Source: Prochlorococcus sp. AG-355-A09 (GTDB taxonomy: Bacteria; Cyanobacteriota; Cyanobacteriia; PCC-6307; Cyanobiaceae). From it: DNA of 64,000 bases. A program made the position numbers and the translations under genes. Positions 1-64,000 of the stretch are shown piece by piece (positions within the stretch are counted from its first letter, which is position 1; every line of letters begins with the position of its first letter). The stretch spans positions 1-64,000 of the forward strand of contig QCDG01000009.1 of the NCBI GenBank assembly GCA_003280995.1. Direction: 5' to 3'. The notes beneath the pieces are model-generated. The model saw only the letters and a list, made by a program, of their open reading frames with translations, was not told where the DNA came from and did not search any database.

Positions 1-524
1 GCAGTTTTGCATAATTCAAAAATTATTGATTCAGTTGTTGTTAAGATCGCCCCACTCTGAGTCATTCTCTGTAATGCTGTTTCATGATCTACCCTATTTC
101 GACTCCCCATGGAATCTGATATGAGAATAACTTCAAATCCTTTTTGTAAAGAATCTAAGACTGTTTGTTGAATACAAATATGCGTTTCGATCCCACAAAC
201 TATCAAATTAGTAATTTTCTTATCTTTAAGTTCTTTCAAAAAATCTTCTAATTTAGCTAGGCTAAATTCCATTTTTTCAAATTTTCTAAATTCTGCTATG
301 GGTGATAACTCAGGTATCGTTACTCCCAATTTGAGAGGGTTTTGTTCAGATATAAATATGTTTTCTTCTAAAATTTGGTAAGCATTTATTAGCTTTTTAA
401 TGTTTTTGATTATTGAATCCTTATTAAAAATTGGTCTTATTATTTTTTCCTGAATATCAATAATTATCAAGGCGTTTACTTTCGATGATAATTTATCGGC
501 AGAGATTTCTTGATCATTCATCAT
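1..524 (-). CDS. Isochorismatase-family cysteine hydrolase (partial, runs off left edge)
   Basis: The reverse strand from an ATG at 522-524 stays open to the window edge, giving about 174 residues and lacking the C-terminus. The early motif NALIIIDIQ carries the aspartate of the isochorismatase/nicotinamidase fold. CGIETHICIQQT further on carries the catalytic cysteine and matches the family signature closely. Members hydrolyse nicotinamide, isochorismate or similar amides and esters in the cytoplasm; the substrate here cannot be read from sequence. A second ATG follows the first directly, so the start is uncertain by one codon. It is divergent from the Fur gene. Confidence 0.8.
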   Translation of the reverse strand, partial: MMNDQEISADKLSSKVNALIIIDIQEKIIRPIFNKDSIIKNIKKLINAYQILEENIFISEQNPLKLGVTIPELSPIAEFRKFEKMEFSLAKLEDFLKELKDKKITNLIVCGIETHICIQQTVLDSLQKGFEVILISDSMGSRNRVDHETALQRMTQSGAILTTTESIIFELCKT

Positions 525-640
525 TTACATGTAAAGGTACATTTAACATAATATTTTGAAGAACTTTAGTAAACATTTGAAATAAATAAGTTGTTTTACT
601 CTCATCTAGAGTTATTATTGAGAATAGCCAAGGGTTAATT

Positions 641-1093
641 TTGTCATTATCCTCTCAATACAAAGTAATCACATCTCCTCTTAGTGATGGATTACATAAA
701 GATGGGAAGAGATTAACTCCTCAGAGGTTAAAGGTTCTTAATTTATTTGAAAATATTGGCTCTGGAAAGCATCTTAGTGCTGAAGAGGTTCATGAAAAGT
801 TAGTTAAAACGAGCTCAAAAGTTTCACTAGCAACAATTTATAGAACTTTAAGACTTTTAGTACAAATGGGTTTGCTTCATGAATTAGAACTCAGTGAGGG
901 TGGACACAGATATGAATTGCTTAGTAACGACACACCGGATCATCATCATTTGATTTGCATTAGATGTGGAAGAACAGAAGAATTCGAAAATGATGAGGTT
1001 TTAGAAGCAGGCAAAGTTGCAGCAAAAGTTAATGGTTTTAAACTAATTGAATCCTCTTTAAATGTAAGAGCAATTTGTCCTAATTGCATGTAG
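641..1093 (+). CDS. fur: Fur-family metal/peroxide-responsive transcriptional regulator
   Basis: A 150-residue cytoplasmic repressor of normal Fur length. The winged-helix recognition helix (SLATIYRTLRLL, about residues 62-73) is typical of the family. The HHH cluster at 101-103 belongs to the metal-binding dimerisation region. Two CxxC pairs (C106/C109 and C146/C149) would hold structural zinc. The start is TTG at 641; no ATG is in frame upstream of the DNA-binding domain. Family members are Fur, Zur and PerR. The sequence alone does not decide between them, though the domain order is that of general Fur. It faces away from the hydrolase at its left and converges on the radical SAM gene at its right. 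Confidence 0.88.
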   Translation: MSLSSQYKVITSPLSDGLHKDGKRLTPQRLKVLNLFENIGSGKHLSAEEVHEKLVKTSSKVSLATIYRTLRLLVQMGLLHELELSEGGHRYELLSNDTPDHHHLICIRCGRTEEFENDEVLEAGKVAAKVNGFKLIESSLNVRAICPNCM

Positions 1094-1099
1094 CAAGTT

Positions 1100-2032
1100 T
1101 TAACTTAAAGTGCCTCCACAACTTGACCCTGCACCTGCAGTGCAAGCAAAACAATGTTCTTTTACAGCTACCCTGTAGTCAAAAGCAAATGATTCATCCA
1201 ACAGATCATAAAGCGTCTTTGGTCCTTTATTCTCTCGGAAATTTATCTGTTGGTTAAAGTCACAATCATAAATTTCTCCTAGCCAATTTACGCTAATTGT
1301 CTTTTTACACATTAGATTTTCTAAATTTTTTTCATTAAAATTTTCTTTTAGTAATTTGTAATAAGTATTTAGTTTCCCTTCTCTTCTAAGATATTCTTCA
1401 TATCTATTAATTGGCATATTAGTTATTGTGTATAAATTATTAAAAACGATATTGTATTTTTCGAATAGGATTTTTTTATAATCCTTCTCCAATATTTCCT
1501 GAGAAGGAGGAAGAATTGGGTTTACAGGATTGTAAACAAGGTTTAATTGTAATCCATTTTCTTTCTTCCCATAGCCTAAATCATTAAGAATTTTTATGGC
1601 ATTAATACTTTTTTCAAAAACGCCAAAACCCCTTTGAAAATCAACATTATTTTTTTCATAACACGGTAGCGAAGCAGTAACTATCACTTTATTTTTTGCA
1701 AGAAATTGAGGAAGATCTTCATAACCTTCTTCAAAAAAAATTGTCAAATTGCATCTATCAATAATATCAACTTGTTTTGTGTTCAAGCTGGTTATTAGGT
1801 TTTTAAATTTTGGGTGAAGTTCTGGCGCACCACCTGTAATATCTAAAGTCTTGATTTTGTATTTTTCAATTATCTTTGGAATAAGAGATATCATTTCATT
1901 GGACATCTTTTCAGTCCTTAGGGGACTTGAATTGACATGACAATGCTTACAAGCCTGATTGCATTTATAACCTATGTTAATTTGCAATGTTTCTATAGGT
2001 TTTTTATATATTGAGGGGAATTTTTCTTTCAT
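1100..2032 (-). CDS. arsS: ArsS-like radical SAM protein (arsenosugar biosynthesis family)
   Basis: A 310-residue radical SAM enzyme. The cluster motif CxxxCxxC is at C24, C28 and C31 (GYKCNQACKHC). A GGAPELHP segment follows, typical of the SAM-binding strand (TGGAPE). The C-terminal half has the DUF3641-type ending, with C294, C297 and C305 in HCFACTAGAGSSCGG. This arrangement is that of ArsS, which joins the SAM-derived 5'-deoxyadenosyl group to dimethylarsenic on the way to arsenosugars. No ArsM methyltransferase is visible next to it, so function rests on family resemblance. Its 3' end lies 7 bases from the Fur stop codon, in convergent orientation. Confidence 0.82.
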   Translation of the reverse strand: MKEKFPSIYKKPIETLQINIGYKCNQACKHCHVNSSPLRTEKMSNEMISLIPKIIEKYKIKTLDITGGAPELHPKFKNLITSLNTKQVDIIDRCNLTIFFEEGYEDLPQFLAKNKVIVTASLPCYEKNNVDFQRGFGVFEKSINAIKILNDLGYGKKENGLQLNLVYNPVNPILPPSQEILEKDYKKILFEKYNIVFNNLYTITNMPINRYEEYLRREGKLNTYYKLLKENFNEKNLENLMCKKTISVNWLGEIYDCDFNQQINFRENKGPKTLYDLLDESFAFDYRVAVKEHCFACTAGAGSSCGGTLS

Positions 2033-2072
2033 GAATCTATTATTTATAAATTGTCATTCGAAAATAAAAAAG

Positions 2073-3323
2073 TCAACTATTTTTTTTAAAGTTTGATCTC
2101 TCATTAGCAAGTTCAATAAACCAACTTATGTATTCTTTGGGACCATTTTTAAAAACGATGTCAAATTTTAAATTGTCATGAACATCACTGATCCCTATTA
2201 AACCTGATTTTTTTGTAGAGGGTCTTTCAACTTCACCAGAACTACTATCTACAAAAATTATTTTATTCTTAATCCCAAATTCATTACCTAATATTTGTAT
2301 TAATTCTAGAAAAGACCTGTCACTTCCTCCTCTTGAATAACTTTTTTCATCATTATTTTTTTTTGATGTGACTGTGTCACCAACTCCTACAATCAAAGGC
2401 ATATCTTCTTCTTGAATAGTTCTTTTGCACAAATCAATTTTTTCCTTAACAGAATTTGGGGAGTTTCTAAAATTAAAATTTCTTCCAAAAGGTGCTTTAC
2501 CAGTTTTATCCGCAATAAATTTATTTAAAAGAAATAAAACTCCAGAATCTTTAACTGCTCCTTTAATAAGTAATTGTATGTCTGTTGATCCGATATCATC
2601 TTGAGAAGAAAGTTTAATTGTTTCTCTACCATTTTTATTACCTAAATTTGGTGAAATATGAAGGAAAAATGAGTTTTTGAGGCCTTCGGATTCAGCTTTT
2701 AAAATGATTTCATTCATCATTTTTTCAAAACTAATTTGAATAAGCTTTCTTTTATCAGAATCTTCATGAACTAAATCAAATAGACTATTGAAATTAATCG
2801 TTGGCGAGAAGCGTGTTTCACATATTGATTTTACTGCGTGAAAATTGATATCCTCTTGGCTAAGTTCAGGAAAAATATTCTCAACTATATAATTAAATTT
2901 TGGTCTTATTAAACTGGGTACTTTAGATAAAAAACTTAGTTCTTTTTTTGAGACTCCTTCAAAACTTATTTCACCATTACTGTCTTGATACTCTACTCCA
3001 CAGGCAGCTAAACCTCTTAAATATAGTTCTTTGTTTTTAGGCTCAGTAGTGCTCCTTAAACTCCTCTCTATTATTCTGTTAACTCCTCTTGGGCCTTCAT
3101 GTTCTCCGCAAGTTAATACAAAGAATTCCTCGGCAAGTTCTTTTACTGCATAAATATATTTTGATTCTAATTCTCTAGTCATTGGATCTTTAACTAAAGG
3201 GATACAAACTCCGTCAATGTCTTGAATAAATAAGATATTTTTAGAAGAAATTAATTCTTTTTGTTCATTTAAATTACTTGCCATATATTCCATATTTATA
3301 ATTATTTTTCTTTTAATTTCCAC
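2073..3323 (-). CDS. stpA: Glucosylglycerol-phosphate phosphatase (StpA) family protein
   Basis: A 416-residue protein with an HAD-like N-terminal motif, FIQDIDGVC, whose D35 and D37 would be nucleophile and acid/base. The later GVGDTVTSK, RGGSDRSFLELI and VDSSSGEVERPS segments match the late acidic motifs and the length of cyanobacterial StpA/GGPP. StpA dephosphorylates glucosylglycerol 3-phosphate to make the compatible solute glucosylglycerol. In marine picocyanobacteria the related substrate could instead be glucosyl-3-phosphoglycerate. No glycosyltransferase (ggpS or gpgS) lies beside it. The ATG at 3323 gives an N-terminal extension; internal ATGs at residues 11 and 14 are equally possible starts. 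It is divergent from the 502-residue gene. Confidence 0.72.
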   Translation of the reverse strand: MEIKRKIIINMEYMASNLNEQKELISSKNILFIQDIDGVCIPLVKDPMTRELESKYIYAVKELAEEFFVLTCGEHEGPRGVNRIIERSLRSTTEPKNKELYLRGLAACGVEYQDSNGEISFEGVSKKELSFLSKVPSLIRPKFNYIVENIFPELSQEDINFHAVKSICETRFSPTINFNSLFDLVHEDSDKRKLIQISFEKMMNEIILKAESEGLKNSFFLHISPNLGNKNGRETIKLSSQDDIGSTDIQLLIKGAVKDSGVLFLLNKFIADKTGKAPFGRNFNFRNSPNSVKEKIDLCKRTIQEEDMPLIVGVGDTVTSKKNNDEKSYSRGGSDRSFLELIQILGNEFGIKNKIIFVDSSSGEVERPSTKKSGLIGISDVHDNLKFDIVFKNGPKEYISWFIELANERSNFKKNS

Positions 3324-3453
3324 TTTCTCAGAAATTATAAATTAAAAAACTCAATATTTTCAATAAATAATTTGCTATGGTCAAAAATTGCTTTAATGTA
3401 GAAAAATGTTGGTATGGGTAAGAAATTAAAAAAATTATCAAGAGTTTCCAAAA

Positions 3454-4962
3454 ATGAAGAATAATTTCGTAGAAAACATCAAAGATGAAAAATATTTTTA
3501 TTCATTGATTGAAGATATAGAGAATAGCAAAGTTGGATTTTACAGTGTTGGTTTATATCCTGCATCACTAGCATACAACTGTGCTATGCATGGAAAATCA
3601 AATAATATTCTTTTGGCTCCTAGGGAAGATAGAGATTTGTTAGGTGCTTTCTCGAATGATGTTATTTCTCATATGGATAATGAGATTATTGAAAAGATTA
3701 AGAGAATGGGAAATTATTCTTCAGAGGGAAAAATAAAGTCTTTTGATCTTAAAGATCTTCTCTTGAAATGTGAGATAGTTATTCTTGCTTCAAATAGTAA
3801 TCACATACAAGATGACGTTAAAAATGCTTTAGAACTCAGAAAAAATTTAAAAAGAGAAAATGTGGTTCTTGGCTGTCTAGTCGGGTCTTTTTGTATTGAT
3901 AAAAAAAATAAAAACCCTTTTATTCTTTGTAATAAATATCCAAATTTAGCTTTTTTTACAGGATTTCATCGTCACGGTGCTTTACGAAATCCTAATGATA
4001 GTTTTACTGCAAATTTCTGCCATCCTGATGCGCTAACAGCATTAATAGGAGCACGCATTTTGAATCAATTATCCCCGAAAATTCAAGTTTCTCCTGGAGT
4101 TCACAATATTGAATGTCAATATATAAAATCAATAAAAAATATTTCATCAATATTTGCAGGTTTTGTAAATAACTTTCATTCCGATAAGCCAGGAATGCTG
4201 CCTACCATTAATACAATTTTGTTAACTCAATGTTTAGATCAGGCCGCATCATTATCAATAAAAGTTAGAAAAGAAAATAAATTAGAGAATAAATATCTTT
4301 CATTAAAGGAACTTGGTTATGGTGAAGAAATAATTAGTGCAAGGGAAATAATTAATGATAATTTGTGTGAAAAAGGAGATTATACTTTTTCTCAATTAAA
4401 TGCTGTTAAGGCTGATGTCTTAGGGAGTATGACTCTACCAACTGAAGGAAAACCAACACGTAATTTTCAAGCAGGACAAGTTTTATCAGATATGCTTTTG
4501 CAACTCAAGAGATGTCCAAAAGATGTTTCAGAATTTGTAAATTGGTGTAATAAATACTCTCTCAGTCAAGGAGGTTTAGAAGGTCTAAAATCTTTAAATT
4601 TTTGGCCAGAAATTTATAAAGAATTCAAAATCAAAAATAATAATTGTTCAATGATTAATCTGATTTATTTATGCTTTAATGCTAATTCAGAAGAAAAAAA
4701 AGAAATTTATAAGGTTTTAATTAGTTCAGAAGAAATCACTAATTTTTGCCAAGAATCTGTGAAATCTGAATTATCTTTCGAACTAAATGAAAAATTAAAA
4801 GGAGATTATCTTTTTAATGATATTGAAAACTTTTACAAGAAATTATTTATTGACGAAGACCAAAACGCTTTTAAAAAAAATAAATATAGTAATCAAATTT
4901 CTAAAAAAAATCCTTGCTATATAAATGTATTGAAAATTATTAATAAATATTTTAATAATTGA
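3454..4962 (+). CDS. Conserved protein of unknown function with Rossmann-like N-terminus
   Basis: A 502-residue protein I do not recognise securely. Residues 27-40 (VGFYSVGLYPASLA) resemble the glycine-rich turn of an NAD(P)-binding fold. They are followed by VILASNSN, a common second-strand pattern in glycerol-3-phosphate or 6-phosphogluconate dehydrogenase-like proteins. The middle (GFHRHGALRNPNDSF, then ADVLGSMTLPTEGKPTRNFQ) looks conserved. The last 120 residues are lysine- and asparagine-rich. No membrane segment or signal peptide is seen. It is divergent from the StpA-family gene, so a link to glycerol or compatible-solute metabolism is possible but only inferred. Confidence 0.6.
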   Translation: MKNNFVENIKDEKYFYSLIEDIENSKVGFYSVGLYPASLAYNCAMHGKSNNILLAPREDRDLLGAFSNDVISHMDNEIIEKIKRMGNYSSEGKIKSFDLKDLLLKCEIVILASNSNHIQDDVKNALELRKNLKRENVVLGCLVGSFCIDKKNKNPFILCNKYPNLAFFTGFHRHGALRNPNDSFTANFCHPDALTALIGARILNQLSPKIQVSPGVHNIECQYIKSIKNISSIFAGFVNNFHSDKPGMLPTINTILLTQCLDQAASLSIKVRKENKLENKYLSLKELGYGEEIISAREIINDNLCEKGDYTFSQLNAVKADVLGSMTLPTEGKPTRNFQAGQVLSDMLLQLKRCPKDVSEFVNWCNKYSLSQGGLEGLKSLNFWPEIYKEFKIKNNNCSMINLIYLCFNANSEEKKEIYKVLISSEEITNFCQESVKSELSFELNEKLKGDYLFNDIENFYKKLFIDEDQNAFKKNKYSNQISKKNPCYINVLKIINKYFNN

Positions 4963-5012
4963 TTATTTTTCTAATTTGCTAGAAAGCGAAGTTCTTAATT
5001 TATTTACGAATC

Positions 5013-5714
5013 TTGATTGCAGGGTTAGAATTATTATGGTTTAAAAGGTTTTTTTTGAAAAAGGAATTAACACATCGTTCACATGAACTTAAAGCTCTTG
5101 GTTGGAATCAAGAAGACTTAACAAGATACGAAGATTTATGGGAATATAGTCAAAGATGGGGATTAATAAATTTAGAAAGAGAAGACAGACAGTTTTTAAA
5201 GAATGCAGAAATGTTACTTCCAAAGATTCAAAATAAAAAGATATCCGTTAAAAAAACTATTGAAGAAAAATCTTATTATCTATGGTTAAATTTTTACCTC
5301 GATGAAATTAATATTTTTAGTAATTCTAATCTTCCAAAAAATAAATATGGTGTTTGGACACTCTTAATTGAAGAGGAAATAAAACTTCTTAAGGAATTAC
5401 AACCAGTTATGGGTCTTCCAGATACTATAAAAGCTAAGAATCTATTCGAAAATAGAAAAGAGCTTATAAATAAAGCTTTTAGCGAATTTGATGCTAAGAA
5501 CAATGATAAGGGTTTCAACTTTGATGAAGTTTTAAACAACTCTGAAAAAGATGTTGGTAAGAATTGGAAATCAATTATTGAAAAAAATCCTGAGGCTAAT
5601 AAAACTTTTCCAATAATTGAATCTGCAAATATTGATAAACTCAGATCTGCGATAAAAGAGGATTTGGGTACATATATGAAAGATAATTACCCCTCATTAA
5701 AAAAGGATTTATAA
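5013..5714 (+). CDS. Hypothetical protein, hydrophilic, 233 residues
   Basis: I do not recognise this protein. It is highly charged and mainly helical by composition, with tryptophans near the N-terminus (GWNQEDLTRYEDLWEYSQRWG). The start is taken as TTG at 5013; no in-frame ATG precedes the conserved-looking N-terminal part, and a TTG near 5055 is an alternative. It begins 50 bases after the 502-residue gene on the same strand and may be cotranscribed with it. No cofactor motif, membrane segment or signal peptide is visible. Confidence 0.6.
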   Translation: MIAGLELLWFKRFFLKKELTHRSHELKALGWNQEDLTRYEDLWEYSQRWGLINLEREDRQFLKNAEMLLPKIQNKKISVKKTIEEKSYYLWLNFYLDEINIFSNSNLPKNKYGVWTLLIEEEIKLLKELQPVMGLPDTIKAKNLFENRKELINKAFSEFDAKNNDKGFNFDEVLNNSEKDVGKNWKSIIEKNPEANKTFPIIESANIDKLRSAIKEDLGTYMKDNYPSLKKDL

Positions 5715-5780
5715 ATATTTATCTTTTTTTTGTTTTTTTTTGGAACTTTTGTAAGTTAAATAGATAATAGGATTATTTAA

Positions 5781-7115
<1,335 letters not shown>

Positions 7116-7128
7116 GAAAGGAGATTTA

Positions 7129-8019
7129 TTGGCTTTAATAATTCCTAGTAACTATCACAAGATTAGTGATGTTGAGAAAAATCATATATCTTGGATCGAA
7201 CCAGAATTGGCAAAAAGACAGGATATACGTCCTCTCAGGATTGGTATTTTAAATATCATGCCTCTTGGCAAGCAGTATGAATTTAACTTACTACATCCAC
7301 TTGGTTTATCTCCTCTTCAAATTGAGCCAGTTTGGATAAAGCTTAAAACTCACTCTTATAAAACATGGGATCTAAATCATCTGAATAATCTATATATAAC
7401 TTGGGAAGAAGCAAATAATCCAGAACCGTTAGATGGAATCATTATTACTGGAGCACCTATTGAGCACTTAGCCTTTGAGGATGTTAAGTATTGGGATGAA
7501 TTTGTGAAAATTGTAAATGAAGCTAGAACTTCTTGTGCGAGTACTCTTGGATTATGTTGGGCTGGCTTTGCGCTGGCTTATTTGGCAGGGGTTGATAAGC
7601 AAGTTTTTGATAGGAAATTATTTGGGGTATTCCCTTTAAAAAGTCTTGTTCCTGGCCATCCTTTGATGGGCACACAAGATGATGAATTTATTTGTCCTCA
7701 AAGTAGATTTGCAGGATTACCAGATTTGGAGATGGAGAACGCCCAAAAAGAAGGGAAATTGAATTTGCTGGCTTATGGAGAAAACGTAGGATATACAATA
7801 TTTGAATCTAATGATCAAAAACAACTTATGCATTTAGGTCATCCTGAATATACGGTGCATAGAATTATTAGTGAAATTGAAAGAGATAAAGAGAAGGGAG
7901 ATGTTCCTCCTCCTAAAAATTTTGATCCAAATAGTTCAAAAACCGCTTGGAGATCTCATAGGAATTTGCTTTTTCAGCAATGGCTTTGGTTTTGTTATCA
8001 ACAAGTTAGTCTTAATTAA
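7129..8019 (+). CDS. metA: Homoserine O-acyltransferase, MetA family
   Basis: A 296-residue MetA-type enzyme, close to the usual 300. It activates homoserine by acylation using acetyl- or succinyl-CoA. The nucleophile is C143 in LGLCWAGFALAYL. The partner histidine and glutamate lie in the LGHPEYTVHR region. The start is TTG at 7129, preceded by a clear Shine-Dalgarno (GGAAAGGAG) 5-6 bases upstream, rare in this window and decisive for the start. That site overlaps the end of metY, so the two genes are probably translated in tandem. Whether the acyl donor is acetyl- or succinyl-CoA cannot be settled by eye; pairing with metY favours acetyl. Confidence 0.93.
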   Translation: MALIIPSNYHKISDVEKNHISWIEPELAKRQDIRPLRIGILNIMPLGKQYEFNLLHPLGLSPLQIEPVWIKLKTHSYKTWDLNHLNNLYITWEEANNPEPLDGIIITGAPIEHLAFEDVKYWDEFVKIVNEARTSCASTLGLCWAGFALAYLAGVDKQVFDRKLFGVFPLKSLVPGHPLMGTQDDEFICPQSRFAGLPDLEMENAQKEGKLNLLAYGENVGYTIFESNDQKQLMHLGHPEYTVHRIISEIERDKEKGDVPPPKNFDPNSSKTAWRSHRNLLFQQWLWFCYQQVSLN

Positions 8020-8024
8020 CTTTT

Positions 8025-9590
8025 TTAATGAGCGCTTTCAATACCACCTAGTCTTTCAAATAAGTTAAGACTTTCTTTATTTAATCCTACAATTTCAACT
8101 TTAGAACCACCATTCTGGAATTTTCTAATAATTTGCTCAAGAGCAACAACGCCACTTTGATCCCAAATATGAGCTAAAGACATATCAATTACAATATTTT
8201 CAGGATGTTCATGAATTTCAAATCCTTGTAAAAAATAAATTTTACTTACAAAAAATAATTGTCCTTTTACTCTATAGGTAGTTAAATTATTTTCTTTTGC
8301 TCTTGAGACAGTTATAACTTTTGCAACTTTTCTGCTGAAAAGAATTGCAGCTAATGCAACTCCTGCAATAACTCCAAGTGCAAGATTATGAGGTTTTGTA
8401 AGCATAGTAACTGAGAAAGTCATAAGCATGACTGCAGTATCGCTTTTAGGTATCTTTCTAATATTTTTTAATCCATTTATATCTGCTGTACTTATTGCGA
8501 TCGTTATCATGATTGCTACTAAAGCAGCCATTGGGATTGCCCCAATCCAAGACTTCAAGAGGATAATCATAATTAGTAGAGATATACCTGAGGAGAGGGT
8601 TGATAATCTAGATTTACCACCATTTTCAGTATTCATAACAGATTGCCCAACTAAGGCACATCCTGCCATTCCACCAAATAAGGATGCCACAATATTTGCG
8701 ATTCCCTGTCCTCTTGCTTCTTTATTTTTATTAGAGCTCGTATCAGTTACATCGTCTAAAATGTCTTGAGTTAAAAAGGTTTCCATTAAACCTACGAGAG
8801 ATATTGCAAGTGAAGTCGGTAAAATTATCCCTAATGTTTCAAGACTAAAAGGCACTTTCCCATTTTCTATTGATCCGAAGGGAAGAGAAATACTTGGTAA
8901 TCCATCAGGTAATTTACCCAAATCGCTAACTGTTGGGACATCTAGATTAAAAAATATGCTTATAAGAGTAATTACTACTATTGCGATAAGTTGAGATGGG
9001 ACTACTTTTGTGATTTTTGGAAGCCCATAGATAATTACTAATCCTAGGATTACAAGAATCCAAACTACTGGAATCTGAGAGTTAATTGGATATTGACTGA
9101 TAGTTTGTTCAACTAATCCTTTTGATTCTTTAATCCCTATTCCTAACTGAGGTAGTTGTGCTTGAAATATTAAAAGTGCCAATGCATTTACAAATCCACT
9201 TAATACTCCTGTTGGAACGAATCGCATTTGGTAGGCAAGCCTTAAATATCCCCAAAGAATTTGGAAAATTCCAGTTAATATTCCAGCTGCAATGAGATAT
9301 GGGACTCCTAATCCAGGAGCTTGTGATTCTCCATAAGCAACAAGTCCAGTCATTAAAAGAGCTGTTGAACCTGTGGCTGAAGTGATCATCCCCCTTCTTC
9401 CTCCAACAATGGCAATCGTTATAGATAGGCAAAATGCACCAAAAAGGCCAACTTTAGGATCTACACCAGCTATACCTGAAAAAGCAATTGCTTCTGGGAT
9501 CATTGCAAAAGCAACAACTAAGCCAGAGAGAATATTTGACTTTGGATCATCTAACCAATTTTTAGATAAATATCTTGAGAAATTTGACAT
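8025..9590 (-). CDS. SulP-family anion transporter with C-terminal STAS domain
   Basis: A 521-residue inner-membrane transporter. About 10-12 hydrophobic segments fill residues 15-415, starting with the SulP signature region (GLVVAFAMIPEAIAFSGIAGVDP). A cytoplasmic STAS domain occupies about 430-515 (IVIDMSLAHIWDQSGVVALEQII). SulP proteins carry sulfate, bicarbonate (BicA) or other anions with Na+ or H+. Convergence on metA hints at sulfate, but BicA-type bicarbonate uptake is an equal possibility in cyanobacteria. The gene ends 5 bases from the metA stop codon. Confidence 0.9.
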   Translation of the reverse strand: MSNFSRYLSKNWLDDPKSNILSGLVVAFAMIPEAIAFSGIAGVDPKVGLFGAFCLSITIAIVGGRRGMITSATGSTALLMTGLVAYGESQAPGLGVPYLIAAGILTGIFQILWGYLRLAYQMRFVPTGVLSGFVNALALLIFQAQLPQLGIGIKESKGLVEQTISQYPINSQIPVVWILVILGLVIIYGLPKITKVVPSQLIAIVVITLISIFFNLDVPTVSDLGKLPDGLPSISLPFGSIENGKVPFSLETLGIILPTSLAISLVGLMETFLTQDILDDVTDTSSNKNKEARGQGIANIVASLFGGMAGCALVGQSVMNTENGGKSRLSTLSSGISLLIMIILLKSWIGAIPMAALVAIMITIAISTADINGLKNIRKIPKSDTAVMLMTFSVTMLTKPHNLALGVIAGVALAAILFSRKVAKVITVSRAKENNLTTYRVKGQLFFVSKIYFLQGFEIHEHPENIVIDMSLAHIWDQSGVVALEQIIRKFQNGGSKVEIVGLNKESLNLFERLGGIESAH

Positions 9591-9620
9591 TTTAAGTTTC
9601 TTTATAATTAAGAAGTTACC

Positions 9621-10895
9621 TCATAGAGGAGGCAAAATACCTTGTGGGTCAAAAATATTCTTTAAAGTTTTTAATTCATTCATTCTATTTCCAAAGGCTA
9701 ATGTAATTTCTTCTTCATGAGAATTCAAATGATTATGCAATTGTGCTAAGTGAATATTTGGATAAAACCTTTTTAGCTTGCTCCATGATTTATAAATCCA
9801 TTCCAGAGCGACTTCTTTTTCTTGAAGATCATTTTTTTTCCATGATGCATATATCCATGGTTTCCAAGTACTTTTTCTATGAACAAAAAAGCTTGCTCCA
9901 TGATTTAACTTTTTAGTTTTGCCACCTAATTGTTGAGAAGCAATATAACAGGAATTATTAGGTTTATTTTCCATTATTTCACTCAAGCATTTTATAAAAA
10001 TTGGGATATCATTTTTTAAATCTTCTCCAAGAAGACTAATTACTTCAGAATGGTTATTTCTATTCAGCTCATATAAATTCAATTCCTTTGGAAAAAAATT
10101 AATTTTGTTAAAGTTTTCATAAAATTGTTTTTTTAGAGCAGGAAATTTGTCTAGAAGCATTAAGTTTTCTTCTGTTCTTTTATCCTCTAAATTATTGAGT
10201 TCAGCAAAAATATATATATAAATTTTTTGGGCATAAATCCATTGAAGACTAATATTTTCTGGAAATTCCTCTGATAGTTTTATTATTTCTGAAAGTTCAT
10301 TTAGATTTACAAATCCTTCAATAACCTTTATTGGATTAGATTGGATAGTCTTAAGTTCTATTTCGGTAATAATTGAAAAGAAGGGTGCTGCGCCTTTAAT
10401 TGCTTCCCAAATCAATTGTTCTTCAGGATTTATTTGATTTTTTTTTAAAGAGATAAATGTGCCATTTCCCAAGAAACCTTTTATTGATTCAATATTATCA
10501 ATGGCTAATCCGTAGGCTCTACTTAGCGGGCTTACTCCACCAGTGAGTATATAGCCCGCTCCAGGAAGTTTAGAAAGTCCGATTGGAAAACTTCGATTAT
10601 GTTTTTGTAAATGATTTACTAGATCCCCCATTATTACTCCACCTCCAATTGTTACTAAATTGGTTTTTCTATCTAGGTGAATTTTGTTGTAATTTTTTCT
10701 TAGATCAAGAGTTGTAAAACCATTTTTTGCACAGCTAGAGGTTGTACCTCCACTACATACGCAAAGGTGCTCGAATTCTTCAATAGAATAGTTATCCTCA
10801 TAAAATAAGGACTCATCAACGTCATAAATTAAATTCTTTAATTTTGCATCTTTTGAGTTGATATTTGGAACTTCAAGCAAACTATTATTTTTCAC
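9621..10895 (-). CDS. FAD-linked oxidase (PCMH-type FAD-binding domain)
   Basis: A 424-residue flavoprotein. The N-terminal half has the PCMH-type FAD-binding pattern: CSGGTTSSCAKNGFTTLDLRKNYNKI, then VTIGGGVIMGDL and GLSKLPGAGYILTGG. The C-terminus (FGNRMNELKTLKNIFDPQGILPP) is the standard ending of FAD/FMN-containing dehydrogenases such as GlcD or berberine-bridge enzymes. The substrate is unknown. It lies downstream of sulP in reading order on the other side of a 30-base gap. Its 5' end nearly touches the divergent cbiX gene, so the two promoters must be close or overlapping. Confidence 0.85.
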   Translation of the reverse strand: MKNNSLLEVPNINSKDAKLKNLIYDVDESLFYEDNYSIEEFEHLCVCSGGTTSSCAKNGFTTLDLRKNYNKIHLDRKTNLVTIGGGVIMGDLVNHLQKHNRSFPIGLSKLPGAGYILTGGVSPLSRAYGLAIDNIESIKGFLGNGTFISLKKNQINPEEQLIWEAIKGAAPFFSIITEIELKTIQSNPIKVIEGFVNLNELSEIIKLSEEFPENISLQWIYAQKIYIYIFAELNNLEDKRTEENLMLLDKFPALKKQFYENFNKINFFPKELNLYELNRNNHSEVISLLGEDLKNDIPIFIKCLSEIMENKPNNSCYIASQQLGGKTKKLNHGASFFVHRKSTWKPWIYASWKKNDLQEKEVALEWIYKSWSKLKRFYPNIHLAQLHNHLNSHEEEITLAFGNRMNELKTLKNIFDPQGILPPL

Positions 10896-10936
10896 TACAT
10901 GATATTGTTCTTTACTATTATGGTATAAGTAATAAC

Positions 10937-12070
10937 TTGATTTTGGATAATTTAGATTCGAAGTTAAATAATCAAGTCGCGATACTTATCTGTGGACACG
11001 GCAGTAGAAATAAACTAGCCATTAATGAATTTCAAGAATTAACTCAGTTTATCCAAAAAAGATATCCAAACTATTTGGTTGAATATGGTTTCTTGGAATT
11101 CGCTAAACCTTCACTTGTTGATGCTCTAGACAAATTAAGAGATCTTTCTATAAAAAAAGTAATTGCAATACCCGCAATGCTTTTCGCTGCTGGCCATGTG
11201 AAAAATGATATACCTAGCTTGCTTATGAATTATTCAATTAAAACAGGTATTGAAATAATTTATGGAAGAGAATTAGGTATTAATAATTTAATGATTAGTG
11301 CAGCTTGTGAAAGAGTTAAAGATGTATTTAAACAAAATAATACACTCAAACCTGAAGAATCATTATTAGTTGTTGTTGGTAGAGGTTCTTCTGACCCAGA
11401 TGCGAATTCCAATGTTTCAAAAATTACGAGAATGATCGTAGAAGGTATTGGTTTAGGGTGGGGGGAAACAGTTTTTTCTGGGGTAACTTTCCCTCTAGTT
11501 GAACCTGGTTTGAAAAATGTTGTGAGACTTGGTTATAAAAATATAATTATTTTTCCTTATTTCCTTTTCTCAGGTGTCCTTGTCACAAGAATAAAAAGGC
11601 AAAGTGATTTAGTTGCTATTAATAATCCAAATATTTCATTTATACATGCAAAATATCTTTCGTCACAGTCATATGTGGTCGACACTTTTGTAGAAAGGAT
11701 TGAAGAGATTCTTAATAACGAAGGTAATAATTTTATGAATTGCTCAACTTGTAAATATAGGTCAAATTTATTTGGCTTTGAAAAAGAAGTTGGAATGGTA
11801 CAAGAAAGTCATCATGACCATGTAGAGGGCTTGGGTATCAGTTGTGATTTATGTGATCCTGAATGTAATGGTGCTTGTGAAATACAAAATCAAATACCAA
11901 CTCATAATCAAGAAAAATCAAACTCAGGAGGAGAAGATTACTTGGAACATGAACATGTAGAGGCTCATCAACATGAACATAATCACCATCACCACCATCA
12001 CCATAGTATTTATCCAAACTCAAAACACCCTTTAGGACCTGTCACGCTTCGCTTGCCTAATAAAGACTAA
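10937..12070 (+). CDS. cbiX: CbiX/SirB-type sirohydrochlorin chelatase with Cys cluster and His-rich tail
   Basis: About 377 residues from TTG at 10937 (a TTG at 10943 is as good). The upstream open frame would overlap the divergent FAD oxidase and was not used. Two CbiX-like halves are visible: AILICGHGSRNKLAINEFQ with the metal-handling histidine, and VVVGRGSSDPDANSNVSK. After the catalytic part come cysteine motifs (NCSTCKYR, then CDLCDPECNGACE) of the kind that bind an Fe-S cluster in long CbiX proteins. A histidine-rich tail follows (HEHEHVEAHQHEHN plus seven consecutive His). The enzyme inserts Co or Fe into sirohydrochlorin for B12 or siroheme. B12 demand fits the B12-dependent nrdJ in the same window. 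Confidence 0.87.
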   Translation: MILDNLDSKLNNQVAILICGHGSRNKLAINEFQELTQFIQKRYPNYLVEYGFLEFAKPSLVDALDKLRDLSIKKVIAIPAMLFAAGHVKNDIPSLLMNYSIKTGIEIIYGRELGINNLMISAACERVKDVFKQNNTLKPEESLLVVVGRGSSDPDANSNVSKITRMIVEGIGLGWGETVFSGVTFPLVEPGLKNVVRLGYKNIIIFPYFLFSGVLVTRIKRQSDLVAINNPNISFIHAKYLSSQSYVVDTFVERIEEILNNEGNNFMNCSTCKYRSNLFGFEKEVGMVQESHHDHVEGLGISCDLCDPECNGACEIQNQIPTHNQEKSNSGGEDYLEHEHVEAHQHEHNHHHHHHHSIYPNSKHPLGPVTLRLPNKD

Positions 12071-12452
12071 ATCTTAAGAAAATCCGTTGAAAATCAATTA
12101 ATCACCCGTCTCTTTCTCGACTTAGTCTTAATAGACTCAGTATATATAAGTATTCTTAATGTAAATCCTTGAAAGTATTTTGGACTTGATTTTCCACAAT
12201 TTTTAGTTTGTTTTCCACGTCCAAATCCACATTGAATTAGAAATGCCAGTATTTTTCAAGAAAAACAGGACATCAACATTATTGTTGACTTTTCTTTAAG
12301 ATTTATTTAATTTCCTTTTTTAAAAAGTAAAGTTTTTAAAAACTAACTTATTACATGAGTCTCATTTGATAAATTGAAAAGTTTAAATGCAGAATTTTTT
12401 TGATTTTTTTTGAAAAAAATATCATTATAGTTATGTAGAAAAGTATAAATCT
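12071..12452. other. Gene-free 382-base region with three DnaA-box-like sites
   Basis: No convincing gene is seen between cbiX and the DUF2811 gene. At 12190-12232 three similar 9-mers lie in one orientation: TTTTCCACA (12190-12198), TTTTCCACG (12211-12219) and AATCCACAT (12224-12232). TTTTCCACA is the usual cyanobacterial DnaA box. The rest is AT-rich with poly-T and poly-A stretches before the DUF2811 start. Confidence 0.5.
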
Positions 12453-12710
12453 ATGGATCAAATCAGCCATTCAAATTTAACTGATAAGAAACTTGTCGAG
12501 TGCTCTCCAAATAAAGTCTCTTTAGAAACAGAGCTTTCAGAAACTCTTTATAACACTATGAAAGATTTCGTGTTAAGTAACCCAACTTGGGATCAATATA
12601 AGCTTATAAATTCAGCATTAGCTACTTTTCTCGTTCAAAACGGATGTACAGATAATTCTGTCTCAGAAATTTATTTAAATCAATTATTTACACCATCTAA
12701 GTCTTTTTAA
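12453..12710 (+). CDS. DUF2811 family small protein
   Basis: An 85-residue soluble protein. The segment VSLETELSETLYNTMKDF, then NPTWDQYKLINSALATFLVQNGC, matches the DUF2811 pattern found across cyanobacteria. Function is unknown in the family. It has its own 380-base upstream region with possible DnaA boxes. Its last 14 bases overlap the 3' end of the convergent GMC oxidoreductase gene. Confidence 0.82.
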   Translation: MDQISHSNLTDKKLVECSPNKVSLETELSETLYNTMKDFVLSNPTWDQYKLINSALATFLVQNGCTDNSVSEIYLNQLFTPSKSF

Positions 12711-14337
12711 TATTTAAGCAGGCTCTTCTACTCAAGGCCATCATTGTAAGTGTAGGGCTTTGCCAAGATGATGTGGGCCAGCATGCTCCATCTAATACAA
12801 GTACATTCTTGCATTTCCATAATCTATTAAATTTATCAACTACGCTATTTTCTTCATCTACCCCCATTGATGCCCCCCCTACTTCATGAATGTAATATCC
12901 AGGAGGAGGAGGACTATCTGAAAGTGCGATCAAATTTTTTGTAAATAGACTCCCTAATGGGATATTCATTAGTTCATTAATACTTTTTATTTCTCCATTA
13001 GCAGCTGTGATTGATTTACGGATTGTGTTTTCCATATGTTTAGCCATATTTAACTCATTTTTGCTCCATTCGAATTCAATGTAAGGAATTGGGATACCCC
13101 ATTCATCTGTTTTTCGTGAGAGAGAAACTGAGTTTTTCTCTCTAGGAAGGACTTCGCCATGGGCGATAAGAAAGCCAATGGATGTGTTTGTATCTTTTTG
13201 CAAAAATTTAGGAATCCCTAATCGATCAATTGCCCCCCAGATTCCATAACCTCTATGGAAATTTATGTCGTCAATTTCTGGTAAATTTGAACCAAATGGA
13301 ATAAAGAAGCTGCCCGCTCCAGAAAGATCAGGAGGATTATCTACTGGTTTATCTGAGTTTTTTGTTTTTGGGACTGAAAAAAATCTACAGATAGATATGT
13401 GATCCATGAGGTATTTGCCTAATTTTCCAGAATTATCTTTAAACCCTGAGGAATTTGTTTTATATTCTGAGTTCAGTAGTATTCTGAGTGTTGAAATTGT
13501 TGATGCGCAGAGAAGGATTAAATCACAATTTAATACTTCTTTTTGTCCATTTTCTAGGTTTACGATCGTTAGTTTTGAGGCAAGCTCTGTTGCCTTGTTA
13601 ATCTCAAAAGACTCCACTAGGTAATTAGAGATTATTTGTACATTTCCAGTATCTAAAGCTTTTTTTAAAGAGCTTCCTAAGCTAGAGGACTTTGGCCATT
13701 TTTTTTCTTTTACTGATGAATTACGGTCAAATCCTCTTGATTGGATAAATGGATAGTTTAATTTTGATTTTACTTTGCTGCCAAAAACATTTTCGTCTTC
13801 TGTAAGAGGTATTTCTCCAATATATTTACCGTTTGGGACTTCTTTAATGTCATCTTTTCGTCCATAGATGCCGCAGAAATTTTCAATGAAATCATAGTGA
13901 GGGGATAGTTCATCGTATGAAATAGGCCAGTTTGGTCCGAATCCGTCTTTTTTAGCGGGATGAAAGTCTTCTGAGGAAAGTCTTAATGTTATGCCTCCCC
14001 AAGTTAATGATCTCCCCCCATATTGTTTACCTTGGGTCCAAAGAAATGGCTTTTTTTTTGGGAAGTCATAAGGATGCTTCAATTCATTTGAATATAAGTC
14101 AGGATTATTTTTCCAATAACCAGGATGTTGACATTGATTTGCATGTTTTTTTGTTAAAACTCCTGATAATCTTTTGAATGTACTTTTTGGCTCATGATTA
14201 CTAGCTTCATGCCTTTTAACTTGAGGCCCCGCTTCTATTACTAAAACTTTGATTCCTTGTTCTGCCAATGTAAGTGCTGCTATTCCTCCTGTAGCTCCAG
14301 AACCAACAACAATTGCATCATAAGGACTTATATCCAA
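12697..14337 (-). CDS. GMC-family (glucose-methanol-choline) FAD oxidoreductase
   Basis: A 546-residue flavoprotein. The FAD dinucleotide-binding motif AIVVGSGATGGIAALTLAEQG lies at residues 8-28. The region QYGGRSLTWGGITLRLS is the second FAD contact. The C-terminal block (EVGGASMGVDEENSVVDKF, then VLDGACWPTSSWQSPTLTMMALSRRA) holds the family's catalytic His/Asn area, here with W/S in place of some consensus residues. Members oxidise alcohols, sugars or choline; the substrate here is unknown. No signal peptide is seen. It converges on the DUF2811 gene and diverges from the pentapeptide-repeat gene. Confidence 0.85.
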   Translation of the reverse strand: MDISPYDAIVVGSGATGGIAALTLAEQGIKVLVIEAGPQVKRHEASNHEPKSTFKRLSGVLTKKHANQCQHPGYWKNNPDLYSNELKHPYDFPKKKPFLWTQGKQYGGRSLTWGGITLRLSSEDFHPAKKDGFGPNWPISYDELSPHYDFIENFCGIYGRKDDIKEVPNGKYIGEIPLTEDENVFGSKVKSKLNYPFIQSRGFDRNSSVKEKKWPKSSSLGSSLKKALDTGNVQIISNYLVESFEINKATELASKLTIVNLENGQKEVLNCDLILLCASTISTLRILLNSEYKTNSSGFKDNSGKLGKYLMDHISICRFFSVPKTKNSDKPVDNPPDLSGAGSFFIPFGSNLPEIDDINFHRGYGIWGAIDRLGIPKFLQKDTNTSIGFLIAHGEVLPREKNSVSLSRKTDEWGIPIPYIEFEWSKNELNMAKHMENTIRKSITAANGEIKSINELMNIPLGSLFTKNLIALSDSPPPPGYYIHEVGGASMGVDEENSVVDKFNRLWKCKNVLVLDGACWPTSSWQSPTLTMMALSRRACLNIKKT

Positions 14338-14443
14338 AACCTAGTTCGTGATTTGTTATTTCAATAAATATAGCATTCAGTAAATAATTAATTTTTAGAT
14401 TTCAGCTTAAGAAGTTAGAATTTATTGAAATACTACTCAAAAA

Positions 14444-14917
14444 ATGAGATTTATAATTTTAACTGTTTTAATGATTGTTTTAACTCTCCCTTCTAGAAGC
14501 TTCGCTGCATTGGATTATGGTAAACAATCCTTAATTGGAGCTGATTTTTCTGGATCTGATTTAAAAGGAGCAACTTTCTATTTGACTGATTTACAAGATG
14601 CAAATTTATCAGATTGTGAACTCCAAAATGCTACTCTTTATGGAGCAAAATTGAAAGATACTAATTTAAGTAACTCCAATTTAAGAGAAGTAACTTTAGA
14701 CTCGGCTATTTTAGATGGAACAGATTTATCAAATACTAACTTAGAGGATTCATTTGCTTATAGTACACAGTTTGAAAATGTAAAAATACAAGGCGCAGAC
14801 TTCACAAATGTTTTTTTGCCAAAAGATATTATTAGGAAATTTTGTGAGAGTGCCACTGGAACTAATCCAATTACAAATAGAGAAACTAGAGAAACATTAG
14901 AGTGCGATTACATTTAA
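14444..14917 (+). CDS. Secreted/lumenal pentapeptide-repeat protein
   Basis: A 157-residue protein with an N-terminal signal peptide (hydrophobic 3-16, then LPSRSFAALDYG, with probable cleavage after SFA). About 15 pentapeptide repeats of the A(D/N)Lxx type follow over residues 30-120 (GADFSGSDLKGATFY, ANLSDCELQNATLYG). These fold as a right-handed square helix. A short tail has two cysteines (FCESATG, LECDYI). Cyanobacterial homologues are often thylakoid-lumen proteins of unknown role. It is monocistronic and converges on the next gene. Confidence 0.85.
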   Translation: MRFIILTVLMIVLTLPSRSFAALDYGKQSLIGADFSGSDLKGATFYLTDLQDANLSDCELQNATLYGAKLKDTNLSNSNLREVTLDSAILDGTDLSNTNLEDSFAYSTQFENVKIQGADFTNVFLPKDIIRKFCESATGTNPITNRETRETLECDYI

Positions 14918-14919
14918 AT

Positions 14920-15312
14920 TTATGCATATACAAGTTCCTTTTTAATCTTTCTTTGTTTATAAAGTGATCTTCCAACAGGCCAACCTAAAGTAGATAAATG
15001 TTTCATTAAAGAACTTGAGTATTTGAAATAAAAATTGTCTGAATATTTGATGCCAAGTTCTTTTAGAGTGGTTACTAATAAACATAGATCTTTCTTTTTG
15101 CCTTTTTTCATATCCAATAATATAAATGTTTCACTTGATAATTTTTTTTCTAGAACCTTATCATTTTCAGCAAAGCCAACTTTAAGTGAATTAAATTCAT
15201 CAGAATAAAAAGTATAAATTATTCCATCTTTGAATTTATCTTTAGAAGTATCTACATTAAATCTTGATGATATTAATGTTTTGTATCCTTTAATGATTTT
15301 TCTGTTATTCAT
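14920..15312 (-). CDS. Small basic protein, possible divergent GIY-YIG/T5orf172-like domain
   Basis: A 130-residue basic protein. The stretch IIYTFYSDEFNSLKVGFAEN resembles the core of GIY-YIG/T5orf172-type domains (a YxF...LKVG-like pair), but I cannot identify the catalytic set with confidence. The C-terminus (HLSTLGWPVGRSLYKQRKIKKE) is strongly basic and could contact nucleic acid. It starts 2 bases after the stop of the ribbon-helix-helix gene and is surely cotranscribed with it. Treat the nuclease idea as a guess. Confidence 0.55.
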   Translation of the reverse strand: MNNRKIIKGYKTLISSRFNVDTSKDKFKDGIIYTFYSDEFNSLKVGFAENDKVLEKKLSSETFILLDMKKGKKKDLCLLVTTLKELGIKYSDNFYFKYSSSLMKHLSTLGWPVGRSLYKQRKIKKELVYA

Positions 15313-15314
15313 AA

Positions 15315-15812
15315 TTATTTGATTTCATCCTGAGCTAATTCGTATTTCTCCAATAGATTGTTTACTTCTGCTAGTGCAATCCTCTTTTGACATGCCGAGT
15401 CATATCTATTTACTGCTACTGAAGGTATTGAACCTTTGCTTTTCATTTCCCTTATACCAGTTTCTAAACATTGAAAAGCAACACTTGATAGATCTCTTCC
15501 TTCTGCTGCGGCCCAAACTTTCAAAAGATAAGTAAGGTTTGATGGTACTGAGATCTGTACTTTGTTTGAATTTGAAGTATTTAATGCAATATCATCGAGA
15601 CTAATTTCTTTAGAGGAAATAGTTTCTTTAACCTTTTTCTTCAAAAATTTTACTTGGCTTATAGCGTCTTCTTTATTCTTTATTTTCTGCTCTATTTCAA
15701 ATAACTCTTCTTCAGAATTAATTAAAGCTTCTAATGCCCATTTAGCATCATCTTTCGCAACAGCGGTTCTATCAAGCCATTCATCTCTTATTTTTGACCA
15801 ATTACTAGGCAT
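15315..15812 (-). CDS. Coiled-coil protein with C-terminal ribbon-helix-helix DNA-binding domain
   Basis: A 165-residue protein. Residues 15-75 are a charged coiled coil (EEELFEIEQKIKNKEDAISQ). Residues 88-120 (NKVQISVPSNLTYLLKVWA, then AEGRDLSSVAFQCLETGIREM) fit the Arc/CopG ribbon-helix-helix pattern of a beta strand and two helices. Such proteins bind short palindromes cooperatively and often repress their own operon. Two palindromes sit just upstream of its start at 15842-15879. It is the first gene of a two-gene unit with the basic 130-residue protein. Confidence 0.65.
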   Translation of the reverse strand: MPSNWSKIRDEWLDRTAVAKDDAKWALEALINSEEELFEIEQKIKNKEDAISQVKFLKKKVKETISSKEISLDDIALNTSNSNKVQISVPSNLTYLLKVWAAAEGRDLSSVAFQCLETGIREMKSKGSIPSVAVNRYDSACQKRIALAEVNNLLEKYELAQDEIK

Positions 15813-15841
15813 AAGCTTTATGCGATAATTCTATGGTATAT

Positions 15842-15879
15842 AAATCTGAATAGATTGTCTACAAAATCTAAATAGATTT
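15842..15879. promoter_or_regulatory. Two 22-bp-spaced palindromes upstream of the RHH gene, probable operator
   Basis: AAATCTGAATAGATT (15842-15856) and AAATCTAAATAGATTT (15864-15879) share the arms AATCT and AGATT. Their centres are about 22 bp apart, two helical turns. A half copy (ATATAGATTA) follows at 15881-15890. They lie 30-67 bases upstream of the RHH start codon, where an autorepressor operator would be expected. Confidence 0.5.
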
Positions 15880-16078
15880 AATATAGATTAAATAATTTTC
15901 TAATATTATCTCTAATAATTCCTCATCTTAGAAATAATCTTTTAAAACAATTGAAATTGCAGAATCTATTCAATATGAACTTAGAAATATTTTTTCGTTA
16001 ATTGAAAACGATATATTTGATAATTCAATCTTTTTAAATTTTGGTTATTTGTTTATTTAATTAAAGACTTCTGAGCTT

Positions 16079-16468
16079 TTAATCTCTTTCAATAAGTTCA
16101 ATTTTATAACCATCAGGATCCTCAACAAAAGCCAAGACAGTAGTACTGTTTTTCATTATTTTAGGTTTGGTTGTTATTTTGCAACCATTATTTTCTAATC
16201 CTTGGCAAATTAGATGAATATCTTTTACTCCAATAGCTATATGACCATATTTATCTCCAAGCTCATAGTCTTCAGACTTTTTGTCCCAGTTATAAGTTAA
16301 TTCAATTACTGTGTTTTCTTTTTCTGAGCCATACCCAACAAATGCCAAAGTGAATTTTCCATGAGGGTAATCCTTTTTCCTTAATAAATTCATTCCCAAT
16401 CTATTGACGTAGAAATCAATGGATCTATCTAAATCTCCGACCCTCAACATTGTATGTAGAATACGCAT
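16079..16468 (-). CDS. gloA: Lactoylglutathione lyase (glyoxalase I)
   Basis: A 129-residue enzyme of normal bacterial glyoxalase I length. The four metal ligands are all present: H5 (ILHTMLRV), E56 ([10 protein letters not shown]), H76 (YGHIAIGV) and E124 (YKIELIER). H5 rather than Q5 suggests the Ni/Co-type class. It isomerises the methylglyoxal-glutathione hemithioacetal to S-lactoylglutathione in the cytoplasm. It is divergent from the Tic20-like gene and stands alone. Confidence 0.95.
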
Positions 16469-16600
16469 CTTAAATTATGAACCCTAATCAATTATCTTAT
16501 ATTTAATAACCATCTGCCAAAGTTGATTTTTTCGAGGCTTAGTCTTTTTTTAAGTTCAGAAAATTAGGTTAAAATACGAATACTAAATTTCAATAATATA

Positions 16601-17035
16601 TTGAATCAGATATTCCAGAGACTCTCATCAGTATTTTTGTATACTTTGCCATTGAAGGCATCAATACCTTTTGGATATTATTTTTTCTATAAATATTCAT
16701 TTTTAAAAATACTATTATTTCTAACTTTCCCGATAGCAATAATTGAAAAATCTTTGCCTTTTGGTAGTCTTTTATTATTTATAATTTTGTTTGCTGGATT
16801 AGTAAGAAATCCCAATGTTCCCTATTTCGTTAGATATAACGCATGCCAAGCATTACTTATTGATATTGCTTTGATAATAATTTCATATCTCTTGAGAATA
16901 TTTCCCATAGTTGAATTAGGCTCAATAATTTTTATATTTACACTATGTATTTTTATTTATTCTATTTCTCAATGTATTTATGGAGTTGAACCTGAAATTC
17001 CCTTAATTAGTAAATCTGTAAGAATGCAAATTTAA
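16601..17035 (+). CDS. Tic20/Ycf60-family membrane protein
   Basis: A 144-residue protein with four hydrophobic segments (about 10-28, 34-62, 83-102 and 107-128). The LVRNPNVPYFVRYNACQALLIDIALII segment is the typical Tic20-family block (RNP...VRYNxxQAxL). The family is the cyanobacterial relative of the chloroplast import protein Tic20; its bacterial role is not established. The start is TTG at 16601, directly before NQIFQRLSSVFLYTLP. It is divergent from gloA. Confidence 0.8.
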   Translation: MNQIFQRLSSVFLYTLPLKASIPFGYYFFYKYSFLKILLFLTFPIAIIEKSLPFGSLLLFIILFAGLVRNPNVPYFVRYNACQALLIDIALIIISYLLRIFPIVELGSIIFIFTLCIFIYSISQCIYGVEPEIPLISKSVRMQI

Positions 17036-17062
17036 AAAGATTTATAGATTTACTGACTTTTT

Positions 17063-17392
17063 TCAGCACTCATTCAGTATAGATTCCCATCTTTGTTGAC
17101 TTGCTTTTATTGCTTGCATTGGAGGATTAGCCCCCTCTATTTCAAAGGCTTTAATTAATGATTTATTAGCTAATAGACCTAATCTTGCTGCCTCTCTTTG
17201 CCTTGAACATACTTTTTTTCTTGACCCCTCTTTTAGACTATTTTCGATTTCTTTAAGAATCTGGCTAGCTTCATTCGATTTAGAATAAAAATCATTCATG
17301 TAAACATCAAGTGCCGTATCAGCAAAGATTTCAACTGGTGAGATTATTGTGACTAAGCACACTATAAAACTTACAAATACAAATATTTTCAT
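17063..17392 (-). CDS. Small secreted hypothetical protein
   Basis: A 109-residue protein with a signal peptide (MKIFVFVSFIVCLVTIISPVEIFA, cleavage likely after IFA) and an otherwise helical, charged mature part. Two cysteines (KVCSRQREAARLG and the C-terminal LNEC) could form a disulfide outside the cytoplasm. I do not recognise a family. It lies 7 bases after the membrane protein on the same strand. Confidence 0.65.
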   Translation of the reverse strand: MKIFVFVSFIVCLVTIISPVEIFADTALDVYMNDFYSKSNEASQILKEIENSLKEGSRKKVCSRQREAARLGLLANKSLIKAFEIEGANPPMQAIKASQQRWESILNEC

Positions 17393-17399
17393 AAGAATC

Positions 17400-17984
17400 T
17401 TAAGTAAATTTTTTGTCCGATCTCTTTAATACTAAATAAAAGGTAAGAACGCTAATTGTTCCAGATGGGCCTATTAAAACATGCCAAAATTGATCGCCAC
17501 TAATTGAGAGCCTTGTGCCAAAGAAAGTCGTAAAAATAATACCAAATATTGGGTAAAGAATAAAAAGCCAATCTTTAAAAACTCTTTGCCAATTTATAAT
17601 TAGAAGGATACTTATTATTACTTGAAAAAAGAGAGCAATAGTTTTATCTAATAAAAAATATGAGATTATTGAACATAAAGAAATACAAATATTAGTTTTT
17701 TGAATAAATTTATTTTTTATAACTGATATTGATAAACATGTTAAACCTAAAGATAGGAAAGAATAAAATAACCAATTAAATAAAGAGGAGTGATCTACAT
17801 AAATCCAAGATGTTTGTGTATGATCTATCATTTCAGAAATCGATGCCAATCCTAAAAAAATAAAACCGAAAGGTATCAATTTGTTCTTGCTTATATGTTC
17901 GAATTTATTGATCGATCTAATACCTAATAATATCGGGATGATTGCCGCTTGAAAGTGGGCAAATAATAAAATTGAAAAAAACAA
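17400..17984 (-). CDS. Hypothetical integral membrane protein
   Basis: A 194-residue protein with about six hydrophobic segments spread over its length and short polar loops. Histidines occur near membrane boundaries (FAHFQAAII, EMIDHTQTSWIYVDH, DQFWHVLIGPSG). The start is TTG at 17984. It is followed directly by the small secreted protein gene, so the two probably share a transcript. Family not recognised. Confidence 0.6.
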   Translation of the reverse strand: MFFSILLFAHFQAAIIPILLGIRSINKFEHISKNKLIPFGFIFLGLASISEMIDHTQTSWIYVDHSSLFNWLFYSFLSLGLTCLSISVIKNKFIQKTNICISLCSIISYFLLDKTIALFFQVIISILLIINWQRVFKDWLFILYPIFGIIFTTFFGTRLSISGDQFWHVLIGPSGTISVLTFYLVLKRSDKKFT

Positions 17985-18038
17985 AATTAATTCTCAAACT
18001 TAATTCATCCTAATTTAAATACAAAAAACAGTTTAGGG

Positions 18039-18239
18039 TCACCTGAGTAGAGAAAGGTACCATTGCCCAATTACTATAATCAATATTGTAAGAACAAAAG
18101 GGAAAGCAGGATACCGTGTTTGAAAATTAGCAGGTGGCCAAGGTGACCAAGATATTAATCTTCCTTGCGGTTCATTTGAAATAACTTTATTTTTCGATTT
18201 TTTGGATATTAAATTATCTGCGGCAAATCCTTTACTCAT
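18039..18239 (-). CDS. Small single-pass membrane protein, hypothetical
   Basis: A 66-residue protein with a basic N-terminus, a WSPWPPANFQTRYP motif and one C-terminal transmembrane helix (FVLTILIIVIGQWYLSLL). The helix plus proline/tryptophan stretch resembles small thylakoid-associated proteins, but no family is recognised. It sits just upstream (in reading order) of the 194-residue membrane gene. Confidence 0.6.
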   Translation of the reverse strand: MSKGFAADNLISKKSKNKVISNEPQGRLISWSPWPPANFQTRYPAFPFVLTILIIVIGQWYLSLLR

Positions 18240-18312
18240 AATCTAAATAAAATCAATCTTAACAAGAACGTTTCAAAAGGGCGTACATATTATTCGGTTC
18301 TTTTTATTTAAA

Positions 18313-18399
18313 CGGAGGGGGTGGGATTCGAACCCACGGTGCCCTTGCAGACACGCTAGTTTTCAAGACTAGAGCCTTAAACCACTCGACCACCCCTCC
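18313..18399 (-). tRNA. tRNA-Ser (anticodon UGA)
   Basis: The reverse strand folds as a class II tRNA of 87 bases. The acceptor arm is GGAGGGG paired with CCCCTCC, with discriminator G at 18313. The anticodon loop reads CTTGAAA (anticodon TGA). A long variable arm (GCGTGTCTGCAAGGGCACC) and a T arm with GGTTCGAATCC follow. CCA is not encoded. The class II variable arm and anticodon UGA specify serine. Confidence 0.97.
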
Positions 18400-18612
18400 A
18401 AAGGGTTCTTCAGTTTTAATGAACTTAAAAACTATAACATAAGAAATTAGTCACAGTCTATAAAATCAAAGATTTAAAAATTATTTAAAGAAACTAATTG
18501 AGATAAGAATTTTGATCAATAATGATGAGTTAAATCGTTATAACTATCTATTATTCGTCAAATTTATGCCACAAAATGAGTCCACAAAAAATCTAGTCTG
18601 CTTCCAGAAAAA

Positions 18613-18762
18613 TCACCCAAAGTTGACATTTTGTTGAAATAAACCAAATAAGTTATTCCCAACTATGGCAGCGATTATTAAAACGAAGGCAACTATGGCG
18701 AAAAGAGCACTAACATCTTTTATGTCATAAGGTGCTTTAAATAAAGGTTTTTGGTCTGCCAT
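18613..18762 (-). CDS. 49-residue single-pass membrane protein
   Basis: A small ORF starting MADQKPLFKAPYDIKDV, followed by one transmembrane helix (ALFAIVAFVLIIAAIVG) and a short NNLFGLFQQ tail. Clean composition, an ATG start and isolation between tRNA-Ser and a terminator support a real gene. Size and shape fit the small subunits of photosynthetic or NDH complexes, but I cannot assign it to one. Confidence 0.65.
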   Translation of the reverse strand: MADQKPLFKAPYDIKDVSALFAIVAFVLIIAAIVGNNLFGLFQQNVNFG

Positions 18763-18852
18763 TGTTATCTAATATATAAATGCAATTGAATCATATTATT
18801 TTAATGCTTGTGGTATGTATTAAGTTATTTTTTACTCTAAGAATGGATAATA

Positions 18853-18880
18853 AAAAAGCCACTTAAAGTGGCTTTTTCTT
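18853..18880. terminator. Rho-independent terminator, bidirectional
   Basis: AAAAAGCCACTT pairs with AAGTGGCTTTTT around a single base, with T runs on both strands. It lies just past the stop of the DUF4278 peptide gene (reverse strand) and would end the Yfr6-like transcript. Confidence 0.85.
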
Positions 18881-18896
18881 TTGATGGTTAAATAAA

Positions 18897-18998
18897 CTAG
18901 CTTGTGTAAGCTTTTCCTCTATAAGTTAGTTCATTGTGCTGCTTTTTAGCTGCTTCTTTGTTCTGGACGTACTTTTGTCCTCTGTAAATTAGAGTCAT
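18897..18998 (-). CDS. 33-residue DUF4278-type peptide (Yfr6/downstream-peptide ORF)
   Basis: A short ORF starting MTLIYRGQKYV with a second TYRGKAY near its end, the YRG pattern of DUF4278 proteins. It is preceded by a structured leader (19010-19096) and followed by a terminator, making a transcript of about 230-250 bases. This matches what is known of Prochlorococcus Yfr6, an RNA containing a roughly 33-codon ORF, and of the downstream-peptide RNA motif that binds glutamine. The start is ATG at 18996-18998. The peptide's own function is unknown. Confidence 0.8.
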   Translation of the reverse strand: MTLIYRGQKYVQNKEAAKKQHNELTYRGKAYTS

Positions 18999-19009
18999 TT
19001 TTTTAGCTC

Positions 19010-19096
19010 CGGTTTCGCTTAAGTCCCCGTTCCATGGCTTAAGTCGATTTGCGGCTTGCTATACGCAAGTTGAACGTTTTGGTAGCGGTTGCTACA
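19010..19096 (-). ncRNA. yfr6: Downstream-peptide/glutamine-riboswitch-like leader (Yfr6 5' part)
   Basis: On the reverse strand CGTTCA (19071-19076) pairs with GAACG (19028-19032) to close a three-way layout. Inside is a hairpin ACTTGC-GTATA-GCAAG and a CCGCAAATCG segment. The downstream GGGGACTTAAGC repeats the CTTAAG of the core. Upstream, GTAGC-AACC-GCTAC forms another hairpin. The region is far less AT-rich than its surroundings. It sits immediately before a short DUF4278 peptide ORF, as in the known glutamine-binding class. Assignment is from architecture; the consensus core is not matched exactly. Confidence 0.65.
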
Positions 19097-19303
19097 TATT
19101 TATAATAACATCCATTAAAATTATTTGTCTAGGTTTTTAATAAATAAACTTAATATATTAATGATAGATTAGGTTTCTGATAAAAATATTTAGCATAATC
19201 TCGGCTTAATTGCTTACAGGTTACATTTTGTACGTTTTTGAGAAGTATTTTTTATTTAATGAACTTTTAAATGTAAAATTCTTAAGATTATAAAATTTGT
19301 TTT

Positions 19304-19498
19304 ATGTTTTCTAGAAGCAAAAAACCTACAGTAAAAAAATCCGCAATAGTTGAAGAGACTCCATTATTTGCTCAATTATTACCATTCGCAAACAGAATGA
19401 ATGATAAGGTCCAATTGGTAAATGCTTTGGCTTTTACTTTTATTATGGGATTCTCAATTTTTGGAATTGCTCTATGGAAATTATCTGGGCTGACCTAA
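19304..19498 (+). CDS. 64-residue single-pass membrane protein
   Basis: Basic N-terminus (MFSRSKKPTVKKSA), then FAQLLPFANRMNDKVQLVNALAF and one transmembrane helix (FTFIMGFSIFGIALWKL). The FANRMND segment before a helix recalls high-light-inducible proteins, but the ExxNGRxAM chlorophyll-binding motif is absent. It therefore stays unassigned. It converges on the next gene, overlapping it by 4 bases. Confidence 0.6.
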   Translation: MFSRSKKPTVKKSAIVEETPLFAQLLPFANRMNDKVQLVNALAFTFIMGFSIFGIALWKLSGLT

Positions 19499-19761
19499 TT
19501 ATTTAATTTTTGCAAAGCATCAATTTTTGATTCTTTGTTTTCAATTATGGTTATTAACCATCTTGAGGCTAGGCCTCTGGATATTGATCTATTTTTTAGA
19601 AATCTACATATATAAATGTGTAGATTTTTTTCATTTTTGGAGTTAAATTTTTCCTCAAAATCTAAGATATCTTCTTCTGATTCTCTTTTTCTTAGCTCAT
19701 CCACTAATGCATTACTAGAGGAATCATTAAAGAAGTTCCCAATATTTAAGCTTAATGTCAT
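19495..19761 (-). CDS. Hypothetical protein, 88 residues
   Basis: Soluble, charged protein (LVDELRKRESEEDILDFEEKFN, then a helical KNRSISRGLASRWLITIIENKE segment). No family recognised. It lies just downstream, in the same orientation, of nrdJ and could be its cotranscribed neighbour on the promoter-distal side. Confidence 0.55.
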   Translation of the reverse strand: MTLSLNIGNFFNDSSSNALVDELRKRESEEDILDFEEKFNSKNEKNLHIYICRFLKNRSISRGLASRWLITIIENKESKIDALQKLNN

Positions 19762-19849
19762 AAATAATTTATGTCCCTATTAAAGAAGTAGCCATAAATT
19801 AAATTTTTAAAAACTAATTTATATTTTTTATTTACAAATAATTCAAAAT

Positions 19850-22183
19850 TTAATCTTTTGGTTTTGCAAGAGGAAGTAAGCACTTATCTGAATCACAACC
19901 TGCTGGTCCAGCTTCAGATAGTTCTCCAACATCATATTTATTAAGAGCATCAAAGAAATCGTTATTAACTTTCCTTTCAAATACTTTATTTTGCAATGAT
20001 ATATATTCCTCTTTACTAATAGGTTCAAAGGGTAATCTAGGGAATGTAGCGTTAGCACTAAATCGAGCTAGCAATGCCGCTGAAATATATCCCTCATTAT
20101 TTTCTATTGCATTATGAATAGCCTTAGCTAAATCCTCGATTTCATTTTCTCTAAATTCTACGGTTGCAGAGGTATTATGCTCTGTGTAAAATTTCTGCAC
20201 TTGCATGTAAAAATCAAATTGAGCTAATGCTGAGAAATTATTGATGTCTATTTGGTCTGCACCGTCTATATTTGCCCAACTAACTTCAGTAGGGATTTCA
20301 ACTAACCATTCAGTACATCTTGGATCAAATGGATTATCGAGCAAGCAACCATTTTCATCTTTATCAGATTGTGATGGAACAACTGAGTAACCATAATCCA
20401 TGCAAGCTAAAGCGATTGGGTCATTTTTCCTGAAAGTTATTCTTCTTATGAATCTTTGAGCCTTTGGAGGATGCCAACCTGGAGCTGCTCCAGTAAGAAG
20501 ACTTTTAGTTCCAGCTGGCTGAACTGTTGTGCATCTATTTGGTCTCCTTAGATTATGCTTATCACAATATTCCCATACAGTTTCTTTTACTATTTTTCTC
20601 CAAGAATTTAAGAATTCAGCTTCCTTTTCTTTGAAGGCCTTCCCTTCTTCGCTATTTGGCCTTCCTGCTTCCCACCATTTCAACCATGGTGTTCCAAAGG
20701 CATGGACACAAAAATCAAATAATCCAGTGAAACTTACTCCTACGATAGGATCATATTCCCTACTTTTTCTGTAACGTTCAACTTCAAATTCATGATTAAG
20801 TAAGCATGCTACAGAAAGAGCGGCTGCTTTAAAAGCTTTTTTTTGCTCTTCAAAATTTCCTGGATCAATCTGATTTAAATGAACTTCAGCCAAATTGCAG
20901 TGGAAATCATTTCCCAAGATCTCCCCACAGGGGTTAAGTCCATATCGGCTCATCCTGTGGTCTAACTCTTCTTCAGAAAACGGGCCATAACAACTATTGA
21001 TCCAATTTCTCGCTTCATCCTTACCTTGTTCTGAGTAGATTTCAATAAATTCCTTTCTCAATTCATCATCTTTGAGAATATCTGCATTTGACCTTGCGAT
21101 TGCTTCTGGTGCAAATTGAATAGCTCCTTCACCTGAATGGAATTGTTTTGTTACAGCATCCAAAACTGTTTGGTAAGCGGGTTTTGTATGGTAAACCCTA
21201 GTATGATTAGCCATCCTTAGAGCATCTTTTTCAGGATCTATTCTCCAATTACCCTTTTCATCTTGACTCCATAAATTTTCTTTTGCTGATGCGGCTTCCT
21301 TATCATCTGAAGCAAATTGTCTCATTCCAGCACTTCTTCTTATATTCCCAGCAACTATGGTTACTGCAGCTTCATCAATTAATAAACAACACTCTACTGT
21401 ATTTAATTTCCTACCAATTGCCTTTCCAAGAAGTGATGCGACTCTAGAGTAAAGATCTTTCAATTTGATAGGATTTGCCATACCACCAAAACCTTTTAAT
21501 GATTCTCCAGCAGGCCTAATATCTTCTAAATCAATATAAACATCAATTTCTCTTTCAAGACTCTCGTTACTTGATGCCTCAAGAAGATATTTATAGCTAT
21601 CTACCCATCCTCTTCTGCTATCTCCAACTTTGATATGAAGATCTTTTCCTTTAATTTCTAATGATGACTTTTCTTCTCTTCGATCTTTAGGAGTTATTCC
21701 AACTTCACTGACTGATTTAATGTTTATTTTGTTAATTACCGTAGGTAGATTATTTATAAAATGAGGCTCAATTATTGCACCTGTTCCACATCCCATCATT
21801 GCTAAGTCCATCATTAATGCGAAGGCTTCCCAATCAATTAAGTTTGTTGAGGTACAGTTGTATGCTCCTGAGAAATTTTGGTTCTTATTAATCCAAGGGG
21901 TTCCGCCAATCCATAACCATCTTCCTGAAGGTTGAGCTTTTTGGTTACTTTGCATCTCTCTCATTAGGATTAATTCTTCTTCAGAAAGTTTTCCTAATTC
22001 TTTTAATCCCGATAAATTCCTTTCACCTACTTCGCTCCAGTTCTCCCTTTTGCCAGATGAAGTTTTTCTACTATAAGATCTGAAAAAAACTGGATAAGCA
22101 GCTGGCGCAGTCTTTGGAAAATCATCTTTTTTAAGATTATTGGAATTGCTCTCTGAAGAAGCTTTATTTGGTGCAACAGTCAC
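19850..22183 (-). CDS. nrdJ: Adenosylcobalamin-dependent (class II) ribonucleoside-triphosphate reductase
   Basis: A 777-residue cytoplasmic enzyme that reduces ribonucleotides with B12. The start is taken as GTG at 22183 (VTVAPNKASS), because the 21 residues before it in the open frame look non-coding and would leave almost no upstream region. Class II signatures are present: GGTPWINKN, NCTSTNLIDWEAFALMMDLAMMGCGTGA, IRRSAGMRQFAS, LNPCGEILGNDFHCNLAEV, TVQPAGTKSLLTGAAPGWHPP and a C-terminal redox cysteine pair (GPAGCDSDKCLLP). Marine picocyanobacteria use this monomeric-type reductase as their main source of dNTPs. It ties the cell to cobalamin, consistent with cbiX nearby. Confidence 0.95.
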   Translation of the reverse strand: MTVAPNKASSESNSNNLKKDDFPKTAPAAYPVFFRSYSRKTSSGKRENWSEVGERNLSGLKELGKLSEEELILMREMQSNQKAQPSGRWLWIGGTPWINKNQNFSGAYNCTSTNLIDWEAFALMMDLAMMGCGTGAIIEPHFINNLPTVINKINIKSVSEVGITPKDRREEKSSLEIKGKDLHIKVGDSRRGWVDSYKYLLEASSNESLEREIDVYIDLEDIRPAGESLKGFGGMANPIKLKDLYSRVASLLGKAIGRKLNTVECCLLIDEAAVTIVAGNIRRSAGMRQFASDDKEAASAKENLWSQDEKGNWRIDPEKDALRMANHTRVYHTKPAYQTVLDAVTKQFHSGEGAIQFAPEAIARSNADILKDDELRKEFIEIYSEQGKDEARNWINSCYGPFSEEELDHRMSRYGLNPCGEILGNDFHCNLAEVHLNQIDPGNFEEQKKAFKAAALSVACLLNHEFEVERYRKSREYDPIVGVSFTGLFDFCVHAFGTPWLKWWEAGRPNSEEGKAFKEKEAEFLNSWRKIVKETVWEYCDKHNLRRPNRCTTVQPAGTKSLLTGAAPGWHPPKAQRFIRRITFRKNDPIALACMDYGYSVVPSQSDKDENGCLLDNPFDPRCTEWLVEIPTEVSWANIDGADQIDINNFSALAQFDFYMQVQKFYTEHNTSATVEFRENEIEDLAKAIHNAIENNEGYISAALLARFSANATFPRLPFEPISKEEYISLQNKVFERKVNNDFFDALNKYDVGELSEAGPAGCDSDKCLLPLAKPKD

Positions 22184-22317
22184 GATAAAAAAAACGTATG
22201 TAAATAACCCGTACTGGAAGAATAACTCTACCTGTGGCGTCTGCAACTATTCTTACCACTATTTAACGGTTTGTGTAGAATTATGTTTAATATGAAATCT
22301 TTGCTTCAAGAAAGGAT

Positions 22318-23013
22318 ATGGAAAGAGTCCCCGAACCTGAATTAATGGAAGAAAAAGAGCAGGTCATTTCTTATGACGAAGCTGATTTTTCAGAAGGGGA
22401 AGTTAATCTAATTAATCAAATAAATCAATATCTTTTGAAAAAAAATATTTCTTTAGGTGAAAAAGATTTAATAGTTGATTTAGGATGTGGCCCAGGAAAT
22501 ATTTCTGAGAAGTTAGCAATAAAATGGTCTAATACTGCAGTCGTAGGAATAGATGGTTCTAAAGAGATGATTTTGAGAGCAGAATATAATAAAAGTATTT
22601 CTAATAATCAAAAAAAATTAAAAAATTTACACTATATTTGTTCTGACATCAAAGACATTAAATCAAATAATTTTTTATTAAAAAAAAGAATTAGTTTACT
22701 TGTAAGCAACAGTTTGATTCATCACATTACCAATCTTGAAGATTTCTTCAACACAATAAGAGTTTTGTCTAGTAATACTACTGTAAATTTTCACAAGGAC
22801 TTAAAAAGGCCATTAGATGAAAAGTCTGCTTTAGAACTCAAAGCACAATGTTCAACTAAATATAATGAGATCTTAACTAATGATTATTATGCATCTTTAA
22901 GAGCTTCTTATACTTTTAAAGAGTTAAAAAATTTCATCTTAGAGAATGATCTATCCTCTTTAGATGTGTTTGAGGAAGGTGAAAATTATTTAATAGTCTA
23001 TGGTAATGTTTGA
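22318..23013 (+). CDS. SAM-dependent methyltransferase (class I)
   Basis: A 231-residue protein with a Rossmann methyltransferase core. Motif I is IVDLGCGPGNISEKLA (about 59-74), followed by AVVGIDGSKEMILRAE (motif II acidic residue) and LLVSNSLIHHI (motif IV). The lack of a recognisable substrate domain leaves the target open; small-molecule substrates are most likely. It lies 31 bases before prfC on the same strand. Confidence 0.8.
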   Translation: MERVPEPELMEEKEQVISYDEADFSEGEVNLINQINQYLLKKNISLGEKDLIVDLGCGPGNISEKLAIKWSNTAVVGIDGSKEMILRAEYNKSISNNQKKLKNLHYICSDIKDIKSNNFLLKKRISLLVSNSLIHHITNLEDFFNTIRVLSSNTTVNFHKDLKRPLDEKSALELKAQCSTKYNEILTNDYYASLRASYTFKELKNFILENDLSSLDVFEEGENYLIVYGNV

Positions 23014-23044
23014 GAACTAAGTGAAAGGCCCTTATATTATATAA

Positions 23045-24682
23045 ATGAGCTTAGGTACTAAAATTCTAAATAATAAAGAGATACTGGATGCGGTAAATAA
23101 AAGAAGAAATTTTGCTATTATTTCACATCCAGATGCTGGGAAAACGACTCTTACCGAGAAGCTTCTTTTGTATGGAGGTGCCATTCAACAGGCAGGAGCA
23201 GTAAAAGCTAGGGGTAATCAGAGAAAAGCCACCTCAGACTGGATGGAACTTGAGAAACAAAGAGGTATTTCTATTACATCAACAGTATTGCAATTTGAAT
23301 ATGAAAGATCTGTAATTAATCTATTAGATACACCAGGACACCAAGATTTCTCCGAAGATACTTATAGAACATTAGCTGCTGCTGATAATGCAGTTATGTT
23401 GGAAGATGCTGCTAAAGGACTAGAACCTCAAACTAGAAAATTGTTTGAAGTTTGCAAGATGCGAAAAATACCAATATTTACTTTTATAAATAAAATGGAT
23501 AGACCAGGAAGAGAGCCATTTTCTTTACTTGATGAAATTGAATCAGAACTTGGATTAAATACCCTACCTATAAACTGGCCAATTGGGAGTGGCGAGGAAT
23601 TTAGAGGGGTTATTGATAGATTTTCGAGAGAGGTGATTTTATTTGATAAAGCAGTGAGAGGGAAACAATCGAATGAGAAAAGATTAAGTCTTGAAGATAA
23701 AGAGCTATCAAAATATGTAGAGAGAGATTTACTTGAAAACTCACTTGAAGAATTGGAGGTTCTTGATGAGGCAGGATCTAAATTTGAAAAAGAAAAAGTT
23801 TTTAATGGCTCTTTAACCCCAGTTTTCTTTGGATCCGCCATGACTAATTTTGGTGTAAGGCCATTTTTAGATAGTTTTTTAAAAATGGCACAAAAACCAA
23901 CTTCAAGAAATAGTAATAAAGGGGATATTGAACCTGCACGCGATGAATTTAGTGGGTTTGTTTTTAAGCTTCAGGCAAATATGGATCCAAAGCACAGAGA
24001 TAGGGTTGCTTTTATAAGAATTTGTAGTGGCAAATTTGAAAAGGATATGTCAGTTAAACATTCCAGAACTGGGAAAACAATTAGATTATCAAGACCACAA
24101 AAAATATTTGGGCAAGATAGAGAAGTAGTTGATGATGCCTATCCTGGAGATGTTATTGGTTTAAATAATCCAGGGATGTTTTCTATTGGAGATACTCTTT
24201 ATACCGGTGCTCATCTGGAATATGAGGGCATACCGTCCTTTAGTCCTGAAATATTCAGCTGGCTAAGAAATCCAAATCCCTCAGCATTTAAAAACTTTAG
24301 AAAGGGTGTTAATGAACTTCGAGAAGAAGGAGCTGTTCAGATTCTTTATGACTTTGATGAGAGTAAAAGAGACCCTATACTCGCAGCCGTTGGTCAATTG
24401 CAGCTGGAGGTAGTGACTCACAGATTAAAAAGTGAATATGGTGTAGATGCAAATCTTGAAGCAATGCCATATCAAATGGCTAGATGGATTTCTGATGGAT
24501 GGCCAGCTATTGAAAAACTAGGCAGAATATTCAACTGTAAAATAGTTAAAGATTGTTGGAATAGGCCAGTTATTCTTTTCAAAAATGAGTGGAATCTAAA
24601 TCAGTTTGTTGAAGACAATAATCAATTAAATTTAAACAAAGTTGCGCCCGTTGTTAGTGGAGTTGAACCAATTGTTTTATAA
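23045..24682 (+). CDS. prfC: Peptide chain release factor 3 (RF3)
   Basis: A 545-residue translational GTPase of normal RF3 length. G motifs are [16 protein letters not shown] (G1), RGISITSTV (G2), [18 protein letters not shown] (G3, with the RF3-type SEDTYR) and [10 protein letters not shown] (G4). Domains II and III follow, with AIRIC-like and PYQMARW ending regions. RF3 recycles RF1 and RF2 from terminated ribosomes. ATG start at 23045; the CPP1-like gene follows about 50 bases later. Confidence 0.95.
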
Positions 24683-24733
24683 AGTCTTAATGGATTATAA
24701 AATTAGTTAATCTGTTAGTATTGGTAAAAAATT

Positions 24734-25408
24734 TTGGATTCAAACAGTAATAAAAATAATAACCAAAAATCACCTTATGAAATTTTAGGTGTAAAAGAAG
24801 GTGCTGCTTTTGAAGATATTCAGAAGGCTAGAGATATTAAAGTTAAAGAGGCTGGTGAAGACTTAATTTTAAAAGCGAAAATAGAATCTTCCTTTGATCA
24901 ATTACTCATGGGTAGTCTGAAAGCCAGGCAATCAGGAAATGTAAGCTATGAAGCTGTGAGTGCCTCAAAAAAAGAAAAACAAATTAATCAATTTACCAAT
25001 AATAACTTCCCACTTCTTTCTAAAATAAAAAATTTAAATAATAACTCTAACAATTCAAGTCAGTATAGTCTGCCAAAAATAACTACCCCCTCATTTGATA
25101 ATCTTTCAATAAAAATATCTGTTGGGCTATTATTTTTAATTTTGTTATTTATCAGTCCAGACTCTAATAATAGACTTTTACTCTCTATCTCAACATTAAT
25201 ACTTACCTATACTCAAATTAAATCAGGGAAAAGATTTATAGGTTCTTTGGGTTGGAGTGTTACCTTTCTCTCGATAGGATTAATATTTGGTGGATTGCTT
25301 GAAAATAATTCTTTCATTCAGGAAGTATCAAACAACTCTTTATCAATACAAAAAATTCAAAGTATTCCGGCCATGGTTATTTTATGGCTAGGGGTAATTT
25401 TTTTATGA
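24734..25408 (+). CDS. CPP1/DUF3353-like protein with J-like N-terminus and membrane segments
   Basis: A 224-residue protein. Residues 12-75 ([22 protein letters not shown], then the [13 protein letters not shown] end) match the J-like domain of the chloroplast POR1 chaperone CPP1/CDF1 family, which lacks the HPD motif. After a polar linker come three to four hydrophobic segments (about 125-220). The plant protein stabilises protochlorophyllide reductase; the same role here is inference. The start is TTG at 24734, before [12 protein letters not shown]. It converges on hslO with a 6-base overlap. Confidence 0.8.
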
Positions 25409-26311
25409 TTGACTTTCTATCATAGATCTAATTTCTTCATAATTTATAAGATATTTATTTTTACAAAATTCACAAACCAACTCTGCTTTGCCATCTTTTT
25501 TGAGGATGTCCTCTAACTCGCTCTTATCAAGCATTTTCATCGCATTTAAACTTCTTTGTTTGGAACACTTGCATTTAAAACTCACTTCTTGAGAACGAGC
25601 TTTTTCAGAGATTGATTTATCGTCAATATCGGGAAATATATTTCTAATTAACTCAAGAAGATTATCTTTTGACTTAAATAGATCTTCGCTGAAAGAATTA
25701 ATTTCTTTGCATCTTTCTTCAAGTAGTGAGACTAGCAGAGGGTCAGTATCTTTTTTAGGTAAAACTTGAGCTAATAAGCCACCACTACAAATAAAACCTT
25801 TATTTTGAATTTTTTCTCCAATAAATACAGCAGAGGGAGTTTGCTCTGAATGATATAAATATGAAGCTAAGTCTTCAGCAATATTCCCATTTACTAATTC
25901 AACAGTGCTTGTAAAGGGTTCTCCAAATCCACTATCTCTAATTACATTTAAATATCCTGTACCTAATGCTTTTGTAAAATCAAAAGAATATTTATTATTA
26001 TCTATTTTGACTAGGTCCAATTCTAAATTAGGATTCCCTACATAACCCCTAACTTTCCCGTCTCTACCTGCATCAACTAGTAATCCCTTTAAAGGTCCGT
26101 CAGATCTAACTCTTAAAGTGACTCTACCATGCATTATTTTCATCGAGCTTGCTAAAAGCAGTGAAGCACTAAATGCTCTGCCTAAGATACAGGTGGTTAA
26201 GTAAGAAAGGCCGTGTCTTTTTTTTGCTTCTAAAGAAGATTCTGTTGTTAAGACCGCAACTAATCTTATCCCTCCATTGGCTGCAGTAGCCCGAACTATC
26301 CTATCCTGCAT
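25403..26311 (-). CDS. hslO: Hsp33 redox-regulated chaperone
   Basis: A 302-residue chaperone of normal length. The N-terminal domain begins with [18 protein letters not shown] and includes the [16 protein letters not shown] block. The C-terminal redox switch has CxC at C247/C249 and CxxC at C280/C283, the four zinc-holding cysteines. Oxidation releases zinc and activates holdase function. Its first 11 bases overlap the 3' end of the upstream ABC ATPase gene, so the two are translationally linked. Confidence 0.95.
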
Positions 26312-26948
26312 GATTTTCTTTCATAAAATTTTTGATTTTCCCTTTTTCTAAGAATAATATCCTAGAAGGGATTCCCTCAAATAAGGCAGGTTCATGAGTG
26401 ACAATAATAATTGTATTTTTATTTTTTAAATCAAGAATTAAATTCTTCACATCATTTCTCATTGAATAGTCTAATCCAGCAGTTGGTTCATCAAGTAAAA
26501 GAACTGAGGGGTTTCTAAGTAGTTGAACTGCTACAGCTAACCGCCTTTGTTGTCCGCCACTTAGCTGTTCTGGTGGTTGAGTCAGATTAATTTTTTTTAA
26601 ACCAACTTTATTTAAAACTATTTCTATATTTTTTTCTCTTAAAGATTTATGGCCTATTTTTAATTCTTTACCAATGGTTGTACCTATAAAGTATCTTTCA
26701 GGAAATTGGAATACTACTCCACAAAACCATCTTCTTTCTCTAGAAGACAAAATTTTACTCTTCCAAGTAATTTTTCCCTTTTGCGGATTTGTTAGTCCGC
26801 TTATTATTTCGAGTAGGGTGGTTTTCCCAGAACCACTATTGCCGCAAATTAAAATGATCTCATTTTCATGAACTTTTAAATTTAAATTGTCTATTATTTT
26901 TCTTTCACCAGTTTGGGGTTGATAAGATATTCCTTTTAAATCAAGCAT
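26301..26948 (-). CDS. ABC transporter ATP-binding protein (CbiO/ABCI-like)
   Basis: A 215-residue ATPase. Walker A is GNSGSGKTT, the Q-loop is [10 protein letters not shown], the signature is [12 protein letters not shown], Walker B is VLLLDEP and the H-loop is VTHEP. The FQFPE Q-loop is typical of ECF/CbiO-type ATPases and of the plant ABCI11 family. No permease gene is adjacent, so the partner is encoded elsewhere. It overlaps hslO, which follows it. Confidence 0.85.
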
Positions 26949-27031
26949 TATTAATTAAGTTATAGGTATGAATTTGAATCTAGTAATAACTTACTTATAA
27001 TAGCTTTAGATTTAAAAAGATATTAGTCAAT

Positions 27032-27475
27032 ATGAATATTATTTTTAGGGAAGTTGATCCTTTTAATTGTTGGATATGGATCAGGTTTTCAGAATCACCA
27101 ACTCAAGACGAAAAAAATTATTTAGATGGTGTTTTTGATAGTTGGTACGTTTTAGGAAGGTTAGGTGGATTTAATTCTGAAAATTTGCAAACTCATGAAG
27201 AGGGTTCCGATCTAAGTTGGATGTCCTACGATAATGACCAAAAAAATTCATCTCTTCCAGCCTTAATGCATAATTTAGGAATTATGGAATATCAAAATCT
27301 TTGGGGAAGATGTTGGGTTGATTTTGGAACTTCAGACTCCATTTCAATAGATATATTAATTAATTCTTTGAATGAGATATCAAATAATTATGTAAAAATT
27401 GAAGAGTTAATTATTGGGGGTGAAAATAATGATTGGTCAGTTGAAGAACATGAAGATTTAGTTTTCAAAGATTAA
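27032..27475 (+). CDS. DUF3531 family protein
   Basis: A 147-residue acidic protein. The N-terminus (NIIFREVDPFNCWIWIRFS) and the middle (FDSWYVLGRLGGFNSENLQ, NLWGRCWVDFGTSD) match DUF3531, conserved in cyanobacteria and plastids with unknown role. ATG start. It precedes rsmE by 9 bases and heads an rsmE/DUF92 unit. Confidence 0.78.
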   Translation: MNIIFREVDPFNCWIWIRFSESPTQDEKNYLDGVFDSWYVLGRLGGFNSENLQTHEEGSDLSWMSYDNDQKNSSLPALMHNLGIMEYQNLWGRCWVDFGTSDSISIDILINSLNEISNNYVKIEELIIGGENNDWSVEEHEDLVFKD

Positions 27476-27484
27476 GTGTTTTAG

Positions 27485-28258
27485 ATGGAAGACTTAACAA
27501 GATTAATTATTTCCCATGAAAGAATTGAAAATATTAAGAACAATAATTTAGAACTTTCTAAAGAAGAGGCTCATTATTTAAATAAAGTAATGAGGATAAA
27601 AAATGGTAAAAAAATATTTATAGCTAACGGAGAGGGTTCATTATGGAAAGCTATAAAAGTTAAAAATGATTGCTTAGAAATAATTAAATCAAAAAAACCT
27701 TACTTATTTCAAGAACAAGAAATTCACTTATTAGGAATAGCTGTTGTTATACCAAAAAGTGGTTTTGAGGATATTTTAAAAATGTGTACTGAAATAGGAA
27801 TTGATTATATACAGCCATTATTTTCAGAAAGACAGGTAAACAAAAATTTAAATTTTTCTAAAAAACTTTTGAGATGGAATTTAATTATCAATGAAGCTGT
27901 TGAGCAAAGTGAGAGATTATGGAAACCATCTATTTTAAATGGAATGGATATTATTGAATGGCTAAAAAGTAGAGACAATCAAGAAAGAGTTTCAATTTCT
28001 ATAACTAGAGAAGAAACACTATATGACTTAAATCAATGGTTAAGAAAACAACAAGAATTTGGAAATAAAAAAGGAGGTATTTTTTGGAATGTAATTGGTC
28101 CTGAAGGAGGTTGGTCCGCTAAAGAAATTGATTTTTTTAAAAAAAATAATATTACCTTTGTTAAGCTTTCCGAAACTATCTTGAGAACTTCAACGGCTAG
28201 TATTAACGCATCATCAATTCTAAATCAGTGGAGAATTGATTTGAAATTAAAGAATTAG
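27485..28258 (+). CDS. rsmE: 16S rRNA (uracil1498-N3)-methyltransferase
   Basis: A 257-residue SPOUT-family enzyme of standard length. The N-terminal PUA-like part contains EEAHYLNKVMRIKNGKKIF. The SPOUT knot region contains the conserved FWNVIGPEGGWSAKEIDFF and the ending ILRTSTASINASSIL. It methylates U1498 in 16S rRNA. The DUF92 gene begins 6 bases after its stop codon. Confidence 0.92.
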   Translation: MEDLTRLIISHERIENIKNNNLELSKEEAHYLNKVMRIKNGKKIFIANGEGSLWKAIKVKNDCLEIIKSKKPYLFQEQEIHLLGIAVVIPKSGFEDILKMCTEIGIDYIQPLFSERQVNKNLNFSKKLLRWNLIINEAVEQSERLWKPSILNGMDIIEWLKSRDNQERVSISITREETLYDLNQWLRKQQEFGNKKGGIFWNVIGPEGGWSAKEIDFFKKNNITFVKLSETILRTSTASINASSILNQWRIDLKLKN

Positions 28259-28264
28259 ATAAAT

Positions 28265-29008
28265 ATGGATTTAATTAGAAATCAATTTTTTATAGGTTTT
28301 TGCATTAATTTTATTTTGATTTATATATTTTGCAGGATTCCTTTGATGACGAAAGGTGGTTGGGTAAGTGCAGGCATCTTAGGCACAATTTTGTGGGGAT
28401 GTTTATCTTGGCAGGGATGGATGTCAGTTGTAATTTATTTATTATTTGGATCCCTAGTTACCAAAATAGGTTTTAAATTTAAAAAAGCACAAGGAATTGC
28501 TGAAAAAAGAGGCGGGAGAAGAGGTCCTGAGAATGTATGGGGCTCAGCAGCTACAGGATTATTTCTTGCCATTATGACCAAATTTAATGCTGCCAATGTA
28601 GTGATGTTTAAAGTAGGTTTTGCTGCAAGTTTTGCTGCAAAGTTGGCGGATACTTTTGGTAGCGAAATTGGAAAAAGATTTGGTAAAGACACATACTTAA
28701 TTACTTCACTTAAAAAGGTTGATAGGGGAACTGAAGGAGGAATAAGTATAGAAGGAACATTAGCTAGTGTTTTGGGATCAATATTTATGGCTTTTATAAT
28801 GCTTCGTCTATCAATTATTTCTACAAAATATCATTTTATAGTTGTTGTAGTTTCTGGATTCTTGGCAACACTTTCTGAAAGTATTATTGGTGCTAAATTT
28901 CAAAACAAATATAAATTAAGTAATGAATTGGTAAATGCTATTCAGACAAGTATTGCTTCTGTTTTTGCTATCTTTGCTCTTATTTTATATTCATATTTTT
29001 TAAATTAA
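28265..29008 (+). CDS. DUF92/TIGR00297 membrane protein, VTE6-type (phytyl-phosphate kinase-like)
   Basis: A 247-residue membrane protein with six or more hydrophobic segments. The AEKRGGRRGPENVWGSAATG block and the AKLADTFGSEIGKRFGKDTYLIT block are the conserved acidic/glycine motifs of the DUF92 family. The plant and cyanobacterial member VTE6 phosphorylates phytyl-phosphate in tocopherol and chlorophyll phytol recycling. That role here is by family only. It is the last gene of the rsmE unit and converges on the SGNH hydrolase. Confidence 0.83.
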   Translation: MDLIRNQFFIGFCINFILIYIFCRIPLMTKGGWVSAGILGTILWGCLSWQGWMSVVIYLLFGSLVTKIGFKFKKAQGIAEKRGGRRGPENVWGSAATGLFLAIMTKFNAANVVMFKVGFAASFAAKLADTFGSEIGKRFGKDTYLITSLKKVDRGTEGGISIEGTLASVLGSIFMAFIMLRLSIISTKYHFIVVVVSGFLATLSESIIGAKFQNKYKLSNELVNAIQTSIASVFAIFALILYSYFLN

Positions 29009-29024
29009 TAATATTTGGAAAGAC

Positions 29025-29669
29025 CTAAGATTCCTTCCATTTTGTAAGAATCTCCCAGCTTTTAAGTCTTTGGAAAAGCCAGAAATGACCTTCGGAATTT
29101 AGATGAATTCCATCATGCGTAATCCAATTTTTACTCCTTTTATCAGAGTACATTTCTCTAAAAGTAGGAAGAAATGGGACATTCTGATTGAGGCATACTT
29201 CCTCCATTCTTCTTTCATAAGAATTACAAAAATCATTTGAGTACCATAGACATCCTGCGAACGGCATTTTGCTTTCGTCAACAGGTGTCAAACCAATAAC
29301 AAAGACATTTGTTTGAGAGTGCATTTCATTAATAAGTCTATCTAATCCATATTCAAATCCATCTATATCTAATTGATGTCTCCCGTTTTTCTGACCAATT
29401 GCTGCAGTGTCGTTAAGACCAACATTAAGCAGTATTGCTTTAGGTTTATTTCTTCTAGTTTCTCCTCTAGATGACCATTCTTTTTCCCATCTAGATGAAA
29501 CTTTTTCTATCCCATCTCCCCTTACGCCAAGTTGATAAATTACTGGCCCATTTTGGTTGTTGCACCAATCTTTTCTAAGCCTCTCACACCATCCGCCACC
29601 TTCATTATCTCCCCATCCATAAACTGAGCTATCTCCAATTACAACTAGCTGTTTTGGTGAACTAATCAC
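29025..29669 (-). CDS. SGNH/GDSL-family hydrolase
   Basis: A 214-residue hydrolase. Block I is VIGDSSVYGWGDNEGGGW with the nucleophile serine. Block III is LLNVGLNDTA with asparagine. Block V is THDGIHLNSEGHFW with the Asp-x-x-His pair. No signal peptide is present, so it is probably cytoplasmic. Substrates of the family are esters of lipids, sugars or thioesters. It is divergent in distance from the phn genes, which lie 50 bases away on the same strand. Confidence 0.88.
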   Translation of the reverse strand: MISSPKQLVVIGDSSVYGWGDNEGGGWCERLRKDWCNNQNGPVIYQLGVRGDGIEKVSSRWEKEWSSRGETRRNKPKAILLNVGLNDTAAIGQKNGRHQLDIDGFEYGLDRLINEMHSQTNVFVIGLTPVDESKMPFAGCLWYSNDFCNSYERRMEEVCLNQNVPFLPTFREMYSDKRSKNWITHDGIHLNSEGHFWLFQRLKSWEILTKWKES

Positions 29670-29718
29670 TATAACCGGAAAAAAATAATTACTTGATTCA
29701 ACAAATTATTCTTACAAA

Positions 29719-31221
29719 TCAAGTCAAACTATTCTTGATTTTACCATTTATTAATTCGCCAACTATTGCAATGGAGCTATAAGCTATCAAAACTATTGTA
29801 ACTTCTTGCCATGCGAAGGAACTTAGAGATTCTCGCAATTGCCAACCTAGACCAATACTTCCAATGACCCCAACAATTGCAGTTTCTCTAATGATAATGT
29901 CAGATCTATAAACACAATATGCTAAGTAACTTTTTGCTTGTTGAGAAAATAAACCTAAAAGCCAACTAGTCTTTTTTGAGATTCCTAGAGATTTCATTGC
30001 AATGTAATTTCTCCTGTTTTGGCTTTCTAGATTTGTAAAAAGTAATTTGCTTGTAATGCCAGCATTGTGAAGACCTAATGTTAGAGCTGCTAACGATAAA
30101 GAAGGATTATTAAAAGTTAATAAAATTAGAAGAATTAAAGGTGTAGGTATTAAACGTAATAAAAATGCAAAAATTTTTATAAAAAATTTAGAAGTATTGT
30201 TGTTAAAAATCCCTATTAATATTGGAGGTAAACTAATTGCGATTCCTGTTGATAAGAGACTTAAAATTATTGTTTCTAATATAATTTTTAAGAAATCAAA
30301 TAATCCTAAATCTGAGCTTGATTTAAATAGAGAACTAACGGAATTAAAATTTTCAAAATTATTATTAAAAATAAAATAAAGAAAATATGAAAAAGAAAAT
30401 AAAATTGTTATGAAAAAAACTGCAATAAAAAAAATAGATAGAATTTTATTTGTAGTATTAAATTTTATTTTTTTGAATATTAATCCAGAAAGAATTATTA
30501 AAATTGCTAAGGACCACAAATAAGTCCATAACTCCCTAAAGTTTAAAGTTTGGAAAGATAAAAAAATACTAGTACCTATTCCTCCAATCCCAAAAAGTCC
30601 TAAAATCACTGTACTTCTTATTGAACACTCTAATCGATATAAACCAAAGTTTTTGAATGTATTTATTATTGGATTCCATACTATAGTTAATAAAGAAGAA
30701 AATTTAGGTGCATTTATTTGATTTATATATTCAAATCTTTTGTAGTCAATAGTTTCTAATTGTTCAGCAAAAACTTTTGAATTTACGGCAATATAAGGTA
30801 TGCATATAGCTATTATTCCTATTGAAAAATTTATGCCATATATTTGCATTAATACTATTCCCCAAACCACTTCATGAATAGATCTAATTATTGTTAGAAA
30901 AAACCTTATTATGCGGCAGAAAAAATTTGGAATATTAAAGATTTTATAAAAAATATTTGAGGATATTATTCCAAAAATTGCTCCAAAAATAATACTTACT
31001 AACCAACTAAAAAAACCAATTAAAATAGTTTCATTTAATCGATTAATTACGGTAATAATAATTTCATTATCGATCTTGGGATTACATGCAGAAATTAAGA
31101 ACTCTTGGAATAATTTAAATCCTCCAAAATGAATATTATTTATTAATTGATACCCTAGAGGTATGCATACCAAAATTGGAAGAAAAGATAATGAGGTATA
31201 GTTTAATTTTAATTTATTCAA
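29719..31221 (-). CDS. phnE: Phosphonate/phosphite ABC transporter permease, fused double PhnE
   Basis: A 500-residue inner-membrane protein, about twice the length of a single PhnE. Two similar permease halves are visible (about 1-255 and 265-500), each with five to six membrane helices. Each ends in an EAA-type cytoplasmic loop (KRFEYINQINAPKFSSLLTIVWNP in half one, RNYIAMKSLGISKKTSWLLGLFSQQ in half two). The start is TTG at 31221. It follows phnC by 4 bases and completes a phnDCE operon for uptake of phosphonate, phosphite or a similar anion. Confidence 0.85.
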   Translation of the reverse strand: MNKLKLNYTSLSFLPILVCIPLGYQLINNIHFGGFKLFQEFLISACNPKIDNEIIITVINRLNETILIGFFSWLVSIIFGAIFGIISSNIFYKIFNIPNFFCRIIRFFLTIIRSIHEVVWGIVLMQIYGINFSIGIIAICIPYIAVNSKVFAEQLETIDYKRFEYINQINAPKFSSLLTIVWNPIINTFKNFGLYRLECSIRSTVILGLFGIGGIGTSIFLSFQTLNFRELWTYLWSLAILIILSGLIFKKIKFNTTNKILSIFFIAVFFITILFSFSYFLYFIFNNNFENFNSVSSLFKSSSDLGLFDFLKIILETIILSLLSTGIAISLPPILIGIFNNNTSKFFIKIFAFLLRLIPTPLILLILLTFNNPSLSLAALTLGLHNAGITSKLLFTNLESQNRRNYIAMKSLGISKKTSWLLGLFSQQAKSYLAYCVYRSDIIIRETAIVGVIGSIGLGWQLRESLSSFAWQEVTIVLIAYSSIAIVGELINGKIKNSLT

Positions 31222-31225
31222 CTAA

Positions 31226-31966
31226 TTAATATATTTTGTCTAAATGAAGCTTCTTTAAGTTATTTCTTTTAATATTGAAAAGAATTTTACCATCCCTTAT
31301 TCCAATAACTTTATCGAAATCCTTAAGTAAATCTAATCTATGTAATGAAACTAATACCGTCTTTTGTGATTTTTTTGCATTATTTTTATCTACATTTTCT
31401 AGCAGCAGGTTTTTAATTGTTTTTATCAATTTGGGATCTAAATTATTAAAAGGCTCATCTGCAAGTAATATATTTGATCCTTGAATTAATGATCTAGCTA
31501 TAGCCACCCTTTGTTTTTGCCCCCCAGATAGTTTTCTGATTTTTTTGTCGTAAACAGAGTTATGAAGACTACATAATTGCATATATTTATGCGCTTTCTT
31601 AAAAGAACTTATATTTAGCAAATTTTTAAAAGCGAAATAAAAATTGTTTTCCGCTAGTAGTCCACAATTAACATTTTGTTCTGCAGTGAGATCTTCTATT
31701 AATCTTAAATCTTGCCAAATAGTTGTTATCTTACTTTTCTGCTTTCTATCTAATTCTTCAAAACTTTTATTGAATAATTTAACTTCTCCTTGAGTTGGCT
31801 TAATAGTGCCATTAAGTACTGATATAAGTGTAGTTTTTCCTGAACCGCTTTTACCTAAAAGTGCAATTTTATCCCCTGAATTTATTTTTAAATTTACTTT
31901 ATTAAGAATCAGATTATTTTTGTATTTATAGGATATATTTTTTAATTCTAAGAGAGTATTATTCAT
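31226..31966 (-). CDS. phnC: Phosphonate/phosphite ABC transporter ATP-binding protein
   Basis: A 246-residue ATPase. Walker A is [12 protein letters not shown], the Q-loop is TTIWQDLRLIEDLTAEQNVNCG (PhnC-like), the signature is LSGGQKQRVAIARSL, Walker B is ILLADEP and the H-loop is VSLHR. Its first 4 bases overlap the phnD stop codon (ATGA), so the genes are translationally coupled. It energises the fused PhnE permease. Confidence 0.9.
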   Translation of the reverse strand: MNNTLLELKNISYKYKNNLILNKVNLKINSGDKIALLGKSGSGKTTLISVLNGTIKPTQGEVKLFNKSFEELDRKQKSKITTIWQDLRLIEDLTAEQNVNCGLLAENNFYFAFKNLLNISSFKKAHKYMQLCSLHNSVYDKKIRKLSGGQKQRVAIARSLIQGSNILLADEPFNNLDPKLIKTIKNLLLENVDKNNAKKSQKTVLVSLHRLDLLKDFDKVIGIRDGKILFNIKRNNLKKLHLDKIY

Positions 31967-32856
31967 CTAATTTTATTTAATTTCCTACCTATTCCCTCTA
32001 TATTTTTATACTGTTTTGCTTCTGCAGATATAAATCTTTTTGCATTGAACAAATCTAAAATCTGTTTATGTGAATTTTTATCTATATCTAAATTTAGAAT
32101 TACTGATTTAAGTTCTTTTGTAAACCCTTCCCCGAATCTATTTTCAAGATCCCCTTGAGCTACCCAATGATAATCAACATATTCTGGGGTTATCCAGAAT
32201 AATTCTAAATTACTTGTTCTTTTGGGATTATTTTTAAGATTGTTTTCCCAAACTTGTTTATTTAAAGCTCCAGCATCAAATGCCCCACTATTAACTAAAG
32301 CTATAGTGGCATCATGACTACCACTAAAACCTGCTTTTTTTCCTTTAAAATGTTTAATTTCAACCCCTGCTCGATTTAAAAAATATTCTGGCATTAATCT
32401 TCCAGAAGTTGAGTTTTCAGAGCCAAAAGTAAATCTCAAATTTTTTAGTTTTTTAAGTCCTTTAATATTTGAAATTGGGTTAAGTTCTAATTTTTTGTTT
32501 ACTATAAAAACACTTTTAAATTCCTTATCGATATCTCTTTGAGCTATGACAATTGAATTAGGAGTTTGTAGTCTGGCTTGAACTCCTGATAAACCGCCAA
32601 ACCAAACTAAATCTAAATCTTTAGTTCTAAATCCAGTTACTGCTGCAACATAATTAATAACAGGAATGTATTTAACTTCTACATCAAGTTGTTTGGATAA
32701 TTCTTTTGAAAATAAATTAAATCTTTTGTCTAAAACATCTTGGTTTTGATCAGGTATTGCTCCAATTTTTAAAACTTTGGGATTTGAAAATACAGGTGAT
32801 GAAAAAATAGAAAATAATAGAGATGAACTTAGTAGAAAATTTTTTAAATTAAACAT
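31963..32856 (-). CDS. phnD: Phosphonate/phosphite-binding periplasmic protein
   Basis: A 297-residue binding protein with a signal peptide (residues 1-24, ending VFSNP). The segments IGAIPDQNQDVLDKRF, DLVWFGGLSGVQARLQ and FGSENSTSGRLMPEYFL match the PhnD/PtxB family, whose ligand pocket holds phosphonate or phosphite. Which ligand this copy prefers cannot be read by eye. It is the first gene of the operon and follows aspC closely on the same strand. Confidence 0.9.
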   Translation of the reverse strand: MFNLKNFLLSSSLLFSIFSSPVFSNPKVLKIGAIPDQNQDVLDKRFNLFSKELSKQLDVEVKYIPVINYVAAVTGFRTKDLDLVWFGGLSGVQARLQTPNSIVIAQRDIDKEFKSVFIVNKKLELNPISNIKGLKKLKNLRFTFGSENSTSGRLMPEYFLNRAGVEIKHFKGKKAGFSGSHDATIALVNSGAFDAGALNKQVWENNLKNNPKRTSNLELFWITPEYVDYHWVAQGDLENRFGEGFTKELKSVILNLDIDKNSHKQILDLFNAKRFISAEAKQYKNIEGIGRKLNKIR

Positions 32857-32868
32857 AACTTAGGTTAA

Positions 32869-34047
32869 TTAATAGTATTCAGAAATTGCTTTTTCTAGCC
32901 TTTGTAGTCCATCTTTTATTTTAATTTCTGAAGCGGCACAAGATATTCTTATACATTCGTCAGCTCCAAAAGCTTTTCCAGGCACAACAACTAATCCATA
33001 ATCTTGAAGAGCTTTATTGCAGAAATCAACGGAAGTAATTGAAGAGTTAGGTAATTTTGGAAATGCGTAAAATGCTCCATTAGGTTCTTCAATATAAACA
33101 CCATTTATATCCTTAAGGCCATCATAGAGAAGACTTCTTCTTTGATCATAATGGCTATTTATCATTGAAAAAAAATCATTATTAATTTTTAAAGCCTCTA
33201 AAGCACCTTTTTGAACAAAAGAGCAAACATTACTTGTACTTTGACTTTGTAATGCTGAGGATGCTTTGATTACATCTTTTGGACCTACTAAATAACCTAT
33301 CCTCCAGCCAGTCATAGCCCATCCTTTCGCAAATCCATTTATTATAAAAATCCTATCTTTTAAGTCATTTGCTAATGAAGATAAACTGTAGTGTTTAAAT
33401 TCTTTTTTAAGAATTAGTTCGTAAATCTCATCAGATAGAATATTGATATTTGGATTTTCTCTAGCTAAATCGGCAATTTGTAATAATTCTTCCTTTGACA
33501 TAACTCTTCCAGTAGGGTTATTAGGAGAATTAATAATTATAAATTTAGTTTTTGAAGAGACTTTAGACTTCAAATCTTTTATATTTATTTTGAATCCATT
33601 TTCTGCAGAAGAATTTGCAAAAATCGGCTTCCCACCCGCCAGTCTAACCATCTGGGGATAACTTAACCAATATGGAGAAGGAATAATAACTTCGTCTCCA
33701 GTATTTAACAAGACTTGGAAAAGATTATATATTGCTTGCTTAGCGCCATTTGTGACCATTACATTTTTAAATTCATAATTTAAATCGTTTTGAATTTGAA
33801 GTTTATTTGCAATTGCTTTTCGGAGATCTAAATTCCCCGCTGCGGGCCCGTACTTTGTAAATCCATCAAATATAGCTTTACTTGTAGCCTCTATAACTTC
33901 TTTTGGGGCATCAAAATCAGGTTCTCCTGCACTTAAATTGCAAATATCTACACCTTCTGCAGATAATTGATTTGCTTTAGCACTTATCTGCAATGTAAGA
34001 GAAGGCTCAATTGAAAGTGCCCGATCAGATAAATTAACTTGAATCAT
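32869..34047 (-). CDS. aspC: Class I aspartate aminotransferase
   Basis: A 392-residue PLP aminotransferase from the ATG at 34047 (MIQVNLSDRALSIEPS). The open frame continues 6 codons further to a TTG at 34065, a less likely start. Signatures: NLSAGEPDFDAPKEV, VTNGAKQAI, SPYWLSYPQMV, NSPNNPTGRVM, the PLP lysine in GFAKGWAMTGWRIGY, and the arginine-bearing C-terminus (ECIRISCAAS). It transfers the amino group between aspartate, glutamate and related keto acids. The phn operon begins 13 bases downstream. Confidence 0.92.
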   Translation of the reverse strand: MIQVNLSDRALSIEPSLTLQISAKANQLSAEGVDICNLSAGEPDFDAPKEVIEATSKAIFDGFTKYGPAAGNLDLRKAIANKLQIQNDLNYEFKNVMVTNGAKQAIYNLFQVLLNTGDEVIIPSPYWLSYPQMVRLAGGKPIFANSSAENGFKINIKDLKSKVSSKTKFIIINSPNNPTGRVMSKEELLQIADLARENPNINILSDEIYELILKKEFKHYSLSSLANDLKDRIFIINGFAKGWAMTGWRIGYLVGPKDVIKASSALQSQSTSNVCSFVQKGALEALKINNDFFSMINSHYDQRRSLLYDGLKDINGVYIEEPNGAFYAFPKLPNSSITSVDFCNKALQDYGLVVVPGKAFGADECIRISCAASEIKIKDGLQRLEKAISEYY

Positions 34048-34208
34048 TGACTTATGACTTTTCAAATATGACTTTTAATAATGACAAATGCATAAATTAA
34101 GAATAAATAAAACTATCACACTATGGTTTAATTTAGTTCATTTTCTTAATCTATTTTATTTTCATGTTTTGAGTTCTTAAGATAAAAATATTTAAAGTTT
34201 TATTTTCG

Positions 34209-34712
34209 GTGAAAAGGTTAGTAGTTGGGAGAGGGAGTGTATTTGCAGATTTGTTAATAATTGGTGAGGCACCTGGAGCACAGGAAGATTTAGAAGGAAA
34301 ACCTTATGTAGGTAAATCTGGTAAGTTATTAAACCAATTATTAATACAAGCTGGCATTGACTATAAGAAGGATGTTTATTTTTGTAATGTAATTAAATGT
34401 CGTCCACCAAATAATAGAAAACCAACTGCTAGAGAAATTAATATTCATAAACCTTGGTTATTACAGCAAATAAAGCTAGTTGATCCAAAATTTATATTAC
34501 TTACTGGTTCTACTGCTATGAGAGCTATTTTAGAAGTTAAAGATCCTATAAGTAATTTAAGAGGTCAATGGATTAAAAAAGATGGTAGAGAAATTATGGT
34601 AATTTTTCATCCATCTTATTTGTTGAGATTTCCTTCAAAAGAAATCAATAAACCTTACCATCTAACTTTGAAAGACCTAGAGAATGTAAGTGGTAAACTA
34701 TATGCCGTATAA
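34209..34712 (+). CDS. Family-4 uracil-DNA glycosylase, N-terminally shortened
   Basis: A 167-residue protein with the family-4 motifs GEAPGAQEDLEGKPYVGKSGKLL (motif 1) and HPSYLLR (motif 2). The family normally has an N-terminal CxxC pair and two more cysteines holding a 4Fe-4S cluster. Here the protein begins just before VVGRG. The in-frame DNA back to the stop at 34170-34172 codes no cysteine. One internal ligand position is His (NIHKPWLL). C in IKCRPP remains. The start is GTG at 34209. It removes uracil from DNA if active without the full cluster. Confidence 0.82.
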   Translation: MKRLVVGRGSVFADLLIIGEAPGAQEDLEGKPYVGKSGKLLNQLLIQAGIDYKKDVYFCNVIKCRPPNNRKPTAREINIHKPWLLQQIKLVDPKFILLTGSTAMRAILEVKDPISNLRGQWIKKDGREIMVIFHPSYLLRFPSKEINKPYHLTLKDLENVSGKLYAV

Positions 34713-34747
34713 TTTAGTGAAATCCTTTTTGAATATCAAGAATTTTA

Positions 34748-35965
34748 ATGTCATTAACTCAATCAAAAGAGGTTAATAGTCTCTCCAAAAGATATTCAAC
34801 TCATATTGAGAGAAGGATAACTAGAACAGTAATGGTGGGTGATATAGCAATTGGAAGTGATTATCCAGTAAGAGTTCAGTCGATGATAAATGAAGATACG
34901 ATGGATGTCGAAAATGCTTACTTAGCTATCAAAAGACTTCATGATGTGGGTTGTGAAATAGTAAGGTTAACTGTTCCTTCATTAGCACATGCCAAAGCAG
35001 TAGGAGATATAAAGGCAAAATTATTAGAAAATAATATCAACACTCCCTTGGTGGCTGATGTTCACCATAATGGTATGAAAATTGCAATGGAAGTTGCAAA
35101 ACATGTTGATAAAGTACGAATTAATCCTGGATTATTTGTTTTTGAAAAATCAGACCCTACAAGAACTGAATATACAGATAAGGAATTTGAAACTATTAAG
35201 CAAACAATACTTAAAAGATTTACCCCTTTAGTTGAAGTTTTAAAGGCTGAAAACAAAGCTCTAAGGATTGGAGTTAATCATGGGTCTCTATCTGAGAGGA
35301 TGCTTTTTACTTATGGTGATACGCCATTAGGAATGACAGAATCTGCGATGGAGTTCGTCAAAATATGTGATGAGCTTGATTTTCATAACATAATTATTTC
35401 TATGAAAGCTTCTAGGGCTCCTGTCATGATGGCAGCTTACAGAATGATTGCAGATAGGCTTGACTCAGAAGGATATAACTATCCGTTACATTTGGGAGTG
35501 ACCGAAGCTGGTGATGGTGATTATGGAAGGATTAAAAGTACTGCTGGAATTGGAACGCTTTTAGCAGAGGGATTAGGTGATACCATCAGGGTTTCCTTAA
35601 CAGAAGCTCCAGAAAAGGAAATACCAGTGTGCTATTCAATTTTGCAATCTTTAGGCTTAAGAAAAACAATGGTTGAATACATCAGTTGCCCTAGTTGTGG
35701 TAGAACACTTTTCAATCTAGAAGAAGTTGTAGATAAAGTTAGGAACGCCACTTCACATTTAACGGGTCTAGATATTGCAATAATGGGATGTATTGTTAAT
35801 GGGCCAGGAGAAATGGCAGATGCTGATTATGGTTATGTTGGAAAAGGTAAAGGAACTATTGCCTTATATAGAAGGAAAGAAGAGATAAAAAGAGTACCTG
35901 AAGATGAGGGTGTTAATGCTTTAATCCAACTTATTAAGGATGATGGGAAGTGGATTGATCCTTAA
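34748..35965 (+). CDS. ispG: 4-hydroxy-3-methylbut-2-enyl diphosphate synthase
   Basis: A 405-residue enzyme of the MEP isoprenoid pathway. The N-terminal TIM barrel begins at [25 protein letters not shown]. The 4Fe-4S ligands are in the C-terminal part: CPSCGRTLF gives two cysteines and [12 protein letters not shown] the third. The cyanobacterial enzyme takes electrons from ferredoxin. ATG start. ctpA follows about 60 bases downstream on the same strand. Confidence 0.96.
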
Positions 35966-36026
35966 GGATTTGTCAAAATTTTGAATTATAAATAAATTCT
36001 TTTTATAATAAAAAATATCGAATTAT

Positions 36027-37361
36027 TTGAAGATAAGAAAATTGATTAAAAAAAAATTTATATTTCTGTTTGCGACATCCTTTTCTGGACTATTTTTAAA
36101 TAATTTTGCACAGGCAACAGTTTTAAATAATAGTTATAAAGAAGTAATTGATCATGTTTGGCAAATTGTATATAGAGATTTCCTTGATTCAAGCGGCAAA
36201 TTTCAAAAGTCCAATTGGATTAATTTAAGAAAAGAAGTTTTATCAAAAACATATTCAGATAGCAATGAAGCATATGATGCGATTAGAGATATGCTTTCTA
36301 AATTAGATGATTCTTATACAAGATTTTTAGAACCTAAGGAATTTAATCAAATGAGAATCGATACCTCTGGTGAATTAACTGGAGTTGGTATCCAAATAGT
36401 TAAAGATAAAGAATCTGATGATTTAATAATTATTTCTCCAATAGAGGGCACACCTGCATATGATGCTGGAATTAAAGCTAGAGATAAAATATTGTCTATA
36501 GATGATATTTCTACTGAAGGTATGAATATTGAGGAGGCCGTGAAATTAATAAGAGGACAAAGAGGTACTAAAGTAAAGCTTGAAATTCTTAGAGGTTCTA
36601 ATTCCTTTTTTAAGATTTTATCAAGAGAAAAAATTGAAATAAAATCTGTATCAAGTAAAGTCAATCAAACCAAAAACGGCTTATCAATTGGCTACGTAAG
36701 AATTAAACAATTTAATGCAAATGCATCAAAAGAGACTAGAGATGCTATTAAGGATTTAGAAACAAAAAAAGTCGCAGGATATGTTCTTGACTTGAGAAGT
36801 AATCCTGGGGGTTTATTAGAATCAAGCATTGATATCTCAAGGCACTTTATTAACAAAGGAGTAATAGTAAGTACGGTAAGTAAAGATGGTTTAAAAGAAA
36901 CAAAAAAAGGAAACGGTCAAGCTTTAACAAAAAAGCCCTTAGTTGTCTTAGTTAATGAGGGTTCTGCTAGTGCTAGTGAAATAGTCTCTGGTGCAATAAA
37001 GGACAACAAAAGAGGAAAATTAGTCGGGAAGAAAACGTTTGGTAAAGGTTTAGTTCAATCTATGAGAACATTAGTTGATGGTTCAGGACTAACTGTTACA
37101 GTCGCTAAGTATTTAACTCCGAACGGCACTGATATAAACAAATCTGGAATTATTCCAGACATAGAAGTAAGAATGAATATAAACCCTATACTTCAAAGAG
37201 AGATAGGAACAAGAAAAGATAAACAATATAGAGCTGGTGAAAAAGAGCTAATAAATATAATTAATAGAAAGCATCAAATAAGCGAATTTAAGCCCGACAC
37301 CACAAACCTTAATGCATTCCTAAAAATTAATAAGGAAGATAAAGTATTTTCATTAAATTAA
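36027..37361 (+). CDS. ctpA: Carboxyl-terminal processing protease (S41 family)
   Basis: A 444-residue exported serine protease with signal peptide 1-31 (ending NNFAQA). A PDZ domain spans about 100-185 (ELTGVGIQIVKDKESDDL, PAYDAGIKARDKILSIDD). The S41 catalytic part has VLDLRSNPGG, then EGSASASEIVSGAIKD with the nucleophile serine and GKKTFGKG with the general-base lysine. Family members trim the C-terminus of PsbA (D1) or degrade tagged proteins in the lumen. The start is TTG at 36027, directly before the basic signal-peptide head. Confidence 0.93.
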   Translation: MKIRKLIKKKFIFLFATSFSGLFLNNFAQATVLNNSYKEVIDHVWQIVYRDFLDSSGKFQKSNWINLRKEVLSKTYSDSNEAYDAIRDMLSKLDDSYTRFLEPKEFNQMRIDTSGELTGVGIQIVKDKESDDLIIISPIEGTPAYDAGIKARDKILSIDDISTEGMNIEEAVKLIRGQRGTKVKLEILRGSNSFFKILSREKIEIKSVSSKVNQTKNGLSIGYVRIKQFNANASKETRDAIKDLETKKVAGYVLDLRSNPGGLLESSIDISRHFINKGVIVSTVSKDGLKETKKGNGQALTKKPLVVLVNEGSASASEIVSGAIKDNKRGKLVGKKTFGKGLVQSMRTLVDGSGLTVTVAKYLTPNGTDINKSGIIPDIEVRMNINPILQREIGTRKDKQYRAGEKELINIINRKHQISEFKPDTTNLNAFLKINKEDKVFSLN

Positions 37362-38272
37362 TTACTCATATCCAGCATTCTCTTTATTGGCACATAGGCT
37401 CTCCTTATTATTTCTGGGTCTAGTTCGATAGACGGGGAATTATTTTTCAAACAATCAAGAATTTTTTCTAAAGTATTTAATTTCATATATGGACACTCGT
37501 TACATTTACAACCTTCTACATCTGGGACTTCAATAAAAATTTTATTAGGTTCTTTCTTTTTCATTTGATGGATTATTCCAGGTTCAGTTAGTACCATGTA
37601 AGTTTTAGATGGATCTTTACTTATGAAATCGAGCAGCTTACTTGTTGATCCAATAAAGTCTGAGAGAATTAGTAAATTTTGACTACATTCAGGATGAGCA
37701 ATTACTTTTGATCCTGGATTTTGATATTTTAATTTTAGAAGTGCTTCTTCACTAAATGATTCATGAACAATGCAGCTGCCAGGCCATAATTTAAGATCTC
37801 TTCCTGAATTTTTCTGTACCCATCTCCCAAGGTTCTGATCTGGCGCAAATATTATCTTTTTATCTTCAGGTATCTTTTTAATTAATGAGACTGCATTACT
37901 GCTTGTACATATCAGATCACTTTGTGCTTTTACTTCTGCAGTGCAATTTATATAACTTACGACATAGTGATCTGGATTTTCTTCCCTGAATTTTTGAAAT
38001 TTATCTGAAGGACAATCGTCTGCTAATGAGCATCCTGCGTCAATATCTGGTAATAGGACTGTTTTATTAGGGCTAAGTATTTTTGCGGTTTCGGCCATAA
38101 AGTGCACACCGCAAAAAATTATTATATCTGCGTCATTATTTGCAGCTTTCCTAGATAGATCTAATGAATCGCCAATAAAATCGGCAATTTCCTGAATCTC
38201 TGGAGCTTGATAATAGTGCGCAAGAATAATTGCATTAGCTTTTTTGCAACGCTCCTTTATTTCAGAAATCAA
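37358..38272 (-). CDS. nadA: Quinolinate synthase A
   Basis: A 304-residue Fe-S enzyme of de novo NAD synthesis, joining iminoaspartate and dihydroxyacetone phosphate. Cluster cysteines lie in IIFCGVHFMAETA, LICTSSNAV and GCKCNECPYMK. The AHYYQAPEIQEIADFIGDS block is the conserved N-terminal substrate region. It converges on ctpA with a 4-base overlap of 3' ends and diverges from the phosphoesterase. Confidence 0.95.
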   Translation of the reverse strand: MISEIKERCKKANAIILAHYYQAPEIQEIADFIGDSLDLSRKAANNDADIIIFCGVHFMAETAKILSPNKTVLLPDIDAGCSLADDCPSDKFQKFREENPDHYVVSYINCTAEVKAQSDLICTSSNAVSLIKKIPEDKKIIFAPDQNLGRWVQKNSGRDLKLWPGSCIVHESFSEEALLKLKYQNPGSKVIAHPECSQNLLILSDFIGSTSKLLDFISKDPSKTYMVLTEPGIIHQMKKKEPNKIFIEVPDVEGCKCNECPYMKLNTLEKILDCLKNNSPSIELDPEIIRRAYVPIKRMLDMSN

Positions 38273-38372
38273 ATCCGCTTCGTTTTGAACTGATTTCTGT
38301 TTTGCAGTAGAAGTTATACTGGTCAGGATTTAGAATATCTCTAAATAGATTATATGCCTTTAAACAGAAAAA

Positions 38373-39209
38373 ATTCTGACAAATTTAAAAATTGCTATTG
38401 TTGGTGACTGTCATGGTCAATGGTCTGAATTAGACTTGAAAGTTTTATCGATTATCAAACCAAATATTGTTTTATTTGTTGGCGATATTTCTGATGGAAG
38501 TGTCAAAATAATTAAAAAAATCAATGAGATCAATATTCCTACTTTTGTGATTTTAGGAAATCATGATAGAGGGAAAGATTCTACAGGGGAAACTCTCTCA
38601 AAGCAGATACGTGTTCTTGGTGAAAAATATTGTGCATGGGATTTGAAAGTTTTTAATAATCAAATAAATTTATTGTCTGCTAGACCATGTAGTTCTGGCG
38701 GCGGCTATTATCTTTCAAAAGAAGTTAAAGGCGTTTATGGACCTATAACCGAACAAGATTCAATAAATAAAATTATCAAATGTTCAGAAGAGACTGTTGA
38801 AGAAATACCTCTAATAATTATGTCTCATGCTGGTCCTTCGGGTTTAGGTTCAGAACCTGAAAGTATTTGTGGGAAAGACTGGAAATTACCCTCTTTAGAT
38901 TGGGGAGATAGAGATTTGTCTGTTGCTATTTCTAAAATACAAAAGAGAAGAAAAGTTGATGTTGTAATTTTTGGTCATATGCACAACCGGCTTAAAAGAA
39001 ATCTTGGTTTAAGGGAGATGTTTAAAATTGATGGCAAAGGAACAATTTATTTCAACACTGCTGTAGTACCAAGATATAAAACTGATGAAGATGGGAAATT
39101 GCTAATTAACTTTTCATGGATTGAGTTTGAAAATAAGGAATTAAGGCATGTTTCTCATCGATGGTATTCAGAGTCTGGTGAAATTCGTGAAGAAGATAAA
39201 TTTTTTTAG
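38373..39209 (+). CDS. Calcineurin-like metallophosphoesterase (TIGR04168-type), non-ATG start
   Basis: About 278 residues. The first metal motif (IAIVGDCHGQW) lies upstream of the first TTG at 38436, so the gene must begin earlier. The only in-frame options after the stop at 38361-38363 are ATT (38373) or CTG (38376). Further motifs are LFVGDISDG, ILGNHDRG, MSHAGPSG and VIFGHMHNR, a complete di-metal set. The C-terminus (YFNTAVVPRY) matches the cyanobacterial/plant subfamily of unknown substrate. It is divergent from nadA. Confidence 0.82.
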   Translation: MLTNLKIAIVGDCHGQWSELDLKVLSIIKPNIVLFVGDISDGSVKIIKKINEINIPTFVILGNHDRGKDSTGETLSKQIRVLGEKYCAWDLKVFNNQINLLSARPCSSGGGYYLSKEVKGVYGPITEQDSINKIIKCSEETVEEIPLIIMSHAGPSGLGSEPESICGKDWKLPSLDWGDRDLSVAISKIQKRRKVDVVIFGHMHNRLKRNLGLREMFKIDGKGTIYFNTAVVPRYKTDEDGKLLINFSWIEFENKELRHVSHRWYSESGEIREEDKFF

Positions 39210-39232
39210 GATCAAACATCTCTGATCATATT

Positions 39233-40030
39233 TTAAGTATTTTTGGGCTTTTCATATCTTGAAAATAATGTTTGAGATAAGATATAACCCGCAATTCCTG
39301 CTGCTGTAAAAGCTAAACCATTTTTAAACAAAGGTAATAAATCATTTGTTCTGGATATTATCGGTGCCAAACCAAAAATTCCAAATAACATTCCCCATAA
39401 AGGAGAAAGAAGAGCTAAAAATCCAATTGAAATGACTTGACCTTCTTTTCTTGGGGCAGATGCAAAACCTGCTACTAAACCTCCAAGAATCGATGTACAT
39501 AAAGTCCATACATATTGCTCTTTGGGTAGGCCAGGGACAACTTGGCATCCTCCTCTTTCGAGACAAATCTTTACTGAATCAATTGCATCTAATACTGCAC
39601 CATCCTCACCGTGATCTTTAACATAGTATTGGTTGCCAAATCTTGTTTGAAGTTCAACCCAAAATAACCTTGGCATAAAATTAAAATAAGCCTCTCCTAC
39701 GTTAAAGTTCAGCAAATTTCCCCCTCTAGGATCCGCAACTATCAACAAACTTGTCTCATCTAAATCCCAATAGTCCTTTATTGCACTACCAGGTGAACTT
39801 TCAAACTGAGATAAATATTTAATTTTCCACCCACTTTCAATTTCTAGATTGTTTAGCTTTTCCTCTAAAGATTTTTTCTGATTAGGGCTTAATGTTTTTG
39901 CTAAATCAATTACTGGTGTTTTTTCTTCTGGTAAGAGATTTGGATTATTTATAGCGAAAACGGGTTTATGTGAAATTAAAACTAATATAGATAGAAATAT
40001 TCCTAATAAATAGTTAATCTTTGAAGGCAT
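39233..40030 (-). CDS. TPM-domain membrane protein (Psb32/TLP18.3-like)
   Basis: A 265-residue protein with signal peptide 1-26 (ending PVFA). A TPM domain follows (about 38-155: PVIDLAKTLSPNQKKSLEEKL and LLIVADPRGGNLLNFNVGE). Two or three C-terminal helices anchor it (about 175-255). Related Psb32/TLP18.3 proteins act in photosystem II repair on the lumen side. This longer form with C-terminal anchors is common in picocyanobacteria. It is divergent from the MidA-like gene by about 30 bases. Confidence 0.8.
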   Translation of the reverse strand: MPSKINYLLGIFLSILVLISHKPVFAINNPNLLPEEKTPVIDLAKTLSPNQKKSLEEKLNNLEIESGWKIKYLSQFESSPGSAIKDYWDLDETSLLIVADPRGGNLLNFNVGEAYFNFMPRLFWVELQTRFGNQYYVKDHGEDGAVLDAIDSVKICLERGGCQVVPGLPKEQYVWTLCTSILGGLVAGFASAPRKEGQVISIGFLALLSPLWGMLFGIFGLAPIISRTNDLLPLFKNGLAFTAAGIAGYILSQTLFSRYEKPKNT

Positions 40031-40061
40031 AAATAAGTTTTGTCTCTTTATATTTTCGCCG

Positions 40062-41252
40062 ATGAATAGCTTACCCGCGAATAATCCAGATTGGTTAGTA
40101 AAAAAAATAAAAAAAATGGGTGGGACTATAAGTTTTTATGACTTTATGAATTTTGCATTAAATGATCCTATTAATGGTTACTACGGCAGCGGTAAAGCTG
40201 AGTTAGGCGTTCGAGGAGATTTTGTCACATCACCATCTTTATCTGATGATTTTGCTTTTTTGGTTGGTAAACAAATAGAGGATTGGTTGATTCAGTTCAA
40301 AAGTAGTTTTTTATCTAATCAGACATTATCTGTAACTGAATTTGGAGCTGGAGATGGAAGCTTTATGAGTGGATTAATTAAATATTTTTTAGAAAACAGT
40401 AAGAATTTTTTAGAAGGAGTTTCTTTTGTAATTATTGAACCTAATGAAGGGATGGTAGAAAAACAAAAAAATAAATTGGAGGAATTTTTGAACTTAGGTA
40501 TTGATATTTTATGGAAAGGTTTGGATGAAGTAAAAGAAAATAATATAAATGGAATAGTTCTAGCAAATGAGGTTTTGGATGCTTTGCCAGTAGAAAGAAT
40601 AACCTTCTCAAAGGGAAAATTAATTCGACAAGCAGTTTCTATAGACAAAAAATCTCATAAATTATTTTTTGATAAAATGCCAATTACACGTGAATTGGAA
40701 AAAAGTTTTGAATCTGCTAAAAGTGAGTTGGGAATAACTATTCCGCCTGCAGATGCTCTTGAAGGATGGACGACAGAATGGCATGTAGATAACTCAAAAT
40801 GGTTAGAAGCTATTTATGGGAAAATAAATAATGGTATTTTATTGATAATTGATTACGCTAAAGAAGCTAAAAAATACTATAACTCTAAGAATTATGATGG
40901 GACGATAGTTTCATATGAAAATCAAAAAATGAAGAATAATGTCCTAGATTCTCCTGGAAATTGCGATTTAACATCTCATGTGTGCATAGAAACTTTAATT
41001 AATGATGCTGAGAATCTTGGATTTAATACTGATGGAATAACTAAACAAGGCGAGGCTTTGTTGGCGCTTGGATTGGCAGAGAGACTTTATGGGATTCAGA
41101 AAGAATTTAAGGAGAATTTATCAAATGCTCTTTTAAGAAGAGAGGCATTACTTAGACTCGTAGATCCTGTTTGTTTAGGTGATTTTAAATGGTTTGTTTT
41201 TAAAAAGTTCAATGAGAAGAAAATGAATATAAATTCAACCTGTTTGCGTTAA
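40062..41252 (+). CDS. MidA/NDUFAF7-family SAM-dependent methyltransferase
   Basis: A 396-residue protein. The N-terminus ([27 protein letters not shown]) and the [21 protein letters not shown] block are family hallmarks. The SAM motif is [19 protein letters not shown]. The mitochondrial homologue methylates an arginine of a complex I subunit, so a role in NDH-1 assembly is plausible but inferred. Its last 4 bases overlap the convergent aroB. Confidence 0.88.
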
Positions 41253-42340
41253 GAAAAAAACTTTAAAAATAATGAATCTTCTACGTCATCATATATATCA
41301 ACAGCACCAATTTCTTTCGGTAATATAAATCTCATTTTGCCATCACGAACTTTTTTATCGCCCATAAGTATTGTTAGAACCTCTTCTTTATTTATTTTGG
41401 GGATCTCGGTAGGAAGATCAAAACTCTCTAAGAGAATTCGCTGTCTCTCTAATTCTTCTTTAGACCATAACCCTTTTTCAATTGCTATTTTCCCTGCAAT
41501 ATTCATACCAATCGAAATTGCCTCACCATGCAGAAATTTGCCGTATCCACATAAATTTTCAATAACGTGACCAAAAGAATGTCCATAATTCAATATTGCT
41601 CTAACACCATTTTCATGTTCGTCTTGAGATACAACATGAGACTTTGTTTTAATTGAACTATTAATTATTTTAATTAGATATTCATTTTTGAGATTTATAA
41701 GTTCATTTTTGTTTTTTTCAATTTCTAAGTATTCGAAAAGTTCTTTATCTCTTATTACTCCGTATTTTATTACTTCGGCCATGCCTGCACTAAATTCTCT
41801 TTTGGGCAAACTTTTTAAAGTTTCTGGATCAATAAAAACTGCTTTAGGTTGATTGAAAGCTCCAATTAAATTCTTACCTTTTGGATGATTTACTCCCGTT
41901 TTTCCTCCCACAGATGAATCAACCATTGATAATAATGTTGTTGGAATCTGAATATATTCGATACCTCTCAGCCAAGTCGCAGCTGCAAACCCACTTATAT
42001 CTCCAACAATTCCTCCTCCAAGGGCAATAATTATTGAATTTCTATCTAAGCCAAATTCAAATGCTACATCATATATTTCACTTAAGGTTTTTAAGTTTTT
42101 ATATGATTCTCCAGCCTTGATAAGGAAAATTTTGGCCTGAAATTTATTATCTTTTAAATTATTTAAAAATTTTTCTCCATACAAATTTGATATTTCTTCA
42201 TTTGAAATCACAAGTATTTTTCTATTCTTTGTTATTCCAATTTTTAAAAGTTCTTCGCTGATATTATTCAGTATCCCTGCTTCTAGAGTTACTTCGTATG
42301 ACTTATCAGCTAATGGGACTAATATTTTTCTCTTATTCAC
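41249..42340 (-). CDS. aroB: 3-dehydroquinate synthase
   Basis: A 363-residue enzyme, second step of the shikimate pathway, using NAD and a divalent metal. NAD-binding [19 protein letters not shown], the loop [30 protein letters not shown], and the metal-binding histidine segments [11 protein letters not shown] and [10 protein letters not shown] are all present. It is divergent from purK and converges on the methyltransferase gene. Confidence 0.97.
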
Positions 42341-42465
42341 AATTGATTACCTAGTTAAAATTTATAAATATTTGGTATTAAATACTTTATATATTAGCAA
42401 AATCTAAGCTCTAGATCCTTAAAAATTCAGTTGTTAAGAATTAGAAATGGTAATAAAATCATGCT

Positions 42466-43656
42466 ATGAGTTTTAAAAAAAATATAAACGATATTAAGAA
42501 AAATTATTCCCTAGGAATAATTGGAGGTGGTCAACTGGCATTGATGTTAACCGAGGCAGCAAAAAAAAGAGATTTAGAAGTATGTGTGCAAACAAAATCC
42601 TGTGATGATCCTGCTGGTTCAAAAGCAGATCATGTCATAGAAGCTGATCCTTTAAAAATAAGAGGTAATAAATCATTAATTAATGAGTGTGAAAAAATAA
42701 TTTTTGAAAATGAATGGATAAAAATTGATAAATTAAATTTAATTGGCAATAATGATATTTTTGTTCCAAGCCTAGATGCAATTAAGCCATTAGTAGATAG
42801 GTTTTCTCAAAAAAAATTAATAGATAGAATGAATATTCCCTGTCCAAAATGGATAAGTATTGAAGATTTTAAAAATCTCTCGGATGAGGAAATCAAAAAT
42901 TGGACTTTTCCTCTAATGGCAAAATCAAATAAAGGTGGATATGACGGTAAAGGGAACAAAAAAATAAAGACAAAAGAAGATTTAGATTCTTTTTTAACAG
43001 AGAATAATTCTGATGAATGGTTAATAGAAGAATGGATAGAGTATGAAAAAGAACTGGCTCTTATTGGTTCGAGAGATAGGCTCGGTAAGATAAGATTCTT
43101 TCCAATAGTTGAGACGTTCCAATCAAACCATGTTTGTGATTGGGTTCTTGCACCTGGAACAAATGAATATGATTTGAACTTATTTGCAATAAATATTTTC
43201 TCTTCAATAGTCAATGAACTTAATTACGTTGGAGTTTTAGCTATTGAATTCTTCTATGGAGATAATGGTCTTTTAATTAATGAAATAGCTCCTAGAACGC
43301 ATAACTCAGCTCATTTCTCTATTGAAGCTTGCACTTCAAGTCAGTTTGATCAATATGTTTGCATTTCTTCTGGGATAATGCCACCTGAAATTAAAATGAA
43401 CTGTGAAGGGGCAATTATGATAAATCTACTGGGGTTAAAAAAGAATTTCCCAATCTCAATGGAAACCAGAATTAAAATGTTATCTGAAATTGAGGGTTCT
43501 AATATTCATTGTTATGGCAAATCTCGCGAAATTCTGGGAAGAAAAATGGCTCACATCACATTTTTATTAAATGGTAAAACGCATTCAGAAAGATATGATG
43601 AAGCTCAAATTTTATTAACTATGGTAAGAGACATTTGGCCATCTCCAAATGCATAA
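42466..43656 (+). CDS. purK: 5-(carboxyamino)imidazole ribonucleotide synthase
   Basis: A 396-residue ATP-grasp enzyme of purine synthesis. N-terminal LGIIGGGQLALMLTEAAKKR, the ATP-grasp phosphate loop SNKGGYDGKGNKKI, and LAIEFFYGDNGLLINEIAPRTHNSAHFSIEAC are diagnostic. It carboxylates AIR to N5-CAIR. A 6S RNA lies directly downstream, an arrangement known from other cyanobacteria. Confidence 0.96.
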   Translation: MSFKKNINDIKKNYSLGIIGGGQLALMLTEAAKKRDLEVCVQTKSCDDPAGSKADHVIEADPLKIRGNKSLINECEKIIFENEWIKIDKLNLIGNNDIFVPSLDAIKPLVDRFSQKKLIDRMNIPCPKWISIEDFKNLSDEEIKNWTFPLMAKSNKGGYDGKGNKKIKTKEDLDSFLTENNSDEWLIEEWIEYEKELALIGSRDRLGKIRFFPIVETFQSNHVCDWVLAPGTNEYDLNLFAINIFSSIVNELNYVGVLAIEFFYGDNGLLINEIAPRTHNSAHFSIEACTSSQFDQYVCISSGIMPPEIKMNCEGAIMINLLGLKKNFPISMETRIKMLSEIEGSNIHCYGKSREILGRKMAHITFLLNGKTHSERYDEAQILLTMVRDIWPSPNA

Positions 43657-43673
43657 AAAAATGAGTTAGAGTT

Positions 43674-43858
43674 AGATTACTGGATCTTTGGTTAAGTTCT
43701 TCTTTATGTGCTCTGATCTGACTCTCTTTCGACATGAGGAGACTGTCGTGATGCGGTAGTAAACCGATCTTGTAATCGGAAACGAAAGCCCACTTTGAAT
43801 CCTCTTCTGGCATTTCCAGGTCGATGCAGCAGAGAACTGACGGGGATCCGGTCTTACC
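43674..43858 (+). ncRNA. ssaA: 6S RNA
   Basis: A structured, relatively GC-rich stretch of about 185 bases just after purK. The ends pair: ACTGGATC near 43677 with GATCCGGT near 43845, then AGTTCT with AGAACT. Inside is a central hairpin CCGAT-CTTGTA-ATCGG flanked by purine-rich single strands, the open-promoter-like bulge of 6S RNA. Position after purK is the known location of the gene in Synechococcus and, as I recall, in Prochlorococcus. 6S RNA binds and modulates RNA polymerase holoenzyme. Exact ends are estimates. Confidence 0.75.
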
Positions 43859-43965
43859 TATCAAAATGCTTGCTAAAACAGGTTTTTGGTGGGTATTTTA
43901 TTTTTTTGGAATAACTGAGCTGTTTTTATTCTCTATCAGTGTAAATAATTTATTTGCCAAAATAC

Positions 43966-44012
43966 TTGACGATCAATTCCCAATGTATTTATATTAGTAG
44001 TACATATGTATT
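43966..44012 (+). promoter_or_regulatory. Promoter with LexA-like dyad, DUF1651 copy A
   Basis: TTGACG (43966-43971), an 18-base spacer and TATATT (43990-43995) make a strong sigma70-type promoter. AGTACATATGTATT (43999-44012) follows the -10 directly. It contains the perfect dyad TACATATGTA and fits the cyanobacterial LexA box RGTACNNNDGTWCB with one mismatch. The same module recurs at 46418-46463. Confidence 0.55.
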
Positions 44013-44020
44013 GCTAATTA

Positions 44021-44320
44021 ATGACTTTAGGAGGAGCTAATGTTTGGACTAATTTTTCTTACGGTTATCGTAATGAGTCCCCAAGTGGTTGGTTGCTTAG
44101 CCCAGACCGCAGCAGATTAATTTTATTTATAAGGAACAAAAAATCTCCAAGAAATAGTATGAGAATTTTTGCTCATACATATTATGCAAATGATCTTGGT
44201 GAGCCAATGGCAATTAAATCATCCACTCAAATGTATTTGGATAATGCTTGGGATAAATGGCATGACCTTCAATTAGAAGGTTGGACTTTTGAAGAACTTG
44301 AATTACCTGAATCTGTATGA
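44021..44320 (+). CDS. DUF1651 family protein, copy A
   Basis: A 99-residue soluble protein. SPSGWLLSPDRSRLILF and the later AWDKWHDLQLEGWTF match the DUF1651 pattern, a picocyanobacterial family of unknown function. The first 20 residues form an extension before the domain. The ATG at 44021 has no Shine-Dalgarno and lies only about 18 bases from the predicted transcription start. A second ATG in the +1 frame (44040) has a good one. Paralogue of the gene at 46470. The next small gene starts inside its stop codon (ATGA). Confidence 0.75.
   Translation: MTLGGANVWTNFSYGYRNESPSGWLLSPDRSRLILFIRNKKSPRNSMRIFAHTYYANDLGEPMAIKSSTQMYLDNAWDKWHDLQLEGWTFEELELPESV
44040..44120 (+). CDS. Candidate nested 26-residue hydrophobic peptide, copy A (+1 frame of DUF1651)
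   Basis: An ORF in the +1 frame inside DUF1651 copy A. ATG at 44040 is preceded by AGGAGG with a 5-base gap. The peptide starts MFGLIF, has a hydrophobic core and PQVVGC resembling a lipobox, and ends at TAA 44118-44120. Copy B at 46489 has exactly the same length and the pattern MFGLIF...PQ..GCL. Eleven of 26 residues are identical and most of the rest are conservative. Translation is unproven. Confidence 0.45.
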   Translation: MFGLIFLTVIVMSPQVVGCLAQTAAD

Positions 44321-44457
44321 CTAACTTAAATCCAATCAAAAAGAAATTATCAAAAGTAGATAAAAAGATATCTATGCAAGACCCATCAAAATTATTAGCA
44401 GAATTTTTTAATGGTGTTGTCATTGAACTTGATGAAGAATATAAATATGACTCATAA
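44317..44457 (+). CDS. 46-residue basic/acidic hypothetical protein
   Basis: Starts MTNLNPIKKKLSKVDKK, with its ATG overlapping the DUF1651 stop as ATGA, and ends IELDEEYKYDS. The N-terminal half is basic and the C-terminal half acidic. No family known. It is the second gene of a three-gene unit, and the next gene starts 11 bases before its end. Confidence 0.55.
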   Translation: MTNLNPIKKKLSKVDKKISMQDPSKLLAEFFNGVVIELDEEYKYDS

Positions 44458-44599
44458 AAAATTGATAGATCAAGTTTCCGCAAATTTATTTAAACAAAGT
44501 GGAAAGTTAGAAAGCAGAAGATCTTGGTTGGCAATGAGAAATTATCTTGAGCAATTAGATACCGAACAACTTAAATCCATGCTTAAGGACCAAGGATGA
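44447..44599 (+). CDS. 50-residue hypothetical protein
   Basis: Starts MTHKKLIDQVSANLFKQSG at an ATG inside the preceding gene. An upstream in-frame ATG at 44411 would extend it by 12 residues but buries it deeper in that gene. The SRRSWLAMRNYLEQLDTEQLKSML segment looks like a compact two-helix protein. Last gene of the DUF1651 copy A unit. Confidence 0.55.
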   Translation: MTHKKLIDQVSANLFKQSGKLESRRSWLAMRNYLEQLDTEQLKSMLKDQG

Positions 44600-44609
44600 T
44601 TTAAAAACT

Positions 44610-44723
44610 TTATTTAGTTTTTATTTTTTTCTTAATTCTCAGAAAACCGTAAGTTGCAAAGCCAACCAAAAACATATCCAAGTAAATATGCCAAGTAGGA
44701 AAAATCTGGTGTATTAATTCCAT
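44610..44723 (-). CDS. 37-residue single-pass membrane protein
   Basis: Starts MELIHQIFPTWHIYLDMF. One helix (YLDMFLVGFATYGFLRI) is followed by a basic tail (KKKIKTK). Its start codon touches the stop of the ligase-like gene, so it is the last gene of that unit. Typical of the many one-helix proteins of this region. Confidence 0.55.
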   Translation of the reverse strand: MELIHQIFPTWHIYLDMFLVGFATYGFLRIKKKIKTK

Positions 44724-45472
44724 TAACGTTTTATTGCAACTTGCCAATAAGGATAATCTAAATTTGATTTTTCTCTAATCAATTGTAATTTTCTAGAATT
44801 TATTTTTACTACTATTCCATCTGTTGGATATTTACTAAAAAGCTTCCCTTCTAGCCATTGTTTTCTAAATACTTCAACTTGGCTCGTAAAGTTGCATGAA
44901 ATATCCTGAGGGATCGTGAAGCCAAGCTTTGAAAGACTCTTTTTGGACTCATATTGGTTAAGTGTTGAATTAAGTATTTGAAATGCGCAGAAGCTAAGAC
45001 TTCCAGAAAATCCTTCTTTAGCTCTTAGAAATCCAGAAGCGATTCTCTGGGAGATATTTGGACTTTGGTTGGGTGCGTATAATTCACCTCTAACTTGAAG
45101 AATTCCTCGTAAAGGGAGATTATTGGGAATGTCTTGGACTTTAATAAGTTTACTAGTAACGTCTGCCCCTTTTCTTGAAATTGCTTTCTCCAAGGTGCCA
45201 TCCCTATATTGCAAAGCAACAGCACAACCATCAATTTTCGGTTCAATTAATAATCTTGTATCTGCTAATAAACCTTTCAAAAATTCATCTATTGAATCCT
45301 TTTCTAATGAAGGTAAAACTAGTTTATTTTTCTTTTTGAAGTAATCACAATTAGGGTTTGTTCTTAATAAATTTTTTTCAAGTTGGTCGAACTGTTTATC
45401 AGAGATTAAAGCATTACCATTTCTGTAATTATCGTCATACCATTCAATTCGTTCTTCTAAATAAGTTTTCAT
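44723..45472 (-). CDS. Stand-alone NAD+-type DNA ligase adenylation domain
   Basis: A 249-residue protein that matches only the N-terminal part of LigA. Residues 8-36 (IEWYDDNYRNGNALISDKQFDQLEKNL) resemble domain Ia, which binds NMN. The adenylation motif EPKIDGCAVALQYRDG has the KxDG lysine. Motif III/IIIa-like VRGELY and ASGFLRAKE, motif IV-like YPTDGIVVKIN and the final YWQVAIKR (motif V lysine) follow. OB, zinc, HhH and BRCT domains are missing; full LigA is about 670 residues. It could adenylate an unusual nucleic acid or be a relic; the catalytic residues are kept. Confidence 0.75.
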   Translation of the reverse strand: MKTYLEERIEWYDDNYRNGNALISDKQFDQLEKNLLRTNPNCDYFKKKNKLVLPSLEKDSIDEFLKGLLADTRLLIEPKIDGCAVALQYRDGTLEKAISRKGADVTSKLIKVQDIPNNLPLRGILQVRGELYAPNQSPNISQRIASGFLRAKEGFSGSLSFCAFQILNSTLNQYESKKSLSKLGFTIPQDISCNFTSQVEVFRKQWLEGKLFSKYPTDGIVVKINSRKLQLIREKSNLDYPYWQVAIKR

Positions 45473-45679
45473 TTAATACGATGGCTTAAGTGTTTGACTA
45501 GGTATCCAACTTGGTTTATCTATGATCCATTTTTCTCTATCTTCATATTTAACAGTCCATAAAAGAAATGAAGAAATTTCTTTTAGAGTTATGCCAACCA
45601 AATATCTTGTTTTTGGACTTATTGATATAAATCCAAATAATAAAATTAATAAAGTAAGTTTAAATATGCCTTTAATCAT
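45473..45679 (-). CDS. 68-residue membrane-anchored hypothetical protein
   Basis: One N-terminal helix (FKLTLLILLFGFISI), then a polar part (VKYEDREKWIIDKPSWIPSQ). Its stop is immediately before the ligase-like start, so it shares that transcript. No family recognised. Confidence 0.55.
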   Translation of the reverse strand: MIKGIFKLTLLILLFGFISISPKTRYLVGITLKEISSFLLWTVKYEDREKWIIDKPSWIPSQTLKPSY

Positions 45680-45710
45680 TTAAAAACTCAGCGTAATTTT
45701 TTCGAAATTT

Positions 45711-45968
45711 TTAATTAATGCAATTCTTATAACCTTCAATCTTTGCTAATTCATCAATGTTCAAACCTGTTTCCTCTAGTAAAGTTTCTCCTATATCGTC
45801 CTTATTAAATTTAGTTAAAGCTCCTTTAGTAGAGTACTTAATACATAGGTTTTTGTATTTTGCTTCTTTGACAACAGGAGATAAATAAAAACCAAACAAG
45901 ATGATAAAAGCTCCATAGGTTACAACTTTTCTATGGTTTTTCCACCATTCATAAAATTTATTGGACAC
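45711..45968 (-). CDS. 85-residue single-pass membrane protein
   Basis: MSNKFYEWWKNHRKVVTYG, one helix (AFIILFGFYLSPVV), then a soluble domain with two cysteines (KNLCIKYSTKG and the C-terminal GYKNCIN) and an acidic ETGLNIDELAKIEG segment. Probably exposed outside the cytoplasm with a disulfide. Unknown family. Confidence 0.55.
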   Translation of the reverse strand: MSNKFYEWWKNHRKVVTYGAFIILFGFYLSPVVKEAKYKNLCIKYSTKGALTKFNKDDIGETLLEETGLNIDELAKIEGYKNCIN

Positions 45969-46046
45969 GAAAAATAAATAATTAATAAATTTCTATTTTA
46001 AATGGATTGTCAACAAATTACTTTAGTTATTGAAGGATTGCTTAAT

Positions 46047-46277
46047 TTATTTTTTTTCATTAATAGATTTAACCCAAGAATAATATCTTGATTTTCTAAT
46101 CCTTTGCTCTTTCGAGACTAATCTATCCGCAGATTCTAGGGGTGATTCTCCTTTCTCAACTTTTGTTGTAATAGATATACCAAAACCTTTCGCTTCAATT
46201 TTTGCAATGCCACCCTCTAAAAAAAATAAAAAAGACCATCCTTTATTCCATCCTAAATAGAAGGGATTTCGATACAT
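46047..46277 (-). CDS. 76-residue hypothetical protein
   Basis: Starts MYRNPFYLGWNKGWSFLFFLEGG, then a beta-like ISITTKVEKGESPLES and a basic C-terminus (KEQRIRKSRYYSW). Amphipathic rather than clearly membrane-spanning. Unknown. It is divergent from DUF1651 copy B. Confidence 0.5.
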   Translation of the reverse strand: MYRNPFYLGWNKGWSFLFFLEGGIAKIEAKGFGISITTKVEKGESPLESADRLVSKEQRIRKSRYYSWVKSINEKK

Positions 46278-46417
46278 TGTATTCTTCAGAATATACTCTT
46301 TAATGTTATTTTCCTTTTCAAGGTGTTACTTGTATACGCCATTACCAAATAAGAAGTTTACTGTAGATTATTTCTGGGAAGTAATTTTCGTATTTAAATA
46401 ATTTTTTGGATGAATAC

Positions 46418-46463
46418 TTGACGCTCAGGAGTAGTACATTTATATTAATAGTACAACTGTATT
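46418..46463 (+). promoter_or_regulatory. Promoter with LexA-like dyad, DUF1651 copy B
   Basis: TTGACG (46418-46423), a 17-base spacer and TATATT (46441-46446), then AGTACAACTGTATT (46450-46463) with the dyad TACA-AC-TGTA. It fits RGTACNNNDGTWCB with one mismatch, as copy A does. An extra AGTAC sits inside the spacer (46433-46437). Confidence 0.55.
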
Positions 46464-46469
46464 ATCTTA

Positions 46470-46760
46470 ATGACTTCAGGAGTAGCTAATGTTCGGACTA
46501 ATTTTTATTGTGGCAGCCTTATTGACACCCCAGCTGGCTGGTTGTTTAACAAAAAAAGTGGTTTATTAATTCTTTTTGAGAGTTATAAGAAATCTCTATC
46601 TAATAATGAAAAAGTTTATACCCACCTTTTCTATGCAAATGAATTAGGTGAACCAGCTCAACTTAAAAATTCAAGACTACATTCTATTGAGTGTGCTTGC
46701 GAAACATGGGATGAATTAGTTTCAGGAGGTTGGCAAATTGTTACTGGTAAATTCCACTAA
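46470..46760 (+). CDS. DUF1651 family protein, copy B
   Basis: A 96-residue paralogue of the protein at 44021, sharing ANV.TNF near the N-terminus, P.GWL, then HTYYAN/HLFYANELGEP-like and a W...GW C-terminal pattern. ATG at 46470 lacks a Shine-Dalgarno; the nested +1 ATG at 46489 has AGGAG. The next gene begins 2 bases after its stop. Family function unknown. Confidence 0.75.
   Translation: MTSGVANVRTNFYCGSLIDTPAGWLFNKKSGLLILFESYKKSLSNNEKVYTHLFYANELGEPAQLKNSRLHSIECACETWDELVSGGWQIVTGKFH
46489..46569 (+). CDS. Candidate nested 26-residue hydrophobic peptide, copy B (+1 frame of DUF1651)
   Basis: Same frame offset and length as copy A. Starts MFGLIF, has a hydrophobic core and PQLAGC, a textbook lipobox (LAGC), then LTKK and stop at 46567-46569. 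AGGAG lies 6 bases upstream. Differences from copy A in this frame are mostly hydrophobic-for-hydrophobic, while the DUF1651 frame changes radically over the same bases (YRNES versus SLIDT). Confidence 0.45.
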   Translation: MFGLIFIVAALLTPQLAGCLTKKVVY

Positions 46761-46762
46761 TC

Positions 46763-46996
46763 ATGATTAAGGTAAATCCTTCAAAATGGGAATATCTAAA
46801 AGAATCTACTCTAAAACGAAAACGTAAAAAGATTTGTATTACTTGCAATCACTTTCGCTACAGCACTACAGAAACTTTTGCTACTGTCTTGATATGTCCA
46901 AGATACGAAAAACGTATACCACAGGGAGACCATTTACTTAAAGGTTGTGAATATTGGCAAAAAAATAAGACTATATTTTCTCCTGAAGGATCTTAA
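46763..46996 (+). CDS. 77-residue cysteine-rich (zinc-ribbon-like) protein
   Basis: Basic N-terminus (LKRKRKKI), then CITCNHFRYSTT, LICPRYEKRIPQGD and LKGCEYW: a Cx2C...C...C set that could hold zinc or an Fe-S cluster. It is cotranscribed behind DUF1651 copy B. Copy A carries two different small genes at this place, so the downstream cargo differs. Confidence 0.65.
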   Translation: MIKVNPSKWEYLKESTLKRKRKKICITCNHFRYSTTETFATVLICPRYEKRIPQGDHLLKGCEYWQKNKTIFSPEGS

Positions 46997-47097
46997 TCAT
47001 TATCCAATTAACCTTTTCTAGGTAAAGATATTTAATTATGTAAATAAAGCATTATTTTATACAACTTAAAAAAATCTTTTTAAGTAATTTGAGAATT

Positions 47098-47199
47098 ATG
47101 ATTCAATTTTATTTTTCAATATTTTTATTAGTTGTGCTTACATTTTTTGCACTTTTATTAGATGCACCAGAATTGGCTACTTTAATTCAAACATTTTAG
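47098..47199 (+). CDS. 33-residue one-helix membrane peptide
   Basis: MIQFYFSIFLLVVLTFFALL followed by LDAPELATLIQTF. One hydrophobic helix with a short acidic tail, shaped like a small photosystem or NDH subunit or a toxin-like peptide. A hairpin terminator follows at 47207-47238. Confidence 0.45.
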   Translation: MIQFYFSIFLLVVLTFFALLLDAPELATLIQTF

Positions 47200-47206
47200 A
47201 AAATAA

Positions 47207-47238
47207 TAAATCAGCATTTTTACTGATTTACTTTCTTT
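47207..47238 (+). terminator. Possible terminator after the 33-residue peptide
   Basis: TAAATCAG (47207-47214) pairs with CTGATTTA (47223-47230), then a T-rich CTTTCTTT. The stem is AT-rich, so strength is doubtful. Confidence 0.4.
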
Positions 47239-47281
47239 ATAAGAAAGACTTAAGTTTAATTTGTTGAATAGGAGGGATCTA

Positions 47282-47323
47282 ATGATTGACAGTCCACCAG
47301 TGGAGTTAGATTATAAAATTTAA
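47282..47323 (+). CDS. Candidate 13-codon micro-ORF in a small RNA
   Basis: ATG at 47282 follows AGGAGG with a 5-base gap. The peptide is MIDSPPVELDYKI. Within it TCCAC-CA-GTGGA forms a hairpin. A strong terminator lies 27 bases after the stop. It may be a translated micro-ORF or simply part of a small regulatory RNA of about 110-130 bases. Confidence 0.35.
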   Translation: MIDSPPVELDYKI

Positions 47324-47349
47324 ATCTAGATAAAACTAATGCTAAATCT

Positions 47350-47383
47350 GGAATGAATCTTCTTTTTGAGATTCATTCCTTTT
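47350..47383 (+). terminator. Rho-independent terminator of the micro-ORF/sRNA locus
   Basis: GGAATGAATCT (47350-47360) pairs with AGATTCATTCC (47369-47379), 11 perfect pairs, followed by TTTT. Confidence 0.75.
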
Positions 47384-47493
47384 AAATTTCTTTCTAAAGA
47401 AATGTGAAATTATAAATATTAAATTTTTAAAATAAAAATCTGTTCATATTAAAATGATTAGATGTTAAAGACACTTGAAGGAAGTGATTAACT

Positions 47494-47676
47494 TTACCTG
47501 AATCCAAAACGAGTTTTTTGCTCCTCCTTTTCTGCCCATTCATTCATAATTAGTTTCAGTAAACTTTTAACTTCCAAATTCGAAGCATCAGTATCTTTTT
47601 GAAGATTAATACAAATGTGTTTAATTTCCTCATAAGCATTATCAATTAATATTGTTTTTTGATCTGGATTAGCCAT
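47494..47676 (-). CDS. 60-residue hypothetical protein
   Basis: Soluble helical protein (MANPDQKTILIDNAYEEIKH, then LEVKSLLKLIMNEWAEKEEQKTRFGFR). No known family. It follows the 65-residue membrane gene in the same orientation. Confidence 0.5.
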   Translation of the reverse strand: MANPDQKTILIDNAYEEIKHICINLQKDTDASNLEVKSLLKLIMNEWAEKEEQKTRFGFR

Positions 47677-47682
47677 AGAATT

Positions 47683-47880
47683 TTAAAATGCTCCATTACA
47701 GTCGAACCCGCTGCAGTTAATAACCCTAAAAATATTCATTACAAAGTTGTGGAATCTTTCATCATAGAAAAATGCCCAGGTTGTAAATATAGCAAAACCA
47801 GAGACAGCAAAAGCAGCATATTGAAGCCAATGTATTCCATAGCTGTCTAATCCATTTTTATCAAAATCAGAATTACTCAA
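47683..47880 (-). CDS. 65-residue membrane protein
   Basis: MSNSDFDKNGLDSYGIHW, then a helix (YAAFAVSGFAIFTTWAFFY) and a tail with two cysteines (INCSGFDCNGAF). Unknown; possibly thylakoid, given its Hlip neighbour in the same orientation. Confidence 0.55.
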   Translation of the reverse strand: MSNSDFDKNGLDSYGIHWLQYAAFAVSGFAIFTTWAFFYDERFHNFVMNIFRVINCSGFDCNGAF

Positions 47881-47976
47881 TTGCTTTTTTATTTATAATA
47901 AAAATTTTTTTTTTAAAAGGAGAGTTTGTTTTGAACGAGAGATTTATTCTCTTTAAAACTTTAATGTATTTATCTT

Positions 47977-48231
47977 TTAAATAAAACCAGGTATTATCCA
48001 CCCAAAAAAACCGTAGTTTATTATCAAAGCTAAAAAACCAATCATAGCTAATCTCCCATTTGTTATTTCGGCATTTTTCCAAAATTTCCCCATGTAGTTT
48101 TTTATTTTTTTCGAATTTTTATCTATCAAATAATTTGGTTCTAAAGGTTCCTGCAACCTTTTTATGGTGTATAAAGAGAATTGAATAGTTATTGCGATGA
48201 TAACAATTATAAAACTAGTAAGAGCATCCAT
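47977..48231 (-). CDS. hli: High-light-inducible protein (Hlip/Scp), with extra N-terminal helix
   Basis: An 84-residue protein. The C-terminal helix has AEITNGRLAMIGFLALIINYG, the ExxNGRxAM chlorophyll-binding motif of Hlips. An additional N-terminal helix (LTSFIIVIIAITIQFSLY) precedes a linker with EPLEPNY. Most Prochlorococcus Hlips have a single helix, so this is a two-helix variant. Hlips bind chlorophyll and carotenoid and quench excess energy under light stress. Confidence 0.9.
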   Translation of the reverse strand: MDALTSFIIVIIAITIQFSLYTIKRLQEPLEPNYLIDKNSKKIKNYMGKFWKNAEITNGRLAMIGFLALIINYGFFGWIIPGFI

Positions 48232-48577
48232 TTTTATATTTCATATGTGATCATTTTGTAAGCCAAAATTAAATGACATTTTATGTATCAAACATTTCCT
48301 TATTTCTGCTTAATTGACAGAGGAAACCTTAACTTGAATTATTAATGAATGTAACATATTTAAAAATAATTAGTATGAAATCTTACTTTTTCTTTGGATT
48401 TAACACTTTTAAAGACTAATGTGTTACATTAATGTGTTATTTATATCCTTTGACTTTTCTTAATTGAATTGCAGAAAGCCTTAAAATTTTTCGTAAATTC
48501 AGATAATGTATTAAATTTTTACTAGAAATATAGATTTAAGATAATTTATTTAATAAAAATTTAATAACTAGAAATTA
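48232..48577. other. 346-base region without a convincing gene; short repeats
   Basis: AT-rich intergenic DNA upstream of the hli gene. At about 48418-48445 TAATGTGTTACAT is followed directly by TAATGTGTTATTT, a 13-bp direct repeat containing the dyad AATGT-GTT-ACATT. A related AATGTAACAT lies near 48349. These could be regulator sites for hli. No RNA gene is recognised. Confidence 0.35.
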
Positions 48578-48697
48578 TTACTTTTGTTTGATTTCAGGAA
48601 GGTAAAATTTATTGCCTAATGTATAACCAATCGACATGAGTACGAACCCAACAAGTTGCGGTAAATGAGAATTTGCTAGAGAGATTTTTTCAATCAT
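48578..48697 (-). CDS. 39-residue one-helix membrane protein
   Basis: Starts MIEKISLANSHLPQLVGF, with helix LVGFVLMSIGYTLG and tail NKFYLPEIKQK. ATG start and clean stop; similar in plan to the peptide at 44610. Unknown function. Confidence 0.5.
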   Translation of the reverse strand: MIEKISLANSHLPQLVGFVLMSIGYTLGNKFYLPEIKQK

Positions 48698-48748
48698 TTC
48701 TCAATGTATAAACTATTATCATAATAAAAAATTTTTAATATTGTAAGT

Positions 48749-48919
48749 CTATTTTCTTTTTGATTCTTTAATTTCCCCAGATTTTTTTAGTGAATTAACA
48801 AGCCTTTCATTTTCTGTTTTTAAATTTTCTAATGCAGATTTTGTGAATTGTTCTTTAGCCTCAAATTTTGCTGAACTTATAACTTTTTTATTCGGGAGTT
48901 TTTTTTTCGGTTCTGGCTT
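48749..48919 (-). CDS. Small lysine-rich coiled-coil protein
   Basis: About 56 residues from MKPEPKKKLPNKKV (an ATG 5 codons earlier is also possible). The ending ALENLKTENERLVNSLKKSG resembles the end of the small protein at 52728 (KVLTNENDFLVKNLKKAG), suggesting a small paralogous family. Confidence 0.45.
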   Translation of the reverse strand, partial: KPEPKKKLPNKKVISSAKFEAKEQFTKSALENLKTENERLVNSLKKSGEIKESKRK

Positions 48920-49020
48920 CATATTAAACAGCATTTTAAAAATTTTAGAAGTTATTTTTTTTGCATTAGGTATTATTTTTTACAGTTTTCTGGTTAATAA
49001 TATTTGTTTACATAGACAAA

Positions 49021-49233
49021 TTAATCTTTATCTTTTGGGAGCCTTAACCATCCAGAAGTCCATTCTGATTTTAATTTTGTCCATAGGATCCTTTTAATAT
49101 CTTTTTTATTTTTGGTAGGAAAAATATCAACCCATCTATCTTCATTTTTACCACCATAAGCTTTAACTTGAAAATGCCTATTACCATTAATAGTTTTTGG
49201 TGCTGTCCAACAAAGAGTAGGAGGCCATTTCAT
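49021..49233 (-). CDS. 70-residue hypothetical protein
   Basis: Tryptophan-rich and compact: MKWPPTLCWTAPKTINGNRHF, then RWVDIFPTKN and WTSGWLRLPKD. The composition suggests a small beta-rich fold. I recall similar short proteins in Prochlorococcus, without known function. Confidence 0.6.
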   Translation of the reverse strand: MKWPPTLCWTAPKTINGNRHFQVKAYGGKNEDRWVDIFPTKNKKDIKRILWTKLKSEWTSGWLRLPKDKD

Positions 49234-49256
49234 GAGAAATTTTAAAAGTTGAAAAA

Positions 49257-49343
49257 CTAAAGATTGCTTTGCCCAGTTAAAACTAAACCATAATATGCAA
49301 TCGTACCAAGGATAAGTACGATACCTAGTATCCTAATAATCAT
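49257..49343 (-). CDS. 28-residue one-helix membrane peptide
   Basis: Starts MIIRILGIVLILGTIAYYG and ends LVLTGQSNL. It is a single helix with almost no polar part. Similar in form to small cytochrome b6f subunits such as PetN/PetL but not assignable. Confidence 0.45.
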   Translation of the reverse strand: MIIRILGIVLILGTIAYYGLVLTGQSNL

Positions 49344-49402
49344 GATTTGATTTTTTAAATTCAAACCATATTAGAGAAATTTTATAAATTTGAGTTGAAG
49401 AT

Positions 49403-49621
49403 TTAATATTTTCTAATTTTTCCTTTTTTATTTCTAACTATGGAGTGGCAAGATTCAGGATGCCATTCATTCTGAATTTTGCCAATAAAATCATAAATAA
49501 ATGAATCGGGACATCCAGTTTCTTTTTGAAGTTCTGAAAGTTCTTCTTTAATGAATTCATATACACTCGTTATTACCCCTAAATTTTCTTCTTGAGAGGG
49601 AGCCCATTTTTTATTCTCCAT
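49403..49621 (-). CDS. 72-residue hypothetical protein
   Basis: Soluble acidic protein (VYEFIKEELSELQKETGCPDS, then WHPESCHSIVRNKKGKIRKY). Its start overlaps the end of the 63-residue gene by 11 bases, so they are coupled. Confidence 0.5.
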   Translation of the reverse strand: MENKKWAPSQEENLGVITSVYEFIKEELSELQKETGCPDSFIYDFIGKIQNEWHPESCHSIVRNKKGKIRKY

Positions 49622-49802
49622 TAATATTTTTTAAATTATTTTCCACAATATCGTAATAGGTTATGTCTCCATAATCAGCATCTGAACAACATAAATCTCC
49701 ATATAGTTCCTCTAACAAATCGTACGCATCTGAATACTTATCAAAACTTTGAGATGTTAGTTCGTCATCTTTTCCATCAATTCTAATTATTTTGTAGGTC
49801 AT
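49611..49802 (-). CDS. 63-residue acidic hypothetical protein
   Basis: Starts MTYKIIRIDGKDDELTSQSF, then YSDAYDLLEELYGDLCCSDADYGD. The layout (short strand, then helix with acidic loop) is common in small cyanobacterial proteins of unknown role. First gene of the pair with the 72-residue protein. Confidence 0.55.
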   Translation of the reverse strand: MTYKIIRIDGKDDELTSQSFDKYSDAYDLLEELYGDLCCSDADYGDITYYDIVENNLKNINGE

Positions 49803-49862
49803 ATTTTACTTAGATGCAAAAAGTATTTTTTGATTCATTAGATCATCTTATAAATAAAAATC

Positions 49863-50069
49863 TTATTTAGGAGTATTAGTTGGGTAAAGCTTCTGAATTT
49901 TATTTTTCTGAATTTTTATTTTTCTCCTTTCATATTTTTTTGCCATTATTTTTCTGATAAATAATTGTGGGATAAGCCAAATTAACGCAATAGCTATAGC
50001 CATGAAAGCAGGATTTCTCCACGTTAACCTAATAATCTCTTGTATAAATTCTTGATTGAAAATTTCCAT
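49863..50069 (-). CDS. 68-residue single-pass membrane protein
   Basis: MEIFNQEFIQEIIRLTWRNP, helix AFMAIAIALIWLIPQLFI, then a strongly basic tail (KKYERRKIKIQKNKIQK). Unknown; the tail should lie on the cytoplasmic side. Confidence 0.55.
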   Translation of the reverse strand: MEIFNQEFIQEIIRLTWRNPAFMAIAIALIWLIPQLFIRKIMAKKYERRKIKIQKNKIQKLYPTNTPK

Positions 50070-50243
50070 ATATTAAATTTTGATGATAAAAATATCTTTG
50101 CTTTCTTTTTTAAAATTTTTTAAAATTCCTAACTCATCATAACCTTAAAAAATCTAATAAGGAATTTTATAAATTTTTTCTTTTTCTAGTTTGTTTTCTT
50201 TTATATTTGGATCAAGATTGATTTTTTATTTTTTAGTTTAGAG

Positions 50244-50909
50244 ATGTCTACTTATCTAATTACAGGATCAAATAGGGGTATTGGATTAGAACTATGCAGG
50301 CAAATTCATAAGAGGGGAGATAATGTAATTGCAACGTGTAGGAAAGCTTCAAAAGAACTTAGAGATTTAGGAGTGAGAATTGAAGAGAATATAGAAATTT
50401 CTTCTGATAAGTCGATAACAAATTTGTGTAAAAAACTATCTGGAGTTAATTTAGATTGCTTAATTCACAATGCAGGAATTTATGAATTTAATTCTTTCGA
50501 AAACTTAGATAAAAAAAGTATTTTGCAGCAATTTGAAGTTAATGCATTGAGCCCAATATGTATGACCCAATCACTTAAACACCTTTTAAAAAGATCTTCT
50601 AAAGTTGCTTTTATCACAAGTAGAATGGGATCTATTGAAGATAATTCATCTGGAAGTTCTTATGGCTACAGGATGTCTAAGGTAGCTTTGTCCATGGCAG
50701 CAAAATCACTTTCTATAGATTTATCAAGAGATGATATTTATGTAGCTATTTTGCATCCTGGTTTAGTGAGTACAAGAATGACTGGCTTTACAAGAAATGG
50801 AATTAGTCCTGAAGAATCAGCAAATGGCCTTTTAAAACGTATTGATTCTTTAAATAAAAATAACTCGGGTACGTTTTGGCATGCCAACGGAGAGGTTTTG
50901 CCTTGGTAA
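50244..50909 (+). CDS. Short-chain dehydrogenase/reductase
   Basis: A 221-residue SDR. The cofactor motif TGSNRGIGLEL (TGxxxGxG) is near the N-terminus, then the NAGIYEF strand motif. The catalytic serine is in FITSRMGSI, and YxxxK is in SYGYRMSK. The N-terminal R preceding GIG suggests NADP(H). Cytoplasmic; substrate unknown. It stands alone among small genes. Confidence 0.9.
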   Translation: MSTYLITGSNRGIGLELCRQIHKRGDNVIATCRKASKELRDLGVRIEENIEISSDKSITNLCKKLSGVNLDCLIHNAGIYEFNSFENLDKKSILQQFEVNALSPICMTQSLKHLLKRSSKVAFITSRMGSIEDNSSGSSYGYRMSKVALSMAAKSLSIDLSRDDIYVAILHPGLVSTRMTGFTRNGISPEESANGLLKRIDSLNKNNSGTFWHANGEVLPW

Positions 50910-51041
50910 TATTTATATTTTGATTTTTAAGAGATTTATATTGTTTATTTGTTAAAAAACTTTTAAATTTTTAACGAATTTCTTTCCTTGTTTCATTCTT
51001 TTAGTTATCTTAAAAAAAACATTAGTAAAGGAGGTGATTCA

Positions 51042-51164
51042 TTGTCGTATCTACCGAAAAATGCGGTTATCAAAGGGGCCGTGAATTCAGTATCTTCATC
51101 ACATTCATCGGTCTCTTTTTCTTTGATTAAGAAAAAAGGTTTTATAATCAATAGATTTATATAA
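51042..51164 (+). CDS. 40-residue micro-protein with an exceptionally strong ribosome-binding site
   Basis: TTG at 51042 follows AAAGGAGGTGATTC (51028-51040 region), which matches the complement of the 16S rRNA 3' end over nearly its full length. The peptide starts MSYLPKNAVIKGAV, is serine-rich in the middle (NSVSSSHSSVSFSL) and ends with a basic IKKKGFIINRFI. A strong terminator follows 18 bases after the stop. The unit is monocistronic, about 150-200 bases. No family recognised; it may be a secreted or membrane-active peptide or a dual-function RNA. Confidence 0.6.
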   Translation: MSYLPKNAVIKGAVNSVSSSHSSVSFSLIKKKGFIINRFI

Positions 51165-51182
51165 ATCAGTCACTTAATAATT

Positions 51183-51220
51183 AAAAGCTCTGCATCTCAT
51201 GAAGTTGCAGAGCTTTTTTT
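51183..51220 (+). terminator. Rho-independent terminator of the 40-residue gene
   Basis: AAAAGCTCTGCA (51183-51194) pairs perfectly with TGCAGAGCTTTT (51206-51217) and continues into TTT. It is one of the strongest hairpins in the window. Confidence 0.9.
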
Positions 51221-51250
51221 ATAAATTTAAATAGTCTTTCAAAATTTACT

Positions 51251-51352
51251 CTATCTTTTTTGGCCGAAGTAAATTAAGGCTAAAAAAGATAAAGTGCTTA
51301 CCAAAGCGATTAAGTACCATCCAGTTGAGGAGTTGCTAGTTACTTCGGTCAT
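51251..51352 (-). CDS. 33-residue one-helix membrane protein
   Basis: MTEVTSNSSTGWYLIALVST, then LSFLALIYFGQKR. Its ATG directly follows the TAA of the gene before it. Last of four tightly spaced small membrane genes (51251-51924). Confidence 0.55.
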   Translation of the reverse strand: MTEVTSNSSTGWYLIALVSTLSFLALIYFGQKR

Positions 51353-51442
51353 TTATTTTGATTTATCAGAGGAATTGATTATTTGAGTGAAAATCACAAT
51401 TGATATCATTAAAAAAACTAAAAGGATGTAAGTTACGTTCAT
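51353..51442 (-). CDS. 29-residue one-helix membrane peptide
   Basis: MNVTYILLVFLMISIVIFTQ followed by IINSSDKSK. It starts one base from the stop of the 84-residue gene and ends against the start of the 33-residue gene. Confidence 0.5.
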   Translation of the reverse strand: MNVTYILLVFLMISIVIFTQIINSSDKSK

Positions 51443-51697
51443 TTATAGAAAAATGCTAATTATCAAAAAGATTATTCCTAAAACTACCGTGACAATTGCT
51501 CCATCTACTAATAAGTCTTTCCATGTATAACTTTTAAGCATCCTTGTTTTATCTTCTTCACTCATAAGGTTCTTTAACCACGTCCAATCTAAAAGCTGTG
51601 TCAATGCAACACCAAAAATTAAATGACCAAACAAAATACCAATTAGATCAATTCTAGAAATATCTTTAGTGAGACTTGTAATAATAAAAAAGTCCAC
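51443..51697 (-). CDS. 84-residue two-helix membrane protein
   Basis: Two hydrophobic helices (about 18-35 and 65-83: LVDGAIVTVVLGIIFLIISIF) flank an acidic loop (LMSEEDKTRMLKSYTW). It shares its first base with the end of the gene upstream. No family recognised. Confidence 0.6.
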   Translation of the reverse strand: MDFFIITSLTKDISRIDLIGILFGHLIFGVALTQLLDWTWLKNLMSEEDKTRMLKSYTWKDLLVDGAIVTVVLGIIFLIISIFL

Positions 51698-51924
51698 TAG
51701 CTTTTTTCTTTATTAGATAAAGCACCACCTTCTTCTTTGTATTTTTCCCAAGCTTCGCTTATTTTTGCTTTAGAGAAATTTTGTTTTCCCTCAGAGATTT
51801 TATTTTTGAGGTTATTTAAACTATTAGTCAGTTCTTTTTTTGTTGGTTCGTCAAGAAAGTTTGATGTTAATTTCCATAAATACCAGCTACTAGCTAGAAG
51901 AAGAATTAATCCGAGTAATTGCAT
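51697..51924 (-). CDS. 75-residue membrane-anchored helical protein
   Basis: N-terminal helix (MQLLGLILLLASSWYLW), then a charged helical domain (PTKKELTNSLNNLKNKISEG, AWEKYKEEGGALSN). First gene of the four-gene small membrane operon. Confidence 0.55.
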   Translation of the reverse strand: MQLLGLILLLASSWYLWKLTSNFLDEPTKKELTNSLNNLKNKISEGKQNFSKAKISEAWEKYKEEGGALSNKEKS

Positions 51925-52015
51925 ATTAGTTTTTTACCATCCTACAACTTTTCAAATGGTTTCGATAAATTAATTTATTTAATACCTGCAGAAATTTTTC
52001 TGACTTAAATAAAAA

Positions 52016-52171
52016 TTAAAACTTTAACCAATGGAAAAATATTCTATCCAGCAGCCATATAGTTAGACCCCCTTCTAGGAAAGCTAACCAATACATTCCA
52101 TAATCAGAAAACCCCATTTGTTCTTTAACTGTTTTAATCAATTTTTTGTGAGCTTGAATGAGATCTTTCAT
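52016..52171 (-). CDS. 51-residue membrane-associated protein
   Basis: Amphipathic N-terminus (MKDLIQAHKKLIKTVKEQMG), then FSDYGMYWLAFLEGGLTIWLL as one helix. It lies 16 bases after the DnaJ-zinc-finger-like gene, in the same orientation. Confidence 0.5.
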   Translation of the reverse strand: MKDLIQAHKKLIKTVKEQMGFSDYGMYWLAFLEGGLTIWLLDRIFFHWLKF

Positions 52172-52187
52172 GAACAATCAAAAATTT

Positions 52188-52439
52188 TTAAACCTGCTGA
52201 ATTTCTTTAATTAAAAAACCCTTCCCATAGCAAGATAGACATGTTTTAGTCTCATCTAATGAAATTCTTAGAAAACCTGCTCCATTACACCTAAAGCAAA
52301 TTACTTTAGTGTTTGAATAGATCTTTGATTTAATTTTAGCAGCACGATTTAAGTAAGAAACAGTTTCTTTACGACCGTTTGCTTGAGCAGCTTTATTTAA
52401 AAGCTTTTTATAACTGACTTTTAGTTCTTGGGTATTCAT
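52188..52439 (-). CDS. Small DnaJ-type zinc-finger-like protein
   Basis: An 83-residue protein. A helical N-terminus precedes CFRCNGAGFLRISLDETKTC, then LSCYGKGF: two CxxCxGxG repeats that bind one zinc, as in DnaJ or BSD2. No J domain is present. BSD2-like proteins assist folding of Rubisco or membrane complexes, and a small chaperone or disulfide role is plausible here. Confidence 0.78.
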   Translation of the reverse strand: MNTQELKVSYKKLLNKAAQANGRKETVSYLNRAAKIKSKIYSNTKVICFRCNGAGFLRISLDETKTCLSCYGKGFLIKEIQQV

Positions 52440-52727
52440 CTTTTGAAATGAACTATGATGCTGATACAGGAAAAGCTGAATGTTTAAATAATTTAAATAA
52501 TTTTCCCGTTTATATTTCTAATCTGATCTCTTATTGAGATTTAAACAATATAACTAGGATTTGGTTTATATGTTTAATATCTGGAGTAATTAGTTTGTAT
52601 ATTTAATAGAAATTTTATATTTGATAGAATGAACGTATTTGTGATCATTCAAGAAAATATTTTTTTTGTCTTTGAATGGAAGTTTAAATAATTTATTTTT
52701 TGAAAAGTATTTAAAAGCTCTAGTAGA

Positions 52728-52853
52728 TCATCCAGCCTTTTTGAGGTTTTTTACTAAAAAATCATTTTCATTAGTAAGAACTTTGAGCTTAGATTTTTCC
52801 AAATCTTTTCTGATTTTTGAATTTAAATCCTTTTTTGTCTCATTTAGATTCAT
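52728..52853 (-). CDS. 41-residue charged helical protein
   Basis: From ATG at 52853: MNLNETKKDLNSKIRKDLEK, then KLKVLTNENDFLVKNLKKAG. The open frame extends upstream but the added residues look non-coding. The ending resembles that of the protein at 48749. Low certainty. Confidence 0.4.
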   Translation of the reverse strand: MNLNETKKDLNSKIRKDLEKSKLKVLTNENDFLVKNLKKAG

Positions 52854-53386
52854 AAGAATTGTTCTTAAAATTATTAAAAGACAAATGTGATCATAGTGAT
52901 CCCAAAAAAAATTTGTGGATAGTTTTTTCTTAAAAGGAGATAATATTTTATTTTGCACATAGAAATTCAAATTTAATCAACATATTGTGGAAAACCCTGT
53001 TGAAAAACACTTAAAAAGTGGATAACTCTTCGGGAGCATTATCAAAACACGCTTTTCTGGAAAAATTTTTAAGTATTAATGCTTCATCAAAAAAAATAAA
53101 ATATAGTTTAAAAGCTAACATAATCTCTTGTTATAACTGTGGGATCATTACTTTTTAAAAAAGATAAATTTTCTATACCAGAAGCTCATGTTGATAATAA
53201 ATTTAAAAAGTTTTTTCTTCATGATGTATCAAATTGAAAATTAAAGTGAAGAAAAATCAATCTAAACTTGAAATTTTTAATTTTTGCCATAGCTGATTAA
53301 AAATTGTTTAATTCGGTTTTCTCTATGCAAATATTTCTCAAACCCAAAGCTAATCAAATAGGGTTAGCAAAGTTAAAAAATTTTAA
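52854..53386. other. 533-base low-coding region with DnaA-box-like sites and one doubtful ORF
   Basis: Three 9-mers on one strand resemble reversed DnaA boxes: TTGTGGATA (52913), TGTGGAAAA (52986) and GTGGATAA (53018). A 32-codon GTG-started frame at 53139-53237 (MGSLLFKKDKFSIPEA...) may be a small gene but has no supporting signal. Otherwise AT-rich with nothing recognised. Confidence 0.4.
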
Positions 53387-53623
53387 ATGACAGAAGAAAA
53401 AAAGGATTCAAAAAAATGTTCTGGAAGGAAAAACATTATGTTTGCCTATGGTTTTATACAACTTGGTTCTAGTTTCGTATCTGCAATAGCTTTAGCTGCA
53501 ATCGCTTTTGGATTCTGTTCAGTAAAAAAAGAGTCTAAACTTTTCAACAAATGTGTTGCTGAAATTATTGAAGATGGTGGTACCAATTCTGAGGCTGTAA
53601 GGTATTGCAACGGGGGCAATTAA
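53387..53623 (+). CDS. 78-residue membrane protein with cysteines
   Basis: Basic N-terminus (EEKKDSKKCSGRKN), hydrophobic segment (FIQLGSSFVSAIALAAIAFGF), then an acidic tail with NKCVAEIIEDGG and AVRYCNGGN. Four cysteines in total; the two in the tail could form a disulfide outside the cytoplasm. Unknown family. Confidence 0.6.
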   Translation: MTEEKKDSKKCSGRKNIMFAYGFIQLGSSFVSAIALAAIAFGFCSVKKESKLFNKCVAEIIEDGGTNSEAVRYCNGGN

Positions 53624-53644
53624 AATCTCTCTCAGAATAATTAA

Positions 53645-53887
53645 GTGGACTCAACCTGTGATTTGATTATTGACTCTTTAAAAGAGGAGCCAATTGGAGA
53701 AACTGATCATTTTATTTGGTTTATAACAGATATTGGCATCGTTGCACTATTTAAAAGAGAGGAAAACTTTGAAACTTATAGTTCGAATGTCGAAATTGAG
53801 GCAAATAAAATTGCTTTAGATATAACTAAAGAAGAGAAAGAGTACCTCAAAATAAAAGAGAGACAGGTGTTCTTGTTTTATTCATAA
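53645..53887 (+). CDS. 80-residue acidic hypothetical protein
   Basis: GTG start at 53645. Soluble, acidic (DSLKEEPIGETDHFIWFITD, then EIEANKIALDITKEEKEYL). It lies 21 bases after the previous gene and is likely cotranscribed. Confidence 0.5.
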   Translation: MDSTCDLIIDSLKEEPIGETDHFIWFITDIGIVALFKREENFETYSSNVEIEANKIALDITKEEKEYLKIKERQVFLFYS

Positions 53888-53895
53888 TCTAGGAT

Positions 53896-54090
53896 TTAGT
53901 AAGATGGCTCAAGGTTAAAGGCCGGCTCCATAATATTGCTTTCGCTAACTAATTCGTAGGTTAGCTCTTTATCTAGGGCATTTATATAAGATGTATAAAG
54001 TTTTCCCCAAACAAATTCAAATTCATCTTTACTTAAATTCTTGAAAAGAATTTCTCCTTTGAAGTAAATGTGATAAGAATCATTCATCAT
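53896..54090 (-). CDS. 64-residue hypothetical protein
   Basis: MNDSYHIYFKGEILFKNLSK, then EFVWGKLYTSYINALDKELT. The 'K-NLS-EEF' plus hydrophobic layout is common in short picocyanobacterial proteins of unknown function. It converges on the 80-residue gene. Confidence 0.55.
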   Translation of the reverse strand: MMNDSYHIYFKGEILFKNLSKDEFEFVWGKLYTSYINALDKELTYELVSESNIMEPAFNLEPSY

Positions 54091-54184
54091 GGAAAATTAA
54101 TCTTATTCTTTTTAACGCAATGAAATATGTATGTAGTATTAGGTGCTACTAAAAGAAATTTATATTTAGAAGTTAGAAATACTT

Positions 54185-54496
54185 TTAGACTATCCGTGTA
54201 TTCATTTTTTGTTTTTTGAATAATCCTACTGTCTCATCAAGATCCATACACGGCTGAATGCTTATATCCATTAACCTTCTCCATGGATGCCATTGCTTCC
54301 AAATTGTCTCAAGAGAATCTGCACTCACTACAGAATGTCCAATCCCATTTTGAACCATAAAAATCCAAGAATGAACCTCGTAGTTTTCAGGTCTGTTTTG
54401 GGGACCTCCTGATTCATACCAATTAATTAGCATTTCTGCCCCTTCTTCTTGATCTTCGCCATCTGTAAATTCGTAGGAAATCAAATACCTTTGCAT
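54185..54496 (-). CDS. DUF3303 family protein
   Basis: A 103-residue protein. MQRYLISYEFTDGEDQEEGAE, the GHSVVSADSLETIWKQWHPW block and MDISIQPCMDLDETVGLF match DUF3303, a ferredoxin-like-fold domain of unknown function. Standalone. Confidence 0.78.
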   Translation of the reverse strand: MQRYLISYEFTDGEDQEEGAEMLINWYESGGPQNRPENYEVHSWIFMVQNGIGHSVVSADSLETIWKQWHPWRRLMDISIQPCMDLDETVGLFKKQKMNTRIV

Positions 54497-54779
54497 ATAG
54501 ATTATTATTAAAATCTCTAAACTATTTTAACTCTAGATTTAGATATTGCCTCCCAATTTAATTAATGCTATGAAGTTTATAGAAGTGATTTTTTTGAATG
54601 ACTGAAAGATTTTGGAAAGTTAAAAAGAATATTTTGACTAATTTATCTTTTATAAATAAGACAATCTTGAAGTATTTTCAAAACCATGATCTGTTTGTAT
54701 AGCTCCAGTTAACAGATAAAATTTGATACTTTTTAAAATACCTTAAATTAGTTACCATATTTGTACTGTATAGATACCA
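54497..54779. other. 283-base intergenic region with one doubtful micro-ORF
   Basis: A 34-codon frame at 54598-54702 (MTERFWKVKKNILTNLS...) starts with ATG but has no Shine-Dalgarno or terminator support. The DNA just before the 127-residue gene contains GTACTGTATAGATAC, which resembles an NtcA site but has 9 rather than 8 spacer bases. Nothing else recognised. Confidence 0.3.
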
Positions 54780-55163
54780 ATGATAAATAAAAAGGATCAA
54801 AGCGATCCAATTGATAATTTAGAGTATGAAAAAGTTCTAGAAGAAGAAATAATTAATTCGTACGAAAGTAAATTTCAGAAAGATACTGAAGAAGATAGTA
54901 AAAAGATTAAATTTTACAGACTTAAAAGAACTCCATTAGAAATACTAAATAGGTCATTTTTCTTTTTCTTTATTGGAAGTTTTCTTTTCTCTTTGTTTTT
55001 AGCTTATTCAGAAAGTAAGTTATGGTTCATACTTTATGTAATAAGTGCATTGTCATGTGTTTTTTATACTCCTAATAGAAAAGCACTTAAAGAATTAATA
55101 GCAGCTTGGCCAAATATAGAGGATCTCATAAAAGGGAGGAGTTTGTGGAGAAAAGGCAAGTAA
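54780..55163 (+). CDS. 127-residue two-helix membrane protein
   Basis: A long charged N-terminal part (about 1-58) is followed by two helices (SFFFFFIGSFLFSLFLAY and LWFILYVISALSCVFY) and a basic tail. The end (NRKALKELIAAWPNIEDLIKG) resembles tails of chloroplast-type membrane-assembly proteins, without a firm family. Two tiny genes follow in the same direction. Confidence 0.6.
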   Translation: MINKKDQSDPIDNLEYEKVLEEEIINSYESKFQKDTEEDSKKIKFYRLKRTPLEILNRSFFFFFIGSFLFSLFLAYSESKLWFILYVISALSCVFYTPNRKALKELIAAWPNIEDLIKGRSLWRKGK

Positions 55164-55170
55164 ATAGATT

Positions 55171-55263
55171 ATGAAACCTTTAAATTCACTCAAAAAGTGG
55201 TTATTAAAAATTCTTGTGCCATACATAGAGGGCACCAACAAGAAAAAAGAGGATAAAAAATGA
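55171..55263 (+). CDS. 30-residue basic peptide
   Basis: MKPLNSLKKWLLKILVPYIE followed by a lysine-rich GTNKKKEDKK. Amphipathic and basic. Its stop overlaps the start of the next gene (ATGA), which supports translation. Confidence 0.5.
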   Translation: MKPLNSLKKWLLKILVPYIEGTNKKKEDKK

Positions 55264-55397
55264 GTTTAATAAAGGTTGGAATTATTGTTGAAATATTTTT
55301 GTTTGTTGGAGTTTTTTTTTGGGTTAGGAAACTAACTAGTAAAAAAGGTAGACAACCATCGCTACCCAAAAAAACAATAAAAAATCTCAAATTTTAG
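55260..55397 (+). CDS. 45-residue one-helix membrane protein
   Basis: MSLIKVGIIVEIFLFVGVFF, then a very basic tail (WVRKLTSKKGRQPSLPKKTI). It starts at ATGA overlapping the preceding stop. Similar in plan to small thylakoid proteins such as PsbY/PsbX, not assignable. Confidence 0.5.
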   Translation: MSLIKVGIIVEIFLFVGVFFWVRKLTSKKGRQPSLPKKTIKNLKF

Positions 55398-55480
55398 AAT
55401 TTTGATCACAAAATAAGGAATCTTTATAAAGAGATTAAATTTATGGGGAATTTATTTACTTTTTTTCTCTCACTTTGTAT

Positions 55481-55873
55481 ATGAAATCGGTTAGAACATC
55501 TACATCGTGCTTAAAAAATATGGTTTCTTCCATCCAAGGTCTTGCTCCAATAACTAATCCATTAAATAGTGTCTTAGTAGAAAAGAAACTAATAAATGTT
55601 GATCAAAAGTTTATTCAACTTGTTTCTCTGGCAGAAGGTTTACCTCGTACAGAAGTTATTGAAAGTGGTAGAAATTATTGGAGGGGCGTTTGTAGAAGCT
55701 TAATTTTTAGATTTCCAGATGACCTCGAAATTTTAAAGCTTGATGTGAGAAGTTATGTAGATAGATCTAAAGGAATTATTCAGATAAGATCTGCAGCAAG
55801 ATTAGGGCAATCAGATTTAGGTGTGAATCTAAGAAGAGTGGAATACTTGTTTAATCAATTAGAGAAATTTTAA
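55481..55873 (+). CDS. DUF1499 family protein
   Basis: About 130 residues from ATG at 55481 (a TTG two codons earlier is possible). APITNPLNSVLVEKK, then RSLIFRFPDDLEILKLDV and QIRSAARLGQSDLGVNLRRVE match the DUF1499 pattern, including the closing RSAS/ARxGxSDLGxNxxRVE block. The usual Cys of the PNCVS motif is absent. Function unknown. Confidence 0.8.
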   Translation: MKSVRTSTSCLKNMVSSIQGLAPITNPLNSVLVEKKLINVDQKFIQLVSLAEGLPRTEVIESGRNYWRGVCRSLIFRFPDDLEILKLDVRSYVDRSKGIIQIRSAARLGQSDLGVNLRRVEYLFNQLEKF

Positions 55874-55950
55874 TTAATCTATTTTTTATAAATTTAAGGT
55901 TCTTTTTACCAAATAGTTGTGCTTTAATTCATAAGAATATTTGAATTCCC

Positions 55951-56082
55951 ATGGTGAAGATAATTTTAGTTGGAATTATTGTCGCGCTTGTATATTCTCA
56001 ACCTGACCTCCGTCTTACAGTCGCTGATTGGTTAAAAGCAGCTTCTGATTTTCTTATTGAATCAGTACAAGTAAAACCATAA
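55951..56082 (+). CDS. 43-residue membrane or secreted peptide
   Basis: MVKIILVGIIVALVYSQPDL, then LTVADWLKAASDFLIESVQV. A hydrophobic head that could be an anchor or signal peptide, plus an amphipathic helix. ATG start. Unknown. Confidence 0.5.
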   Translation: MVKIILVGIIVALVYSQPDLRLTVADWLKAASDFLIESVQVKP

Positions 56083-56265
56083 ATTAATTTTTAATCAAGC
56101 ATTAAATAAGACCTGAGACAGTAATCATTTGTTTAATGCATACAGCTACGAAAATAAATATTATTATCCTGCTCAATATGTATTTCACTTAATCAAATAA
56201 ATAGTTTTAGGAACATAATAGAAAATTTTTTTGAAATTTTTGAATAGTTAACGATAATAAGGGTT

Positions 56266-57321
56266 ATGAAGCTTAGATTATTTGAGTTCTATTTTATTAA
56301 AGACTATTTAAGGCCTTGGTTTGGTCTTATTTATTCTTTATTCTTTCTGTTTTTTTTAGGTGCAATTGGCTATCGAATAACAGAGGGATGGGAATGGAGT
56401 GATTGCTTATGGATGGTTCTGATCACAATAACCACTATTGGTTTTGGAGAAGTTCAACCTTTAAGTCCTGAAGGCAGGATCGTAACTGTTTTAGTAATCG
56501 TAGGCGGATTGATCTTTATTCAATTTACCTTTCAAAAAGCTGTTAGATTATTCGAATCCGGCTATTTTCAAAGAGTAAACGAATTACGTTTTAAAAGACT
56601 TCTTAGAAAAATGGAAAATCATGTAATTTTGTGCGGATATGGGAGGGTAGGTCAGGAAATATCTAACCAAATAAAAACACAAAATATTCCAATTATTGTA
56701 GTTGAGAGTGATGAAGATAGAAAAAAGATTGCTGAAGAAAATGGTTTAGAAGTGCTTTGTGCTGATGCGACTCTTGATGAGACTTTAAAACTAGCAGGAT
56801 TAGAAAAATGTAAAAGCTTGGTTGTTACCTTACCTAATGACGCTGCAAATTTATATGTTGTTTTAAGTGCTAAAGGTATAAGAAGTTCTATAAGAGTAAT
56901 TGCAAGAGCAGGAACTGAAGAGGCGGCTAGTAAGTTGAGATTAGCTGGTGCAAGTATAGTTGTAAGCCCTTATATCGCTGCAGGAAGAGCAATGGCATCA
57001 ATGGCTTTAAGACCTATTGCTATTGATTTTCTTGATCTGCTTGCAGGAAGTGAATGTGAGATTGAAGAATTTGAATTAAGTAATGATATTAGTCTTTTTG
57101 AAACAGCAGAGAAAAGATCACTTTCTGAACTTGGAATAGGCAAAAAGAGTGGTGCAAAAATATTAGCCATTAAAGAAAATGAAAAGTTGTTCACTAATCC
57201 TGGAGGTAATTTCATACTTCAACCAGGTCAGGTATTAATAGCATTTGGTAGTAAAGAACAACTAAATATTTTGAATGGTTTGTTGGGTAATCTTGTTGTG
57301 GCAGTAGAGTTATTAAAATAG
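56266..57321 (+). CDS. Two-helix K+ channel with TrkA-N/TrkA-C (RCK) domains
   Basis: A 351-residue protein. Helix 1 (about 17-36), pore with filter TTIGFGE (residues 56-62, usual TVGYGD), helix 2 (about 72-88). A TrkA-N domain begins HVILCGYGRVGQEIS with the NAD-binding GxGxxG. A TrkA-C domain covers about 265-340. Ligand-gated K+ channels of this build are tetramers in the inner membrane. The filter variant TIGFGE is a departure from the GYG consensus, as in some bacterial channels. Confidence 0.9.
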   Translation: MKLRLFEFYFIKDYLRPWFGLIYSLFFLFFLGAIGYRITEGWEWSDCLWMVLITITTIGFGEVQPLSPEGRIVTVLVIVGGLIFIQFTFQKAVRLFESGYFQRVNELRFKRLLRKMENHVILCGYGRVGQEISNQIKTQNIPIIVVESDEDRKKIAEENGLEVLCADATLDETLKLAGLEKCKSLVVTLPNDAANLYVVLSAKGIRSSIRVIARAGTEEAASKLRLAGASIVVSPYIAAGRAMASMALRPIAIDFLDLLAGSECEIEEFELSNDISLFETAEKRSLSELGIGKKSGAKILAIKENEKLFTNPGGNFILQPGQVLIAFGSKEQLNILNGLLGNLVVAVELLK

Positions 57322-57347
57322 ATAGATCGAGATTCAGAATTAATGGC

Positions 57348-57563
57348 TTAAGTTGTTTCTGTATGAACTTCACTCTCTATTATTTTATATAGTCTCCTTG
57401 ATTGAGGCGATTTAAGGGCATTATTGTAATTTTCAATAAATGCAGAATCATCTAAAAAAGATTCATTCTCTATTTTAAAACTTTCTTTATAAGAATATTT
57501 GATTTGCTCCGTATTTTTTGCTTGATTTGATCTTTTGGTAGAAGGTAAATTATTTAAACTCAT
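57348..57563 (-). CDS. 71-residue hypothetical protein
   Basis: Soluble, polar (MSLNNLPSTKRSNQAKNTEQ, then SFLDDSAFIENYNNALKSPQ and SRRLYKIIESEVHTETT). No family recognised. It converges on the K+ channel gene. Confidence 0.5.
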   Translation of the reverse strand: MSLNNLPSTKRSNQAKNTEQIKYSYKESFKIENESFLDDSAFIENYNNALKSPQSRRLYKIIESEVHTETT

Positions 57564-57780
57564 TTCTTATTGTTATTTTTGATTTAATGTATTCGATATT
57601 CAAGGCTTAAAAATATAGAAGACATATAAAATTTAAAATTATTAGATTAAGAAGTTATTAAGCAGAAAATAAATTTGTTTAAAAACTTCTAAATTTCTAA
57701 ACTAAATATTTTTCTAACAGTCAAAGTTTATTTAATAAGAATTTAACTCAGGGTTAACAATAGACACTTAAAAAGTAAAT

Positions 57781-57933
57781 ATGAATAAGATTCAACTTGT
57801 TAATTTCATTACTTTTTCAATTCTTGAAAGTAAAAGAGTTGAAGACAGATTATGTAGAAAAGAAATTTATGGCTACCTTACCCAACTAAATAAAAAACAA
57901 TTAAAAGCAATTACAAGTGAATTTATCATTTAA
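57781..57933 (+). CDS. 50-residue hypothetical protein
   Basis: MNKIQLVNFITFSILESKRV, then EDRLCRKEIYGYLTQLNKKQ and LKAITSEFII. Helical and soluble. It lies 8 bases before the lipoprotein gene, likely on the same transcript. Confidence 0.5.
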   Translation: MNKIQLVNFITFSILESKRVEDRLCRKEIYGYLTQLNKKQLKAITSEFII

Positions 57934-57941
57934 AAAAAAAT

Positions 57942-58343
57942 ATGAAAAAGCTACTGGTTGTATTTATTCTTATTCTTACTTCTTGCAGTACAAAAGATGA
58001 ATTATCCATTACCCAAGATGAATTATCCATTACAAAGGATGAAATTTCGATTACGAAAGGTAAATCATCTATTAATGATGAAAAAAAATTATTTTATGTA
58101 ACGAAAGAAACTGCTGTTCGTCTTTGTGGAGGGAAATCCAGAATAATTGAAAGTGAAAATGAAGAAATAATCAAAATAGAAGTAAAGGATTTTTCAAATG
58201 TTGAAAAAGAAAAATTTGTTCAATTTACTCTTGTTGAGACAGATAGAAAAGGTGGTAAATATAGAATTGTTAATTGTTATCCAAATAAAGATCCTAAAAA
58301 ATCGGTAATTAAAACAATCAAGACTAATTACAAGTTAAATTAG
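57942..58343 (+). CDS. Lipoprotein with a short tandem repeat after the lipobox
   Basis: A 133-residue protein. Signal ends in LILTSC (C15), a lipobox. Directly after come degenerate 7-residue repeats (KDELSIT, QDELSIT, KDEISIT, KGKSSI), encoded by 21-base DNA repeats at about 57985-58070. The rest is a soluble domain with two cysteines (RLCGGKSR, VNCYPNK). It probably anchors in a membrane facing the periplasm. No known family. Confidence 0.7.
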   Translation: MKKLLVVFILILTSCSTKDELSITQDELSITKDEISITKGKSSINDEKKLFYVTKETAVRLCGGKSRIIESENEEIIKIEVKDFSNVEKEKFVQFTLVETDRKGGKYRIVNCYPNKDPKKSVIKTIKTNYKLN

Positions 58344-58363
58344 TCTTAGGTCAACTAGATCAA

Positions 58364-58717
58364 ATGAGAATATTTAAATTTCTACTTGTAATTCCTGTAA
58401 TAACTTTAATAATTGCTTTTCAAACCTCTTTGCAAAATAGATATCTAATGGCTTCTGAAATTAGAGATGGAGAAACGATTTTTAGAAATGTTTGTGCAGG
58501 CTGCCATGTAAGAGGGGGATTAGTTGTTCTTAAAGGATCCAAATCATTAAAACTTTCCGATCTTGAAAAAAGAGGAATAGCAGATGTAAATTCAATAACA
58601 AAAATTGCTAATAATGGGATAGGTTTTATGAAAGGTTATAAAAATAAATTAAATGATGATGAGGATAAGGTTCTTGCACAATGGATTATTCAAAATGCGC
58701 AAGAGGGTTGGGAGTAG
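58364..58717 (+). CDS. c-type cytochrome (c6-like), secreted
   Basis: A 117-residue protein with a signal peptide (about 1-31, ending LMA). The heme site is CAGCH (C44, C47, H48) and a likely axial methionine M89 is in IGFMKGY. The mature size of about 86 residues fits cytochrome c6 and its relatives, which carry electrons in the thylakoid lumen. LptA-like gene starts directly at its stop. Confidence 0.87.
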   Translation: MRIFKFLLVIPVITLIIAFQTSLQNRYLMASEIRDGETIFRNVCAGCHVRGGLVVLKGSKSLKLSDLEKRGIADVNSITKIANNGIGFMKGYKNKLNDDEDKVLAQWIIQNAQEGWE

Positions 58718-59086
58718 ATGAGGAGCTTACTTTTTGCATCTCTTTTATTTCTATTCGCTGAATTTTCTTTTGCTGAGGAATTAACTAATTACACAATTAC
58801 ATCTGATTCTCAAAAAAATACTTTAAAAGGTGATTTAGAGGCCATTGGAAATGTAGTTATTAAAAGGACTAAGGATGATTTTGAAGCCTTCTCAGATAAG
58901 CTTACTTACGATAATGATTCGAAAACTTTAAAACTATTTGGAAATGTATTTATTAAAAACTTAGAATCAGAAGGATTATCAATTGAAGAAACATCTGGAG
59001 ATGAATTGACAATATTTACTGATACAGGAATTTTTGAATTAAAATCTCAAAATAAAAACAGAGTAACAACAAAAATTAAATTCTAA
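58718..59086 (+). CDS. LptA/OstA-like periplasmic protein
   Basis: A 122-residue protein with signal peptide (about 1-19, ending SFA). Repeated beta-strand pattern typical of the OstA/LptA fold: LKGDLEAIGNVVIKRTKDDF, then LFGNVFIKNLESEGLSIEET. Bridge proteins of this family carry lipopolysaccharide to the outer membrane. Starts immediately after the cytochrome stop codon, an unusual pairing. Confidence 0.75.
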   Translation: MRSLLFASLLFLFAEFSFAEELTNYTITSDSQKNTLKGDLEAIGNVVIKRTKDDFEAFSDKLTYDNDSKTLKLFGNVFIKNLESEGLSIEETSGDELTIFTDTGIFELKSQNKNRVTTKIKF

Positions 59087-59205
59087 ATAAAGGCTTGCTT
59101 TTGAAAAAATAATTTATATTTTTTCTTTGTAAGGAACTTTTAAATGGATTTTAAATATAAGTTAAACTAAATTTCCTAAAAAACATAGTAGAAGTAATTT
59201 TTATT

Positions 59206-59373
59206 ATGCATCCAAACAAAGTAATCAAACATCCAATAATCAATGACACTTATTACGATCCAGATGTTGATAAGCTTTATCAATATGTAAAAATTGGTGA
59301 CTTTCCGCCAGAATGGGTAGTGACAAATATAGATGAAGATGACGATTATTATTATGCTTCGATGGGATATTAG
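59206..59373 (+). CDS. 55-residue acidic hypothetical protein
   Basis: Starts MHPNKVIKHPIINDTYYDPD and ends with a tyrosine/aspartate-rich DEDDDYYYASMGY. ATG start with a 120-base leader. Unknown. A 12-bp hairpin follows at 59404-59445. Confidence 0.5.
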   Translation: MHPNKVIKHPIINDTYYDPDVDKLYQYVKIGDFPPEWVVTNIDEDDDYYYASMGY

Positions 59374-59403
59374 TTTTAATATCTATTATTAAATTCAATA
59401 AAT

Positions 59404-59445
59404 TTGTCTCTTTAAAATTTTGTGTGAGGAATATTAAAGAGACAA
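59404..59445. other. Perfect 12-bp hairpin in the phoB leader with Yfr1-complementary loop
   Basis: TTGTCTCTTTAA (59404-59415) pairs with TTAAAGAGACAA (59434-59445). The 18-base loop contains TGTGTGAGGA, whose GTGTGAGGA part is complementary to the conserved Yfr1 core (ACTCCTCACAC). No T run follows, so it is a weak terminator candidate at best. Confidence 0.45.
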
Positions 59446-59589
59446 TCTAAATATAGATAAAAGGGTTTAAGGGAAAATTAAAAAGGAAATAAGATTAGAT
59501 GAAAAAAATAATAATTCAATGTAAATTAATTATGAAATAATTAGATCAAATAATTTTGATTATATAAAATAAAATTGTTGGAACTTTCA

Positions 59590-60318
59590 ATGGCTATTAA
59601 AGATCATAAAAGTTTGCAAGACTCAAGAATTCTTCTTGTAGAGGATGATAAGAGTATTAGGCTTACAGTCAGTGAAACCTTGAGCAGCGAAGGTTTTAGA
59701 GTATCAAGTTTCAAAGACGGTTTAAGTGCCTTAGATTTTATTAATAATGATATTAAAAAAGATGTTGACCTAATAATTCTAGATTTAATGTTGCCAGGAC
59801 TAAATGGATTAGAGTTATGCAGAAAAATAAGAAATGACGAAGACTATACACCCATATTAATTTTGAGTGCTAAAGATAATGAATCAGACAGGGTTCTTGG
59901 ATTAGAGGTTGGTGCAGATGATTATTTAACAAAACCTTTTGGTTTAAATGAATTAATTGCTAGATCAAGAGCCTTAATAAGAAGATCTAAACGTAATAAA
60001 AAATATATAGAAAAATCAAAAACTGTTCTCGAGTTTAATCATATAAAAATGTTTTTGGAAGAATGCAGGGTAACTTCTTTTGATAAAGAAATAACATTAT
60101 CTCCCAAAGAATTTAAATTATTAGAGTTATTTATGAAAAATCCAAAAAGAGTTTGGTCAAGGGATTTAATACTTGAAAAAATATGGGAAATTGACTTTAT
60201 TGGTGATACTAAAACCGTAGATGTTCATGTTAGGTGGTTAAGAGAGAAATTAGAAGAAGATCCCTCTGCTCCAAAGTTTCTTAAAACTGTAAGAGGTTTT
60301 GGATATAAGTTTGGATGA
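59590..60318 (+). CDS. phoB: Phosphate response regulator PhoB (OmpR/PhoB family)
   Basis: A 242-residue regulator from ATG at 59590 (a TTG at 59575 would add 5 residues). Receiver domain with acidic pair (VEDDKS), phospho-aspartate in LIILDLMLPG, and TKPF lysine. A C-terminal winged helix follows (SPKEFKLLELFMKNPKRVWSR, then VDVHVRWLREKLEEDP, VRGFGYKF). phoR starts inside its stop codon. PhoB activates phosphate-scavenging genes under P limitation; the neighbouring phytase-like gene and the phn operon in this window fit. Confidence 0.93.
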   Translation: MAIKDHKSLQDSRILLVEDDKSIRLTVSETLSSEGFRVSSFKDGLSALDFINNDIKKDVDLIILDLMLPGLNGLELCRKIRNDEDYTPILILSAKDNESDRVLGLEVGADDYLTKPFGLNELIARSRALIRRSKRNKKYIEKSKTVLEFNHIKMFLEECRVTSFDKEITLSPKEFKLLELFMKNPKRVWSRDLILEKIWEIDFIGDTKTVDVHVRWLREKLEEDPSAPKFLKTVRGFGYKFG

Positions 60319-61472
60319 AAATGAAAACACTACAAGAAGTATTATTTTTTTTACATCAGAAGTGGAAAATAAAAGTCAAGCATTTTTCTCAATCAAAAGA
60401 AAAAAAATTTGAAGTTGATAAAAATAAGTATAAAAAAACTATTGATTTCCCATTTGATAAAATTAGACCTCAAGAAGTGTTGTCTTGGCTAGATTATTCA
60501 TCGCAAGGGTGGATAATCTTATCATCTGATCTAACAATAAAATTTATCAATCAGAGAGCTTTATCTCTTATTAGGGTTATCAAGTATAAAGATGTTATTG
60601 GAAAAGCAATTAATGATATTAATGAGCTTGAAGTACTTAGTAATAAAATTCTATATTTAAGAAAAAAAGATTTCCCATTCAACCTTGATTTCACAATTGC
60701 GGGAGTACCCATTTCGGTAAATATTGTTAGAGGAAGAAAAAAGAATTATTTAATATTATTGGAAAGTAAATTATCAATTGAATCGATAAAAAAACGACAA
60801 AATCAATTAATTAATGATGTGTCTCATGAACTGAAAACCCCTCTTACATCACTTATCTTAATTGGGGAAAGACTTGAATCAGTAGTATCAAAAAAGGATA
60901 GGTATCTTGTTAAAAGACTTAAGAAAGAGTCAAAAAGATTAAGAAAAATGGCCGAAGAGACTTTAGAGCTTTCTAAGCTAGAAAGTAGCGAAGATTTTAA
61001 TAAAAACAAAAAAATATCTATTTCAGATTTGATTATGGAATCTTGGCAAACACTAAAACCGCTTGCAGAAAAAAAGGATATAAAAATAAATTTATTTTCT
61101 CCAACAAAATATTATATATCTGGGGATATTGAAAATTTAAAAAGAGCATTTATAAATATTTTAGATAACGCTATTCGTTATTCCCCAACAAAAGAGGGCA
61201 TACAAATTGAAATTTTTAAGAGAGATAGCTCTGTTGTTATAAGAGTTAGAGATAAAGGTATTGGATTAGAAGAAAATGAATCAAATGACATTTTTTCTCG
61301 TTTTTATCGTGGGGATCCATCAAGGACTAAATTTAAGAAAAGTGGAAGTGGTTTAGGTCTTTCAATTACAAAAAAAATAATTAATAACAATAAAGGTTTT
61401 ATAAAGGCATTTAATCATAAAGATGGTGGAGCGATTATTGAAACTATCTTTCCGTGTCTTAATACAGATTAA
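60315..61472 (+). CDS. phoR: Phosphate sensor histidine kinase PhoR
   Basis: A 385-residue kinase, coupled to phoB by a 4-base overlap. A PAS-like region covers about 55-150. The phosphoacceptor H171 is in NDVSHELKTPLTSL. HATPase motifs follow: N-box INILDNAIRYSP, G1 IRVRDKGIGL and G2 SGSGLGLSI. No clear transmembrane segment is present; only residues 5-23 are mildly amphipathic. It may therefore be peripheral and sense P status through a partner, as proposed for SphS-type kinases. Confidence 0.92.
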   Translation: MKMKTLQEVLFFLHQKWKIKVKHFSQSKEKKFEVDKNKYKKTIDFPFDKIRPQEVLSWLDYSSQGWIILSSDLTIKFINQRALSLIRVIKYKDVIGKAINDINELEVLSNKILYLRKKDFPFNLDFTIAGVPISVNIVRGRKKNYLILLESKLSIESIKKRQNQLINDVSHELKTPLTSLILIGERLESVVSKKDRYLVKRLKKESKRLRKMAEETLELSKLESSEDFNKNKKISISDLIMESWQTLKPLAEKKDIKINLFSPTKYYISGDIENLKRAFINILDNAIRYSPTKEGIQIEIFKRDSSVVIRVRDKGIGLEENESNDIFSRFYRGDPSRTKFKKSGSGLGLSITKKIINNNKGFIKAFNHKDGGAIIETIFPCLNTD

Positions 61473-61482
61473 TAGGGAAAAT

Positions 61483-61809
61483 TTAAAAAATATTAGGACA
61501 TGATTTTTCTGCAATAAATTTTTTTAAATTCAAAACCCCTTCTCTTGTAAAAAGAATGCTTCCTTCTTTGGAGTCATCTGCCCAATAAGAATCTCTTTTG
61601 CCAATAGCTAACCAAAGCCTATCAGGTAATGTTGGCATGTACATACTCTCGAAAGCAGATGTTCCAATGTCATTTTCTTCTTTCATATCTTTGCATGCTT
61701 CTAGCATTAGTTTGGGTCGATTTAAATAATGCCTTACACCCTGCCAATAATATTTTGTTTCAGCTTTAACTGGGGCGATGAATAAAATAATAAATATTAG
61801 GTATTTCAT
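61483..61809 (-). CDS. Small secreted hypothetical protein
   Basis: A 108-residue protein with signal peptide (MKYLIFIILFIAPVKAE, cleavage likely after VKA). The mature part has two cysteines (EACKDMKEEN, KSCPNIF). Family unknown. It lies between phoR and the phytase-like gene and converges on phoR, so a P-related role is possible by position only. Confidence 0.6.
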   Translation of the reverse strand: MKYLIFIILFIAPVKAETKYYWQGVRHYLNRPKLMLEACKDMKEENDIGTSAFESMYMPTLPDRLWLAIGKRDSYWADDSKEGSILFTREGVLNLKKFIAEKSCPNIF

Positions 61810-61840
61810 GATTTAACTTTTTTTAATTATAAGAACTGCA

Positions 61841-61873
61841 AAAAAAGCCACCTTATGTAAAAGGTGGCTTTCA
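61841..61873 (-). terminator. Rho-independent terminator of the phytase-like gene
   Basis: On the reverse strand AAAGCCACCTT pairs with AAGGTGGCTTT and is followed by a T run. Confidence 0.85.
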
Positions 61874-61886
61874 TTAGTATTTTTAA

Positions 61887-64000
61887 CTAGATTTTTCCAA
61901 TATTTAGGAAAAGAGTTTCACCAGTTGATTTCTTTCCAGTCCCATCGTTGTCAGTTGAAATCCATGCTTGCCCTTCGCTTGTTATTGCTAAGCCTTCAAC
62001 CTTTTCAAGGATAAAACCACCCGTAGATTTCATTACTGGTTTTAGATCAGTAACTAACTCTTTTTCAACTAAAGGATAAAGTCTGGGAGGAATATTAGTC
62101 TGAAGACCTTCGAAAACAACTCCATCTAGATCGACTTTATAGATGGCTTTTAGCTTTGCTTTTTTACCATAAAAACTATCTCTTTCGATTACATAAAGTG
62201 CCCCGTCATGGTAAGTCAATTCTGAAATGCCAACGCCACCTTTTTTGATCCTATCTAATTGATAATTTACGGCCCCCCACTGTTTGGTTTTTAAATTATA
62301 GGAAAGGATCTTAGTAGTATTGAAAGCATCATCACCCCAAGGCTTCTGTTGAGCAATATAAAGAATATCCCCATTCCTTGTTATGCCTTCAAAACCAGGA
62401 TTTTTAGCATAATTAAGATATGAAGGTGGTGGAGTTATCTTCTCTAAAATTTCACCATCTGAGCTTACATGGTAGATTGCAGGAGGATGTTCATCTAGCT
62501 TTTTCTTGATTCCTTCAGTAGAAATGTAGAATCCACCATTACCATCAGTAGTAATACCCTCTTGATCCATAAATAATGCAGTCTTACCATCTAGCTTTAT
62601 ATCTATAGCTCTTTCTAATAGTGCTGGGGAAGATGAAGGATCAATAACGTAAATTCTTGGCTGAGTTTTAAAAGTCCCATCATTTACAGCATAAATCTTA
62701 CCGTCATCACCAGCCACCATTCCGCTTATCGCACCCCAAGATACAAATTCGAGGCCATTTTCATTTGTTAAATGTGGGTATGAAGCAGGAGCATCTTGTA
62801 GTTGATAAATAGTCACATGAGAAGATAAACCAGGTTCTTTTTTGTTGTAGTCTTTTTCATTTGCTGAGGCAATTAATCCCCTCTCTGGAATTGCGACAAA
62901 TCCCTCTGGTCCAATGCCTGATGGAAGTAATTGAGTAAGCAAAGGTTGATTTAGTTCTGTGATATCGTAAACAGCTACTATCCCAGCTCGTTCAGCACCA
63001 ACAAATAAATAGGGCGTTCCATTAATTTTTGAATATGTAACTGACTCAGGTTCTACTCCCTTTTTACCTGCTCTCCCATCTTGGAAATGACCTATTTGTG
63101 CAATTGCTCTTTCTAGTCTATTTGCATCTTCATAAACTACTGTTCCATCTTTTTTAAAAATAGTCCAGGATCTTGAACCACCTCTTTTTGCCTGATTTGG
63201 ATCAATATGCTTGTAATCGCCTTCATTTGCTGTTGCAAAATGGTCATTATCAATCCAAGTAAGACCATCGGGTTCTCTTCTTACATTCTTTAGTTTGCTT
63301 TTAAATTTATGTGCTCCATCTTTCTTTGTATCCATTCCTGCCATTTGTTTTACAACTCCTGCCGAGAAATGTGATATTACATTTCCATCTTTATCAATTA
63401 CTGCAAGATGGTTGTTTTCTTGAAGAGAGACAACTGTTTCACCAAGATCATTAATAGCAACGAATTCTGGTTCGGGATCAAAAGGAGCTATTTCGGATAA
63501 GCCTGTTAAATCTACTTTTTTTATTGAGTTACATTGTATTTTTCCTCTTTTGTTTAACTTCACAAGAGAAACATAACCTGCAGGATTAATTTGAATGCCA
63601 TTGTCATCAATTTGAGGGATAAATCCATTTTTATATTCTTCATCCCTCTCATTTTCTATAGCGACAGCTAGAAATGTTCCATCTGGTGAAACAAAAACGC
63701 TATCAGGCTGCCCACCTAAATCACATTCTTTTACTGCTTTTCTTGTTTCTAAATTGTATTGAACTATTGCTCCTGAAGGATTTGTATAACTTTCAGATGT
63801 ATTTGAACCTATATATGCATTGTTTCCAAGTGCTGCAATTCCAGTTGGTTCTGCTTCCAGTTCAACAACTCCCAATGCTTTAGGTTTTGCAGGGTCTGAG
63901 ATATCAACTAAACCTACTACCCCTAGATCGCTATCTGTATACATCAAAGTCTTGCCATCTTCTGATGCTGTAACAACTTCTGAAGAAGTTTTGGTGGTAG
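61887..64000 (-). CDS. Phytase-esterase-like beta-propeller protein (partial, runs off right edge)
   Basis: At least 704 residues; the frame stays open past the first Met-rich point at 63947 to the window edge, so the N-terminus (and any signal peptide) is missing. The first half has propeller-type repeats (VGLVDISDPAKPKALGVVEL, SVFVSPDGTFLAVAIENERD, EGFVAIPERGLIASANEKD). The second half resembles the esterase-like domain of phytases (DQEGITTDGNGGFYISTEG, NPGFEGITRNGDILYIAQQ, VEGLAITSEGQAWISTDND). Likely an exported phosphatase or phytase-type enzyme. Its place beside phoBR recalls the P-starvation-induced putative phosphatase of MED4, which I recall only from memory. Confidence 0.8.
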   Translation of the reverse strand, partial: TTKTSSEVVTASEDGKTLMYTDSDLGVVGLVDISDPAKPKALGVVELEAEPTGIAALGNNAYIGSNTSESYTNPSGAIVQYNLETRKAVKECDLGGQPDSVFVSPDGTFLAVAIENERDEEYKNGFIPQIDDNGIQINPAGYVSLVKLNKRGKIQCNSIKKVDLTGLSEIAPFDPEPEFVAINDLGETVVSLQENNHLAVIDKDGNVISHFSAGVVKQMAGMDTKKDGAHKFKSKLKNVRREPDGLTWIDNDHFATANEGDYKHIDPNQAKRGGSRSWTIFKKDGTVVYEDANRLERAIAQIGHFQDGRAGKKGVEPESVTYSKINGTPYLFVGAERAGIVAVYDITELNQPLLTQLLPSGIGPEGFVAIPERGLIASANEKDYNKKEPGLSSHVTIYQLQDAPASYPHLTNENGLEFVSWGAISGMVAGDDGKIYAVNDGTFKTQPRIYVIDPSSSPALLERAIDIKLDGKTALFMDQEGITTDGNGGFYISTEGIKKKLDEHPPAIYHVSSDGEILEKITPPPSYLNYAKNPGFEGITRNGDILYIAQQKPWGDDAFNTTKILSYNLKTKQWGAVNYQLDRIKKGGVGISELTYHDGALYVIERDSFYGKKAKLKAIYKVDLDGVVFEGLQTNIPPRLYPLVEKELVTDLKPVMKSTGGFILEKVEGLAITSEGQAWISTDNDGTGKKSTGETLFLNIGKI

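Follow-up and report, generated by a model that had tools for sequence, protein, structure and literature searches.

DinQ of Escherichia coli is described as a LexA-controlled, single-transmembrane peptide of 27 amino acids (aa) under antisense RNA control (PMC3567139). The locus reported here, a nested open reading frame (ORF) within a gene for a DUF1651 protein, resembles dinQ in its length of 26 codons, in a LexA-like box upstream, and in the antisense RNA reported to its counterpart in Prochlorococcus MED4; it differs in that dinQ is intergenic, whereas the nested ORF lies inside another coding gene. It is for DinQ only that toxicity, a location in the membrane and control by antisense have been established (PMC3567139). 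TisB/IstR-1 of E. coli likewise pairs a small hydrophobic peptide (29 aa) that is SOS-induced with an antisense RNA (PMC2518516). TisB, however, has an mRNA of its own and does not share its bases with a conserved protein gene. The small, membrane-located SidA of Caulobacter crescentus is a possible model for the effect of the nested peptide, although SidA has a gene of its own. SidA is reported to be an SOS-controlled division inhibitor (PMC13384398). In laoB of E. coli O157:H7 a short protein gene has arisen over another gene (PMC5810103), but laoB is antiparallel, whereas the nested ORF is on the same strand as its host gene and confined to its start. Within Prochlorococcus the nearest parallel is provided by Yfr6 and Yfr9 of MED4, transcripts that could encode short peptides and that have antisense partners, of which one of each pair is phage-induced and which have been proposed as toxin-antitoxin candidates (PMC2518516); their peptide frames are in non-coding RNAs and not within a protein gene. 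In the same strain PMM0684 and PMM0685 are reported to be induced mid-to-late by phage, and levels of an antisense RNA to PMM0684 increase along with it (PMC2518516). PMM0684 and PMM0819 are also among 41 host genes that are up in MED4 infected by P-SSP7, and no known function is attributed to DUF1651 (PMC5490813, PMC2518516).

The 64,000-nucleotide stretch of Prochlorococcus sp. AG-355-A09 that was analysed (the window, on contig 9) contains two of the six DUF1651 matches in this 1.52 Mb genome, 2.4 kb apart and both on the forward strand. Copy A (44021..44320, 99 aa) matches PF07864 with 41.9 bits and copy B (46470..46760, 96 aa, in an annotated-type frame) with 50 bits, so that both exceed the curated Pfam cut-off of 22 and the host frame is a member of the DUF1651 family. 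Nested in the +1 frame of copy B, on the same strand, is an ORF at 46489..46569 that encodes MFGLIFIVAALLTPQLAGCLTKKVVY; its start lies 19 nt beyond that of DUF1651, and a Shine-Dalgarno (SD) sequence AGGAG (46478..46482) ends 6 nt before the nested ATG at 46489, whereas the DUF start of copy B lacks one. The preliminary description of this ORF was accurate as to the 26 codons, the AGGAG, the MFGLIF start, the PQLAGC motif and the coordinates. Copy A has the same design, with a +1-frame counterpart of 26 codons at 44040..44120, also on the forward strand, that encodes MFGLIFLTVIVMSPQVVGCLAQTAAD. The MFGLIF start, PQ, G18 and L20 are common to these two peptides and to a third from another clade.

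Several neighbouring features were also recorded. A 62-aa ORF (44411-44599) is low in synonymous change at codons 2–6 (5 changes vs 19.4 expected), and its start may be overlapped by an upstream ORF in another frame. A leftwards 249-aa ORF (44723-45472) is shorter than a full NAD-dependent DNA ligase and matches just its adenylation domain (PF01653, 69.3 bits); it is represented by 101 distinct sequences among the fetched loci. A 77-aa ORF with four cysteines (46763-46996) starts 2 nt after copy B. A 75-aa relative of it on contig 1 of the same genome, near position 79022 (L288), has a perfect LexA-like box directly 5′, and in genome G015 another relative, of 76 aa, lies behind PMM0684 at 653377 and is probably PMM0685. 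Just 5′ of copy A is a 6S RNA gene (43674-43858), which in MED4 is yfr7. The yfr7 gene is located at 652625..652844 in MED4, between purK and PMM0684 (PMC1242208). A copy-A-type leader occurs at 652946 in G015, and because this position matches the yfr7–PMM0684 neighbourhood we take G015 as MED4 and its copy-A-type gene as PMM0684. Of six such genes in G015, the DUF1651 gene at 774489-774689 lies closest to the place that gene numbering gives PMM0819 and is probably that gene.

Relatives were at first picked by the leader pattern, and because a sample so chosen is biased towards that leader they were re-chosen by DUF1651 homology, with the nested frame scored afterwards. The sources comprised the best 80 of 211 genome records, 60 places from the leader-pattern search (three of them unrelated genes) and others, and closely related high-light strains predominate. 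The conservation set consists of the DUF1651 frames found by profile search in relatives L037-L257 without L097-L126, together with the window, and amounts to 270 frames, of which 236 are distinct. The relatives of copy A are recorded as Prochlorococcus or Synechococcaceae.

The second frame is open and conserved across species, as is expected of an overprinted gene. The nested ATG and 26 codons are present in 110 of 111 distinct B-type copies, the remaining one having 25 codons, and in 106 of 111 distinct A-type copies; of the five broken A copies, three have ACG in place of the start and two stop after 19 codons, and an intact B is present at all five loci. Loss of the nested ORF from paralogues with this leader had been named in advance as evidence against selection, and such loss is seen in these five A copies and, among B copies, in two indel alleles. 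One sequence (L170) was left out of the B count, as it had been placed with B by rule but is an unrelated DUF1651, and 13 frames were classed as 'other', including three B copies, while a further B copy (L219) was missed by the anchor pattern. Of the four B copies that fall outside the count, L219 and L234 are intact, and L211 and L214 are the indel alleles. In both of these (each near 5490), and in protein P0112, natural indels cause the nested start to read in frame into DUF1651, L214 having a later stop in addition; such alleles could be null, or could reflect errors in the sequence. The codon for DUF residue 7 is AAT or TAT in all 111 B copies, and the next, codon 8, is GTT in every one of the 222 copies of A and B; among 118 more diverse DUF1651 proteins, residue 7 is S, K, P or C in nine, which, judging from the protein, should destroy the nested ATG.

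Substitutions were counted by parsimony on FastTree trees of 102 distinct A and 110 distinct B sequences, with expected synonymous changes taken from each copy's own downstream changes, such that the downstream ratio is close to 1 by construction. In copy B, DUF codons 7–24 have 22 synonymous changes vs 94.1 expected (0.23), compared to 237 vs 226.6 (1.05) in codons 34–95. The ratio is normal (0.87) in codons 25–33, so that only residues 1–18 of the nested peptide (46489-46542) are held and residues 19–26 are not; codons 2–6 of copy B show no synonymous suppression (1.60). Changes at nested positions 1, 2 and 3 number 27, 25 and 62, vs 114, 272 and 157 downstream (p=2e-8), and the most variable class of site in the overlap is the nested third position, which is DUF position 1. 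The changes from TGG to CGG provide an example, replacing Trp9 by Arg in the DUF frame and being silent in the nested one. In B the observed/expected ratio is 0.465 for DUF-replacing, nested-silent changes, 0.207 where a residue is altered in both frames, and 0.373 for DUF-silent, nested-replacing changes. The picture is unchanged among the B copies that are paired with A (100 sequences; 51, 23 and 17 changes at DUF positions 1, 2 and 3). Ten B-like copies of other clades have no position shift (7, 5 and 11 at DUF positions 1, 2 and 3) and do have the synonymous deficit (0.56 per codon vs 1.15). Six neighbour genes scored alike at codons 7–24 gave 1.05, 1.45, 1.20, 1.03, 0.75 and 0.62. Given the deficit of 0.23, the peak at the nested third position and the 0.62–1.45 range of the neighbours, the substitution record argues strongly that residues 1–18 of the nested frame are under purifying selection as protein in copy B, and hence for a second coding frame.

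Copy A presents a different picture. Its DUF codons 7–24 have 18 synonymous changes vs 45.4 expected (0.40), with 147 vs 146.3 in codons 34–95 and a ratio of 1.10 in codons 25–33, and there is no suppression in its codons 2–6 (0.87). The position profile of copy A is not shifted (2, 19 and 6 changes at nested positions 1, 2 and 3; p=0.63), and nested-silent DUF replacements are not favoured (0.057, vs 0.106 for replacements in both frames). The preliminary description had proposed selection on the nested frame from a comparison of the two copies, in which the nested frame appeared to change conservatively and the DUF frame radically. This asymmetry holds in B, where 55 nested replacements have a mean BLOSUM62 score of +0.38 and 89 DUF replacements over the same bases a mean of −0.52, but is reversed in A, with 23 nested replacements at −0.91 and seven DUF replacements at +0.71; the proposal of selection is thus strongly borne out for B and less so for A, where the synonymous deficit is what supports, moderately, a second coding frame. 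In the window pair itself both frames are identical at nine of 18 sites over nested residues 1–18, with BLOSUM62 scores of 55 for the nested and 47 for the DUF frame; when synonymous codons were independently redrawn, 0.03% of the 3536 draws that stayed open scored 55 or more, under a null that ignores shared ancestry. The paralogues appear to differ in state: the nested frame takes the lead in B, where the DUF start is relaxed, whereas it is the DUF frame that leads in A, where both frames evolve slowly.

The signals upstream of the two copies are similar. Promoter-like sequences precede both on the forward strand, TTGACG-N17-TATATT at 46418..46446 for copy B (10 of 12 matches) and TTGACG-N18-TATATT at 43966..43995 for copy A (a pattern match), although the whole region contains ten such sites, fewer than the 17.7 of its shuffles; all 222 copies of A and B carry TTGAC, and 204 of them have a −35/−10 pair. 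Between promoter and gene, and 5 nt before the DUF start in copy B, is a LexA-like box, TAGTACA-AC-TGTATTA (46449..46464), with a counterpart in copy A (TAGTACATATGTATTG, 43998..44013) that has one mismatch. Such a box is found 5′ of 219 of the 222 copies (111/111 A and 108/111 B). The published Prochlorococcus LexA consensus is TAGTACA-N2-TGTACTA (PMC2921402; LexA sites of Prochlorococcus are also published in PMC3091678), and the copy B box is one base off it; by this match the copy B promoter has a LexA box, to which LexA would be expected to bind. Palindromes of the LexA type occur at 18 places in the genome, vs four for the reversed pattern, and one of them, GGTACAAATGTATT, is 5′ of a lexA-type gene (Peptidase_S24 match) and has the letters published for MED4 lexA (PMC2921402, PMC3091678). 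A third DUF1651 gene, on contig 6, is behind a LexA-type box and has no such nested ORF. We also note two tandem LexA-like sites before a 65-aa ORF on contig 8 (near 12976-13011; L300), which is a candidate for another SOS gene.

The start signals bear on what the nested frame is for. All 222 copies have an SD sequence before the nested start, and only three have one before the DUF start, 19 nt upstream, as would be expected if the nested frame were a translated cis regulator, with a strong nested start that sets the use of the SD-less DUF1651 start or couples the two frames. Translation alone, however, does not require conservative residues, and in B the nested replacements are conservative and nested positions 1 and 2 are held; we regard this explanation as unlikely. 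Slightly less probable is a constraint that resides in the DNA or RNA and not in a peptide, such as a cis-antisense RNA or its promoter, or a translation-initiation sequence. The antisense RNA reported to PMM0684 (PMC2518516), the unshifted position profile of copy A, and the reduction at codons 7–24 of two of the neighbour genes (those at 0.62 and 0.75) are in its favour, and for copy A it is the stronger rival. It fits copy B poorly, where the three-base profile tracks the nested frame; moreover, codons 2–6 are closer to the start and unsuppressed, and no unusual or stable RNA fold was found (folding z-scores of +1.71 and +0.41).

A further explanation is that the nested ORF is a by-product of the DUF1651 sequence and of A+T-rich codons, which opened by chance and has persisted through shared ancestry. 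For copy A this has some force, as random recoding of its DUF residues keeps the ATG and 26 codons in 43% of draws, and 33% of its downstream +1 windows (1413/4318) are open. It is contradicted for B, where recoding keeps the ORF in 11% of draws, 58 of 4022 downstream windows are open, and synonymous change is suppressed. Simulation had been suggested as a way to expose conservation of the +1 frame by chance, and on the B tree, with selection on DUF1651 only, the nested ORF was kept as observed (110/110 tips) in none of 300 runs (mean 16.9, maximum 100), with a minimum of 43 synonymous changes in codons 7–24 vs the 22 observed. In A the retention is borderline (97/102 intact, reached by 5% of simulations), and the 18 synonymous changes are below all 300 runs (minimum 29). 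These simulations overshoot downstream synonymous change by about 7–9% (160.5 vs 147 for A and 253.8 vs 237 for B). Taking both copies together, we consider a by-product origin very improbable.

The nested ORF is predicted to encode a single-pass membrane peptide. Residues 1–18 have a mean hydropathy of 1.97 in A and 1.93 in B, and K, R, D or E occurs among them in two of 219 ATG-started peptides; one MED4 copy has an Arg within the hydrophobic stretch. The DUF residues account for part of this hydrophobicity: on recoding, the real frame is equalled by 10% of the frames for B and by 0.8% for A. In a structural model of copy A (built from 13 sequences) DUF residues 1–13 have pLDDT values below 50, as would fit an extension able to accommodate a second frame. 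PQLAGC had been called a classic lipobox, with the suggestion of a lipoprotein lipidated at Cys19, and a lipobox-like motif does end at Cys in 191 of the 219 copies. Residue 19 is Tyr or Phe in the other 28, however, and the Cys codon is free to vary: DUF codon 25, which supplies its first two bases, has seven synonymous changes in A and seven in B, the highest or nearly the highest in the overlap. Because charged residues are so rare in residues 1–18, there is also no positively charged signal-peptide start. With a variable lipobox Cys and an uncharged start across the 219 copies, the peptide lacks the marks of a bacterial lipoprotein, and we consider lipidation very unlikely. Least likely of all is a −1 frameshift from the nested start yielding a membrane-anchored DUF1651. 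In its favour, copy B has runs of C and A, the constraint ends near nested residue 18 and the two indel alleles fuse the frames; against it, copy A and the MED4 copy either lack these runs or have shorter ones.

We therefore favor, with a probability of roughly 0.55, an overprinted +1-frame gene for a hydrophobic membrane peptide that is controlled by LexA, produced upon DNA damage or phage infection, and acts in the manner of DinQ and TisB. The conserved ATG and length, the synonymous suppression, the position shift in B, the SD sequence at the nested start only and the LexA-like box are all properties of the DNA sequence; from them, LexA binding, translation of the peptide, its insertion into the membrane and a membrane-directed effect under stress are predicted, and the peptide is probably both SOS- and phage-induced. 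In such a scheme DNA damage or phage infection would lift LexA repression and allow transcription of one short mRNA starting about 17 nt before the DUF ATG. The AGGAG would recruit ribosomes to initiate at the nested ATG and make the membrane peptide, while DUF1651 would initiate without an SD sequence, 19 nt upstream and in the overlapping frame, such that damage or infection would yield both the membrane peptide and a soluble DUF1651 protein. The peptide would then likely act on the membrane as E. coli DinQ and TisB do. This comparison is drawn because a hydrophobic peptide of such a size is combined with a LexA-like box and a phage-induced counterpart; it is a likeness in working, and we do not claim membership of a toxin-antitoxin family.

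A contig from a viral collection (L257) carries an A-type DUF1651 gene (5001-5291) with an intact nested ORF and a LexA-like box, and a match to a terminase small subunit at 580-1101 (phrog_57, E 3.2e-16). We speculate, tentatively, that the nested frame is an SOS-controlled, type I-like membrane toxin or infection-response peptide that arose by overprinting, is released together with DUF1651 when LexA is cleaved in cyanophage infection or upon DNA damage, is checked by a cis-antisense RNA, has been duplicated in high-light Prochlorococcus, and is carried on a terminase-bearing mobile element such as this one. If the overprinted gene is real, a phenotype of PMM0684 or PMM0819 may stem from the hydrophobic peptide and not from DUF1651, and the locus would stand as a well-resolved example of overprinting on the same strand, in a free-living genome of very small size.
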